From Tachypleus tridentatus (taxonomy: Eukaryota > Arthropoda > Merostomata > Xiphosura > Limulidae): a stretch of 64,000 bases of DNA. Position 1 is the stretch's first letter. Each line of letters opens with the position of its first letter. The DNA is taken from positions 146,973,009 through 147,037,008 of the forward strand of contig NC_134834.1 in assembly GCF_004210375.1 (NCBI RefSeq), given 5' to 3'. Positions 1 to 64,000 of this stretch are shown piece after piece. The translations under genes were made by a program, and so were the position numbers. The notes below the pieces were generated by a model, which made no database searches, was not told where the DNA came from, and saw only the letters and a program-made list of their open reading frames with translations.

Positions 1-505
1 TTTATAGATTTCGAACATTACAAACCGTTCAACTACAAAGAATTAACTTCGTACATTAGCCATCGCATAACTTCAATAGAAAACACTCATGTCTGAAGAA
101 TAGAGGTAGCTAGCATTTCCATCACGTGTGTATCAACCTAAAAGTAATTTGCTTTTCGTGGACCTGACCACTAATAAAATATTCAGTTCCAGCCAAGACA
201 GAAGACTGAATATTGTTTGTGAGTTAGAAAAGATTTAATTATAATACGTAGCATAATACATAGGACAACAAACCACACCACTTCTGGATCATGTTTTAAT
301 TTGAATATTTTAGTTGTTAAAACTTTAATATGATGTATATTAAATACAGTTAAAGAAATATCTGGCTCTAGATACACCAGAATACTTTAGTTAAGAACCT
401 GAAGGATCGAACGAAATATTTTCCTTTCAGTGTTCAAATTCTTTGATTATTTGTACATTAGTTCCTCAGTTTATCTGAAGTAACCATTTCTCAATCATTT
501 GATGG
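1..505. other. non-coding stretch, nothing recognised
   Basis: AT-rich sequence without a recognisable repeat. It would be intronic if the minus-strand exon at 556-697 is real. A 64-codon minus frame at 183-377 has no convincing splice acceptor and is not called. Confidence 0.4.
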
Positions 506-555
506 CTAACAATAATCACAGTGAAGAAATGAAGTTTTAATTAACATTTTCTTAC

Positions 556-697
556 CTGATAAATTATGAAAATTAGTCTTCAGGGCAGAATCACTTTCAG
601 CTTTGACCACAGTAAAAAAGGTGGCGTTCTTTACCAATAAAATCACCAATAGTGGCACTACAGTGACACCTCTTAAAGCTGTTAGGGTAGACATCAT
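556..697 (-). CDS. possible first coding exon with signal peptide
   Basis: Read on the minus strand, ATG at 697 opens 47 codons plus one base, ending at a good splice donor (CAG/GTAAGA, exon end 556). The peptide starts MMSTLTALRGVTVV, continues with a hydrophobic core (PLLVILLV) and a plausible signal-peptidase site after VVKA, then a polar stretch. That is the shape of the first exon of a secreted protein, with a phase-1 intron following. I see no convincing next exon in the 555 bases to the left, so the gene would continue outside the window. The product is not recognised. An open frame this short could also arise by chance; the donor and the signal-peptide shape are the only support. Confidence 0.35.
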
Positions 698-1248
698 TAA
701 GCTTGCTATGGATCTCTAATGTCTAGGCACTTCGGAGACTCTTGCTTTAAAAGCAAAAAAGAAGTATTTATTAAATTAAACGTAAGCTTGAATAGCAGTA
801 TAGCATATAAAAATCTGAAAAGTTGGTACAATTCAAGTTTTATCAGTTTTCTGAAGACACTAAAATATTTTCTAAACATTTGGTTGCGAAGACAAATTAC
901 ATTAAATAATATTTTGTGTAAAAACGGTTTCCAAATTCTGTTTTTTTTGGTTTTTTTTTTAATTCCGTATGAAAACGATATTGTTAGAGTAACACCAATG
1001 GCAGCTTTAGCCATTGAGGAACCCTATGTAATATACAGAGGGTAGGACTACCATATTATACAACAATAAAAAACATTTAATGAAAATTATAAAATAAAAC
1101 ACTTGTACAACCTTATGGCTTGTGATTGTGTAGCTTCATTTTTAAGAACCTAAATGTAACAAATAATTAATAGCAACGTAGCAAATAATAAGAATTATTG
1201 ATAAATAAACAGTTGTTCCAGTTCCCAAAAGAAGATAACATATATGTA
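698..1248. other. non-coding stretch upstream of the minus exon
   Basis: AT-rich with T and A runs. It would contain the promoter of the minus-strand exon, but no canonical TATAAA on that strand is placed well; only a weak TTATAT lies near 805. Open frames on both strands here lack coding character. Confidence 0.35.
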
Positions 1249-1260
1249 ATGCCAGGAGTG

Positions 1261-1533
1261 TTTTTTGTTTTAAATTTTGCTCAAAGCTACACTAGGACTA
1301 TCTGTGCTAGTTGTCCCTAATTTAGTAATGTAAGAATAGAGAGAAGGCAGCTAGTCATCACCACCCACCGCCAACTCTTGAGCTACTCTTTCACCAACGA
1401 ATAGTGGGATTGACTATGATATTATAATGTCCCCACGGCTGAAAGGGCAAGCATGTTTGGTGTGACAGGAAATCTAACTTGCGACCTTCAGGTTACGAGT
1501 CGAGTGCTTTAACCCCCTGGCCATGCCGGGCCG
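1261..1533 (-). mobile_element. SINE-A, near full length
   Basis: The tRNA-like head lies at the right end (ccggcatggcc on the minus strand) and the aaac-rich tail at the left. Flanks atgccagga (1249-1257) and atgtcagga (1538-1546) look like a 9-bp target duplication with one mismatch. Confidence 0.9.
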
Positions 1534-1546
1534 CATGATGTCAGGA

Positions 1547-2324
1547 ATTTCAGAAACATAGGAGAAAAAAACTACATTTTGTACTCAGAGAATATATATA
1601 ATTTGTAATTTTTGACAGATTGCAAAGAAAACAGACTAGTTCCAAAATTTCCAAACTTCATGTACCTTCCGTCACGATTAGGAAAAGTGTTAAAGTTTGA
1701 TTTCTTGAATGATGGGATTAAAGCAAAACAAACGATCCCAGTGAGCACACCAAAGATAACCCATAATATAGCTCTAATTTGTGATTATTAACAAAAAACA
1801 GACAGCCCAACGAACTCTGATCTCAATATCTCAATAGATTATTTACACCCCCTATTGGCTCAGCAGAAAGTGTCAATACTTAATGCCTTAAAACCTAGAT
1901 TATGACATTCTTCATTGGCACAGCAGAAATAGCCCATTATTTATCTTTGTACTAAATAAGAGATACGATTATTTAGATTTAATTCGCTTAATTAAAGGAA
2001 ATGTAAACAAAAACGCTCGGTGAAAATCAAGCTGACACAGTGTGAAAAATGAAATAGGCTTACTTTCTACCTTCTCCACTTTCGTGGATGACCCATATAA
2101 ATTTATTCAACATTTTTCGACTACCCAAAAATTCACATTCTGAAAAGTGTAATTTTTTTAAACCTATTGAACAATTTATTACAAATGGCTTTGAACAGTT
2201 TCAAAGAATTCACCTAAATTCAATAATGTTTCTCAAACCTGATAGATGGAGAGGTGTTGATCCATTGAAATAAAGAAAGGAATATAATAGACGTAGTAAT
2301 AGGTTTTCTTCTATGTGAAAAAAA
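1547..2324. other. non-coding stretch
   Basis: AT-rich unique sequence. A 61-codon open frame at 2088-2273 has no start context, domain or splice support and is not called. Confidence 0.4.
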
Positions 2325-2700
2325 AAGAACTTCATACAGGTAATAGTTTTGTTCTACTGGACAAAACGGAACCTGACAAGGGTAATGGTCTTGTCATATT
2401 GAAAAACAAACAAATCTGTTAGAGATAATGGTGTTGTCTTGCTTGATAAGAATAAAGCCTGATACAGGTAAAGGTGTTGCCCTACTTGATATAAATGGAA
2501 CCTGTTACGGGTAGTGGTGTTTTCCTACTTGATAAAAATGGAACCATATACAGGTAATGGTGTTGTCACACTTGATAAAAAAAATGGAACCCGATAATGA
2601 TAATGGTGTTGCCCTACGTAATAAAAATGGAACCTGATAGTGGAAATGGTGTTGTCCTACTTGATAAAAATAAAACCTCACAGAAATAATGGCGTTATGG
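2325..2700. repeat. minisatellite, 43-46 bp unit, about 9 diverged copies
   Basis: Recurring core gtgttgtcctacttgata followed by aaaatggaacctgatacagg. Adjacent units measured at 43, 43 and 46 bp; the left units are more decayed. Confidence 0.85.
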
Positions 2701-3121
2701 TTCTGTAAAAAAGAGAAACAAAGTGAGTATGTTAGGAGGATATGAAATGATTTGGACGATAAACAGAGCCCTGAAACTAACGAGACCAGTTCAGCTTGGA
2801 GAGCAGCAGAAGTTTGTTCTCAAATTACACAAAGAAGGGAGATAACTATCAGTAAACAGGTGAAATCTCATCCTGGCATCTTTACATAGATTATCGAAGG
2901 TTCACACAAACTGATATTCCACTCAGACCTACAGTATCTGATATTGACATGTTTGATCATAAATCAGTAGGTGGTTTAGTTTCATTTCTACTGGTACTGG
3001 TGCTAATGTCTCTGGTTGATAACTTAAATAGGAGAGTATGTACAGTTGTATCCACAGGCTGATTTGGAATTTATTTTGAAACAACGGCTAGCAATTAATT
3101 TATTTTTCTTTTTGATTTAAG
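2701..3121. other. non-coding stretch, possible intron
   Basis: No repeat recognised. It ends in a pyrimidine-rich acceptor (tttttctttttgatttaag) that would feed the exon at 3122. A GTGAGT motif at 2723 could be a donor, but no coding exon to its left was recognised. Confidence 0.35.
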
Positions 3122-3291
3122 GTAGAGTTCGTGCTTTAGAACGACCACATATTATCGATATATACTTATCCCGAAGTGAACAATGTCATATAGATTTCAC
3201 AGTTATAACTTTTGAAACACCAGGAACACCGTCTTTTGTTCAACTGCTTGCTCGGGTACATGGCGACCACAGTAAACAACCAACTCTTTAA
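3122..3291 (+). CDS. possible terminal exon of an unknown protein
   Basis: After the acceptor AG at 3120-3121, two bases complete a codon and 55 codons run to TAA at 3289-3291. The peptide begins RVRALERPHIIDIYLSRSEQ and ends LLARVHGDHSKQPTL. It has balanced composition and no low complexity, unlike the surrounding AT-rich frames, so I read it as a last coding exon. No family is recognised and no upstream exon with a matching phase-1 donor was placed. The alternative is a chance open frame. Confidence 0.4.
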
Positions 3292-3544
3292 GGTGATGAC
3301 ATGTAGTTCGAATAAGGAAATATTTCGGATCAAGGCGTTTTATATATCAAAAAAATTTTACCTAATATAACAAACCTTAATAATATATTGCTTATATAGA
3401 TGCCCAAGAGCTATACCTAACACTAACTTAATAGAAGACATCTCTTTTCAGGTCCTGGTAACTTATTGTCTATTTTGTTTGCATCTTTTCTAAAATGTAA
3501 ACCGAATCTTCGAGCTTTTTTTCATGCTAAGGGTATGCTCACGC

Positions 3545-3660
3545 CCCTCCTCTGGTGGCTCAGCAGTAAATCTATGAGCTTTACATCGCTCAAAATAAGG
3601 TTTCGAGACCTGCAGCAGACAAAGAATAGATAGCCCACTGTGTAGCTCTGCACTTAATAA
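3545..3660 (+). mobile_element. SINE-B copy
   Basis: Head ggtggctcagcagtaaat with a B-box-like ggtttcgagacc, then tagcccactgtgtagctctg. Diverged. Confidence 0.65.
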
Positions 3661-3900
3661 TGTAAACTTATATAAAAAATAAATCTTCTAGCACATTGTA
3701 ACATTTCGTGTGATTATGGCATCTGAGCAAAAACAAGGAAAATAATACTGATTTTAATATATCCAAGTCAATAAAAATAAGTTAAATATATTAATATAAG
3801 TTTTCAATGAATAAAATAATTACGCATAATCCTACTTTCGAAATCCCTGGTGAGGTGAAAGGTATTATAACCAAAAGTACAAGCTCTCTGTTGGTTCCCC

Positions 3901-4104
3901 ATCAAACCAAACACGCTAGTTCTTTCAGCCGTGTGTACGTTATAATGTGATGGTCAATCCCACTATTCATTGTTAAAAGAGTAGCCCAAGAGTTGGCAGT
4001 GGGTGGTGATGACTAGCTGCCTTTCCTCTAGGCTTACACTGCTAAATTAGGGACAGCTAGCGCAGATAGCCCTCGTGTAGCTTTGCGGGAAATTCAAAAA
4101 ACAA
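3901..4104 (+). mobile_element. SINE-A, 5' truncated
   Basis: Lacks the tRNA-like head; begins at the ccaaacacgctagttc segment and runs to the tail gaaattcaaaaaacaaa. Confidence 0.85.
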
Positions 4105-4178
4105 ACTCTCTATTGGTGTACTTACTGTTAGAGCTACTATTCGATTCAATTGAAAAATAAAAGTTCCTCATTCTTTGC

Positions 4179-4297
4179 TCCCCCCCCCCAGTGGTACAGC
4201 AGTATGTCTGGGGGCTTACAATGCTAGAAACCGAGTTTTCGATACCTGTGGGGGATAGAGCAGAGACAAACCATTGTGGAACTTAATTTGAAACAGA
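4179..4297 (+). mobile_element. SINE-B copy
   Basis: ccccagtggtacagcagtatg head, ttttcgatacctgtgg B box, attgtggaactt tail. Begins with a C10 run. Confidence 0.75.
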
Positions 4298-4383
4298 CAA
4301 TCCTATTCACGCCCTCTACATTCCTACACTCAGTTGCACAACCATTTTCAAACATGTGGTTAGCTATCGGTCAGTTACCTCTT

Positions 4384-4475
4384 CCTTTCTTTGTGAACCT
4401 GACGATGACCGAAGAAGGTCGAAACGTTGTTCGCTCCTCTGCATAAAAAATTTTCTCAACCCAAACCAGCCGTTT
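4384..4475 (+). repeat. dispersed repeat with gaaggtcgaaacgttgttc core
   Basis: Contains gaacctgacgatgaccgaag followed by aaggtcgaaacgttgttc. Related copies lie at 10850-10945, 37735-37825 and 37980-38075. Probably the end of a larger mobile element of unknown class. Confidence 0.6.
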
Positions 4476-5240
4476 TTTACATATAGACAATCCTATTATT
4501 GTACAAAATATTTATAAAAAAGCACCAACTTCAACCTTCTTACAGAAATCACGAAACAATTTAGAACCGATATTTTTAACACCATAAAATAATTTCAGCT
4601 TTGTCTTATGCGTATAAATTAATTAACTTCTTTTTTTTTTTTTGTAAATGACTTAGAAATATTATTTAAGGTTCACATGTACTATTCGAACTGTGCACCA
4701 AATGTACCAAAAATACAAATAAAATTTTAAATTACACACTAAAACGTTTAGTGTCTTTATGTGAAACTGATACAGTCTAACCATGTTCAAAGACAGTAAA
4801 AAATATTTTATAGAGATTACAAATTCATAAGTTCGATCTTTATACCTTAGTATAGGTAATGATCAAGTTGAGTGTATTTATCTGGTTTTCTAAAAACAAA
4901 TCTGGGATTTCGAATATAGTAATTGTTGAAGATAGGACTAATTCAATTCATTTATAATTCAATTTAATCATTTAATTGAGAACAGGTTTTGTAAGGGTCA
5001 GACTTATAATTGACCTTCTTAGTCAAAGGCCACGAAACATGTCGGAGTTTGTTATCTTACTGTTTTTGAACTTATTCAAATAGTTCAATAAAGATTGGCC
5101 TGAAGAACGAGTTTAGTCTGATGAAATGAGCAGCTTTTGGTGTGATGCGTAAGAAAACAACAAAGCCCAAACATAGTGAGTGAAGGGCATATTCATAAGA
5201 CCTTACTTCAAGTTTTGTAAGTTAGGCATGTTCTCAAATC
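4476..5240. other. AT-rich stretch with a possible retroelement tail
   Basis: Mostly featureless. At 5008-5100 the sequence gaccttcttagtcaaaggcc, then acgaaacatgtcgg and aatagttcaataaag, resembles the 3' end of a dispersed element, but no second copy is in the window. Confidence 0.3.
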
Positions 5241-5404
5241 CCACCACAGGATTATCCAAGATATCTATTTACCAAAAACAAGTATCTTATTTTGAAGTAT
5301 ACGCCCAAACGTTTAGTATCTTACTTGAAACTGGTTCAGTGTGACCATTTCCAAATACAATAAAATATTATTTTATTTTACCTCGGATTACCCCAATAAC
5401 CATG

Positions 5405-5690
5405 ATCTCAAAATCTTCCAAAGGATTATCCAAGATGTCCATGCCCGTTTGTCCCTAATCGATAATATCTCAGATGTACATGCTCCCAACTTCCTATCTG
5501 GGACTATTCAAGATTACATGCTCAGAAATCTTTCTCTGGAAACTATCCAATATAGGCATTCTCAAACATCTTTCTATGGAGACTATTCAAGATGGCATGC
5601 TCAGAAATCTTTCTCTAGAGACTATCCAAGATGGGCATTCTCAAACATCTTTCTCTGGAGAGTATCCAGTATGGACATGCACAGAAATCC
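5405..5690. repeat. minisatellite, about 39 bp unit
   Basis: Units follow gactatccaagatgg, gcattctcaaacatc, tttctctgga. About seven copies. The open frames across it in two phases come from the repeat (39 is a multiple of three) and are not genes. Confidence 0.85.
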
Positions 5691-5751
5691 CTAAGAAAGA
5701 AGAAAATCGGTAATCCGAATGCTGTAAACACCTATATGCTAACCAAACACA

Positions 5752-5895
5752 AAACCCAGTAATTCGAGCATTGTAAACGACTTTGTAATAACAAGACAAG
5801 TAATTTCATAATCAGAGCACTATAAACGATTTTGTACAAACAACACAAAAACCAGTAATCCAAGCACAGTAAGCGACTTTTGCTAACAAGACAAT
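5752..5895. repeat. short tandem repeat, about 50-60 bp unit, 3 copies
   Basis: Three diverged copies of ccagtaattcgagcattgta, aacgactttgta, aacaagacaa. A related fragment appears around 6465-6540. Confidence 0.6.
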
Positions 5896-6228
5896 AAACC
5901 TGTTTATTGGGTTTCGCTGTTATTAAACAAAAAGATACACAATGGGTTACCTGTGCACTTCTGATCACGGGTATCGAAACACTATTTTTATCGCTATAAT
6001 CCGAAACCCGGATTACACAAGCGAGCAAGTGTGGCCTATATTTACAAAGCATTTGGGTTTCTCCTCTTGCGGTTTATCAAATTTTTGACCCCAACTGGTT
6101 CATCAGTATTAGACGCAGCCCTAATATGACCAACATCTTGTTCAGGGAATTCAGACTATTAAACTAAGTAGAAGAATAAAAGATAACGAGGATATCATGA
6201 ATCTGGATGGTTCTTTTGATGGTTCGAA

Positions 6229-6362
6229 GGCCCAGCATGGCCATGTGTTTACTGGACTCGACTCGCAATCTGATGATCGCGGGTTCGAATCCCCTTCATA
6301 CTAAACATGCTCGCCCTTTCACCTATGAGGACATTATAATATTTCTATCAATTCCACTACTG
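6229..6362 (+). mobile_element. SINE-A, 3' truncated
   Basis: tRNA-like head cccagcatggccatg with B box gggttcgaatcccc; the element breaks off in the body after attccactac. Confidence 0.8.
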
Positions 6363-6661
6363 AGGCTTTGTAAGGGCTAGTAGTATAAAAATAATTCTTG
6401 TAATAATTAGCCCTGATAATGCCGCAATAGACAAACGTTGGCTGGAGATTAAAGGCCGATTCTGTCTAATTTTATTACAAAAATGATTTTGTACTAAAAA
6501 ACAAGAAATCTCTTTATTAGGTTTGGTTGTTACTAAATCAAACAAACAATGGTGGTTCGAATTTTAAAAATGTTTGTTGTGTTTTTCATTTACCACCAAA
6601 GTGATTCATATGTCAGGCTCATATATACAAAACGTAGTAGATCTCACGTTTCAAAGACTAG

Positions 6662-6937
6662 AGTTTGGTTTGTTTTGAATTTCGTGCAAAGCTACTCGAC
6701 GGCTACCTGCAATAGCCGTCCCTAATTTAGCAGTGTAAGACTAGAGGGAAGGAAGCTAGTTGTCACCACCCACCGCCAATTCTTGGGCTACTCTTTTACC
6801 GACGAATAATGGGATTGACCGTCACTTTACAACAGCCCCATGGCTGAAAAGGCGACCATGTTTGGGGTGACAGAGATTCGAACTCTTGACCCTCAGAGTA
6901 GAGTAGAGTGCCTTAACCACCTGATCATGCCGGGCGC
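6662..6937 (-). mobile_element. SINE-A, near full length
   Basis: Full head-to-tail match on the minus strand. The open frame at 6840-7028 lies in its head and flank and is not a gene. Confidence 0.9.
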
Positions 6938-6969
6938 CTCGAGAAGAACTGTAGCACGAATAAAAGTTA

Positions 6970-7132
6970 TATACAGGTTGTTTGTTTTATCGTTTCGCGC
7001 AAAGCTACACGAAAGCTATCAGCACTAGCCGTCCCTAATATAGCAGTGTAAGACTAGAGGGAAGGCAGCTAGTCATCACCACCCACCGCCAACTCTTGGA
7101 GTACTCTTTCACCAACGAATAGCAGGATTGAG
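6970..7132 (-). mobile_element. SINE-A, head missing
   Basis: Tail and body present; ends in gaatagcaggattga, where the sequence changes to an unrelated agag-rich segment. Lies 33 bp from the preceding copy in the same orientation. Confidence 0.85.
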
Positions 7133-7287
7133 AGAGATACGTGAGATAGAGAGAAATAGAAGGATTAGAGAACCTGTATTCGAGTTCGGTATTTCGAAGT
7201 CTGGTAATTTCAGACACACAAAAGAAAAACGTCTGATACGACACCTGTTGATGGTCTTGAAAATTCACTCCTCGAAACGTCGTGAAA

Positions 7288-7585
7288 ATTTTGTTTATTT
7301 GTTTGGAACTTTCGTGCAAAGCTGCACGAGGGCTATCTACGCCCACCGTCACTGATTTAGCAATGTAAGACTAAATAGAAGGCAGCTAGTCAACCATCCA
7401 CCGTCAACTCTTGGGCTACTCTTTTATCAAGAAATAGTGTAATTGACCATCAAAGACTATCTGCTCAGCCCACCGAGGGGAATCGAACCCCTGATTTTAG
7501 CGTTGTAAATCCGGAGACATACCGCTGTACTAGCGGGGGGCTAATATAACGCTCCCACGGCTGAAAGGGCAAGCATGTTTGGTGC
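7288..7585 (-). mobile_element. SINE-A interrupted by SINE-B
   Basis: Tail and body at 7288-7452, then a SINE-B head-side segment, then the SINE-A body resumes at taatataacgctcccacgg and ends at aagcatgtttggtg. The tRNA-like head is lost. Confidence 0.85.
7453..7542 (-). mobile_element. SINE-B nested in SINE-A
   Basis: Contains ggggaatcgaacccctga and gtactagcggggggc. It is nearly identical to the copy at 31480 and therefore probably young. No clear target duplication. Confidence 0.8.
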
Positions 7586-7599
7586 CTAATTGAAAATGC

Positions 7600-8841
7600 T
7601 AAACATGTAGATGTGAATATTATAACATCTTTTTTTGTCGTATAATTGATTTTTATTTTCAACATGCAGCCCAAGAAGCACAAATAAGTCCACCTCTTTC
7701 TCTCTTGATTACAACAAAAACGTTGAGCACTTTCATCAACCTTCACTCCCTGCAGACAGTTGCGGGAAGGGGTGACTGTTTTCCAAAAATATATAAATTG
7801 AAAGAAAAACGCAAAAAAAAACTTGTTTTGACAAGGACTTGATGATGAACAGGTTATGTGGAAATAAATATTTAAGAAAATTCTATAAATAAACTGGAAA
7901 GAGCCTATCCATTACGTGAGTGAAGCTTGTGAATGTGTGTTACAATTATACCTAAACAGTCCCTTTTCAGCAATTATTTCCAAAATGTTAACGTTTCTGT
8001 TTAAGCACAGTAACGTACTGTATCAGAGTATGTAGGTATGAACATACAGCCACATTCTTCTGATGAGTTATCAGTTGCCTCATATCGTGATTTGACATTG
8101 GGGCGTTTGCCTTAATTGTACGTTTTCTGAAAACGATATGATACCAATTCACATAGTACCGAGAAATGAAATCACTGACCGTTCATTTCCTGGACCAAAG
8201 TTCTCTCCCCCTTCCCAAATACCCTATTGTGATGCTTCTAAAATTAGCATTTTATCAAACAAACACGGACATGTTAGGCCTAATTTGCACTCATTAATGA
8301 GATCTAACGCATTCGTGAGTCACATACATAACTCTTCCCCTTACGAAGATATTTAATGATACATCACACAAAAACGCTACAACATATTGGGGGAAGTAGA
8401 AATGTCAGAAGATACATTTGAGGATCTTTCCGGACAAAATCTAAGACTAAACGTCTCGCCGTGTGTGTGTGCGCGTGCATGTATGATGAGGCTCTGTAGA
8501 ATTTTTAAAAGATTTCACAAGGGAAAATAACGTAGTTTATGACAAACAGAATTGTGTCTGACGAACGTTTAACAAATATAATATTACAAGCAATTATGAC
8601 TATAATATTTTCAAATCCATAACTTTTTCGACTTCCACAAGAATGAAAAATTTAAAATTTATTTTTTTTATGAAAATTTGAATGACTATTTATTAATTTT
8701 CTTTATAAGTTTCGTGTTGTTTGAACACAGCCGAACCAATTTTTAGGTAACAGACGAAAGGGAAAGCAGCCAGTGAATAGCTTTTACCGCCATATGTTTT
8801 GAATACTCTCACCTGACAACAGGGGGACTTGTTCGTTACTT
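7600..8841. other. non-coding stretch
   Basis: AT-rich. It includes a short gt/gc run at 8459-8480. A 72-codon plus frame at 8138-8356 has fairly mixed composition, but a second frame is equally open over part of it and no splice signals support it, so it is left uncalled. Confidence 0.35.
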
Positions 8842-9121
8842 GGCCAGGAATGGCCAGGTGGTTAAGGCACTCGACTCGTAATCTGAAGGTCGCAGGTTCG
8901 AATCCCTGTAACACCAAACATTGTCGCCCCTTAAGCCGTACGGGCGTTATAATGTGACAATCAGTCCCCCTATTCATTGGTAACATAGTAGCCCAAGAGT
9001 TGGCGGTGGGTGGTGATGACTAGCTGCCTCCCCTCTAGTCTTACGCTGCTAAATTAGGGACGGCTAGCGCAGATAGCCATTATGTAGTTTTGCGCGAAAT
9101 TCAAAACAAACAAACAAACAA
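8842..9121 (+). mobile_element. SINE-A, near full length
   Basis: Head tggccaggtggttaaggc, B box aggttcgaatccc and a full tail ending in a run of aaac. Good reference copy. Confidence 0.95.
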
Positions 9122-9281
9122 TCTTATAATTCACACATAATCACAAAGTGGTTTATGTCACCATGTTTATGCGGAAATGGGACGTCAACCATGATTCCTT
9201 GGATCTTCAAGGTGACTCCTGATCTCAAAAATAATTTAAATGAACTAAAACCTAAAGCCATTTCTCTTTTGTAACGTTCTC

Positions 9282-9370
9282 GTGACGCAGGTGGGTCAGC
9301 GGTAGGTTTACCGACTCACAACATTAAAAATTGAAGTTCGATTTCTTGCAGCGGGAACAAATCATAAAAC
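9282..9370 (+). mobile_element. SINE-B copy, decayed
   Basis: ggtgggtcagcggtaggt then gaagttcgatttcttgcagc. Weak match without a clear tail. Confidence 0.45.
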
Positions 9371-9892
9371 AGTATCTTATTCGAGCTGGATTTTCTATGC
9401 GTTTTTTTCTCTCAACTTTTCTAATTTTATTCCATATTATATTTTGTAGTGGAGCAAATAATACTTTTCGCCTCCTCCCCTTTATAGTTTTCGAAGTTCT
9501 GTCTCTTCAACTGAATCTTTGATACCTGCGGTTACGTATGGTATTAGAAATAGGCGCTAGACAACCAATGATACCAGTGCCTGCCAGCTGTCTTCAGTGT
9601 GAAATATTATAGACACAACGACGCCTATAATTTACTATAATAACACAGTATCAAAAGAGGAATTATTGAATGTACAGTTTTTCTTCTCGCAGTGCTATAA
9701 ATGGAAGTGAATGCCACACCACTAGTAACCTCAAAACAGTCACTATGCCTCTGTTAAATATAACATAAGTACGTGTAGGCACTTCAAGGCCTACAGAATC
9801 ATATAATATTTCGCGCTAACTGCGGGTCAATTTATTTAAATAAAAGAAATAGAAAACAAAATTTTCTACACCACAAGAATAAATGGAGAGAA
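9371..9892. other. non-coding stretch
   Basis: No repeat or coding signal recognised. Confidence 0.35.
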
Positions 9893-10168
9893 TGTTTGTT
9901 TGTTTTGAATTTCGCGCAAAGCTACACGAGAGCTGTCTGCGCTAGCCGTCCCTAATTTAGCAGTGTAAAACTAGAGAGAGGGCAGTTAGTCATCACCACT
10001 CACCGCCAATTCTTAGGCTACTATTTTACTAACGAATAGTGGGATTGACAGCCACATTATAACGCTCCCACGGCTGAAAGGGCGAGCATGTTTGGTGCGA
10101 CGGGGATTCGAACCCGCGACCCTCAGATTACGAGTCGAGTGCCTTAACCGTCTGGCCATGCCGGATCG
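9893..10168 (-). mobile_element. SINE-A, near full length
   Basis: Complete on the minus strand, head at right (tctggccatgccgga). A 7-bp match gagagaa on both flanks may be a weak target duplication. Confidence 0.92.
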
Positions 10169-10849
10169 CAGAGAGAAAGCCAGATACATAATGAAACTAA
10201 AATAATGCAGAAGTGAAGTTCCTACATTTGGAATGGATGGGGCTACGTGACCCAGCTTTGCCAACAAATCATACACACTTGGGCTGTTTATAGAGAGGTA
10301 ATCTGTATACTCGAATATTATTTAACAGAAAACGAATAGATGAAGATAGTATGCTAAAACTATTAGATCCGTCAGAAACTTGCCCATATTTTTCTCGGTA
10401 AAATTGTCGCAGTAACAAATTATTTATTTTTTCACCTGAAATTTCGCTCCAAATATGTGGATAAGAGCTTGTTGGCCGACGGAAGTCAATGATGATTGGA
10501 TATTAACTGATAAATGGAATATCGAAGGGACCATGTTGTGTGTGTAACACCCCAAATCCCATTTGTTGCATCCCTTTCTAAGATGGATGGACAGTGAGGA
10601 CGAGCTTGATGGCTGAGATTTATTCCTCAAAGAAAACGCCTACATTTATTGGGTATAACTCTCTAATGAATTTATCTGTTTTAGAATTTAAAACTAAGCT
10701 GCACCACCAGCTAACTGCGCTCAGTCAAAGAGGCCACTAATATTGAATTATCGGTCCCATAGTCCAGCCACGCCCAGCCCAACCAACTGACGAATCGTTT
10801 TTTTAATTCTTGATGACAAGAAACCCAACTGAAATAAAAATGTATCTCA
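10169..10849. other. non-coding stretch
   Basis: Nothing recognised. The minus frames at 10013-10276 (partly SINE) and 10424-10630 have no support. Confidence 0.35.
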
Positions 10850-10945
10850 GAACGGTTGGTATGGGTATTGACACTTTTATTGATAAGAAGAGAACAACTT
10901 TTCGACCTCCCAAGGTCATCTTCAGGTTAAGAAAGAGAGAGTTTG
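10850..10945 (-). repeat. dispersed repeat with gaaggtcgaaac-type core
   Basis: Reverse complement of the repeat seen at 4384: aacttttcgacctcccaagg then tcatcttcaggttaa, preceded by the ggtatgggtattgacacttt segment also present at 37745. Confidence 0.65.
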
Positions 10946-11051
10946 AATATGACCGTTGCCGGACACATGTCTCAGGGACGAGAGTATAAACAGATACGGT
11001 ATTGTACGGGGCGTTGCAGTTGGATGTTAGGTTATTAATTAGTGTAGGTAT

Positions 11052-11308
11052 ATTTGTTTTGAATTTCGCGCAAAGTCTGTGCTAGCCGTCACTAATTTAG
11101 CAGTGTAAGACTAGATGGAAGGCAGGTAGTCATCACTACTCACCGCCAACTCTTGGGCTACTCTTTTACTAACAAATAGTGGGATTAGCCGTCAAATTAT
11201 AACGCTCTCCGGCTGAAAGGGCGAGCATATTTGGTGTGACAGGGATTCGAACCCGCGACCCTCAGATTACGAGTCGAACTCCTTAATCCATCTGGCCATG
11301 CCGGGCCC
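11052..11308 (-). mobile_element. SINE-A, small internal deletion
   Basis: About 13 bases are missing after cgcaaag at the tail side; otherwise complete with the head at right. Confidence 0.92.
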
Positions 11309-12700
11309 TAAGAGTGGAAATGAATCGATCTTGTGAAAAATGCGTTTGCAAAAGCAAGCAGAAACTAAGGGAACTTGCTCCCGCGGAAAATTTCGTTATA
11401 TAGCAATTTGGGTTGATTTTGATGCAGTGAAAGAAATCACGTGATTTTTATATCAGGGTTAACAAATTAAATAAATGTGAAAATAAGTTTAGCGATCAAC
11501 ATCAGTTATTTACCGTATCTTATCAACTGATTACCTTCAGACAGTAAATTTACTTTAGAGTTCTGGTCTGTTTATGACGAGGTTTCGTTTTCGATCAACA
11601 AGTCAATTCATGTTTGGGGAATCGTAAAACAATCGAAATTTAATTAGGATCCGAAGTGGATTTATAACTCTCTGCACTAGAGAATGATTGAATAAAGCTA
11701 AAATCAGTTGTTTCTTTCAACGTTTTACTGAATGGTTCAGTGCAACCAACGTCGGTTGCTTCTTTTGAGGTCCTATTAAACGACACTTTAGTTTTTAAAC
11801 AGTATTTGATTGTTGTTCGTTTTTTTGACCAACGTAACCTTCATTCAATACGAACTCAGTATGATATCCACGTCCTAACTTTGGAAACTAAGTCGAACTG
11901 AAAGAAGATATTTTAATCTGTTACAACAGTTCACTATTGAGGAAGTTCGACTTACAAAATTAGTTCTTCCACTAGACAGTGTGAAAAATTAGATGGTAAA
12001 AGTACTAGCTTTATTAGAGAGAAACGACAGATTGTAACATTAGCTTTTCCTTGATAGAAACCATAATTTACAATACTAGCAGATCTGTCCAGTAACATTA
12101 AGGAGTTATCGAGATATTGTCTTCAGTCGAGCTATGTGGTACTGTGTATGTCCAGGTGGATATTTCTAAACTTGAGAATGATGGCACCCATTATTGGGTT
12201 CATAGGGATGTCTAATTGACGTCATCTTGGGAGTTCATAGAGATGTGGAAAGAAGTTACAATTGGTACATTGAATCCGGGCACTATATTGGCTAATAGGG
12301 TTACATTTTTGAGCTGGTCAGTAATTCCGTTGTTCAGATGTTCTACTTGTTACAGATCCTCAGTGATCTGTTGGTGACAATTGGTGTGGCCTCCAATACG
12401 GTATAGTTGTTTTCTTTGTATGCTAGCAGAAACATTAAGCTGGCAGTGTGTTTAACGCTATTGATGGCCTTTATTTCTGCTCTTTGGTGAATTGACTGTC
12501 TTGGCAATGGCGTAGGTGTGGTGATTTGGCTGACTAGGTAATGGAGTGGGTGTGTTGATAAAGAAATAAAAGAATAGTAATGGACACAGAAATAAAAATT
12601 AGGACAGCGAGATGTGGGTGCTCAAGGTCACAACGTCCCACATCTATATCTCTCTTCACTGCCAGCAGACACTTGTAGGAATGTGGCTGTTCTACCAATT
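11309..12700. other. long stretch without a recognised feature
   Basis: AT-rich to about 12.1 kb, then a more balanced segment (12120-12560). I tried that segment as an antisense retroelement remnant but every frame is broken, so nothing is called. Confidence 0.3.
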
Positions 12701-12753
12701 AAAAAAGAAAAAGTTGATTGAAATAAGAAAAAGGAAATAAGATACTACTATTT

Positions 12754-12782
12754 GGAGGTAAGTAAGTTGAAAACTTACCTCT
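12754..12782. repeat. small inverted repeat
   Basis: gaggtaagt ... acttacctc, a 9-bp stem with a 9-base loop. No function assigned. Confidence 0.4.
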
Positions 12783-13022
12783 TGAAGTTAGCATTCCAGC
12801 CCCCAATATGGTAGAGAGGCACTAACTGACAGTACAGTAAACAAACTACACCAGCATGAGGCACGGAACTTACTTAAAGATACGTTTTAGTGGACTTTCT
12901 GACCAATTTAATGACACGTGTAGAATTTGCGACTATAGAAGGGGTAACATGTTTTCTATCAGAAATCTACCCATTTCTGATCTTTTCATTTATAGATGTG
13001 TAGTTGATGTTTGTTAGACTTA

Positions 13023-13458
13023 AGCACCGACTCATGTTTTCGTGAGAAGGAACAACTTTGATAACATGACAACAAATAGCTAGACCAAAAAAGTTTGTCT
13101 TACCTGGTCCGAGAAAAGGAAGAATCCATTGAGAAACTGTTTAATAAATAGACTAAACAGTGATATTACATGTTTGTAACGAAGCCACGTAATATCACTG
13201 TTTAATAAAGAGACTAAACAGTGATATTACATGTTTGTAACGAAGCCACGTAATATCACTGTTTAATAAATAGACTAAACAGTGATATTACATGTTTGTA
13301 ACAAAGCCACGTAATATCACTGTTTAGTCTATTTATTAAACAGTCTCTCAATGGATGTTTCCTTTTCTCGGACCAGGTAAGACAGACGGTTTTTGGTCTA
13401 GCTATTTGTTGTCATGTTATCAAAGTTGTTCCTTCTCACGAAAACATGAGTCGGTGCT
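13023..13458. mobile_element. fold-back (long palindromic) element with tripled hairpin core
   Basis: The left arm (agcaccgactcatgttttcg at 13023, running to about 13160) recurs as reverse complement in the right arm ending at 13458, with few mismatches over about 130 bp. Between them lies a 61-bp unit repeated three times, each itself a hairpin with 15-bp stems (aaacagtgatattac / gtaatatcactgttt). No open frame is present. This is the structure of a non-autonomous fold-back or MITE-like DNA element. Target duplications at the ends could not be fixed. Confidence 0.8.
13149..13333. repeat. 61-bp tandem hairpin repeat, 3 copies
   Basis: gactaaacag starts at 13151, 13212 and 13273, exactly 61 bp apart. 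Copies differ by single bases (aaatag/aaagag, acgaag/acaaag). Forms the core of the fold-back element. Confidence 0.9.
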
Positions 13459-13890
13459 CTATTGTTATATTTTTGTCGTAGTATTCCATAGTTTACTTGT
13501 ATAAACCGTATGTGGAGTTAAGCGAGACTTGGGAGTCGACTGCGGGAGAAGCAGACATCTAACAGTTTCCAGGAAAATACATATGTTTCTGATTCAAAAG
13601 TAGATAATATCAGACTGATGATTACCTTACAATATCGAAAACAATTTTGAATCTCTATTTTCAGCATAATGAATTCTGAGTTTCTTGTTACCTTTATTTA
13701 ATATTTCTAATATCGTATGCTTATGATTTAATTAACTGCTTCAGTTTTTATTTTGCCAAAAATGGCAATCTTTCGGGAGAGCTATACAATTGTTAATAGT
13801 TATTTTATACTAGTAGAAGGATATATTTATCAAAGCTAGAATTACAGTTATTATACAAAATGCATCTTTAAAACTTCCTTTTTATATCAG

Positions 13891-14166
13891 GCCCGGCATG
13901 GCCAAGCGAGTTAAGGCGTGCGACTCTTAATCTGATGGTCGCAGGTTCGCATTCCTATCGCGCCAAACGTGCTCGCCCTTTCAGCCGTGGGATCGTTATA
14001 ATGTGACGGTCAATCCCACTATTCGTTGGTAAAAGAGTAGCCCAAGTGTTGGTGGTGGGTGGTGATGACTGCCTTCCCTCTAGTCTTACACTGCTAAATT
14101 AGGGACGGCTAGCGCAGGCAGCCTTCGAATAGCTATGCGCGAAATTAAAAAAACAAATAAACAAAG
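13891..14166 (+). mobile_element. SINE-A, full length, with target duplication
   Basis: Starts gcccggcatggccaagcg and ends in an aaac tail. Flanked by the perfect 12-bp repeat tcctttttatat at 13876-13887 and 14171-14182. One of the best-preserved insertions. Confidence 0.95.
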
Positions 14167-14182
14167 AAAATCCTTTTTATAT

Positions 14183-15102
14183 TACTGTGTAAAAAAATAA
14201 AGACGTAATGATGTTTCAAGGGTTAAAAACAAATCGAGTTCAAATTAGGCTTATCACATAATTCGCCACTAGGGGTGCATCTGTACGTGTTCTTCGTAGT
14301 TTGGGCATTTTGAAAACAGGAAATAACCTTGATGATTATTAGTAATATACGTAGTAAAAAATGTATACGTCTTCGAAGACCACTGACTTGTTACCTTGAC
14401 CAATGAGTATTAAGATTTATTCAATTGTACAAATCATGATTCACTTTAAAACCGCCCTCTATATCCAAGTGTGCTGCAGTTATCGTGGCCTCAAATACGT
14501 AAAAGTATTCTACAGAACAAATTCGTCTGCCAGTAGGAAAGCAGCTTGTGCACCAGTGCATATCTGAAACATCACATATATTTTAGGGGGTTGTCCAGAA
14601 AATCGATTGTCACCATAACACTAAGGAAATTTTCGTAATTTTTTTTGTTTCTCTACAGAGTACTTCAGACAATGGTGCGAGTATTCAAGAACCAGTGTTG
14701 GTAAGCTGATTTGAACGAGGCTGATGTTGTATCGATTCTGAAGGCGGATATTTTGAGTATAATTTATAAATGTGTATAAAAATTCATTTATGGCAATCAA
14801 TTTTTGGAACACCCCTACATCAAACTGTATCGAAAAGCATCAACATTCAACAGAGAATTTTTTTTTTATCAAGACTAAACAACTGTATAAATATGAATTT
14901 GCACTGAATTTCTTTATAAGTAGCAATAATTTACTTGAGAGATATCTCGAGCACGGAAACAACGTTTTTAAAAATTGGCTGAAGATAGCGTTATATTAAA
15001 ACGTCTTGAACCTGAATAAATTAAAAGAAAACAGAGTTCTAAAACAAACTTAAAAACGTTTTTGACAGTTGACTAAAGATAGCACTAAATCATAGTTTAT
15101 CG
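14183..15102. other. non-coding stretch
   Basis: AT-rich; the open frames on both strands near 14.6-15.0 kb are opposite one another and lack coding features. Confidence 0.35.
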
Positions 15103-15358
15103 CTGTTTGTTTTTTGAATTTCGCGCACAGCTACTAGATGGCTATCTGAGCTAGCCGTATCGAATTACTTAGTGTAAGACTAGAGGGAAAGCAGCTAGTC
15201 GTCACCACCCACCGCCATCTCTTGGGCTACTCTTTTACCGCCACATTATAACGTTCCCACGGCTGAAAAGGCGAGCATGTTTTGTGCGTCGGGGATTTGA
15301 ACCCGCGACCCTCGGATTACGAGTCGAACGCCTTAACCCACCTGGCCTTGCCGGGCCC
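15103..15358 (-). mobile_element. SINE-A, near full length
   Basis: Complete head at right (cctggccttgccgggcc); lacks about 25 bases around the accaacgaatagtggg segment. Confidence 0.9.
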
Positions 15359-15644
15359 TTTTTCACTGTGAATAATAAATTACTTGAGAGGACCAGGCAA
15401 AAACAAAGTATTTTATTTCCTTCACAATCTATTCATAGCAGATTTATAGCAAAAATAAAACAATATTTTATATTCAGAACTCAGAATTATTAAATATAAA
15501 TTATTTGTTTTCTGTAAAGCATAAAGTTAAACAACTGGCTGTCTGTACTGAGCTCATCTCAGGTATCAAAACTTGATTTTAAACACGATAATAGTTCATT
15601 TTTTATTGTAAAATAATAAAACGAAGTTTGTGTTTTGTTTCTCG

Positions 15645-15805
15645 GATTGTTTCCCAAAGCTACATACAATCCCTAATTTTGACGGATGGACGTGAGGTAG
15701 TAGTTAACAGCACCCATCGCCAATTCATGAGTTGCTCTAATCTAATAGTAGGATTTGATCATCACTCTTATAATTCATCTTAAGTTCCAAAGTGTGGAGC
15801 TCCTT
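15645..15805 (-). mobile_element. old SINE-A-related copy
   Basis: Decayed body (cacccatcgccaattcatg, gttgctctaatctaatag) followed by aaagtgtggagc, a variant end shared with the decayed copies at 27.6 and 35.3 kb. Suggests an older subfamily. Confidence 0.55.
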
Positions 15806-16137
15806 GTTTCTTTTACTATAACCGGACGCGAACCAATAGTCTTATATTCATAGATATGCATACAAACTATTATTCCATTTCTGGTTCACTTAATATTTAT
15901 TAGTTTTTGTTAAATCTATAATTAACCTGAAAGTCATAAACGTGACATTTTTTTAAATCTTAGGTACATTTATTAGGTATTATTACTTATCAGATATTAT
16001 TATTAGTATTTTAAATACACATTAACAACCTGAACTTCCTGGCTGCGAGTACTAAGCCCGTCAACACACGTTCTTGCTCCTTTACCATGGAAGTGTTAAC
16101 ATGACAGCAAATCCTATTTTTCTAAGATAAAGTATTT
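15806..16137. other. non-coding stretch
   Basis: Nothing recognised. Confidence 0.35.
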
Positions 16138-16232
16138 TCAGAGGTGGCGATGGATGATGACCACTAGCTGCCTTAAATCTAGTCTATCACTTCTAAATTA
16201 GACATGGCTAACGGAGATAGTCTTCGCGTAGT
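16138..16232 (+). mobile_element. SINE-A 3' fragment
   Basis: Body from gaggtggcgatggatgatga to tcttcgcgtag only; abuts SINE-B. Confidence 0.7.
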
Positions 16233-16345
16233 GTCCCCAATTGGCTTTGCGATAAGTCTGAAGGCTTAAAACGCTAAACACTGAGTTTCGATACCTGTGC
16301 AAGTCACAGCACATATAGCCCACTGTGTAGATTTGAGCTTAAAAA
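16233..16345 (+). mobile_element. SINE-B copy
   Basis: gagtttcgatacctgtgc, then agcacatatagcccactgtg and an A-rich end. Joined directly to the SINE-A fragment at its left. Confidence 0.7.
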
Positions 16346-16637
16346 GAAAACTTTAAATACCCTAGTGCAAAATTCCAAATTATATCCATTATTTTGATGT
16401 CCAATTAGAACACTGCAGCTTATTACTGGACCACCAAAAGTTACCAAACAGCAAAACAAAATGTTCTAATCAAAGCAGTTGGAGATGTTTATCAATAATA
16501 AAAACAAATAAATAGCAGTTTCTTCTCACCCTAGTGGCAGTGACTTGCATTAAAACGTCACTGTTTACACGTGTTACAAGTGATTTATTTCTTTATTTTA
16601 TCTCCTGTAATTAATGATAGAAAGAGTATAGAGATCA
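16346..16637. other. non-coding stretch left of the satellite
   Basis: AT-rich unique sequence leading into the array; no transition repeat recognised. Confidence 0.35.
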
Positions 16638-19600
16638 CACTACTACAACAAACAACAGTATGTTACTGATAACCAAAGTACTACTACAACAAACAACAGT
16701 ATGTTACTGATAACCAAAGTACTACAACAACAAACAACAGTACGTTACTGATAACCAAAGTACCACTAGACAAACAATAGGACGTTACTGATAATCAAAG
16801 TACTACTAGAACAAACAACAGTACGTTACTGATAACCAAAGTACTACCAGAACAAACAACAGTACGTTACTGATAACCAAAGTACTACTAGAACAAACAA
16901 CAGTACGTTACTGATAACCAAAGCACTACTACAACAAACAACAGTACGTTACTGATAACCAAAGTACTACTGCAACAAACAACAGTATGTTACTGATAAC
17001 CAAAGTACTACAACAACAAACAACAGTATGTTACTGATAACCAAAGTACTACTACAACAAACAATAGGACGTTACTGATAACCAAAGTACTACTAGAACA
17101 AACAACAGTAAGTTACTGATAACCAAAGTACTTCCAGAATAAACAACAGTACGTTACTGATAACCAAAGTACCACTACAACAAAGAGTACGTTACTGATA
17201 ACCAAAGTACTACTACAACAAACAGTACGTTACTGATAACCAAAGTACTACCAGAACAAAAAACAGTACGTTACTGATAACCAAAGTACTACCAGAACAA
17301 AAAACAGTACGTTACTGATAACCAAAGCACTACTACAACAAACAACAGTACGTTACTGATAACCAAAGTACCACTAGACAAACAATAGGACGTTACTGAT
17401 AATCAAAGTACTACTAGAACAAACAACAGTACGTTACTGATAACCAAAGTACTACTAGAACAAACAACAGTACGTTACTGATAACCAAAGTACCACTACA
17501 ACAAACAACAGTATGTTACTGATAACCAAAGTACTACTACAACAAACAACAGTACGTTACTGATAACCAAAGTACCACTAGACAAACAATAGGACGTTAC
17601 TGATAATCAAAGTACTACTAGAACAAACAACAGTACGTTAGTGATAACCAAAGTACTACAACAAACAGTACGTTAATAATAACCAAAGTACTACTAGAAC
17701 AAACAACAGTACGTTACTGATAACCAAAGTACTACTACAACAAACAACAGTACGTTACTGATAACCAAAGTACTACTACAACAAACAACAGTACGTTACT
17801 GATAACCAAAGTACTTCCAGAATAAACAACAGTACGTTACTGATAACCAAAGTACCACTACAACAAACAGTACGTTACTGATAACCAAAGTACTACTACA
17901 ACAAACAGTACGTTACTAATAACCAAAGTACCACTACAACAAACAGTACGTTACTGATAACCAAAGTACTACTACAACAAACAGTACGTTACTGATAACC
18001 AAAGTACTACTACAACAAACAGTACGTTACTAATAACCAAAGTACTACTACAACAAACAGTACGTTACTGATAACCAAAGTACTACCAGAACAAAAAACA
18101 GTACGTTACTGATAACCAAAGCACTACTAGAACAAACAACAGTACGTTACTGATAACCAAAGTACTACTAAAACAAACAACAGTACGTTACTGATAACCA
18201 AAGTACTTCCAGAATAAACAACAGTACGTTACTGATAACCAAAGTACCACTACAACAAACAGTACGTTACTAATAACCAAAGTACTACTACAACAAACAA
18301 CAGTAAGTTACTGATAATCAAAGTACTACTAGAACAAACAACAGTACGTTACTGATAACCAAAGTACTACTAGAACAAACAATAGGAAGTTACTGATAAC
18401 CAAAGTACTTCCAGAACAAACAGCAGTACGTTACTGATAACCAAAGTACTACAACAACAAACAACAGTACGTTACTGATAACCAAAGTACTACCAGAATA
18501 AACAGCAGTACGTTACTGATAACCAAAGTACTACCAGAACAAACAACAGTACGTTACTGATAACCAAAGAACTACCAGAACAAACAACAGTACGTTACTG
18601 ATAACCAAAGTACTACCAGAACAAACAACAGTACGTTACTGATAACCAAAGTACTACCAGAACAAACAACAGTACGTTACTGATAACCAAAGTACTACCA
18701 GAACAAACAACAGTACGTTACTGATAACCAAAGTACTACCAGAACAAACAGCAGTACGTCAGTGATAACCAAAGTACTACCAGAACAAACAACAGTACGT
18801 TACTGATAACCAAAGTACCACTACAACAAACAGTACGTTACTAACAACCAAAGTACTACTACAACAAACAACAGTAAGTTACTGATAACCAAAGTACTAC
18901 CACAACAAACAACAGTACGTTACTGATAACCAAAGTACTACCAGAACAAACAACAGTACGTTACTGATAACCAAAGTACTACTAGAACAAACAACAGTAC
19001 GTTACTGATAACCAAAGTACCACTACAACAAACAACAGTATGTTACTGATAACCAAAGTACTACTACAACAAACAACAGTACGTTACTGATAACCAAAGT
19101 ACCACTAGACAAACAATAGGACGTTACTGATAATCAAAGTACTACTAGAACAAACAACAGTACGTTACTGATAACCAAAGTACTACTAGAACAAACAACA
19201 GTACGTTACTGATAACCAAAGTACCACTACAACAAACAACAGTACGTTAGTGATAACCAAAGTACTACTACAACAAACAGTACGTTAATAATAACCAAAG
19301 TACTACTAGAACAAACAACAGTACGTTACTGATAACCAAAGTACTACTACAACAAACAATAGGACGTTACTGATAACCAAAGTACTACTAGAACAAACAA
19401 CAGTAAGTTACTGATAACCAAAGTACTTCCAGAATAAACAACAGTACGTTACTGATAACCAAAGTACCACTACAACAAACAGTACGTTACTGATAACCAA
19501 AGTACTTCCAGAACAAACAACAGTACGTTACTGATAACCAAAGTACCACTACAACAAACAGTACGTTACTGATAACCAAAGTACTTCCAGAATAAACAAC

Positions 19601-22600
19601 AGTACGTTACTGATAACCAAAGTACCACTACAACAAACAGTACGTTACTGATAACCAAAGTACTTCCAGAATAAACAACAGTACGTTACTGATAACCAAA
19701 GTACCACTACAACAAACAGTACGTTACTGATAACCAAAGTACTACTACAACAAACAGTACGTTACTAATAACCAAAGTACTACCAGAACAAACAGTACGT
19801 TACTGATAACCAAAGTACTACTACAACAAACAGTACGTTACTGATAACCAAAGTACTACCAGAACAAAAAACAGTACGTTACTGATAACCAAAGTACCAC
19901 TACAACAAACAGTACGTTACTGATAACCAAAGTACTACTACAACAAACAGTACGTTACTAATAACCAAAGTACCACTACAACAAACAGTACGTTACTGAT
20001 AACCAAAGTACTACCAGAACAAAAAACAGTACGTTACTGATAACCAAAGCACTACTAGAACAAACAACAGTACGTTACTGATAACCAAAGTACTACTAAA
20101 ACAAACAACAGTACGTTACTGATAACCAAAGTACTTCCAGAATAAACAACAGTACGTTACTGATAACCAAAGTTACACTACAACAAACAGTACGTTACTA
20201 ATAACCAAAGTACTACTACAACAAACAACAGTAAGTTACTGATAACCAAAGTACTACTACAACAAACAACAGTACGTTACTGATAACCAAACTACTACCA
20301 GAACAAACAACAGTACGTTACTGATAACCAAAGTACTACTAGAACAAACAACAGTACGTTACTGATAACCAAAGTACTACTAGAACAAACAATAGGACGT
20401 TACTGATAACCAAAGTACTTCCAGAACAAACAGCAGTACGTTACTGATAACCAAAGTACTACAACAACAAACAACAGTACGTTACTGATAACCAAAGTAC
20501 TACCAGAACAAACAGCAGTACGTTACTGATAACCAAAGTACTACTAGAACAAACAACAGTACGTTACTGATAACCAAAGCACTACTACAACAAACAACAG
20601 TACGTTACTGATAACCAAAGTACCACTAGACAAACAATAGGACGTTACTGATAATCAAAGTACTACTAGAACAAACAACAGTACGTTACTGATAACCAAA
20701 GTACTACCAGAACAAACAACAGTACGTTACTGATAACCAAAGTACTTCCAGAACAAACAGCAGTACGTCAGTGATAACCAAAGTACTACCAGAAAAAACA
20801 ACAGTACGTTACTGATAACCAAAGTACCACTACAACAAACAACAGTACGTTACTGATAACCAAAGTACTACTAGAACAAACAATAGGACGTTACTGATAA
20901 CCAAAGTACTTCCAGAACAAACAGCAGTACGTTACTGATAACCAAAGTACTACAACAACAAACAACAGTACGTTACTGATAACCAAAGTACTACCAGAAC
21001 AAACAGCAGTACGTTACTGATAACCAAAGTACTACTAGAACAAACAACAGTACGTTACTGATAACCAAAGCACTACTACAACAAACAACAGTACGTTACT
21101 GATAACCAAAGTACCACTAGACAAACAATAGGACGTTACTGATAATCAAAGTACTACTAGAACAAACAACAGTACGTTACTGATAACCAAAGTACTACCA
21201 GAACAAACAACAGTACGTTACTGATAACCAAAGTACTTCCAGAACAAACAGCAGTACGTCAGTGATAACCAAAGTACTACCAGAAAAAACAACAGTACGT
21301 TACTGATAACCAAAGTACCACTAGACAAACAATAGGACGTTACTGATAATCAAAGTACTACTAGAACAAACAACAGTACGTTACTGATAACCAAAGTACT
21401 ACCAGAACAAACAACAGTACGTTACTGATAACCAAAGTACTACCAGAACAAACAGCAGTACGTCAGTGATAACCAAAGTACTACCAGAAAAAACAACAGT
21501 ACGTTACTGATAACCAAAGTACCACTAGACAAACAATAGGACGTTACTGATAATCAAAGTACTACTAGAACAAACAGCAGTACGTCAGTGATAACCAAAG
21601 TACTACTAGAACAAACAACAGTACGTTACTGATAACCAAAGCACTACTACAACAAACAACAGTACGTTACTGATAACCAAAGTACCACTAGACAAACAAT
21701 AGGACGTTACTGATAATCAAAGTACTACTAGAACAAACAACAGTACGTTACTGATAACCAAAGTACTACCAGAACAAACAACAGTACGTTACTGATAACC
21801 AAAGTACTTCCAGAACAAACAGCAGTACGTCAGTGATAACCAAAGTACTACCAGAAAAAACAACAGTACGTTACTGATAACCAAAGTACTACTAGAACAA
21901 ACAACAGTACGTTACTGATAACCAAAGTACTACTAGAACAAACAATAGGACGTTACTGATAACCAAAGTACTTCCAGAACAAACAGCAGTACGTTACTGA
22001 TAACCAAAGTACTACAACAACAAACAACAGTACGTTACTGATAACCAAAGTACTACCAGAACAAACAGCAGTACGTTACTGATAACCAAAGTACTACTAG
22101 AACAAACAACAGTACGTTACTGATAACCAAAGCACTACTACAACAAACAACAGTACGTTACTGATAACCAAAGTACCACTAGACAAACAATAGGACGTTA
22201 CTGATAATCAAAGTACTACTAGAACAAACAACAGTACGTTACTGATAACCAAAGTACTACCAGAACAAACAACAGTACGTTACTGATAACCAAAGTACTT
22301 CCAGAACAAACAGCAGTACGTCAGTGATAACCAAAGTACTACCAGAAAAAACAACAGTACGTTACTGATAACCAAAGTACCACTAGACAAACAATAGGAC
22401 GTTACTGATAATCAAAGTACTACTAGAACAAACAACAGTACGTTACTGATAACCAAAGTACTACCAGAACAAACAACAGTACGTTACTGATAACCAAAGT
22501 ACTACCAGAACAAACAGCAGTACGTCAGTGATAACCAAAGTACTACCAGAAAAAACAACAGTACGTTACTGATAACCAAAGTACCACTACAACAAACAGT

Positions 22601-24689
22601 ACGTTACTAATAACCAAAGTACTACTACAACAAACAACAGTAAGTTACTGATAACCAAAGTACTACCAGAATAAACAACAGTACGTTACTGATAACCAAA
22701 GTACTACTACAACAAACAACAGTACGTTACTGATAACCAAAGTACTACCAGAACAAACAACAGTACGTTACTGATAACCAAAGTACTACTAGAACAAACA
22801 ACAGTACGTTACTGATAACCAAAGTACTACTAGAACAAACAACAGTACGTTACTGATAACCAAAGTACTACTAGAACAAACAACAGTACGTTACTGATAA
22901 CCAAAGTACTACTACAAGAAACAATAGGACGTTACTGATAACCAAAGTACTACTAGAACAAACAACAGTAAGTTACTGATAACCAAAGTACTTCCAGAAT
23001 AAACAACAGTACGTTACTGATAACCAAAGTACTACACCAACAAACAACAGTACGTTACTGATAACCAAAGTACTACCAGAACAAACAACAGTACGTCAGT
23101 GATAACCAAAGTACCACTAGACAAACAATAGGACGTTACTGATAATCAAAGTACTACTAGAACAAACAACAGTACGTTACTGATAACCAAAGTACTACCA
23201 GAACAAACAACAGTACGTTACTGATAACCAAAGTACTACCAGAACAAACAGCAGTACGTCAGTGATAACCAAAGTACTACCAGAAAAAACAACAGTACGT
23301 TACTGATAACCAAAGTACCACTAGACAAACAATAGGACGTTACTGATAATCAAAGTACTACTAGAACAAACAGCAGTACGTCAGTGATAACCAAAGTACT
23401 ACTAGAACAAACAACAGTACGTTACTGATAACCAAAGCACTACTACAACAAACAACAGTACGTTACTGATAACCAAAGTACCACTAGACAAACAATAGGA
23501 CGTTACTGATAATCAAAGTACTACTAGAACAAACAACAGTACGTTACTGATAACCAAAGTACTACCAGAACAAACAACAGTACGTTACTGATAACCAAAG
23601 TACTTCCAGAACAAACAGCAGTACGTCAGTGATAACCAAAGTACTACCAGAAAAACAACAGTACGTTACTGATAACCAAAGTACTACTAGAACAAACAAC
23701 AGTACGTTACTGATAACCAAAGTACTACTAGAACAAACAATAGGACGTTACTGATAACCAAAGTACTTCCAGAACAAACAGCAGTACGTTACTGATAACC
23801 AAAGTACTACAACAACAAACAACAGTACGTTACTGATAACCAAAGTACTACCAGAACAAACAGCAGTACGTTACTGATAACCAAAGTACTACTAGAACAA
23901 ACAACAGTACGTTACTGATAACCAAAGCACTACTACAACAAACAACAGTACGTTACTGATAACCAAAGTACCACTAGACAAACAATAGGACGTTACTGAT
24001 AATCAAAGTACTACTAGAACAAACAACAGTACGTTACTGATAACCAAAGTACTACCAGAACAAACAACAGTACGTTACTGATAACCAAAGTACTACCAGA
24101 ACAAACAGCAGTACGTCAGTGATAACCAAAGTACTACCAGAAAAAACAACAGTACGTTACTGATAACCAAAGTACCACTACAACAAACAGTACGTTACTA
24201 ATAACCAAAGTACTACTACAACAAACAACAGTAAGTTACTGATAACCAAAGTACTACCAGAATAAACAACAGTACGTTACTGATAACCAAAGTACTACTA
24301 CAACAAACAACAGTACGTTACTGATAACCAAAGTACTACCAGAACAAACAACAGTACGTTACTGATAACCAAAGTACTACTAGAACAAACAACAGTACGT
24401 TACTGATAACCAAAGTACTACTAGAACAAACAACAGTACGTTACTGATAACCAAAGTACTACTAGAACAAACAACAGTACGTTACTGATAACCAAAGTAC
24501 TACTACAAGAAACAATAGGACGTTACTGATAACCAAAGTACTACTAGAACAAACAACAGTAAGTTACTGATAACCAAAGTACTTCCAGAATAAACAACAG
24601 TACGTTACTGATAACCAAAGTACTACACCAACAAACAACAGTACGTTACTGATAACCAAAGTACTACCAGAACAAACAACAGTACGTTA
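16638..24689. repeat. 8-kb satellite array, 38-41 bp monomers
   Basis: About 200 head-to-tail copies. The common 41-bp monomer reads agtactactagaacaaac, aacagtacgttac, tgataaccaa. Variants include a 38-bp form lacking three bases (caaacagtacg), a 40-bp form (ccactagacaaacaatagga, always followed by gataatcaa), and forms with acttccag or cgtcagtg. Variant order repeats: the 40-bp marker recurs at 21122, 21326 and 21530 (204 bp, five monomers) and at 20631, 21122, then 21692, 22184 and 23489, 23979 (about 491 bp). Blocks of about 1.6 kb are duplicated at the right end. TGA/TAA in every monomer keeps the frames closed. The edges are abrupt, the right one at ttatatattttcaac. Confidence 0.97.
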
Positions 24690-25182
24690 TATATTTTCAA
24701 CAAACGACAATCATGTTTGTAGTCTACGCACTGAAAACGAATATCTTTGGGCGAGTGTCGCTCGTTGTTTTTATTCCTGTCACATTACACAGTGTCACTT
24801 ATCCATAACTTTGTAATTGTTAGAATATCAACGCAGAAACCGACAACGACAACCATGAAAAAAAGGAAACCCATCGAAAGAGAAAGAAGAATCTTATGAA
24901 TAGAAAATATTGAAATAGGAAGAGATAGTGTTTATTTATTTAAATATATATATATATATACGGGGACTATGTTTTGCCTTTTTTTTTTTCAGCACAAAGC
25001 TGTAAAGTAGAGTTCTATGGCCATCATACGTTTATCACTGATTGAGCAAGAAAACAGAGAAGTAACTTGTTTATGTTTGTTGCTCTAAGTTGCATGATGA
25101 GCTATATCATCAAGAATATCGAGGCATTACAAACCTTCATGTTCATCGCTGAGCCACTTTTGGCTAAGAAGAGAGAGAGTTA
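24690..25182. other. non-coding stretch right of the satellite
   Basis: AT-rich, with a short (ta)n run at 24946-24960 and a T10 run near 24980. No gene signal. Confidence 0.4.
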
Positions 25183-25285
25183 TTGTTGTTTGTTGTAAAG
25201 CTACGTATTGGGCTACCTGCGCTTTGCCCACCGCAGATATCAAAACCCGAATTTTGAAGTTATACGCCCAATGACTCATCCCTAA
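25183..25285 (-). mobile_element. SINE-B copy
   Basis: aaagctacgtattgggctac at the tail side, then caccgcagatatcaaaaccc. The head is partly lost. Confidence 0.65.
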
Positions 25286-25992
25286 ACACCTGGGAGGGAA
25301 AAAAAGAGACAGAGAACCATTTGAGTGGTGAAATAAAAGCGATTCGCTTTCTACATCCCTTACGGTTATTAATGTTTTATGTTATTGAATTCATACACCA
25401 GACACCATTCTGAAAATATAATCACGAAAAAACACACTGGTTTCTAACATGTTAAATTCTGCGTTCCTCGACGTAAGCTGTCAGTAACACGATAACCACT
25501 ACTGTCAGCTTTCTTTCATTGGACATCAGGGGATTTAAAATAAACAGTTCCCGATTCCCAAAGTCGACAGCACGTACATAAACGTCACATGTTCTTAACT
25601 CACAAGTTTAAGGTTATATAGTTGGTAAAGGTTTGCCCGCGAGATAATCACGTGACACGTGCGAAAACTGGTGTGACAACTCACTGAGAGAAATATTATA
25701 TAATAAAGAATTAAAAGCATTAGGCGTAACGGGTTAAGAAATAATAAGACAAATCTCATTTCTTACCGTAGCGGTTAGGTTAGAATTAGATGGATGTACT
25801 AAACTTCCTGTTATATGTACTTTCCACACGTGATAACAGTGACGCAGATGGTTAGATCATGACTGGCTGACAGTGTGAAGACACTGTTGTATACACGCGA
25901 AGTTTTCTCGATACTTTTGTGCCGTACAGACAATACCACTAAACGTGGGGGGAAGGTTAATAGCAGTACGATGAATCGATTATTTATTTCTC
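25286..25992. other. non-coding stretch
   Basis: Contains overlapping E-box-like motifs (tcacgtgacacgtgcg near 25650), but no exon was found near them. Confidence 0.3.
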
Positions 25993-26258
25993 TGCTTTTG
26001 AATTTCGCGCAAAGCTGCAGAGGGCTATCTGCGCTAACAATCCCTAATTTAGCAGTGAAAGACCAGGGGGAAGGCAGCTAATCATCACCACCCACTGTCA
26101 ACTCTTGGGCTACTCTTTTAGCAGCAACTAGTGGGATTGATCTCACCTTTTAACGCCCTCACGGCTGAAAGGGCGAGCATGTTTGGTGTGACGATGTTTC
26201 GAACCCGTGACTTAGGATTACGAATTAAACGTCTTAACCACCTGGTTATGCCAGATCG
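25993..26258 (-). mobile_element. SINE-A, near full length
   Basis: Head at right (cacctggttatgccag); moderately diverged. The open frame over its left end is not a gene. Confidence 0.88.
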
Positions 26259-26459
26259 CGATGAGTCGAAATAAACGTGTGATACTTTTAACAGTTTTTA
26301 CGTGAATATGTCATTTGTTAGCTGGCAATGGTGTCTGATAATTATTCTAAAACCTTTAGAATCTATGTTGGCTTATACCGATCGTTTTGAGAGTTTCAAG
26401 GGGTTTAAAAAATAATTTTCCCATCGTATTTTCTTCATTATCTTTTCTCGTTCACCGGA

Positions 26460-26660
26460 TTATATCATTAGATCATAAGGTGTGAGTCAGCAATTTTATC
26501 AGAAATCACTTTAAACGAACAGGTTACTTGTAAAGATTTTAATGCCTGGGTCAGCAGCTTTAGCAAGAGTTACTTTAGAGATTAGACGAACGGTTTACTT
26601 ATAAAGGCCATAATGGATGGGTCAGCAGTTTCAGCAAGAGTTGCTTTAAGAAACGGATGA
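26460..26660. repeat. tandem repeat, about 69 bp unit, about 3 copies
   Basis: Core gggtcagcagctttagcaag occurs near 26549 and 26618, with a decayed copy near 26486. The same core reappears 1.1 kb away at 27718 inside an old SINE. Confidence 0.7.
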
Positions 26661-26800
26661 ATCACTTATCTACATAATATATTGTTCTCCCGACTTTTGA
26701 TGGCTCTTTTAAACGCTTCATGTATATTATAATAAAAGTGACAATACAATCTCCATCAGCTTAATGATGGCGCTATGGTCGTTTGGTTCAAAGTAACATT

Positions 26801-27075
26801 GTTGTTGTTTTTGGAATTTCGCACAAAGCTACTCGAGGGCTATCTGTGCTAGTCGTCCCTAATTTAGCAGTGTAAGACTAGAGGGAAGGCAGCTAGTCAT
26901 CACCACCCACCGCCAACTCTTGGGATACTCTTTTACCAACGAATAGTGGGATTTATCGTCACATTATAACGCCCCCACGGCTGGGAGGGCGAGCATGTTT
27001 GGCACGACTCGGGCGCGAACCCGTACCCTCAGATTACGAAGCGCACGCCTTAACGCGCTAGGGCATGCCAGGCCC
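26801..27075 (-). mobile_element. SINE-A, full length, with target duplication
   Basis: Perfect 10-bp flanking repeat caaagtaaca at 26789-26798 and 27078-27087. The head at right ends ggcatgccaggcccc. Confidence 0.95.
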
Positions 27076-27087
27076 CACAAAGTAACA

Positions 27088-27555
27088 GAACAGCTTGTTA
27101 GAAAAGATAAACTTCAAATAAATACTAAAGTGTGAAGAAAAATGGAAGAATGTAAACGGAATGGAAATTTCGGAGAGATTCTTTGCTGTTTTTTCTCTAA
27201 GTAGCTATTGATACAATAAATATTTCCATACACGTGTTTTTAAGACATTTCATCGATTCTTAACACTTTTAGCAAGGTTAAACGCATTCTTTGTTCATCT
27301 TTCTAGGTGTTGTCGTAAGGTGATGTTAGGAATTCATTAGGCATTATTTACTAAGATGATCTATACGTTTTCTTATTTACGACGTTAAAATCAGCGGCTA
27401 TAATAAAATTTTCTTATGTTAATTATTAACGACATTCAATTGATGAAAAAAAAGGAAACATTTACAACAGGATCAGTTCTTGTTTGGCGAAAAACAAAAA
27501 AATAAAACTGATTGTTCAGATAAGTCTGAGTAAAAACAACTTAGAAATTTCATCT
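27088..27555. other. non-coding stretch
   Basis: Nothing recognised; open frame 27484-27681 is AT-biased and overlaps a decayed SINE. Confidence 0.35.
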
Positions 27556-27770
27556 TCGCTTGTTTTAGAATTTATACGCAAAATTGCACGCGGGTTACCT
27601 TCACGTGATTTTCAAATGATAAGCTACAGCAAAGTCGATTATTTCACAACATCCATTAACAATTTACATCTTGCCGAATAGTGGGAGATGACTGTCATTC
27701 TTATTCTCATAATGTATGGGTCAGCAACTTTAGCAAGAGTCCAAAAGTGTGGAGCACGTTTTTTACGGCA
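27556..27770 (-). mobile_element. old SINE-A-related copy with foreign block
   Basis: Decayed tail (ttagaatttatacgcaaaat) and body (gccgaatagtgggag), then the core gggtcagcaactttagcaag, which belongs to the tandem repeat at 26.5 kb, and then aaaagtgtggagc. Confidence 0.5.
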
Positions 27771-28009
27771 ACGGAACACTAACCGTAAACATCTAGATTT
27801 ACTTTCTGACACGTTGCTTGTTTGGACACACCGAGAACGTTCATGGTAGGCTGTAACCATAGGATAAAATTTTTACACGACCAATGGTTATTTGAAGGGG
27901 GATGGGGGGAACAACAAAAGAAACAAAAATGCCTGTTTAGTTTAATTTGTATTAAGACATTTTGCAGTTATTAATGTTAGCTTGTTTTTATTTTATCCGT
28001 GTTCGCTTG

Positions 28010-28190
28010 CTTTAGAATTTTCACGCAAAACTGTATAAGGATTGATCTATTGATAGTATTCAACTGATAGGCTGGTAGGAAAACAATTATTGAAGAATAC
28101 CTATAGACACCTTTTGTTTGACAGAACAGTGGGATTTGGATGTCATTATTATAGCGCTTCTACGTACTCAGAGTGTGTAGTTATGCCTAA
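28010..28190 (-). mobile_element. very old SINE-A-like copy
   Basis: tttagaattttcacgcaaaa at left and cagtgggatttgg further right; the spacing is roughly right but the sequence is heavily decayed. Confidence 0.4.
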
Positions 28191-28315
28191 CCTTAATTAT
28201 TTAGCCTTTGAGTCCATGTCGATTATGTTGAAAACACCAGAGTATAAAATGCAGCTGCCATCTTTTGGGGCTTAAGAGAACTAAATATTATGCTAATTTT
28301 TATAACTTCTGCATT

Positions 28316-28443
28316 GGGTTTCTTTGTAAATTAGCAGAAAGTTACACAATGAGATATGAGTGCTCTGCCTCCCCCACGGGTGTCAAACCTGGCTTTTAGT
28401 GTTATAAATCTGCAGACATACTACTGTGCTACTAGGGGGAGCT
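28316..28443 (-). mobile_element. SINE-B copy
   Basis: acgggtgtcaaacctggctt, ctgcagacatactactgtgc and a head ending ctagggggagct. Confidence 0.8.
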
Positions 28444-28595
28444 GCATTGGAAAATATTTTTATTAAATATGTAACGATTAAGGAAATACTCAACCCTGCT
28501 GCCATAAAGTTGATAATTCATTACTTTCACGTTGTTTTTTAATCAACAAATCTATTAATAATATTTATATTCTTCTATACTTTCACTCATAAGCA

Positions 28596-28867
28596 GGCCG
28601 GCATGGCCATATGGGTTAAGGCGTTCGAGTCGTAATCCGAGGGTTGCAAGTTCGAACATCAATCGCACCAAACATGCTCGCACTGTCACTCATGGGGGCG
28701 TTATAATGTGACGGTCAATTCCACTATTCGTCGGTAAAAGAGTAGCCCAAGAGTTGGCGGTGGGTAGTGATGACTAGCTGCCTTCCCTCTAGTTTTACAC
28801 TGCTAAATTATGGACTGCTAGCGCAGATAGTTCTCGAGTAGCTTTGAGCGAAATTCCAAACAAACCA
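28596..28867 (+). mobile_element. SINE-A, full length
   Basis: ggccggcatggccatatggg to a tail of aaattccaaacaaacc. The internal body is well kept. Confidence 0.93.
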
Positions 28868-29041
28868 ACTCCCAGTATAAAAATAATGACAGCAACGTGA
28901 GACAGGAATCAGCGGAAGACCAATCAACTTTCTAGATGGGTACAATAATTACGCCACTAAACATTCACATAAAACTTTTGTTTCCTCTACATTAATTATT
29001 TACTGTGTAAAATAAGAGCCACTACCATGTAAGGAAGTCAT

Positions 29042-29140
29042 CTTTGTTTATTTTAAGCTCAAAGTTATAGAATGGGCTATGTGCGTTTTGTCCACTGGAA
29101 GGAACCTAATTCTGTATTTTAGTGTCAGATCACCTGCATT
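29042..29140 (-). mobile_element. SINE-B copy, decayed
   Basis: ttattttaagctcaaagtta, agaatgggctatgtgcg, gtattttagtgtcagatc. Confidence 0.5.
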
Positions 29141-29194
29141 TATTTACATCACGCATTTTTTTATATTTATGATTTATGTCAAAATTACTTAATG

Positions 29195-29365
29195 CTGTAT
29201 GTAGCTGTCCGTAATTTTTACTACTGACCAGAGGAAAGCAGACAGAAAGTGGCGCCTTCTACCCATTATTTACTGCAAGAGATTATCACTCGTATAACGT
29301 TTCCATCTGAAGAATATTTTATGGTATCATATGGATTCGAACCCGACTCTCTAGCTCTAAATTAA
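29195..29365 (-). mobile_element. old SINE-A-like copy
   Basis: tagctgtccgtaatttttac, gaggaaagcagacag and a B-box remnant ggattcgaaccc; the body between is decayed. Confidence 0.5.
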
Positions 29366-29539
29366 TTAAATATTTTATTTGGAAAATTTAACCATTTGTG
29401 TCTATGAGCTAACAGATAAAACTGATTTTAACTAACGATACTTGTCATTAGTATTTATTTTAACACTGTGTTCTTTACCTAGTACCTTAGGGATTTTCGA
29501 GAATTAGAAAAGCGTATAATAATAATATTGTTTGTTTTA

Positions 29540-29812
29540 TTTGTTTGTTTCTGAATTTCACGCAAAGCTACACGAAAGATATCTGTGCTAGCCGTCCCTA
29601 ATTTAGCAATGTAAGACTAAAGGGAAGGTAGCTAGCTATCACCACCCACCATCAATTCTTGGACAACTCTTTTACCAACGAATAGTGAGATTGACCATCA
29701 CATTATAACGCTCCCATGGCTGAAAGGGCGAGCATGTTTGGTGTGACGGGGATTCGAACCCGCGACCCTTAGATTACGAGTCGAGTGCCTTAACCACCTG
29801 GCCGTGCTGGGC
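29540..29812 (-). mobile_element. SINE-A, full length
   Basis: Very close to consensus, head at right (cacctggccgtgctgggc). The minus frame at 29698-29898 runs through its head and is not a gene. Confidence 0.93.
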
Positions 29813-30232
29813 ATAATTATAGTAATACGGGCGGGTACAGCTGCTAGATCCTGAGGAAATCTATTGGACCTGAGAACTTTTTTGGAAGTGTTTGGCAATT
29901 CTACAACAATGTACTTTTACTTGATATCCAACAATGTTTACCATTCACGAAAAAAAAGATGTTATTGAAATTTTAGTTTATCAACGAGATACCATCACAA
30001 CATTACACCACAAAACAAATCTTATTGCAGTATTTCTTTGTTAACATAGTTATTAATGACAGTGTGTTGTTGTTCTGTTTGAACACCTGTGAGATTTTCC
30101 CTAAAGAATTATGTTTTTAAGTTTATTCTTTGACTGAAATTCACTCATTTCTGTTTGTAATTTTTATTGGTTAAATTTACAAAAACATTATTTTTGTATG
30201 AATTTAAATTGTTTTATTTCCTTTTGCGCAGC

Positions 30233-30238
30233 TATAAA
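30233..30238 (+). promoter_or_regulatory. possible TATA box of the 30.5-kb gene
   Basis: TATAAA in gcagctataaatatattcc, about 230 bases upstream of the ATG at 30467. No TCAGT initiator at the expected distance, so weak. Confidence 0.25.
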
Positions 30239-30747
30239 TATATTCCCTAGTTATAAAAATATTATCCATCTATGATTGGTAATAATCGGTTCGGTTATTT
30301 CCGAGTTCCGAGTTTTGAACGTAAATATCGCAAGTTACATAGTAACGTGTAAACCTCTCAAGAAGACAAATCTTTCAGTTTAATCCTGCAGCTGTTAAAG
30401 TGTTTCATACACAAACTTTTAAATTAATTTCACAGTGTTACAGATATTTTTAACATTTATTTAACAATGACATATAACATGGAAACCGAGGATTCTGAAA
30501 GGTAATTCCAAAGTGAGTCCATGGTTAACGTTCATTTCATACAAAATCGCTTTCTGCACTTTGGGGCCTTTGCATGACTGACAGCCGAGTCATGCTCTTC
30601 CATGTGTGTTCCTAACTGTAGTCTATCAGTTGTAAACTGGACACACCGACTATGGACAACTCTTGTGTGACGTATACAAACAACTAAATACCAGTTAATA
30701 CTCATATAAATGTCTTGTCACAGCACTTTGAACAATATACTATCATT

Positions 30748-31310
30748 AGAGTACATTATGATGACAACATGGTGAACACTACAATAAAATATGATGGTGA
30801 ACAGCTCAGTACAGCATAATGTCAACATTATCATGACAACATGGTGAACACTACAGTACAGTATGATGGTGAACATTGCAGTACAGTATAATGACAACAT
30901 GGTGAACACTACAGTACACTATCTTAACAACATGGCGAACACTTCAGTACAGTATGATGGTGAACATTGCAATACAGTATAATGACAACATGGTGAACAC
31001 TACAGTACAGTATGATGGTGAACATTGCAGTACAGTATAATGACAACATGGTGAACACTACAGTACATTATCTTAACAACATGGCGAACACTACAGTGCA
31101 GTATGATGGTGAACATTGCAGTACAGTATAATGACAACATGGTGAACACTACAGTACACTATCTTAACAACATGGCGAACACTACAGTACAGTATGATGG
31201 TGAACATTGCAGTACAGTATAATGACAACATGGTGAACACTACAGTACACTATCTTAACAACATGACGAACACTACAGTACAGTATGATGGCAACGCGGT
31301 AAACACTATG
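30748..31310. repeat. minisatellite with 91-bp period and about 30-bp subunits
   Basis: Three related subunits alternate: gtatgatggtgaacattgca, gtataatgacaacatggtga, and ctatcttaacaacatggcga. The first subunit occurs at 30861, 30952, 31010, 31101 and about 31192 (91, 58, 91, 91 bp apart). The minus open frame at 30718-30909 is a product of the repeat. Confidence 0.9.
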
Positions 31311-31439
31311 TTATAATATTATATGATCAAAGCAAGGTGAACTAAATATTATTGATTACGACACTGTAAATGGTATAGTACTTGATGATATGTAAACTAA
31401 ATCCAACAATAGATCACGCCAAGAGTTATGGTATTTGAA

Positions 31440-31765
31440 GGTTGTTTGTTTTGAATTTCTTTCAAAGCTACATGACGGTGTGTGTTTTCTTATAGCAAAG
31501 CCACATGGGCTATCTGCTGAGCCCACCGAGGGGAATCGAACCCTGATTTTAACTTTGTAAATCCGGAGACATACCGCTGTACTAGCGGGGGGCACTGCAT
31601 GACGGTTATCTGCGCTAGTCTTTCGTAACTTAAAATTTAACCTTGAAATACTAAAGGATAGGCAGATAGACATCATCCACCACCGCCAATATTTGAGTTA
31701 TCTTTTACCAACGAATAGTGGAATTGACCATAACATTATATAACGTCGTGTCAAACATGGTATTT
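31440..31765 (-). mobile_element. SINE-A interrupted by SINE-B
   Basis: Tail at 31440-31479, body resumes at 31607 and runs to aacgtcgtgtcaaacatgg; the tRNA-like head is lost. Confidence 0.8.
31480..31597 (-). mobile_element. SINE-B nested in SINE-A, with target duplication
   Basis: Flanked by the perfect 9-bp repeat catgacggt (31471-31479 and 31598-31606), both copies lying in SINE-A sequence. Contains gaggggaatcgaaccctga and gtactagcggggggc. Gives exact ends of SINE-B. Confidence 0.93.
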
Positions 31766-32128
31766 GTGGGAAAAAAATAATGGTGAGTTAACCAAGAAGT
31801 CATTGCAAACATAAGATGTTTAATGTGCCAATGTTTATGGTTAAGAACTTAATGATTTACAGGTTTTTTTATATTACTTAACATTGTATTTTGCATTACT
31901 TTAGCTTCTGATAAGTTATTTTCAGTGCTCAGTTTCTAGAAAATGAAGGTGCAATGTGCTTGTGGTTAAGTTCTGGATGGGAGAAGATTTGGGATAGTGT
32001 TGGCGCAAATATTAACTCACAATCAAGCCAGTTTTAAAATATTTTATGGAAACGCCTATGGATAGAAGAAAATCCAAAACTTGTTCCAGATATTAGATCC
32101 GAAGATTTCCGGCAAAAATTAAACACTG

Positions 32129-32849
32129 GTTAGTTGTTATTCTAAGTTTTAGAGCAACTATCAGCAATATTGGAGTTAGTTATGTCCAATGTTGCCGATA
32201 GATGGCAAGAAGCGTAGCAAAAGAAAAGTGAACAGCCTCCCTCTTTTTTTTTTTTTTTTAACCGCATTATTTATTAAATTAATTCAATTTCTTATAATAG
32301 TCAAAGTTATCCAAAGTAAGGGAGAAATGTGAACGAATTTATTTCAAGTTTCTTCTCTGCAGATTATAATAATCGAATTGAGTACACAACGTCAGTTCTT
32401 ACGTGCAATTTACTTAAACTAATTTAGGCTTAACAACTGCAAAGCTTCGGAAACACCATTCAATGTTTATTTGGTAACACAAGGGACGAATTATCGCGAA
32501 ACATAACTGAAATCAACCTAACTTAAGTACCACAAACTAATGACGATGTGACGGGTTTTAATTTGATTTAGAATAAAATAACAACAACAACAAACGATGT
32601 TATTTTGTTCTCTATTCCCTTTCTCTGCTGGTAAAGAGGTTCGAGCTGTGTTACTAGTGGTCTAACATTCGCGCTGCTTTGAGTGCTAGATCTGGACACA
32701 AACTTTAGATTTCGTATCAGTAAAGGAAGATATAGGTTGCGTTATCAGAAGGCCCAAGGCTCGAGGTATGATGTCACTAAACACGCTCTGTTCTTCAGCT
32801 AATGAAGTGTCGTTCAGGTGCACGTCGTTTGATTGTTCCTTTGTTTCAG
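32129..32849. other. non-coding stretch
   Basis: A long T run at 32244-32260. No next exon with a matching phase was found for the gene starting at 30467. Confidence 0.35.
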
Positions 32850-32972
32850 ATATTCGTGCAAAACTAGACAAGAGCTATCTGTGTGTTAGCCGTCCCTCAT
32901 TTTTAAATTGATACATTAAAGTAAAGGTAGTTAGTCACACGGTCCACCATCAAATCTTGGGTTACTCTAATC

Positions 32973-35284
32973 CAGTGGTTCTTAACGTCGGTTCAATTGA
33001 ACCCCAGGGTTTCGGTGAGTCAGTCTCAGGAGTTCGGCGGAGGTCAAGACACACACATTGTATCCGTTCAATTCACCCCACTCATATGATTCGTGACGTC
33101 ATGCTCCACTTGGCCATCATTGGCTGCAGATGATCACGTCACATTACTGGCCTTAATATCTGTGCTGCAGGGAACTTCGTGCGCTTAGCAGTCGACTTGT
33201 GACTGCAGTAATCGTGGGTCATTTGTGATTTTTTTTCCTAATCTTTCAATCCCTTCATACTAATTATGTCGAGCAAACACAGAAAGTGGTCGAACGAATA
33301 CGTAAAATGTGGATTCACGTGTATAACGGAACATGATGGGAGTCAGCGTCCTCAATGCATGATTTGCGATACCAAGTTGAGCAATTTTAGTCTAGCACTG
33401 GCAAAACTAAGAGAACACTTCCCTAAAGCTGCATGTAGATGGGAAATACAAGAACACAACGCTTGCTAAATTCAAGGTAAAGAGAGCCAGGTTCGATGAA
33501 AAGGCTACTTTGCCTGTTCTCGGCTTTGTACTCACCAACAAACCGATAATCACAGCATCGTACGAAGTTGCGTACTTCATCGCAAAGCAGGGCAAACCAC
33601 ACACCATTGGTAAAGCACTCGTAAAACCAGCTGCGTTGAAGATGGCGAATATCATGCTGGGAAAAGCTGCTGAAAATAAGTTATCCCAAATTCCTCTTTC
33701 AAATGACACCATCAGCAGCAGAATAGATGACATCAGCGATGACATCTTGGCTCAAGTAGTTGCAGATCTGATTTCAAGCACAGCAAAATTCAGCCTTCAA
33801 CTCGACGAGACCACCGACGTTTCCAATCTAAGCCAGCTTGTTGTACTCTTGGACTATGTGAAGAACGACGAGATAAAAGAATTTTTATTTTATAAGCCTC
33901 ACAACAAAAACTAAGGCAACCGATGTGAAGAAACTTGTGGATGACTTCTTGAGAGACAATAATCTTTCGTGGGATATGGTTGCTGCAGTTTGTTCGGACG
34001 GAGCTCCAGTCATGCTGGGACGAAACTGGTTTTGGTGCGCTGGTAGAAGCCGATGCACCACACATCATTGTTACACACTGTGTTCTGCACAGGCATGCGT
34101 TGGCAACAAAAACATTGCCTTCGAAACTGGTAAAAGTATTAAAATTGTAGTGAAATGTGTGAACTTTGTACGAAATAGTGCCTTGAAGCACCGCATCTTC
34201 AAAGAGCTGTGTAATGAAATGGACTCTGAATTCGAGGTGCTTCTGTACCATTCTAACATTCGGTGGTTATTCCGGGGAAAGGTTCTGTTTTTGCGAGAGC
34301 ACCAACATTGTCATGCAGATTGCTTCGATAAATCTGAGTTCATTCTCATTGTGGAGTACATGGCCGATATCTTCAATGCTCTCAATCATCTCAATCAACA
34401 GATGCAGGGCGGTGGAGTCAACATCATTGAAGCAGAAGAAAACCTGAAGGCTTTTCAAAAAACAGCTACCGTTATGGACACGACGAAAAGAGAATGATAA
34501 ATTCGCAAACATTCCCCTGCTGGACGACTGTGTAAGTAAGATCGAAGATGTGTCTGAAATCGGAGACATTTCTGTATCCGGGGAACTGAAACAAGCAATT
34601 GCCATGCACTTAGATGAGCTCACAAAGTATCTCAACGGACATTTCCCGACTAGAGAGTCATATCCAGCATGGGTAAGACAGCCATTCACGTTTAGTGTTG
34701 CGACAGCAGATGTCAATGATGAATAACTCGACGAAATCCTTGAACTTCAGCAGAGCCAGGATCAACGGCAACTTTACAGAACAACAACGTTCTCAACGTT
34801 TTGGTGTCACCAAATCGTAGCATACCCTCTTATTGCTAAGAAAGCCCTTGAAATACTCGTACCGTTTGGTACAACGTATCTTTGCGAGCAATCCTTTTCG
34901 AGAATGGTAGACATAAAAAAGGAAGAAAAGGAACAGACTTTGTTGCGAAAATGATATGAGAATGGCACTTGCCAAGATGAAGCCGCGCATTTTTGAACTT
35001 GTCTCTGAAAGGCAACAGCAAAAGTCACATTGATTTTCAGTAAATATTCATTGAGTTATGTTTTTGTTTTTGTGTGAAATTCATGTTTTGTTGGTTTTGT
35101 TCTTTGAACACAGTGATATTGTGTGCAATTGATGCATGGTTCATTTTGTGCACAAATAAAATATCTACTTTTATTTTGAATTTGAAAAAAAAAAATATTT
35201 TATTTTACTAATTACGAAGGGTTCAGTGAATGCAAGTACGAAACTTCCAGGGTTCAGTACCTTCAACAAAGTTAAGAACCACTG
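32973..35284 (+). mobile_element. hAT DNA transposon, 2312 bp, decayed
   Basis: Terminal inverted repeats CAGTGGTTCTTAAC (32973-32986) and its complement (35271-35284); similarity continues inward with gaps (aaccc/gggtt). Carries one plus-strand transposase remnant. AATAAA at 35155-35160 lies near the 3' end. The termini belong to a widespread hAT group in animals as I recall it. Confidence 0.95.
33266..35031 (+). pseudogene. hAT transposase remnant, BED finger and ZBED5-like
   Basis: Reads through at least four pieces in different frames: 33266-33469 with an N-terminal BED-type finger start (CMIC, then LREHF); 33510-33914 with SLQLDETTDVSNLS, a typical first catalytic Asp region; 33925-34497 with VCSDGAPVMLGRN, the second acidic region; and 34508 onward with the hATC-like end YLCEQSFSRM. 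Frame changes occur near 33470-33500, 33915 and 34490, with in-frame stops near 34724 and 34952. It cannot encode an active enzyme. Related to the transposases from which vertebrate ZBED5-type genes were domesticated. Antisense frames over it are shadows. Confidence 0.9.
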
Positions 35285-35423
35285 CTCTAATCGAATAGTG
35301 GGATTTCACGTTTACTCTTGTAATACACCTCTGACCTCAAACTGTGGAGTGAAAGTTTGGGAAACAGGACTCAAAAAATGACTTATTGAATCCACGGTAT
35401 AGCAAATTAACCCAATTTAGAGT

Positions 35424-35703
35424 GGCTCGGCATGACCAAGCGTGTTAAGGCGTGCGACTCGTAATCTGTGGATCGCGGGTTCGCATCCTCGTCGCCAAAC
35501 ATGTTCGTCCTTTCAGCCGTGGGGGCGTTATAATGTGCAGTCAATCCCACTATTCGTTGGTAAAAGAGTAGCCCAAGAGTTGGCGGTGGGTGGTGATGAT
35601 TAGCTGCCTTCCCTCTTGTCTTATACTGCTAAATTAGGGACGGCTAGCACAGATAGCCCTCGAGTAGCTTTGTGCGAAATTAAAAAAAACAAACAATAAA
35701 AAA
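35424..35703 (+). mobile_element. SINE-A, full length, with target duplication
   Basis: Perfect 9-bp repeat aatttagag at 35414-35422 and 35706-35714. Head ggctcggcatgaccaagcg; tail taaaaaaaacaaac. Confidence 0.94.
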
Positions 35704-35714
35704 CTAATTTAGAG

Positions 35715-35945
35715 CAAATAAAATAATCTAATTCACAGCACAATAAAATAACGTAATTTACAATATAGTAAAATAACCTAACTCACAATACAATAACTTA
35801 ATTCACAGTTCAGTAAAATAATCTAATTCACAACACAATATAAACTAATTCACAGTATAATAAACTAAACTAATTCACAATACAATAAAATAACCTAATT
35901 CGCAGTACAATGAAAATAACGTAATCAACAGTACAGTAAAATAAT
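35715..35945. repeat. minisatellite, about 28 bp unit, starting at the SINE edge
   Basis: Units read aataatctaattcacagcac then aataaa. About eight diverged copies, the first touching the right target duplication of the SINE. Confidence 0.8.
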
Positions 35946-36419
35946 GTGAATGAAACTGTATAAGCTAAGGTTTATCAAATTACATTAACTGATAAACATA
36001 CATGCCATTGTCACTTTTTGTAAAGTAAATGGAAGTAATTTTCCGTTCCAGTAAAACAATAGCCAAGCAGTAAAGTGAAGACATTTCTAGACCTCACGTG
36101 CTGATAAGCACGAGTCTGACATTTATGGTTCATGTTTACTTTTTATTTAAATTTTCTCATGAAAAATTATATTGATAATTTTTTTTAAGTAACAAATTAA
36201 TAAGTCAAAGTTTATTTATTCTTTGTTATTTCTCCTTCACATTTAATACATTCCTTTATTATTTCAGGATTAGTAGTAAACATACTGGGCAGGGGAGTGA
36301 AAGGCTCGAGACAGGTTCTCTTCTACAGGCTGTATTGTTACAGTGACCACCAATCCCTCTATTCAGTTTAAAATAACCGCATAGGCTTGTGTGTGAATTC
36401 ATTTCTTGAAAAACTACCC
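35946..36419. other. non-coding stretch
   Basis: AT-rich; the minus frame at 36259-36567 overlaps a decayed SINE and is not a gene. Confidence 0.35.
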
Positions 36420-36635
36420 GTTCATAATTAAGAAATGATAGACTAAACGGAAGGCAACTATTGAACACCACCCAGCGCCAACTCTTACGCTCCTCTTTCT
36501 GAACGAATAATAGGATTGATTGAGACGTTACAACGCCCTTACAACTAAATGGGTAAGCGTATTTCATGATGCGATTCGAACTCGTGGACCTGCAGATTGT
36601 GAAATGAGCGCTCTAACCTTTGCACCATGAAAGGT
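36420..36635 (-). mobile_element. SINE-A-related copy, diverged
   Basis: accacccagcgccaactctt, attgattgagacgttacaac, B-box area gcgattcgaactcgtgg. The head differs from consensus (ctaacctttgcaccatgaaa), suggesting another subfamily. Confidence 0.65.
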
Positions 36636-36774
36636 CAGCGAGTAGAAGGCCAATCCTTTGATTGATGACCTTCCCTCTGGCCGACAAGGCTAATTTTGGA
36701 ATATGCATGCCGGATTCTTGAGTTCTATGTCCTGGTAATTCAGCCACAAAGTGTCACTCAGGTTGACAATAGTT

Positions 36775-37045
36775 GAGTTGTTTTGAATTTCGCGCAAAGC
36801 TACACAAAATTTATCGGTACTAGCCGTCCCTAATTTAGCAGTGTAAGACAAGAGAGAAGGCAGCTAGTTATTACCACCCACCGCCAACTCTTGGACTACT
36901 CTTTTACCAACGGATAGTGGGATTAATCGTCACATTATTACGCCCCCACAGCTGAAAGAGCGAACGTGTTTGGTGTGACAGAGATTCGAACCCGCGACCC
37001 GCAGATTAAGAGTCGAGTGCCTTAACCACGTGACCACGCAGGGCC
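36775..37045 (-). mobile_element. SINE-A, full length
   Basis: Complete with head at right (cacgtgaccacgcagggcc). Confidence 0.92.
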
Positions 37046-37111
37046 AAGTATATAAGAAAAGTAAGAGAAGGAAATAATTGGATTCGGAATAAAGAAAGTT
37101 AGAGAGTAAAA

Positions 37112-37205
37112 CGTTTTGTGTTTTAGCGCAGAGCTACACAAATGGGCTGTCTGCGCTCTCTACCACGGCTAATCTAATCTTGAATTTTAGGGTTGCAAGT
37201 TCGGG
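37112..37205 (-). mobile_element. SINE-B copy, decayed
   Basis: ttagcgcagagctacacaaa, tgggctgtctgcgctctc, gaattttagggttgcaag. Head missing. Confidence 0.6.
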
Positions 37206-37734
37206 ACGAGAAAAAGAAAGTGAAAGAAAGAGTGGAGGCGAATAGAATGTGTCAGAAGAAAACAGAGTAAAAGTGAATAAGAAAAAAGAAATGTAGCAGA
37301 GCATAAACAGAAATAAATATTATTTAAGTCATGTTTAAAGTTTTTTGTTTGGTTGTCAAGCGAGATACCGTCCTTTTGGCCGTATCTAAGTACGTGATAG
37401 AATGTTAGCTTTCAATGGCGGGAATTAATAAACCAAACCGTTATCACAAACGCGAACACGTGGAACTATTCTTATACGACGACACCTCAGGACAAGGGTG
37501 GAGCTGACCTTGAGAGTCCTTGAACCACCAGAATTCTCGGTCTGACTAAGTGCAAACTTATTGGCTGTTTTATTACGTTAGTTTGTTGTCGTAACATTCT
37601 ATTTTGAGAATAATTCTTGATGACTTGTGTAGCCGTACAAAAACATTGAAATTCGTTTACTTACGAAAACTGACATTTGGCTGAATATGAAAACAACGAA
37701 ATTCGTTTGTATAAGTATATCGTATTGATGAATC
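37206..37734. other. non-coding stretch
   Basis: Begins purine-rich (gaaagagtggag type). No gene signal. Confidence 0.35.
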
Positions 37735-37825
37735 TCAGTGCGTTTGGTATGGGTATTAACACTTTTACTAATAAAACGAAGTACAATTTTTCGACCTTTT
37801 TAAGTCATCTTCAGCTTAACAAACA
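37735..37825 (-). repeat. dispersed repeat with gaagatgac core, minus copy
   Basis: tttggtatgggtattaacac, tttttcgacctttttaag, tcatcttcagcttaacaa: reverse complement of the copy at 37980. Confidence 0.65.
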
Positions 37826-37979
37826 GAGTATATCGTGTTTTTATTTGAATTATAGTAATTCACAATGTTTTTAAAAAGTCTAACTATCATGAGACCAACA
37901 TCGAAATATAGTAAACTTGATAGAACAGTATGTGTAGTGCTACGTCAATTCTGTGAAATATGAACTCTCTTTGCAAACT

Positions 37980-38075
37980 CTCTTTGTTAACCTGAAGATG
38001 ACTTAATAAGGTCTAAACATTGTACTGTACTTTATTTTAATTAAAGTTTCACTACCACTACTAGCCGTCTTTAGA
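37980..38075 (+). repeat. dispersed repeat with gaagatgac core, plus copy
   Basis: tttgttaacctgaagatgac, ttaataaggtctaaacattg. With the copy at 37735 it makes an inverted pair about 340 bp across. Confidence 0.65.
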
Positions 38076-38389
38076 ATACAGTTCTAACCAATAGCATCTT
38101 GCGATTTGATGAGTTGAAGCCTGAAAACTGATATTAGCGACATCTGTTTTCGGATCTTTATTTAAATATTTAATTTTTAAAAATAGCTTCGTTTTTAAAC
38201 CATCACACTTTTCTGTATGATCAGCCACTACGTAGGGAGCGTGGTAACTTATTAAAGTCTTGATAACAGATAATCCAATTTAATAAAAAAATCGCATGTA
38301 AAACAGACGTAAACGTAAGGTGTGGATTATCAAACACAGGCTATTAAAAGTATAATTACAAACAGTGGTGAAATATTTACAGATATTCA
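38076..38389. other. non-coding stretch
   Basis: Nothing recognised. Confidence 0.35.
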
Positions 38390-38650
38390 CCTTTCCTAGA
38401 GTTTACCATCATAAAGCAAGACCATATGTTTTCCTTTTCTAGGATATACCCTCGTGAAAGAAGTCTAGTTGCTGGCCTTTTCCACAACTTGTCTCAATAA
38501 AGGAATCCAAGTTCTCTCCTTTACCAGGACCTGCCTCAACAATAAAGTCCATGTATACGTACCTTTTCCAAGACCTACCTGAACCAAAAAAGTTCAGGTA
38601 GTACCTTTCCCAGGACCTGCCTCAACAAAGACATCCAGATTTTCATGTTT
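38390..38650. repeat. minisatellite, about 53-55 bp unit
   Basis: About five copies of accttttccaggacctgcct then caacaaagaagtccag. One unit contains a perfect 10-bp hairpin (ctacctgaac / gttcaggtag, 38575-38601). Confidence 0.75.
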
Positions 38651-38807
38651 TTCAGAACTTTCTCTCACAGTGTTGAGCTTTCTACAACTAACATTATCTC
38701 TTCTTTCATTATTTACATTGAACTTCCAAGATATACAAAAAGAGCTTACGCTCCGCAGGAAAAACAAGAAGAGGCGAGATTCGAATGCTACGTTACGTCT
38801 GGGAGAT

Positions 38808-39015
38808 CCTAAAAGTACATGTCAGGTTTGGTGGCAATCGTTCCAGTGGTTAGCCAGTCATAAGAGAACACAACGCACGAGTAAACACATAGGAACCTCC
38901 TGATCTGAAGTGAGACGTTCTAACTCCCTTTTTACTCTCGAGTTTACTCTAAAAGTACACACCAGGTATTGTGGTAATTGGTCTAGAATTTCGTCAGTTA
39001 TAAACGGACATACTC
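38808..39015. repeat. two diverged direct copies about 141 bp apart
   Basis: ctaaaagtacatgtcaggtt at 38808 and ctaaaagtacacaccaggta at 38949, each followed by related sequence for about 65 bp. Confidence 0.55.
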
Positions 39016-39242
39016 ATTTGTTTTACAAAATAATGGTTTAGGTAATAGGACTCGATACTGCTTTGCTGAAACAAATAGGTTCGACATGAAATTGCACAAA
39101 GAGCTGGTACGGAACTTCGGTTAGAGCCGACAGAATTTTACTCCCGGTTAATGACTGGAAAGATAACAGTACCATCGGTTTCGTGAAACCAGCAAGTTAA
39201 TCATATTATGCTTTATAGCATATCATAATAATATCAGTGTTT

Positions 39243-39430
39243 TTGTTTGTTGAATTTCACACAGTGGTACTCATTTATGTGTATTTGAGGGAAGGCAGTT
39301 AATCAACACCACTTCCCGCCAGATCTACGGTTACTCCTTTACCAAAACTAAAAAGGGGATTGGCCGTCTTGTTAGAGCGCCCTACAGCTGAAAGATTTGA
39401 ATCTGGTACCCTAACCACCAAACGGATATC
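39243..39430 (-). mobile_element. SINE-A, decayed with deletions
   Basis: ttgaatttcacacagtggta, gagggaaggcagttaatcaa, aaccaccaaacggatatc. Confidence 0.65.
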
Positions 39431-39607
39431 ACTTGAAAAAACAAGTTGAGATCACACACAGTGGTTTCCTAATATAGTAATCAAAACAAAAACTGGTTTA
39501 TTATCAAACAATAAAAAACTGTATATTTGGTTTACGATTTGTATAACAATCGCTGTGTCATTAAGATTGAATATTTTTAAGGTGTTGAGTTTTAGTTTTG
39601 TTTTGAG

Positions 39608-39712
39608 TGTGTTTGTTTTCTTCGGGCTATCTGCTGAGCCCACCGAGGTGAATCGAACCCCTGATTTTAGTGTTGTAAATAAATCTGTAAACTTACTGCT
39701 GTACTAGTGGAG
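39608..39712 (-). mobile_element. SINE-B copy
   Basis: Close match to the nested copies: gggctatctgctgagcccac, gtgaatcgaacccctgattt, gtactagtggagagc. Confidence 0.85.
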
Positions 39713-40082
39713 AGCGAGTTTTGTCTTGAGAAAATGTCTTAAATTTTGTTATAATAGAGCTTGCAATGTTTCGTCCAAAACACGGATCTCGGAAATTACC
39801 GAACCGATCATTACCAATCAAAATAATAGATGGGTGATATTTGTATCGTTGAATAATTAAAGAAACAATTGAAATTTTCATTAAAAAATATTTTTTTTTC
39901 AGATTTAACCAATAGAATTAGAAAAAAGTAGTAAGTTTCAAATAAACTAAAAGTTTTACTGTTGCAGTAGAGAACCAAAATACTGTCATTGATAACAATG
40001 TCTACAGAGAAATACTGCAATAAAATTTATTCTGTGATGTAATGCTGTGATGATAAAATTAATTTTATCGCGTCGATGGTTG
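39713..40082. other. non-coding stretch
   Basis: AT-rich; opposed open frames without support. Confidence 0.35.
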
Positions 40083-40165
40083 ATTGGTTTGTAGTTATGC
40101 GCAACTGGCTATCTGTGGTCTCCCCACCATGAGTATCGAAACTCGGTTTCTAGCGGGCACAGGAT
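40083..40165 (-). mobile_element. SINE-B fragment
   Basis: ggtttgtagttatgcgcaac, accatgagtatcgaaactcg, ttctagcgggcacagg. Confidence 0.6.
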
Positions 40166-40559
40166 GGTGAGCATTATTAAATACTCAGTATGAGTTCATT
40201 TTCGTAGAATTGTTAGACAAGTCCATAAAAGACCGTAGGAGCTAGCAGGAAGTATCCGGAGGTCGGCAATTTCTGCCATTTAATATTCTATTCAATGTCA
40301 AAAATTAATATTTTAATTGGTTCTGTTTATGACGAGTAATGTCTTCTGAATTATTTTTCTCCCATAAACCTGGTGGTCAAAACTGCTAGAAACATTTGTT
40401 ATTATCAAATACAAACTAAAATTGAGCTCATGACGTACGATTGCAGTCGAAAATTCGAAATATGTGTATTTTAAAATAATTTCTTAACTTTTGCAAACAG
40501 TGCCCTCAGTGATATAATGTAAACCCTTAGGGCTTATAATATTAACATTCGTGGTTCTA
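40166..40559. other. non-coding stretch
   Basis: Nothing recognised. Confidence 0.35.
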
Positions 40560-40732
40560 ACCCTGCAGTGAGCACTTGACAGATAACCCATCGCCAACTT
40601 TTGGGCTTTATTTAACCAACGACTAACGCTTCCACGGCTGAAATGGTAAGCTTGTTTGATGTGACGGGGATTCCAACTCGCCACCTAACTCGCGAGTAGA
40701 TCGCCCTAACCACCAGACCATACCGGACCTGA
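40560..40732 (-). mobile_element. SINE-A, tail missing
   Basis: acccatcgccaacttttggg, cacggctgaaatggtaag, head caccagaccataccggacc at right. Confidence 0.75.
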
Positions 40733-40949
40733 TTTACAGACCTAGTTAATTAAGTTTGTGATATTCGTTTCAAAGTACGCAGATGGAGGGTGTAGTAGGG
40801 CTGAAACCTCTGTGACTAGGACTAGAAGCGATTGGCTAGTCGTAGTCGATTAACGTCCCTGCTTATTACATTTACGTTTCTGTAAATATATAAGTGGGGT
40901 GAGGCTTCTTAGGACTTGCTCTGTCAACTAGAAATACTAATTTTTTTCA

Positions 40950-41193
40950 TTGGTTTGTTTTCAGTATGCGAGGGTTAACTGCTTTAACCATCCCTAGTAT
41001 AGAAGTGGTAGATTACGGGAAACACAGATAGTCATCATTAATCACCGCTAACTCTTTAACAACGAAAACTGTGATTGATCGTTACATTAAAACGGTCAAA
41101 CGGTTAAAAGATTGCGCATGTTCAGTGATGGGTTTCGAACCTTCAACCTGCATATTGTACGTAGAGCTCCCTAACAACCAGACAGCCATGCAG
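40950..41193 (-). mobile_element. SINE-A, old copy
   Basis: gcgagggttaactgctttaa, atcaccgctaactctttaac, gatgggtttcgaaccttcaa. Confidence 0.7.
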
Positions 41194-41434
41194 ATGTTCT
41201 TGTATTTTGTTGTTGTAGCTTATTAACAGAGGTGATAATTAACAAACACGTTGTTGTGAATTAGTTTCCTTAAAAACTTGCTGTTCCAAAGCATCTTAAA
41301 GAAAGATTAAATATCATGTGTCTCGTTGTACTTGCCAATAAATATGAGTCACATATGTCTATAGGAAAGATAAAACAAAAATAACATTTATCTTTATTAG
41401 AATGTAAATTTTTCCCAGCTTTCTCCTATTTTGA

Positions 41435-41560
41435 GCTGGGCGTGGCGTAGCGGCTAGCGTAATGATGTGAGTAGCCAATGGTTTAAATTTTACATCCCGT
41501 TATCGCAAAATTACGCTCCGCACTTGAAACAGTGGGTGAGTTATAAGAGTAACGGTCAAA
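41435..41560 (+). mobile_element. third tRNA-like SINE head
   Basis: gagctgggcgtggcgtagcg followed by gctagcg and cccgttatcgcaaaattacg; unlike SINE-A or SINE-B heads. A relative with cgttacggcaaaa is at 41885. Could be another SINE family sharing the SINE-A body. Confidence 0.5.
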
Positions 41561-41574
41561 ATTCATTGTTCGTG

Positions 41575-41795
41575 GGTTTTAATTACCATCACCAAACATG
41601 CTTGCCCTTTCGGCTGTGAAGGTATTATAATGATACGGTCAATCCCATTATTTGTTGGCAAAAGATCATCTCAACAGTTGATGGCGGGTGTTATTGATTA
41701 GTTACTTTCTATCAGGTATTCCAACTCATACATAATTAAGGAGACCTATCGCAGATAGCTCTCTGTTGTGCAGCTTTGTGTGAATATTCGAATCA
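41575..41795 (+). mobile_element. SINE-A, 5' truncated
   Basis: caccaaacatgcttgccctt through agctttgtgtgaatattc, diverged; directly follows the third SINE head. Confidence 0.75.
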
Positions 41796-41884
41796 TGCAA
41801 TATTTAATTGTATTTTCAACTGTTATATCACCCCACCGTAAACAATCTACATTTACCTACATTTTCGTATGAGTTATTTTCGGA

Positions 41885-42165
41885 GCAGGTATGGCGTGAC
41901 TCACATGCTACGTCTCCAGACAGTAGACCTACTGGTTCGTCGCTTACGTCACGTTACGGCAAAAATAAATAAAATTCACTCGCTGCTTTTCGAGGTCGTG
42001 GGTGAATTATTATAGGTACGACGAAATCCCTCCTCCATAAGTCGTCTGAGAAGAGCAGTTAAAGAGTTGGCGGTGGCTGTTGTTGACTAGTTTCTTTCTC
42101 TTCAGCTTATCATTTCAGAATTTGGAACGGGTAGATCTTTAGCAGCTCTGTCCAAATATCCAAGA
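41885..42165 (+). mobile_element. third SINE-like copy, decayed
   Basis: caggtatggcgtgactcaca, cgtcacgttacggcaaaaa, then gagttggcggtggctgttgt shared with SINE-A bodies. Confidence 0.5.
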
Positions 42166-42202
42166 AATAACGTATCAGAGTACCCTCTATACAACGATAT
42201 TT

Positions 42203-42350
42203 TGTTTGTGTTAGCGCATAGTTACACCTTAAGTTATCTGTTCTCTTTCCCACAGATAATCGAGCCTAGTGTTTTAGGCTAGTGTTTTTACAACACTAGA
42301 GATTTTAGTGTTGTAAGTCCGTAAACTCACCCTTGACTCACTGGGGGACA
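42203..42350 (-). mobile_element. SINE-B copy with internal duplication
   Basis: gtgttagcgcatagttacac, ttttagtgttgtaagtccgt, ttgactcactgggggac. The tagtgttttaggctagtg segment is repeated inside. Confidence 0.65.
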
Positions 42351-42834
42351 GAGAGAGATATCTCATATTATGATTTTTAGTCGCGGCACAGTGGCTCATA
42401 GAATGGCTCTGAGTGTCTTTTGTTTTTTTACTCAATTAAAAACGTTTAGTTCATAGTTCCGTCATACCTTGACCAATTTGAGATCTAATTACAGTTATGG
42501 ACTTAGGAGGTCAAGCTCTTTTGATGGATATTTTTTACTTCGCCTTATCCTTACTATCCTTACTAAAATAATTTCAATTTGAAAGTAAACTGGTAAAGAA
42601 CCTTATGAGTAATACAATCGAATCACCTATATGGGCGATCTATTTGGGTATTGCTGGTACTCAAAATCACAGTTAATAAAAAAGGGGTGGGAGAGATCTC
42701 ATAGGTTAATTTACTCTAACCCTTCCTGAAAGAATTGCAAGGACCACGATTATCGAGGATTCCCCCTTGTTTAAATACAACATTCTTTTATAGTTACTTA
42801 TAAATTCTCTCTAGGCGTAAAAATATCTTAAAAG
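42351..42834. other. non-coding stretch
   Basis: Nothing recognised. Confidence 0.35.
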
Positions 42835-42945
42835 TGTGTTTATTTTGTACCAAAGTCTCATTAGGCTATTTTCCGTACCTACCGCGAGGAACCAAACTCC
42901 GAATTTTGGCGTTGTAGGTCCGTAGACTTATCGCTGTATAATTTT
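42835..42945 (-). mobile_element. SINE-B copy
   Basis: aagtctcattaggctatttt, accgcgaggaaccaaactcc, tggcgttgtaggtccgtag. Confidence 0.6.
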
Positions 42946-43261
42946 AAAGGGTAACAATCAACTAAGGGAATTGTTGGAAAGCAGCCAAAAAAAAAAACTT
43001 TTTCAGAATATCTTTCATTGATTGTATAATTAACAAATATTTTGCATTTCCAATGTATTATTATGTTAGTTACAAATAGCTATATATTGAAATTTAAATT
43101 TGATCGTAAATGATTTTACCTTTGTAATCATTGCTATATATAATTAAAATAAATTGCATACGATCATATCTCCCTCTGTATGAATTAATTATTAACAATT
43201 CCTTATATGTGCTTTTCTTATTGCTTTTTTTCTCCTTTTTTTCAAGAACAGATCTATAAAA
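42946..43261. other. non-coding stretch
   Basis: AT-rich; nothing recognised. Confidence 0.35.
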
Positions 43262-43514
43262 TGAGGGCTACACGAGGGACATCTCCGCTAGCCGTCCTTA
43301 ATTTAGCAGGGTGAGACTAAAGGGAAGGCAGTTAGTCATTGCCACCCACCGCCAACTCTTTAGCTACTCATTTACCAACAAATAGTAGGATTCACCGTCA
43401 CATTATAACGCTCCGATGACTGAAAGGGCGAGCATATTTGGTGTGACGGAGATTCGAACCCTCGACCTTCAGAGTGCGAGTCCAGTACCTTAACCACCTG
43501 GCCATGTCGAGTCC
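43262..43514 (-). mobile_element. SINE-A, tail trimmed
   Basis: gggctacacgagggacatct through head cacctggccatgtcgagtcc; abuts a SINE-B fragment. Confidence 0.88.
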
Positions 43515-43590
43515 CTATCACGAGTATCGAAACCAGGTTTTTAACGGTTTAAGTCTGCAGACATACCGTTCTGCCACTGGGCAGCTCTCA
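43515..43590 (-). mobile_element. SINE-B head fragment
   Basis: cacgagtatcgaaaccaggt, gtctgcagacataccgttct, gccactgggcagct. Confidence 0.7.
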
Positions 43591-43650
43591 CTTTGGATTG
43601 TCGCCGTAATTATAACATAGAAGAAAGTAATATTTTTAACGTATCTAATA

Positions 43651-43925
43651 AAAGGGCTAAAATGGTCTGATGTTTAGGGTACTCGACTAGCAATCTACTG
43701 GCTTCAGGTTCGAATTCCATCATCGAACATGCTCGACTTTTCAGTTGTGGGAGCGTTGTAATGCTACGATTAACCTGACATTTTGTTATTTATTAAAGGA
43801 TAACTCAAGTGTTGTGGGTGGGCGGTGTTGACTGGCTGCCTTCCTTCTAGTTTATTGCTTCTGTATTAAGGATGGCCAGCGCAGACAGTGCTCGAGTAGC
43901 TTTGCGCAACACCAACAAAGCAAAA
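43651..43925 (+). mobile_element. SINE-A, diverged full length
   Basis: gggctaaaatggtctgatg, aggttcgaattccatcatcg, tgctcgagtagctttgcgca. Confidence 0.8.
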
Positions 43926-43957
43926 TAATAACAAGTGATGCATTTCAAATTTTACGT

Positions 43958-44070
43958 CCCTCGTCTGTCAGCCGTAAATTTGTAGACTTAAGGGAAAAAT
44001 TCTAGGTTCGATTCCTCAGTGTGGCACAGTAGATGCCCCATTGTGGCTTTCCTCTAAAACAAACACCCAT
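43958..44070 (+). mobile_element. SINE-B copy
   Basis: ccctcgtctgtcagccgtaa, aggttcgattcctcagtgtg, cattgtggctttcctct. Confidence 0.65.
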
Positions 44071-44339
44071 CAACTTTGTCGTAACGCCTTTTCGTCTAAT
44101 GCATCAAGCGTTACATCATGCTGACAAATAAAAAAATAATAGCACACAGGTATCGTTAAATCACAAACATTTTGACCTTGGTTTTCGCGGCTGAGAAAGA
44201 CATCAAGGTCATTCAAGCTGTGATCCACTTGTTTTTAGTAAATTACTGCAGTTAATTGAATAACTGGTTTGTTTATTGCCAGCAGAGGTTTTCTTCGACT
44301 GTTTATCACTTACGTTTCTAGTGTCTTTACTACAGTGCT

Positions 44340-44699
44340 GGCTCGGCATGGCCAGGTGGTTAAGACGGTCGACTCGTAATCCGAGGGTCGCGGGTTCGAA
44401 TCCCCGTAACACCAAACATGCTCGCCCTTTCACCCGTAGGAGCACTATAATGTGACGGTCAGTCCGAGGGTCGCGGGTTCGAATCCCCGTAACACCAAAC
44501 ATGCTCGCCCTTTCAGCCGTGGGGGCGTTATAATGTAACGTTCAATCCCACTATTCGTTGGTAAAAGAGTAGCCCAAGAGTTAGCGGTGGATGGTGATGA
44601 CTAGTTGCCTTCCCTCTAGTCTTACACTGCAAAATAATGGACGGCTAGCGCAGACAGCCCTCGTGTTGCTTTGCGCAAAATAAAAAAAAAACACGAAAA
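44340..44699 (+). mobile_element. SINE-A with 83-bp internal duplication and target duplication
   Basis: Segment starting ccgagggtcgcgggttcg occurs at 44381 and 44464, so the B box and following body are doubled. Flanked by perfect 11-bp actacagtgct (44329-44339 and 44700-44710), so the doubled form sits in one insertion. The minus frame across it is not a gene. Confidence 0.95.
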
Positions 44700-44710
44700 A
44701 CTACAGTGCT

Positions 44711-45427
44711 ACACGTGTAATTTTACGTTAAATCTTTTAGATATAAATGTCACATTGTTTCATTCTGAATATTTATTTATATTGATGTCAGCTACTATTT
44801 AATTAATTCCTGTGTTATAAGGTGTGTTACAACTTCAATTATCTTTCTATATTGATTTGACTTATACCTTGTATATCCATTTGATTCGATTTATAAGTTG
44901 GTGCTTCATTTAAGGCAGAGTTATACTCTACATTCAGTTGAGTCGATTCATAAATGTTTATATCTTTCAGAGTTCAGCCATGTTTTTAATGTGTCCTTCC
45001 CACTTGATATATGAATTGAGTTATATTCCTGTGGATCTATTTACATTAAACAACGCAAGGTGGCGCAAAATTCATATATCACCACGATCTTTGTCAACTT
45101 TTCAATTTCTGTTCGAAACGTGCACAGTTGACATAACGACACAATGTCACTCTTTCATTAACTCTTTGGCTTACACCCACATGTTTTCATTAAGAGGTTA
45201 ATGATATTCAAATCAATTACTACAACAAAAGAGACAATCGGGTTTCGGTCCATGTTTTGGACCAAGGACGATCAGGTTCAGAGGACTTAGAAACATTACA
45301 GTGACGCACAATTTTTGGGCCACTCTGTAGATCGAGATATCTTTATTTAATTAGTTGCTATTGGTAATTTGAATTTGAACGTGAATAGAATTTCTCTACG
45401 TCAGCAGTTAATGCATATTATCGTCTC
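44711..45427. other. non-coding stretch
   Basis: The 87-codon open frame at 44938-45201 has no domain, signal peptide or splice support. Confidence 0.35.
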
Positions 45428-45437
45428 ACCGTTTGTA

Positions 45438-45680
45438 CTCTCGTAATCCGAGGGTCGCGGGTTCGCGCCCGCGTCGCGCTAAACATGCTCGCCCTCCCAG
45501 CCGTGGGGGCGTATAATGTGACGGTCAATCCCACTATTCGTTGGTAAAAGAGTAGCCCAAGAGTTGGCGGTGGGTGGTGATGACTAGCTGCCTTCCCTCT
45601 AGTCTTACACTGCTAAATTAGGGACGGATAGCACAGATAGCCCTCGAGTAGCTTTGTGCGAAATTCCAAAAATCAAACAA
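45438..45680 (+). mobile_element. SINE-A, 5' truncated, with target duplication
   Basis: Starts inside the head (tcgtaatccgagggtcgcgg) and is flanked by perfect 10-bp accgtttgta (45428-45437 and 45681-45690). Body nearly consensus, hence young. Confidence 0.95.
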
Positions 45681-45987
45681 ACCGTTTGTATTCGTGTTTA
45701 TTTTCTATCTAAATTAGGCTTAAGCAAATATCAAAATCGTCAAAAATGGTTTTCTTTTTTCTTCTTCCTTTATCGAAGACTGCAAAACCAAAAATGAAAT
45801 AAACTGCCTTCTCATTTTTCATATGTTGTTTATTAAAAATTTTTCGTTCATAAACGTTTGATAACATATTTCATATCTATTCTCAGGAAAACACACATTT
45901 ATATATACATTAGACTATCCTTCCTGACATTAGCCGTTAGGTTCCTTATTATACCAGTTATAAAATGCCTCATGATTTCGGGATCAG

Positions 45988-46105
45988 TCTCAGTCATCGT
46001 TAAGTCTGCAGTCCGAAGAAGTCAAAAACTGGGTTTCGATACCCGTTGAGAGAAGAGTACGAATAACTCACTGTGTGGCTCTGGGTTTAACAATAAACAA
46101 ACCTT
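45988..46105 (+). mobile_element. SINE-B copy
   Basis: gttaagtctgcagtccgaag, gggtttcgatacccgttgag, tcactgtgtggctctgggtt and a caaacaaacc-type tail. Confidence 0.7.
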
Positions 46106-46124
46106 ATGATTTAACCTTTAATCT

Positions 46125-46399
46125 GGCCCAGAATGACCAGATGATTAGGTCGCTCGATTCGCAATCTGAGGCTCGCAGCTTCAAATTCCCGTCACAACAA
46201 ACATACTCGCCCTTTCAGCCGTAGGAGCACTATAATGTTACGGTCAGTCCCACTATTCGTCGGTAAGAGAGTAGCCCAAAAGTTGGTGGTGGATGTTGAT
46301 GTCTAGCTGCCTTCCGTCTAGTTTTACACTGATAAATTAGGGACGACTAGAGCAGATATCCCTCGTATAGTTTGCGCGGAATCCAAAACAAACAAATAA
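46125..46399 (+). mobile_element. SINE-A, full length
   Basis: tggcccagaatgaccagatg to tail ggaatccaaaacaaacaaat. Confidence 0.9.
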
Positions 46400-47254
46400 T
46401 CACCCTAAATCACGTTCAAAGAAGATTTAGCTGAGCGACTACTTAATCGAATATTGTATATTTTAGTCACTCTTCGTTTTATTCTATGGTATAGTAGTTG
46501 ATGGTATCTTATTCGAAGATTTCAGAAGTTTTTGTCACTCCATATTTTCCCACTTTGACTCGTATGACAACACGCCAAGGTCAAAAGTATTAAACTCCAA
46601 GGTCATCAACATTAGTAACAGATGGAATTTAAAGTGAGAGGTGTATAAATATAAAAACATTTCAAGGCAATTATGAAAGGCCAAAGGTTAAGGTTACTGT
46701 GCAGGGTTTATTAATCTAACCATTCTCTTTTTCTGTGATTTTACCTTCCAGCCGCGTTATTAAAGTTACTATTAATTATATAAATTATTAAATATCATTT
46801 CTTCTTTGAAATTTAAATATTGCCCCTCAGGTCCTGTAGGTGTCTCTGTCAACGACTCTGTTTTACAAACTTTCAACAATAAATAATGAAAACTCTAATA
46901 AAGAATACAAACAACATACGTACAACACAAACAACAATATCGAATGCACACAACAATATAAAATACAAACAGCAGAATATATTCTAAACAACAATATGGA
47001 AAAAAAACTGTAGAATAGGAGTAGTTTCTGTGTTACATATTGTCAATATTGTGTTACATATTGTCAATATAATGTGTCAACATTTCACCAGGGTGAGACA
47101 TTTCTAAAAAAATATTTGTAGCTTCTTACGTCATATTTCAATTATATGACTAATATAATATTTTTAAACTGTTGGCGATACCACTTAACGTGGGATCTTC
47201 AATATATAATATTAAAATAGCTCTTTATGTCGTTTTGCAGTGTCCATATTGATA
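46400..47254. other. AT-rich stretch with low-complexity repeats
   Basis: 46890-47000 has repeated acaaacaacaatat-type units; 47035-47080 has two copies of tgttacatattgtcaatat. No gene signal. Confidence 0.45.
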
Positions 47255-47450
47255 TAATTGTTTGTTTTAATACAGCTTGTGTTCGTGTAACTGTTTGTTC
47301 CTATTGTTTACTTATTGGTTATGAGTATTTATATAATGCTTGTCTTGGTATGTTTGTTTGGTTTTAAACTGTTCGTGTTGGCTGGATTGTTTGTCCTTAC
47401 AGAGTTTATGTTACTGTAATTGTTTGTTTTTACAGCGCCCGTATTATAAA
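47255..47450. repeat. T-rich tandem repeat
   Basis: Loose copies of actgtttgtttttacagctt, three to four units. The open frame at 47340-47558 spans it and lacks support. Confidence 0.5.
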
Positions 47451-47513
47451 TGGTACCATTTGACGGTCGTTTGTAAGGCCAATGAATTATTAGCAAATGT
47501 TACATCCCAACAA

Positions 47514-47655
47514 GTGAGTATCACGTCCAGTATCAACTGTATCATTATATCACACTGAGTATCAACTATAACATTATTTCACACTGAGTATCAACCACAC
47601 AGTCACGTTCAGTATCAACTGTAACACTAAGCCACAATGAGTATCAGCACCACAT
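47514..47655. repeat. minisatellite, about 36 bp unit
   Basis: gagtatcaactgtaacatta then tttcacact, about four copies. Confidence 0.7.
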
Positions 47656-48444
47656 TCGGGAGTAACAACATTACCATGATAGAGCTGACCTGTCTGTCTG
47701 TTTCAAGGTAATATAGCGAAGTTTATAAACTATCCAAGTTTAAATCATCAACCCCTTGGTTATTCGAAGACATGACAATTTCAAGGTCTGAGAATATCCC
47801 TCTCTTAGACCGAGTGAGCGATAGTGAGTGCTAATAAAAACCCGCGTTTTTTGTAGTAGGTAATTAACAACTATTTTAATGAACAGACTAAATATTGTCT
47901 TGGTATTTTGTTTAGTGAAAAAGTCTTCGCTTGCATATTTTGTGAGGAGAATTTGTAGTTTCTCAGTATGCAAACTAATTCATCAAACTAAAGTAAAGAG
48001 ACGAATATTTGGCAACGTTAAATAACACTGTTACACATTAAAAACGTAATGTTCTTTCTTTTTCTGTGACATGTATCTTCACTACTTACCTAAAATATTT
48101 ATATTAATTAAAGTGTACGAAACTTTATTTTCCTTTTACATCGCTGTGATTGGCTTTCATACGAGGTTGTTTTAAGTTCGCAGGTAAAAACTAGTCCTAA
48201 GTTCCTTTTTTTATTAAAATTTGTTAATGTGTACTAATTGGGTCTGCTTTAAATCTGCTGTTGTCACTAGGGAGCGCTATTCATATATATACCTCAACTT
48301 GTATCTTCTGCTATTGGAACACTACTGAAATTAATCTTCTACGTAAGGGAACTCATTTTACCCACAATTCTTCAGTAACGTATTGTCTTCGTACATTATA
48401 ATTATAAAGTAGAGTTCTTTCGGCGATAACAAGCACCATTTACA
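47656..48444. other. upstream region of the first cuticle gene
   Basis: No repeats recognised in this 790-bp interval, unusual here. It should contain the promoter and 5' leader of the gene starting at 48445. Confidence 0.4.
48284..48291 (+). promoter_or_regulatory. possible TATA box of the first cuticle gene
   Basis: tatatata within ttcatatatatacctc, about 155 bases before the ATG. No TCAGT initiator at the standard distance; one lies at 48372. Confidence 0.3.
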
Positions 48445-51400
48445 ATGCTGGTAAGCTAGATTAATTTATTGTAAATCTTACAAAGCACTTTAAAGAATAC
48501 AACTTACTAAAACAGTTCATTATTCCGATTGTATTTCTCAAGCTCTGTATTTTCAGATTTATCTGCCATTATTCACTCACTATTGAAACACAAAGGTTCT
48601 TAATTTTAGTCTAGCGTTTTTACTAAGGTTTTCAGCTGATAAACGAAGATAAAAATGTCTGTATTACAACATTAACATAATCTGTTAGTAGTCTAAATTA
48701 AAAATTTTCTATTTATATTCAGTTAAGTAATTTGTTCATATTTTTCGACAGGTGTGGTGCATTTTTGTCGTACAGTCGCTTAAAAATTCAAAAATAAAAC
48801 TAATTAATTAACTTATTCAGAATAATTTAATACTATTTAACTGTGGTAACAAGTTCTATTGGTTATTTATCGATCGAGTAAATTCGTGTGTACGATAACT
48901 AATACTGACTTGAATAGTTCGTTAACAGCTCAACCATTGAACTAACTGAAAATTGACTCAATGCTTCATTGATTTTGGTATCTATAATATATCTTTAATT
49001 CCTGATATTGTGCAAAGTATCCTGATCATTATCATTTAGAAACATTGTGGGTATTCTAGCACTAGTCTTTTAACCACAATGAAATATATTTCTCACCGAT
49101 TGACGTAAACTTTAACACTTGTTTGTTTGTAATTACGCGCAAAGCTACACAATGGGGTAGCTGTGATCTGCCCACTACGGGTATCAAAGTTCAGTTTCTG
49201 GTGGTGTGAGTCCGCATAAATACTGCTGTGCCACTGGGGAGCAAAAGTTTAACGAACTATTAATATTCACCATTCAACTATTGTTGTAAAATAATTACTT
49301 ATTTTTGAGATGTCATTGAAACTACAAGTTTTAAATGAGGTGTAAAAACGGTGTACACGTTGGTTATAATTACTCTAGATGCAGTAATCCGCGAAATAGG
49401 ACACAACGGCCTAATCCATCTTGAAGCAAAAAATCCAAAAAACAGTAAATAGTGATTAAATCCCTCTTGATGCAATAATCCATGAAACAGTAAACAGTGG
49501 TTTAATCCATCTTGATGCAATAATCCATGAAACAGTAAACGGTGGCCACAGTCACTCTGGAGGCGGAACTGCGTGAATCTGTACAGGGTGGTTACAATCT
49601 CTCTTGAAGGAATAATCTATGCAACAGGACACGGTTGCTTCAACATCTCTTAAAATGATAACCTCTTTAATAGTTCATGGATGACTCAAATCACTTTGAA
49701 TTTTCAACCACGTTTATTTCAAAATATACGTAAACTCCAATCTTTCTTGAGGTAACAACCCCTCTTCTCCTGAAGAAGTGTTTATGTAGTCCACTATTGA
49801 AGAGTATTATTAGAAATTTCAGTTTAAGCCAAATTTTCTAATCATCTCTTTATCTTAATATTTGAATAATGGATGGTCCTTTATTTTCTGACAAGATTAA
49901 TTACAACGGATACGAAAACACTAGTGGCCCGGTATGGCCAGGTGGGGTAAGGCCTGCGACTCGTAATCTGAGGGTCGCGGGTTCGCATCCCCGTCGCGCC
50001 AATTGAAGGGGTATGTTTCGAACCTCAAGGGTCATTTTCGGGGCTTAAAGGATTGTGTTTGAAGTCTCAAGAGCCATATTGGGACTGAAATGGCCACATT
50101 TGGAGTTTCAAGGGTTATATATGAAATCTTGATGTTCCATGTTTGTGGGAACTTGTTAATTTAAGAAATATCGTTTTAAGACAACTTACCAGATGTCATC
50201 TCTCATAGCTGAAACAATACACTACCTGACACACAAAAATTTTATACGCGTCTTTCAAGATAAACTTTAGAACGCTTGTAATACACACATATATATATCT
50301 TCCGCCCTAGACAAAGTTCAAAACTTATGTTACAGTGTTTGTATCTTTTACATTAGATAAGCCATGAAACAAGTTTTGTTTCTTTCTATGCAAACTTTAG
50401 AAAACATGTTCATGTGCATGTAAGATCCCAGGTAAACTATATTACCATGTATAAATATATATTACTGCAGGTAAACTATGTAACACACATTACCATGTAT
50501 AAATATGTATTACTCCAGGTAAACTTTAGAATACCTATTATTTAGCCAATAAATGCGGCCCGGCATGATCACGTGGTACGGTCGCTCGAACTGCAATCTC
50601 AGAGTCGCGGGTGCGAATCCCTGTCTCACCAAACATGCTCACCCTTTTAGCCGTGGGGGCGTTATAATATTACGGTCAATCCCAATATTCGTTGGTGAAA
50701 GTTGGCCATGAGTGGCGATGACTATCTGCCTTTTGTATACTCAGTCTTACCCTGTTAAATTGGGGATGGCTAGCGCAAATAGCCCTTGTGTAACTTTACG
50801 CGAAATTCAAAAACAAACCAGCGATAAACTAGGAAAATGAAATTATTTTCAATAAAATTCACTTTCAAATTTTTCTTCTTAAACACTTATATTTTCAGAA
50901 GTTTCCTAAAATTCTGACTCTCTCTTTTTTTTTTCCAGAAATTCCGGCTGATGCTTGCTTTACTTTTACCTTTGGCTACTGCTACTCAATCATACTTTAA
51001 AATTGGACCGCTTGGGACTGATACTTACAGTTTCGGCTATGACGTCAATGAACCTCGAGAGGCCCCGAGACTGCTGAGGGAAGAAACGAGACTAGAAGAT
51101 GGGACTGTGATTGGTCGATACGGCTATTCCGATCCAACAGGAAGTTTCCGAATGTATCGGTATCACGCAGGCCCAGAAGGCTACTTTGCAAGTGAGATAA
51201 CTAGAGAGGTTTGTTTGTTATACAACAATGACTTTATTTTAGGTTTTTCCCTATAAAACTAATCGAACGTTTCACAGTATTTGTTGTTCTGTAAATTTCT
51301 AAAGTGTCAAGAGTTTTGATCCAAACAAAAACACTTTACTTTATTATACAATAAACAATAACAAATCTAAGAAAGAAAAAGGGGGTTTGGCGTTAAAATA

Positions 51401-53054
51401 ATTGATGGATTTGAATAAGCATATAAAATATATACAGTTATGTAATCGAAACTAACACATCTAACTTCTATTAATAGGTTGAAAAGGCCTAGTTAAATAT
51501 GGCTGCTCATAGAATAAGAAAAAATACATTCCAGTCAGTGTAAAACTACCTGAAAATATTAAACAGATAAAATACTTCACACGAAGAGTTTGTGTTGTTT
51601 TTTTTTGGAATTTCGCACAAAGCTACTCGAGGGCTATCTGTGCTAGCCGTCCCTAATTTAGTAGCGTAAGACTAGAGGAAAGGCAGCTAGTCATCACCAC
51701 CCACCGCCGATTCTTGGGTTACTCTTTTACCAACGAATATTGGGATTGACCGTCACATTATAACGCCCCCACGGCTGAAAGGGCGAGCATGTTTGGCGCG
51801 ACGGGGATGCGAACCCGCGACCGTCAGATTACGAGTTGCACGCCTTAACAACCAGTCTCAACTAATCAGTATAACCAGTTTTCATAAGCCTAGAAACAAC
51901 CAGTCCCAACTAATCATTATAACCAGTTTTCATAAGCCTCGAAACAACCAGTCTCAACTAATCATTATAACCAGTTTTCATAAGCCTAGAAACAACCAGT
52001 CCCAACTAATCATTATAACCAGTTTTCATAAGCCTAGAAACAACCAGTCCCAACTAATCATTATAACCCGTTTTCATAAGCCTAGAAAACAACCAGTCCC
52101 AACTAATCATTATAACCCGTTTTCATAAGCCTAGAAAACAACCAGTCCCAACTAATCATTATAACCAGTTTTCATAACCCTAGAAAACAACCAGTCCCAA
52201 CTAATCATTATAACCAGTTTTCATAAGCCTAGAAACAACCAGTCCCAACTAATCATTATAACCAATTTTCATAAGCCTAGAAAACAACCAGTCCCAACTA
52301 ATCATTATAACCAGTTTGTTTTAATTTAGATGCGACTAAGACGTGTTTTCGTTGATATTTGTTCAGGGAGAAATTTTTTGTTTAAATTTTTAATATGACT
52401 CCTATATTATATTGTATTGTATTGTATTATATCATATTATATCATATCATATCATATCGAGTCCTGTAATTTACAAAGTTATCAACAACAAACAGTTGTG
52501 TAGCTAAGTAGTTTAAAGATTTGCGTGTAAAAAGCAAATGGACCCAACTGATCCAGAGTTAAACGAGTTATCATTATATTTCGTGGTTATAATCGTTGTT
52601 AATTATCCGATCCATGTATGTACGCCTTGTGGATTTTGTATTCTATTACTTGTACCGGTTCTTTTATGTTGCTCTGTGAAGGTGTTTGATTTTTGTTTTC
52701 GAAATGTCTTGCTGAAATATAAAGTGAGGAGTAAACCCCTAAATTATTTTTTGTCAATCGGTCTAGAACGATCAAAAAGAAGAAATCGCTCGCCCTGCTG
52801 AGACCAGATTCGAACCCAATGTCCTTTCTGAACCTGAAGTGATGGAGAAAGAAAGACAGAGGCCTAGTTCACAGCTGTACACCGACGCCGACCATTTGGA
52901 ATCTCGCCCAGCGATTCCTTTAAATTATTTGCTAAATAAACAGCCACTCAAATATGCCAGTTTCGAACCAATCATTGATGAAAGCGTTAAAGAAACTATC
53001 GGAGGCGTTGAAGATGAAACTGAATTAAAATTAGGAGATGATCAGTTGTCATGA
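48445..53054 (+). CDS. secreted cuticular protein, chitin-binding (RR-type) domain, 3 exons
   Basis: Joined from 48445-48450 (ATG CTG, donor GTAAGC), 50939-51208 (acceptor ttttttttttccag, donor GAG/GTTTGT) and 52767-53054 (acceptor tcaatcggtctag, stop TGA), all phase 0, about 187 residues. Residues 1-18 form a signal peptide (MLKFRLMLALLLPLATAT). Residues about 30-86 match the chitin_bind_4 domain: YSFGYDV, RLEDGTVIGRYGYSDPTG, then YRYHAGPEGYFA. The second half (exon 3, from residue 93) is polar and acidic, Pro-containing, with no domain I recognise. The expected role is a structural protein secreted by epidermis into cuticle. The ATG at 50951 inside exon 2 would give a shorter signal peptide without exon 1; the phase-0 micro-exon pattern shared with the gene at 60994 makes the longer form more likely. 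Exon 3 is less certain than exon 2. Confidence 0.8.
48451..49119. other. intron 1 of the first cuticle gene, left part
   Basis: AT-rich and repeat-poor. The rest of intron 1 (to 50938) holds the SINEs and minisatellites listed separately. Confidence 0.55.
49120..49243 (-). mobile_element. SINE-B copy in intron
   Basis: attacgcgcaaagctacaca, cactacgggtatcaaagttc, gctgtgccactggggagc. Complete tail and head. Confidence 0.85.
49345..49690. repeat. minisatellite, about 57-60 bp unit, in intron
   Basis: About six copies of atccatcttgatgcaataat then ccatgaaacagtaaacagtg. The middle two are nearly identical. The minus open frame is a by-product. Confidence 0.85.
49691..49924. other. intron sequence without recognised feature
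   Basis: AT-rich. Confidence 0.4.
49925..50002 (+). mobile_element. isolated SINE-A tRNA-like head
   Basis: tggcccggtatggccaggtg with B box gggttcgcatcccc, ending at gtcgcgcca. The body is absent. It looks like a 77-base tRNA-derived unit, but the D and anticodon arms do not pair well, so it is a truncated SINE, not a tRNA gene. Confidence 0.85.
50013..50145. repeat. tandem repeat, about 41 bp unit, beside the SINE head
   Basis: Three copies of gtttgaagtctcaagagcca then tattgggactgaaatgg. Confidence 0.65.
50378..50535. repeat. tandem repeat, about 60 bp unit
   Basis: aggtaaactatattaccatg then tataaatatatattactg, about 2.5 copies. Confidence 0.7.
50557..50819 (+). mobile_element. SINE-A, near full length, in intron
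   Basis: gcggcccggcatgatcacgt to acgcgaaattcaaaaacaaa; ends only 120 bp before exon 2 of the cuticle gene. Confidence 0.92.
51597..51850 (-). mobile_element. SINE-A, end replaced by minisatellite
   Basis: Tail and body near consensus; in the head the sequence passes from cacgccttaac straight into the 48-bp repeat. Lies in intron 2 of the cuticle gene. Confidence 0.9.
51848..52318. repeat. minisatellite, 48-49 bp unit, about 9.5 copies
   Basis: Unit: aaacaaccagtcccaact, aatcattataacc, agttttcataagcctag. Very uniform copies, so young. The 111-codon frame through it is created by the repeat. Confidence 0.95.
52408..52459. repeat. pentanucleotide microsatellite
   Basis: tattg units giving way to atatc units. 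Confidence 0.85.
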
Positions 53055-54000
53055 GTCTGGAGAAGTGAATTTCCAAGACCTTTAAAACTGAACAGCATAA
53101 GGATTTGCGACCTAAATAAGGTTGAAAATAACGATTTGTTTTTCTAATTTTTTTTTCTCTTTGTATGACTGATCGGTTATCTTACGATAACATTTTAAAT
53201 TTCTGTCAGTGTTCACAATTTATGACGCATGCGCATATCTCCTGATCTTCACTTGAAATGAAACACACAACTTTTTTCTATCAGCTACGAACGAATTATT
53301 AGATTTCTCTCTCGTATCTGAAGTCATAAACTAACCTCAACGAGACATTATGATTTTAATTAATCAATTATACAGAGTTCATTAAATGTTCGTTGCATTT
53401 TGGAACTGAAAATTCAACTTGGCGATAGTTCTGTGCAAAACTTTAGATTTTTAGTTTCGAAAAAGTTTTGTTTATATCAATTTACGCTTTTAAAACTATA
53501 CAACTTGCTGACAGGATATTAATTAGTCTGAATATAATAGTCATTTTAGTTTTGTTAGTTTTGTTTACAAATGCTCTCAAATAATACCTTTTAGGATAAA
53601 ATTAATGTTCAGATTCTTATTTTACAACAAAAATTAAGTGAAATTAGAATTCACAAAATTAATTATAAAATAATAATAATTTCTCAAAAATAACAAATTT
53701 TCTTTTAACGTCATAAATCCTGGGAAGAGGTGTGGTTATTAGATAGGAAAACGAAACTGTTCGGTATATCGTTGTCATGATCTATGCGATTACTATATAT
53801 TATAACAACGCCACTAAATAATTAGTAACTAATTTTGCTAACGACCAGACTGTGACGTGGTGCAGTTATTTGAAAATAAAGAACATTATTCGCTTTGTTA
53901 AATACAAAATAAAAGTAATTAGTAATTATAGTTAATTAATTACTTAATACTAATATTAATAAGTTTATGATTGCGCAGTGTAATAAATAAAATGGTGTTA
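53055..54000 (+). other. likely 3' untranslated region and downstream sequence
   Basis: AT-rich; AATAAA signals near 53875, 53908 and 53986 could end the first cuticle transcript. The exact end is not determinable. Confidence 0.35.
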
Positions 54001-54694
54001 TTTAAAAAAAAATTAATAATGATAAATTTCTGTTATTTTTCAAGCATACTAAGCCTAAAATCTTCTTGTGTGAAGTAAGACCACTCGTGATAACACAATG
54101 CTAGGAATTTTTTCCATAAATTCGAAGCTGTGGCTGGTGACACTGTGCTTGAAATATATTTTTTAAACACCTGTCAAACTGCAGCTAAGGTATATAGTGT
54201 TTTACTAGGTTAATCCATCCTGAAAAATATTTACGAACCAAAGCAAAGGGGCCTTTTCTGATGTTTTAGTTTTTCGCCACCACGGGGCGTCACCTGTTGA
54301 AAAGATATTGTTTCAGTTTACAAATACGTTCGGATTTTTTTTTTGACGGCATTTCTTGTTTTGTTAAGAACGTCCCTGAAGCCTCTTGATCACTTATTAC
54401 GTTAAAATCTATTCATGTATGTGATAGCATTTTGTTGTCTTTATGTATGTGTTGATTGTCATTGTCAAACAAATGCTTTTGAAACAATGTACATGAAGTA
54501 TCCGTGTGTATTTGTTCATTGTTCGTTATGTGGATATTTCAATAAACTTTCTTGGTATGTAATCAATGCGTTTAAGAGAAAGCACTGGTATTTTTTTATT
54601 CCTGCAACAAACAAATACTTAGCTCTTGCAACGCCCCCTAGTGGATTATAAAGTAATGACGTTAAAATAACACCAAGTATGCACATTTGAAAAC
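54001..54694. other. non-coding stretch
   Basis: Open frames on both strands near 54.4-54.8 kb lack support. Confidence 0.35.
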
Positions 54695-54748
54695 GAACGT
54701 CTGTTTGTTTAAAAGCAAAGCTACATTGGGTTATCTGCTGTGAACCAT
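54695..54748 (-). mobile_element. SINE-B fragment
   Basis: aaaagcaaagctacattggg, ttatctgctgtgaac. Confidence 0.5.
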
Positions 54749-54942
54749 GCATCTTATTTAACAAATACAAAACGAAAGAGAACGGGTCAGTATTTATTTA
54801 TACGTTTACATAGGTTTAGTTGATGTCAGTTATTCCAATTTTAATTAACTCCTATTAAATTTTGAAGAATAGTTTCTGATAATAAGCGGTACAATCTGTC
54901 ACATTAGTTTTTCTCTTCTGGAATTAGTTTAAACTATTTGAC

Positions 54943-55345
54943 TCACTCCTCCCGTGGCCTAGCGGTATGTCTGCGGACTTACATTGCTAGAAATCCGGGT
55001 TTCGATACCTTTGGTGGGAAGATTGTTTTTGAATTTCGCGCAAAGCTATTCGTGGGCTATCTGCGTTAGCCGTCCATAATTTAGCAGTGTAAAACTAGGG
55101 GGAAGACAGCTAATCATCACCACCCACCGCCAACTCTTGGGTTACTCTTTTACCAACGAATAGTGGGATTGACCGTCACATTGTAACGCCCCCACGGCTG
55201 GGAGGGCGAGCATGTTTGGTGCAACAGGGATTCGAACTCGCGACCCTCGGATTACGAGTCGAACGCCTTAACACGCTTGGCCATGCCGGGCCTTGGTTGG
55301 AAGAGCACAGATAGCCCATCGTGTTGCTTTGCGCTTAGCTTCAAA
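54943..55345 (+). mobile_element. SINE-B interrupted by SINE-A
   Basis: Head ctcccgtggcctagcggtat to gggtttcgatacctttgg, then a SINE-A insert, then gagcacagatagcccatcgt and tail gctttgcgcttagcttcaaa. Removing the insert restores a whole SINE-B. Confidence 0.9.
55023..55292 (-). mobile_element. SINE-A nested in SINE-B, with target duplication
   Basis: Flanks ttggtgggaaga (55011-55022) and ttggttggaaga (55293-55304) form a 12-bp duplication with one mismatch inside SINE-B. Confidence 0.93.
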
Positions 55346-55379
55346 CAAAACAAAATTAAATCTATTTTATTCAAACATC

Positions 55380-55465
55380 TCGGCGCCTCGTGGCTCAGCA
55401 GTAAGTCATAGAGCTTACAACCAAAAACCGAGATTAGATAACCACAATACATAGTACCGTGCATT
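55380..55465 (+). mobile_element. SINE-B fragment
   Basis: cggcgcctcgtggctcagca, gagcttacaaccaaaaaccg. Confidence 0.6.
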
Positions 55466-55782
55466 TTTGTTCTTAACCGCAACAACTTCAAACGTTTTAC
55501 ATTTGATTAATGTTATATAATTTGATGTAAACGTAAAATTATCAATATCGTCTCGTACGTTTTGAAAGTATTTATCGAAATAATCAAATAGTCACCAGAT
55601 GGGGCTCGAAACCGTTGTTTGTTTATTTCACGATGATGGCGCAGGATACACAGAACTGCTTTTAATGTTGAACTTAGATAATATATCATAGAGAAAATAG
55701 TTAGTTCATAACAATCGTCGTTAACTCCAGTGTTACTCTTGTCTGACCAAATAGCTGAATTTAAATGCCACTTGGCACTGGG
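55466..55782. other. non-coding stretch
   Basis: Nothing recognised; the minus frame at 55513-55797 is AT-biased. Confidence 0.35.
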
Positions 55783-56055
55783 ACCCACCATGGCCACGTA
55801 GTTAAGCTACTCGACTCGTAATCCAAGGGTCGCGAGTTCGCATCCCCGTTGCACCAAATATGCTCGCCCTTTCAACCGTGTGGGCGTTATAATATGTAGG
55901 TCAATCCCACTTTTAGTTGGTAAAAGAATAGCTCTAGAGTTGGCAGTGGGTTGTGATGGTAAGGTGCTCTCCCTCTAGTCATACGCTGCTAAATTAGGAA
56001 CGGCTAGCGCAGATAGCCCTCGTGTAGCTTTGCGCGAAATTCAAATCAAACCAAA
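55783..56055 (+). mobile_element. SINE-A, full length
   Basis: gggacccaccatggccacgt to gcgcgaaattcaaatcaaac. Directly followed by a second copy. Confidence 0.92.
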
Positions 56056-56327
56056 CCCAGCATGGCCAGGTGGTTAGGGCACTGGATTCATAATCTGAGG
56101 GTCGCATGTTCGGATCCCAGTTACGTACCAAACACGCTCGCCCTTTCAGCCGTGGGAGCGTTATATGTGTGGCCAATCACACCATTCGCTGGTAAAAGAG
56201 TAGCCAAAGAGTTGACAGTGGGTGGTGATGACCGGCTGCCTTTTTTCTAGTCTTATGCCGTTAGATTATGGACGGCTAACGCAGACAGCTTTGATGTAGT
56301 TTTGCACAACATTACAAGAAACCAACC
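56056..56327 (+). mobile_element. SINE-A, full length, head-to-tail with previous
   Basis: acccagcatggccaggtggt to cacaacattacaagaaacc; diverged from its neighbour, so not a recent duplicate. Confidence 0.9.
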
Positions 56328-56734
56328 ACTTGATAGTGCACACACAGCCACAAAGTGTGAAACGCATTTTTGTGGAAACTAGCGATGTATAGTAAGACCG
56401 CTAATTTGCTAATCGAGATACTAATTACTAGACCACGCCTAGCCCTTCTTTTGTAAGTTTTAAACTTTCAATTCACGAAGAAGTTAGGCCTCTAACCTAA
56501 CTATACAATAGAGCTACTGTGAGTCACTCGAAGGCAGTGTGGTTTCAGGCATTGTTTTGTGATTGGTTGGGAAAAAATCGACTGGTTTGTTAAAGTAGAA
56601 CAAATTCTCTTCTAGTGCTAAGTTACACCACTAGAGTTCGCCATTGTTCTTAATTTCTTATAAGTTAAAAATATAGAAGTAGAGCTTCTGAACTTCAGGT
56701 AAATATTGGTAACAACCACCAAGTCATGGGCCAA
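56328..56734. other. non-coding stretch
   Basis: Nothing recognised. Confidence 0.35.
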
Positions 56735-57085
56735 CAAGTAGAATTAGTAATAATATTAATGGCACTAGTGGCTCTTCATCTAACAAGTACAATTAATGAT
56801 AACAGTAATGGTACCAGTGACTCTTCAACCAACAAGTACAATTAATGATAACAGTAATGGTACCAGTGACTCTTCAACCAACAAGTACAATTAATGATAA
56901 CAGTAATGGTACCAGTGACTCTTCAACCAACAAGTAGAGTTAATGATAATATCGATGATACTAGTGACTCTTCATCCATAAAGTGAAATTAATGATAATA
57001 TTGATGGTACTAGTACCGCTTCAACTAATAAGTAGAATTAATGATAATATCGATGGTACTGGTGAACATGCAACCAATAAAGCCT
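56735..57085. repeat. minisatellite, 49 bp unit, about 7 copies
   Basis: aattaatgataacagtaatg, gtaccagtgactcttcaacc, aacaagtac. Copies 2-4 are identical or nearly so; outer copies diverge. Confidence 0.92.
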
Positions 57086-57189
57086 TGGGCCCACCATAAA
57101 TACACATAAATGGAATTAATTATAATATTTATGGTAATAATAATATCTCTATTACTGAAATGTTTTCTTGAAGAGAATGCAAAATTATG

Positions 57190-57405
57190 CTTGGGGTTTA
57201 CAACAATGAACGAAGGTTTGACAACTGCGAAAATTACATTGTTGTTTGGTATACTTTGTGATCCCATGTTTGGGGTTTGTAACAATCAACCAAGGTTTGG
57301 CAGTTGATGAAATAACGTTGTTTAGTAGGTTATTTAAAATATTATTCTCGAGGTTTACGACAATGAACAGAAGTTTATTAGCTGCTGAAATAGCATTGTG
57401 TTTTA
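57190..57405. repeat. tandem repeat, 78 bp unit, about 3 copies
   Basis: ggggtttacaacaatgaacg, aaggtttgacaactg near 57194, 57272 and 57350. The open frames in two phases here are repeat products. Confidence 0.75.
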
Positions 57406-58199
57406 GAAGATGCTCTTCTATTATTATCAGAAAACAAGTAACAATTCCATTTGCTTTCCGAAAGAATAGATTATCTAACGATTACGAATAATGAAAGAAA
57501 AAAACAACATTGAAACGAATCGAAGTTTCGAACAATCTTATTTATTTTGTTGTTGTTGTTTTATAATCCACCAGTTGGAACACAACCCAATGAAAAACAT
57601 ATTTCGCACACGTTTACTTCTTAAATAAAAATAGAATAACAGCCACATTTCAAAATGTGGCTGTTAGAAAAAAAAAAAAGGTTATAGAAACCTGGTAGCA
57701 GCTTATTTTATTCAAAGTTGTTGTTCTTTTCCTTGACTTCAATACTTATTTTTACACCACAAAGAAGTTCTAGGATGTAAGGAATTAGGCCTCTTAATCC
57801 ACGTGTTTCCTTCAAATATAAGCTTCTTATATACCGATACACAAAGACAAAAATACTTTAACAATGTTAATCAATATGGGAATTTTCGTAAAATATTTTG
57901 GCCTAATTCCCAGAATGATTCGCCTGATAACGGTTTCTTAGAAAATATAAACTACTTAAGAGATCTAAAATCGTTTCACTAAGGTTTTCTAGGTGAATAT
58001 TTAACTCGGTTTAGAAGTAATTAAAAAACTTTGAAGCGTAACTGGAATATGTATTATAGAAAATTATGATTTTCATTTTAAGCTTTAAAAATATTCCATT
58101 GAATGGAGGTCAAATCACAGAAACAGTTTCACGGTTGTTGTTTGTTTTTCTTTGATTCTTAAGTCACGTGTTACAGGAAAAGGAATTTTCATAAGTTAT
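57406..58199. other. AT-rich stretch holding one hairpin
   Basis: Apart from the palindrome at 57637 nothing is recognised. Confidence 0.4.
57637..57666. repeat. perfect 14-bp-arm hairpin followed by poly-A
   Basis: taacagccacattt, two bases, aaatgtggctgtta, then A-rich sequence. Looks like a terminator shape but in nuclear DNA is more likely a mobile-element end or chance palindrome. Confidence 0.7.
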
Positions 58200-58585
58200 A
58201 TGTCAAGAAAGAGGGATTAACCCTAAAATCACATGTCAAAAAATAGGAAGTATTTCTTACACTTCAGACCACAGATAGAGGATGTAATTTTTAAGAACAA
58301 GAACAGGTAGTAATTATTAAGTTACATACAAGAGCAGGTAGTAATTTTTAGGTCACATCATAAGAGCAAATAATAATTCTGAAGTCACGTGGAATAAAAC
58401 AGGAAGTAATTCTGAAGTCACGTGGTATAGAAACAGAAATAGTTCTTAAGTGTCATTAAACAGAAACAGGAAATAATTTTTAAGTCGCATTAAACAGAAA
58501 CAGGAACTAATTCTTAAGTCGCATTAAACAGAAACAGGAAGTAATTACAGGAAGTAAGTCACGTGATATAGAAACGGAGTAATTT
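58200..58585. repeat. minisatellite, about 36 bp unit, with CACGTG motifs
   Basis: aacaggaagtaattctgaag, tcacgtggtatagaa, about ten diverged copies. Several units contain the E-box CACGTG. Confidence 0.8.
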
Positions 58586-58734
58586 TGAGACAAGACTAAA
58601 AGACGTGTAGATATTCGTTGTGAATATTTCACCAGTATTCAGTTGACTAAAAGCAATGTGCGATGTCACAATACGTGAGCATTAATCCAATGTTCAAGAA
58701 TCTTAAGCATATAAAGGTGTCTTTTCCTCTGTCC

Positions 58735-58855
58735 CCACATGAGGGCTTACAAAGTTTAAAAATCAGGTTTCGATATGCGCTGACAAAGGAGCACAGATAT
58801 CGCCCTGTGTAATTTTTGTGCCTAATATTATACAAAACACAAATAAATATCCTCA
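58735..58855 (+). mobile_element. SINE-B copy, decayed head
   Basis: gggcttacaaagtttaaaaa, aggtttcgatatgcgctgac, gagcacagatatcgccctgt. Confidence 0.65.
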
Positions 58856-59191
58856 TTCTACGTAATGAAGATTTTGGATGAACGGGCAGCGACATTGTTA
58901 TGATTTACTTCTATCTGTATTCTAAATATTCCTGTCCCTTGGCGTTTTCTAAGAATTTCTGTTGCAAAACGTGATTACAAGAAACATCAGTTGCTCTTAT
59001 TTTTTCATCTACCTTTTCAGAGTTAAACTAGTTTCGGGAAATGTTTCCTTATTACAAAACTTAAAGTGATTCCGTGAAAGCTTATTAAAATTATAATAAG
59101 GAGCTGGGAGCACCTAGAAAATGTCAAAAAAAAAAAAAGAACTGACGAACAAACAATTTTAATTCCAAAAATATACGAAAAAAGTGGTGTT
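58856..59191. other. non-coding stretch
   Basis: Nothing recognised. Confidence 0.35.
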
Positions 59192-59307
59192 TATTTGTTT
59201 GTTTTAAATTTTAGTTTGAAGATACACGAGGGCTATCTGCGCTAGTTTCGAACTCGCAGGTCAATTTGCAGGTCAAACGCCCTTACCACCAGGGTATGCC
59301 AGGACAT
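59192..59307 (-). mobile_element. SINE-A with large internal deletion
   Basis: Tail tacacgagggctatctgcgc joins directly to the head side agtttcgaactcgcaggtc and caccagggtatgccagga; about 150 body bases are missing. Confidence 0.75.
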
Positions 59308-59574
59308 GCTATTTCTAAAAGGAACACTATTATTAATTAGATACTAATTAATTATTACCAGTATAGCCCGTTTGCCATTGTATTAATCAAAATATTACTG
59401 ACTACGTTGCCATAGTTGCATGCTTCTAAGTCAATATTATTTCAATGACCAAAGTTATTACAATTAATCGATTTAGTTTTCGAGCCGTGTCTAGGCCTAA
59501 CAACGTCACTGACTAAATGTGTTGTTTTTTATATTTCTGAAAGCAGGTTTTTTGGGACTAAACACTCCTAATGG

Positions 59575-59670
59575 CATGCAGCCTGGATATCGCTTTATTA
59601 TGAAGACGTTCGATCCCTGTAGTGAGAAAAACCTAAATATTCCGTTGCACAGTTTTCTGCTTAAAATTAG
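59575..59670 (+). mobile_element. SINE-B copy, decayed
   Basis: gcagcctggatatcgcttta, gttcgatccctgtagtgag, ccgttgcacagttttctgc. Confidence 0.4.
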
Positions 59671-59792
59671 AATTGAATAAAGAATCTTACTGTAATCAAA
59701 TGATTACAGAAAGAAATCTGTAGGAGCTGAGAACTGCATGAAAAACCTTTTTGAGGGTAGAAAGTTAAAGGAGCTGGAAGATGTCCCCAATC

Positions 59793-59994
59793 TCATTAAA
59801 CATATTCGTCCTTTCAACCATTAGGGCGTTAAATGTTAAGGTCAGTCTCACAATTCGTTGATAAAAAAAGTAGCTAGAGGAATAGCGGTGATGTGTGTTA
59901 ACTTCCTTTCTGGTCTATCACTGTTAAATAAGGAAAAGCTAAAGCGAGTAGACCTCGAGTGGCATTGCGCAAAGTTTGAGACAAAACCAAACTA
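59793..59994 (+). mobile_element. SINE-A, 5' truncated
   Basis: ttaaacatattcgtcctttc to ggcattgcgcaaagtttgag; diverged. Confidence 0.8.
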
Positions 59995-60694
59995 TTAAAT
60001 ATATCCTGTTTTTTGCACCAAGGGCACTTTTTTGTCGTTTAATACTATAACAACACGGGCTCTAAACATTAATAAAACTATAAACTGAAAGACCAACGTA
60101 ATTCTACAAAGTTGCAACTCGAAAACCCGGATTTCGATTCCGTGTAGCAGATAAATCAATGAGATTTTGCTATAAAACAAAAACAATACATATTTTTCAA
60201 AATGATTTTTTTTTTTTTTCCCAAATCGTCTACATGTAAAATCGGATACTGCGAATAATGAGTAATTAAATATTCGTTCTGCCAGGGCCTATGTCTGGAC
60301 CATCATAAAACAACTTAATATTATTTGAGTTTGGAGTCGTCTCTGAACTATCTACTTATAGCTTTGTAATAAACTTTTAATTTATCTGATTAATTATTGA
60401 TAAATACATATTTGTTGTTGCTGTTCTTAAAATTTATTCGGTCTAAACACATCAAAGATTGACAGTAATTCGTTAACAAATTGTGGATTTAGTTATTTTT
60501 CTTGTTGTCATGGAGAATGTGTTTGCAACGTTTAATCTTGCTCCAAATAATTTTCTCTTTCCCCTCCCCTAAAGGCTGTAACTTTCATTGTTACGAATAT
60601 GATCACATTAGTCTGGGGTAATCTGGTGCACTAGTGACAGGTAAACAATAATAAATGTTCTCTGGGAGGGGGCATTCTTCTAACACAAAACTCT
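59995..60694. other. region upstream of the second cuticle gene
   Basis: AT-rich with a T15 run near 60210; no SINE recognised. Confidence 0.4.
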
Positions 60695-60722
60695 TATAAA
60701 CTCTAAGTCTCTTATCATCAGT
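60695..60722 (+). promoter_or_regulatory. possible core promoter of the second cuticle gene
   Basis: TATAAA at 60695-60700 and an arthropod-type initiator TCAGT at 60718-60722, with 25 bases from the T of TATA to the initiator A. Would give a 5' leader of about 274 bases to the ATG at 60994. An alternative TATA-like motif lies near 60947. Confidence 0.4.
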
Positions 60723-60993
60723 GACAGTGTTTAAACTTGCCTGACTTATGCCGCCCCTTAAACTCAAGGCAACTCGCCTTTTGCATATATTATTAACACC
60801 AGCGGCTGAACTGGTTTCGGGATGAGCGATTTTTCTTTTTCTCCGTTTTGCAGGTGTCCTTCGCCAGGTTAGTTAAAGGGGAATCACAATGCAAGATAGC
60901 GACGTGAAGGTCACGCCTGGTGGTTAGAAAAGAACAGGAGCAGGAGATATAATCCTGCAGTCTGGTGGCGTTGTGAGGAACTAGAACATCGAC

Positions 60994-63787
60994 ATGATTC
61001 AGGTAAGCATGTATGAACCCTAACGTGTAATAATGTAACCAGTCGCACCCGATCAATAAATGGTGTTAGTTCTATACGGTCAAGTTTTAATTTGAATCAA
61101 AATAAGTGGAACTGAGACAGGAAAGTACAGTTCATAAAACACGATCTGATTTCATCTGTGCGTAAATTAAAATTAAAACTAAATAATGGACTGTAGTTGA
61201 TATAACACTAGAGTATTTTCTATTTAAAATATTAATCTATTTTCGCTACTGGTAGCTAAAAATTGTTTTGCTCATCCAAGTTAGACTAATAATTTTCCAA
61301 CTGTTTGTAATCTTGTTTGTTTTTTAAAATGACTTTCGTGTCAGCTTCCTAATTACCTTTCACAGAATCATTGAAATGGGATTAATAAATTCCTATTGTA
61401 GGATGTAGAGTTAACTCAGTTTATTCGCTCTTAAAAATTCCTCGGTGGACCTACGATGTTAAAATCCTGAATTCGATTATCCGGGTTGGACACAGCAGAT
61501 AGCCCAATTTGACTTTGTTCTAAGATAAACAAACAAACTGATGGCTTATAATGCTAAAAAAGAAGTGGTTTCGATACGAAGGCAGAGCACAAATAGTTCA
61601 ATGTAACTTTGATCTAAAGAACAAACAGACAAACCACTTCTAAAAATTCATTTAATGTTTGAGATATTGGAATGTAAGTTTTAAAATGAATTGTTCCACT
61701 TCATTCCGACAAAAGTGGAATTTATGCTTCATAGAAGCACTCATACCTCTACAAACAAGCCAAATTTTTAATTTAATGACAACGCGTTATCTTGTTGAAA
61801 CGATAGTATTTTATATTTTGACCTAGTGTTTCGATCCTTTTCTTATGAATTTAAATTATTTTATTTTTGTAACTCTAACATAACTTCTAAGATTTTAAAT
61901 AAAAGTGTATACGTTTCAAAGTCATTCTAATAAATAACGCCCATATTTGTATTTAATAATTTATTTTGATTATTGGTTCAGATATTTAGATGTTGCACGA
62001 GAAATAATGATGAAAAGAAGATACTTGGTTAGACCTAAACTAAAACTAAACTCCTTAGTACGCATACTTTGCTTAGGATGTATTGTTCTGTCAGTTGGAT
62101 ACCCTTCCCCTTAAAGACATTTTCGGTCGTAAATCCAATAACATCTCACGAAGTTGTAATAGCTTAAGAGATTTATGTTAGTTTCAAACCTATCTACTAA
62201 GCGTAAAATACAAAACGATTAATTATGTTTGTCATAGGGCATCAATATTAGGCTTATTATATTTTTAAATATTGTATTTTATACCTTGTCCTTAGAAATT
62301 TTCAAGAATTAAAAGACAAGATAATAACAGTATTCTAACCGCACTACGCTCGTCATGTTCACTCAATCTAGAACTCCAGAATAAACACAGTAATGGTCAA
62401 GATACTATTTATATGAGCCATTTGAAACAACCGGAAACTGACGAAGCATGATTATAGTGTAAAACAACCTCTATAATAGAAATATGATAATAATGAAAAA
62501 ATGATTTAATAAATATTCTAACTGGAAATTACATTATTTGCCCTAAGATTACAATTTTTAATATCGTCTCAGGTACTTATTAAATACAATTTTCATTTAT
62601 TTTGCAGGTTTTGCTTCCATTTCTTTGTGCTGTTTGTCTGGCACATTCTACTGCTCCATTTTACACGTTCTATACAGATGGCAGTAGGTTACTTCAGTAC
62701 GAGGCTGGAACTCTAGCCAGGAGGAACTTTCGAGAAGAAGTCACCAGACCAGATGGAACCATTGTAGGAAGGTATGGTTTCCACGACCCCACAGGGCACT
62801 TGCACGTTGTGCAATATCATGCAGGTAGACAGGGTTATGTTGCCAAAGGAGATACCGGGTTTATTATGGTAGCACCCAAGAATTGGGAACCGTGGATGAG
62901 GAGAAAAAAAGTGAACAAACTGTGAAGGAGAGAGACATGAAAGGTCCAAAGCCTGAAGATGGCATTATAGGAGATTATGATTCGATGGATGAAGGAGAAA
63001 ATGCGAAAAAAGAAAGTGACGTGAAAAAAGACGCAACAGAAGACACAAAGAAAGATGAAAAGGATGAAAAAACTGACGCTATGGTTACAGATGCAACAGA
63101 AGACATGGAAAAAGACGTAAAAGACAAAACAACTGATGATATGGATAAAACGGAAGACACAAAAGATACATCAACCTCTGATGATGAAAAAACAGTCGTT
63201 GAGAAAAAAGAGATGAAAGACGAAAAGGTTAAGGAAGACGGGGAAGCTTCGCAATCGAAACCTGAAGAACCATACGAGACGGACCCAGAAATAACAGCAC
63301 TTTTTTCAATTCCTGAATATGGCCGCCGACGTTTAACTATTAGTCAGTCTGATAAAAGAAAATTAATGAAAAAGATGAGAGTAGGATTTATACTTCTCAC
63401 AATATCTTCAATGCCCCCATTTCTCCTGGTTTTGTAAAGTGGAGCGATCCTCAAAATCAGCCCCTGAACTGGCCTCATCCAGTTTTCAGATTTCAAGATT
63501 CATCTACTGGCCAGTACATTCCTTTCGAACACCCGTGGATAATCGGGAAACCGGCTACTAAAGAGAAAAAACCTGTTCAAAACACTTTACCTTTTCACTA
63601 TGTTGGATCCCAGAAGAAGGAATTCACAAACCAAGATCTAAATAGGGGTGATATTTCTCCACTAAAGACAACAACTTTCCAGTACACTCACCCATCTAGA
63701 TTCTACTACCCACAGCCTGTTCTCCCTTTCGCCCACAGACCAGACAGATCTCCATTTCTGGTTCCCGGGTACCATTTGTATGCTTAA
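60994..63787 (+). CDS. secreted cuticular protein with acidic segment, 2 exons, frame-disrupted
   Basis: Exon 1 60994-61002 (ATG ATT CAG, donor GTAAGC) and exon 2 from 62608 (acceptor ttcatttattttgcag), phase 0. Signal peptide MIQVLLPFLCAVCLAHSTA. Residues about 40-82 match chitin_bind_4: TRPDGTIVGRYGFHDPTG, then VVQYHAGRQGYVA. This frame stops at 62923. A second frame, open from 62829, continues with a Lys/Asp/Glu/Thr-rich segment (repeats like DATEDTKKDEKDEKTD) and then PYETDPEITALFSIPEYGRR. A third frame from about 63356 gives NIFNAPISPGFVKWSDP and a Pro/Tyr/Phe-rich C-terminus ending LVPGYHLYA, TAA at 63785-63787. Both switches equal one missing base and can be placed at A runs (62904-62910 and 63369-63373), so sequencing or assembly error is likely; a recent pseudogene is the alternative. 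Intended length about 396 residues. Paralogue of the gene at 48445. Confidence 0.75.
61003..61436. other. intron of the second cuticle gene, left part
   Basis: AT-rich; nothing recognised besides the donor. Confidence 0.5.
61437..61540 (+). mobile_element. SINE-B copy in intron
   Basis: tcctcggtggacctacgatg, gacacagcagatagcccaat, tail gataaacaaacaaactg. Confidence 0.65.
61541..61637 (+). mobile_element. SINE-B copy, head-to-tail with previous
   Basis: atggcttataatgctaaaaa, tggtttcgatacgaaggcag, tail gaacaaacagacaaacc. Confidence 0.65.
61638..62607. other. intron of the second cuticle gene, right part
   Basis: AT-rich, no repeats recognised, ending in a good acceptor at 62606-62607. Confidence 0.5.
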
Positions 63788-64000
63788 AGCTTAGCGTTTT
63801 ACCCACAATCCAGTGCATGTCTGTCTTGTTAATTAACCGTTTTACTTGTTCTCGTCTATAATCGCAAGAATTCTGTAAAAATTAGAAAGGGGTTCGAGCC
63901 CATTCTCCTTATTGTTAAAACAGATGCTTCATGAAACCGAAGTAGCGGATTTTAAGCATCAGGTTTACGTCACCAGCAGTTGGTTTTAACAATTAACTGT
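63788..64000 (+). other. 3' flank of the second cuticle gene
   Basis: Presumed 3' untranslated sequence. No AATAAA seen before the window ends. Confidence 0.35.

Follow-up and report, generated by a model that had tools for sequence, protein, structure and literature searches.

RESULTS

A tandem array of 41-bp units and its genomic setting

The window, as we call the whole 64-kb stretch of Tachypleus tridentatus DNA analyzed here, contains a tandem array that TRF delimits to positions 16639 to 24689 (+ strand), with a period of 41, 198.7 copies, and 90% matches, in line with an original prediction of an ∼8-kb array at this place. The array and the features around it are as follows.

16639..24689, + strand: tandem array, ∼199 x 41 bp, non-coding (TRF, monomer split, ORF list)
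16146..16231, - strand: nearest dispersed-repeat fragment left of the array (repeat search)
25996..26238, + strand: nearest dispersed-repeat copy right of the array (repeat search)
50918-51253, + strand: Chitin_bind_4 (cuticle protein) exon (Pfam, E 1.4e-08)
62584-62922, + strand: Chitin_bind_4 (cuticle protein) exon (Pfam, E 4.8e-08)

The array has sharp edges on both sides. When the rest of the window was scanned with a monomer profile, the best + strand score was within the range of shuffled maxima, and a - strand site near 25.17 kb scored 8.0, compared with a maximum of 5.1 in eight shuffles and 43.8 for the true unit. Matches to the monomer elsewhere in the window were only 11 to 17 bp long. 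In the self-comparison of the window, matches of 60 bp or more numbered at least 80. A dispersed ∼260-bp repeat, which we take to resemble one of horseshoe crabs, occupies 36 merged intervals (7651 bp) of the 64-kb window, none of them inside the array; simple arithmetic from the window density gives an expectation of about five intervals in 8 kb. This absence fits a young array or, alternatively, the loss of insertions by exchange. Pfam models were searched against 10 of the 93 open fragments (E 0.01), of which two matched Chitin_bind_4 and eight matched nothing; the two exons, which by themselves make an arthropod source very probable, lie ∼11 kb from each other and ∼26 and ∼38 kb from the array. 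The window also holds 19 further tandem arrays after hand-merging of TRF rows, with a total of 3796 bp. Neither terminal repeats in ∼4 kb of each flank nor a target-site duplication at the array edges was found. Given the sharp edges, the absence of the monomer elsewhere in the window, the cuticle-protein exons, and the dispersed repeats on both sides, the placement of the array leans toward local.

A and C predominate on the + strand of the array (46.1% A, 23.0% C, 12.2% G, and 18.7% T), whose A+T content is 65%. We rejected the idea of a coding array, since the sole open fragment of at least 70 amino acids that overlaps it sits at its right edge. A hairpin in the unit, suggested by nested inverted stretches in its letters, was also rejected because the DNA of three unit versions folds no better than shuffles (z -0.75 to -0.94). 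A single CENP-B-like box pattern had 0 matches in both orientations. Rfam gave no match across the whole window at the gathering score and none at E 1 in the scanned interval 20300-21300. Viral contigs contained 0 matches to a 27-base piece of the monomer and 0 to a word of the dispersed repeat, the letters of neither occur in the papers searched, and no title listed for chelicerate satellites concerned this array.

Other repeats of the window differ in kind. At 13023-13458, a foldback element with arms at 13023-13233 and 13247-13458 (89.7% alike when inverted) encloses a 61-bp unit in about three copies, each with inverted repeats of its own (fold z -10.75). It resembles a MITE that contains a tandem repeat, and its 24 microRNA and small-RNA matches, all below the gathering score, probably reflect the hairpin. 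The small array at 30753-31308 has nested periods of 25, 33, 58, 72, 91, and 149 bp, with 95% matches for the 91-bp period (TRF). Broken open fragments at 33411-34951, four of which had no Pfam match at E 0.01, presumably resemble a hAT/ZBED-type transposase. At 51589-52317, a 48-bp array (9.7 copies, 96% matches) starts no more than a few bases from where a dispersed-repeat copy stops, which suggests that the end of a mobile element seeded this minisatellite.

Monomer variants recur in a nonrandom order

The ∼199 units of 41 bp lie head to tail (TRF consensus, ACTACTAGAACAAACAACAGTACGTTACTGATAACCAAAGT). Using a conserved AACCAAAG-type anchor as the cut point, we counted 197 whole monomers between anchors, with the first unit and the terminal part-unit left out. 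Most monomers are 41 bp long (n = 156), and the others have 38 bp (n = 24), 40 bp (n = 16), or 35 bp (n = 1), a range of 35 to 41 bp that falls within that of the minisatellite class (roughly 10 to 100 bp). Altogether they represent 49 exact types. Most of the variation is common to several monomers: 21 variant states occur in at least 10 of the 197 monomers and 13 in just one or two, in lists that include columns made arbitrary by aligning the 3-bp and 6-bp shorter monomers. Variation appears lower in the 3′ part of the unit than in the 5′ part, a possible hint of constraint that would count against our main reading. A four-gamete count (54 of 171 column pairs) was discarded, because the alignment sets the 3-bp deletion in the wrong columns. 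The sole difference between type 48 (23642-23681) and type 6 is one A in an A run, possibly a sequencing error.

The order of these variants is far from random. The longest repeated run comprises 17 monomers, compared with a maximum of 6 in 500 shuffles, and repeated 6-monomer words have 76 start positions, compared with a mean of 0.004 in the same number of shuffles. The split into exact types, akin to the monomer clustering that the original prediction had proposed as its own check, found recurring rather than random variant orders. A first-order Markov chain (300 runs) matched the longest run (maximum, 18; mean, 8.9) and the repeated 4-monomer words (92 observed; mean, 83) but not the repeated 12-monomer words, of which there are 28 (maximum, 14). 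The marker monomer, type 2 (15 of 197), recurs with a spacing of 204 bp, corresponding to five monomers, at 21112, 21316, and 21520, from 22174 to 22378, and from 23112 to 23316; with a spacing of 491 bp, corresponding to 12 monomers, from 20621 to 21112 and from 21683 to 22174; with a spacing of 490 bp from 23479 to 23969; and with a spacing of 1527 bp from 17573 to 19100. These starts lie 9 to 14 bases below those given earlier, the monomer being cut elsewhere, and they reproduce the predicted spacings of 204 and ∼491 bp as well as the recurrence of 17586 at 19114.

Nested block duplications dominate the right part of the array

Comparison of the array with itself divides it into two parts and resolves the following duplications.

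16639..20304, + strand: apparently older part, few exact block copies, weaker duplications (block comparison)
20305..24689, + strand: apparently younger part, nearly all in near-identical block duplications (block comparison)
19424..19739, + strand: two-monomer unit in the apparently older part, types 3 5 42 5 3 5 3 5 (monomer split)
20343-20832 = 20834-21323, + strand: tandem 12-monomer (491 bp) duplication, 0 mismatches in 490 bp
20527-21527 = 21589-22589, + strand: 26-monomer (1062 bp) block duplication, 2 mismatches in 1001 bp
21083..21576, + strand: 5-monomer (204 bp) unit, ∼2.4 tandem copies, 1 mismatch
21304..24687, + strand: ∼44-monomer (1796 bp) block duplication, copies differing by about five monomers (DNA and monomer-type comparison)

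The last of these had been predicted as a recurrence of ∼21440-23060 at ∼23235-24660, and we recovered it as three near-identical segments: 21304-21859 = 23100-23655 (0 mismatches in 556 bp), 21856-22385 = 23651-24180 (1 mismatch), and 22349-23096 = 23940-24687 (0 mismatches in 748 bp). Since the offset drops from 1796/1795 to 1591 bp along the block, its copies differ by about five monomers. The 26-monomer duplication was absent from the earlier list. Over all block copies, the DNA offsets are 204, 490/491, 571, 1062, 1553, 1591, and 1795/1796 bp, which fit whole numbers of monomers, as is expected of any such array. In the left part, the best block is 17941-18363 = 19869-20291 (6 mismatches in 423 bp; offset, 1928 bp), and a gapped comparison of monomer types aligned 17812-18487 with 19661-20497 at a score of 27.9, compared with a maximum of 9.1 for the same type of score in 12 shuffles of the left half. 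The presence of diverged block copies on the left alongside near-identical ones on the right suggests that both halves grew alike, the left one earlier.

Matches scoring at least 230 cover 99.9% of 20639-24689. The right half contains 23 monomer types among 99 monomers and the left half 40 among 98, and the proportion of monomers in repeated 5-monomer words is 97.0% on the right versus 7.1% on the left, so that the greater homogenization predicted for the right half holds both for its types and for its block copies. Mean monomer identity differs slightly (91.3% right, 90.0% left); an alternative alignment gives mean differences of 12.4% on the left and 9.0% on the right, a larger contrast, but it misplaces the 3-bp deletion and is less preferred.

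To this asymmetry we compared simulations of turnover under uniform, identity-dependent, and polar models, keeping runs with similar coverage. Of these, 0 of 789 under the uniform model, 4 of 725 under the identity-dependent model, and 1 of 845 under the polar model attained the observed value, as did ∼1 of 724 runs of an earlier uniform set (derived from fractions). Mean simulated asymmetry was 0.31 to 0.48 for the polar, 0.19 to 0.32 for the uniform, and 0.22 to 0.33 for the identity-dependent model. The models are crude, none of them explains the asymmetry well, and they do not single out polarity. A one-sided turnover hotspot, at which variants are added at the right end in a conversion-like manner under the control of the right flank, is a possible but doubtful reading of these data. 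It would agree with the contrast between 97.0% and 7.1%, with the failure of uniform turnover to produce it in the main set, and with the highest mean asymmetry being that of the polar model, and polar mutation is known at human minisatellites, as an excerpt of PMC3356730 describes. However, the polar model itself succeeded in a single run, compared with four for the identity-dependent one, and a single allele cannot tell a hotspot from one recent burst. More specifically, that conversion-like turnover of blocks in an arthropod minisatellite should be strongly one-sided and under the control of the right flank strikes us as quite improbable. The straightforward reading is that a small number of large events occurred in a recent burst close to the right end.

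The array is at most at an early higher-order stage

The original prediction spoke of a satellite with nested higher-order organization. Its nested block copying and recurring orders stand, but units of three or more monomers reach at most ∼2.4 tandem copies (∼2 for the 12-monomer and ∼2.4 for the 5-monomer unit), short of the many tandem copies of a multi-monomer unit by which higher-order repeats are defined. The larger "periods" reappear as passengers of bigger duplications, and the recurring orders come from few nested block duplications. Higher-order organization in the strict sense is therefore not established, and the array is a case of nested block duplication, at most at an early higher-order stage. 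The most regular case is the run of dimers at 19424-19739, in which the unit has 2.5 copies by exact type and 4 once a single base difference is tolerated; this short stretch is truly higher-order.

It is also conceivable, though unlikely, that the array represents an outlying euchromatic piece, or the edge, of a satellite family that is abundant, forms true higher-order repeats, and is centromeric or pericentromeric elsewhere. Monomers within a unit are on average 91.1% (12-monomer) and 88.8% (5-monomer) alike, and the likeness between the first pair of units is 99.0% and 99.5%, respectively, with 91.7% for the second pair of 5-monomer units. Taken with the within-unit values, those for the first pairs resemble the pattern of alpha satellite, whose monomers are 70 to 90% alike within a higher-order unit and whose units are >95% alike, according to the excerpted text of PMC5615363. 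The same text describes dimeric higher-order repeats as usual in beetles, which recalls the four-copy dimer found here, and short euchromatic arrays of heterochromatic satellites are known (PMC10048060, in part). The array may be one small part of a more extensive satellite family, a possibility that counts against a local reading. Against such a family stand the low tandem copy number of all units of three or more monomers, the lack of a match to the one CENP-B-like pattern used, and the sharp ends of the array in a region that carries cuticle-protein exons as well as dispersed repeats.

DISCUSSION

We consider it likely that the locus is a local, non-coding, minisatellite-like array, probably without a function of its own. 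Its variant map, its block copies and their near-identity, and the difference in divergence between its halves are read directly from the sequence, and the contrast between the right-side blocks (0 to 2 mismatches in 490 to 1001 bp) and the best left block (6 in 423 bp) favors an account by block copying. We infer that the array is young and grew by unequal exchange or conversion of blocks. On this account, a 41-bp unit would have been amplified in place, and point mutations together with small deletions would have diversified its copies into a few dozen variants. Blocks of 2 to ∼44 monomers may then have been copied in monomer register, whether by unequal exchange, by conversion, or by replication slippage, the latest large events all falling between 20.3 kb and the right edge.

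The exact large copies may partly be an assembly artefact, produced if two alleles, or reads joined wrongly, were lined up in tandem. That this explains the large right-side copies as such is improbable: stretches of 748 bp and 556 bp with 0 mismatches would be expected of it, as would the difference in A-run length between block copies, which is typical of sequencing error, but one large copy is about five monomers longer than the other, and the left half shows the same block copying in a more diverged form. It is very unlikely that the array belongs to a transposable element as its internal repeat, an idea for which the 61-bp tandem repeat carried by the foldback element near 13.0-13.5 kb provides a parallel, since the similarity between ∼4 kb of the left flank and ∼4 kb of the right is limited to dispersed repeats and to matches no longer than 27 bp (E 0.047 or weaker), and the 45 bases of the left edge and the 65 of the right edge have no 6- to 8-base word in common.

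As a probable local minisatellite-like array, the locus can be compared feature by feature with systems already described. Variant-repeat maps exist for the human minisatellites MS32, MS205, MS31A, D1S80, and MSY1 (excerpts of PMC3356730 and PMC2599865). As portrayed there, these have units of 9 to 100 bp, a readable map of base-substitution variants, changes of multi-repeat blocks, and one end that is apparently more active, all of which are also seen here. Unlike them, the present array is 8 kb long and has 65% A+T, whereas most of the human ones are GC-rich (MSY1 has 75% A+T), and it is known from one sequence, whereas they are known from alleles and germline mutation. With the higher-order repeats of alpha satellite, in the passages available from PMC5615363, it has in common distinct monomers within a block and near-identical blocks; it differs in its monomer of 41 bp, compared with ∼170 bp, in blocks of three or more monomers with at most ∼2.4 tandem copies (one dimer has 4), and in a context known from the window alone. 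The euchromatic satellites of Tribolium and the 1.688 satellite of Drosophila, as far as an excerpt of PMC10048060 covers them, are likewise tandem arrays among genes and mobile elements, but they are euchromatic copies of abundant families and often have few monomers, in contrast to the ∼199 found at one place here.

The array is thus genuine but of an ordinary kind, and we saw nothing in the window that would point to a centromere. It provides a clear worked example of an array of short units expanding through nested duplication of blocks, at a stage when regular higher-order repeats have yet to form. If other alleles were to change only at the right end, the array would be a usable locus for studying polar minisatellite turnover in arthropods; otherwise, it would mean little beyond the caution that recurring variant orders need not imply a centromere. 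If one-sided turnover were true, the polar mutation of human minisatellites would also occur far from mammals.
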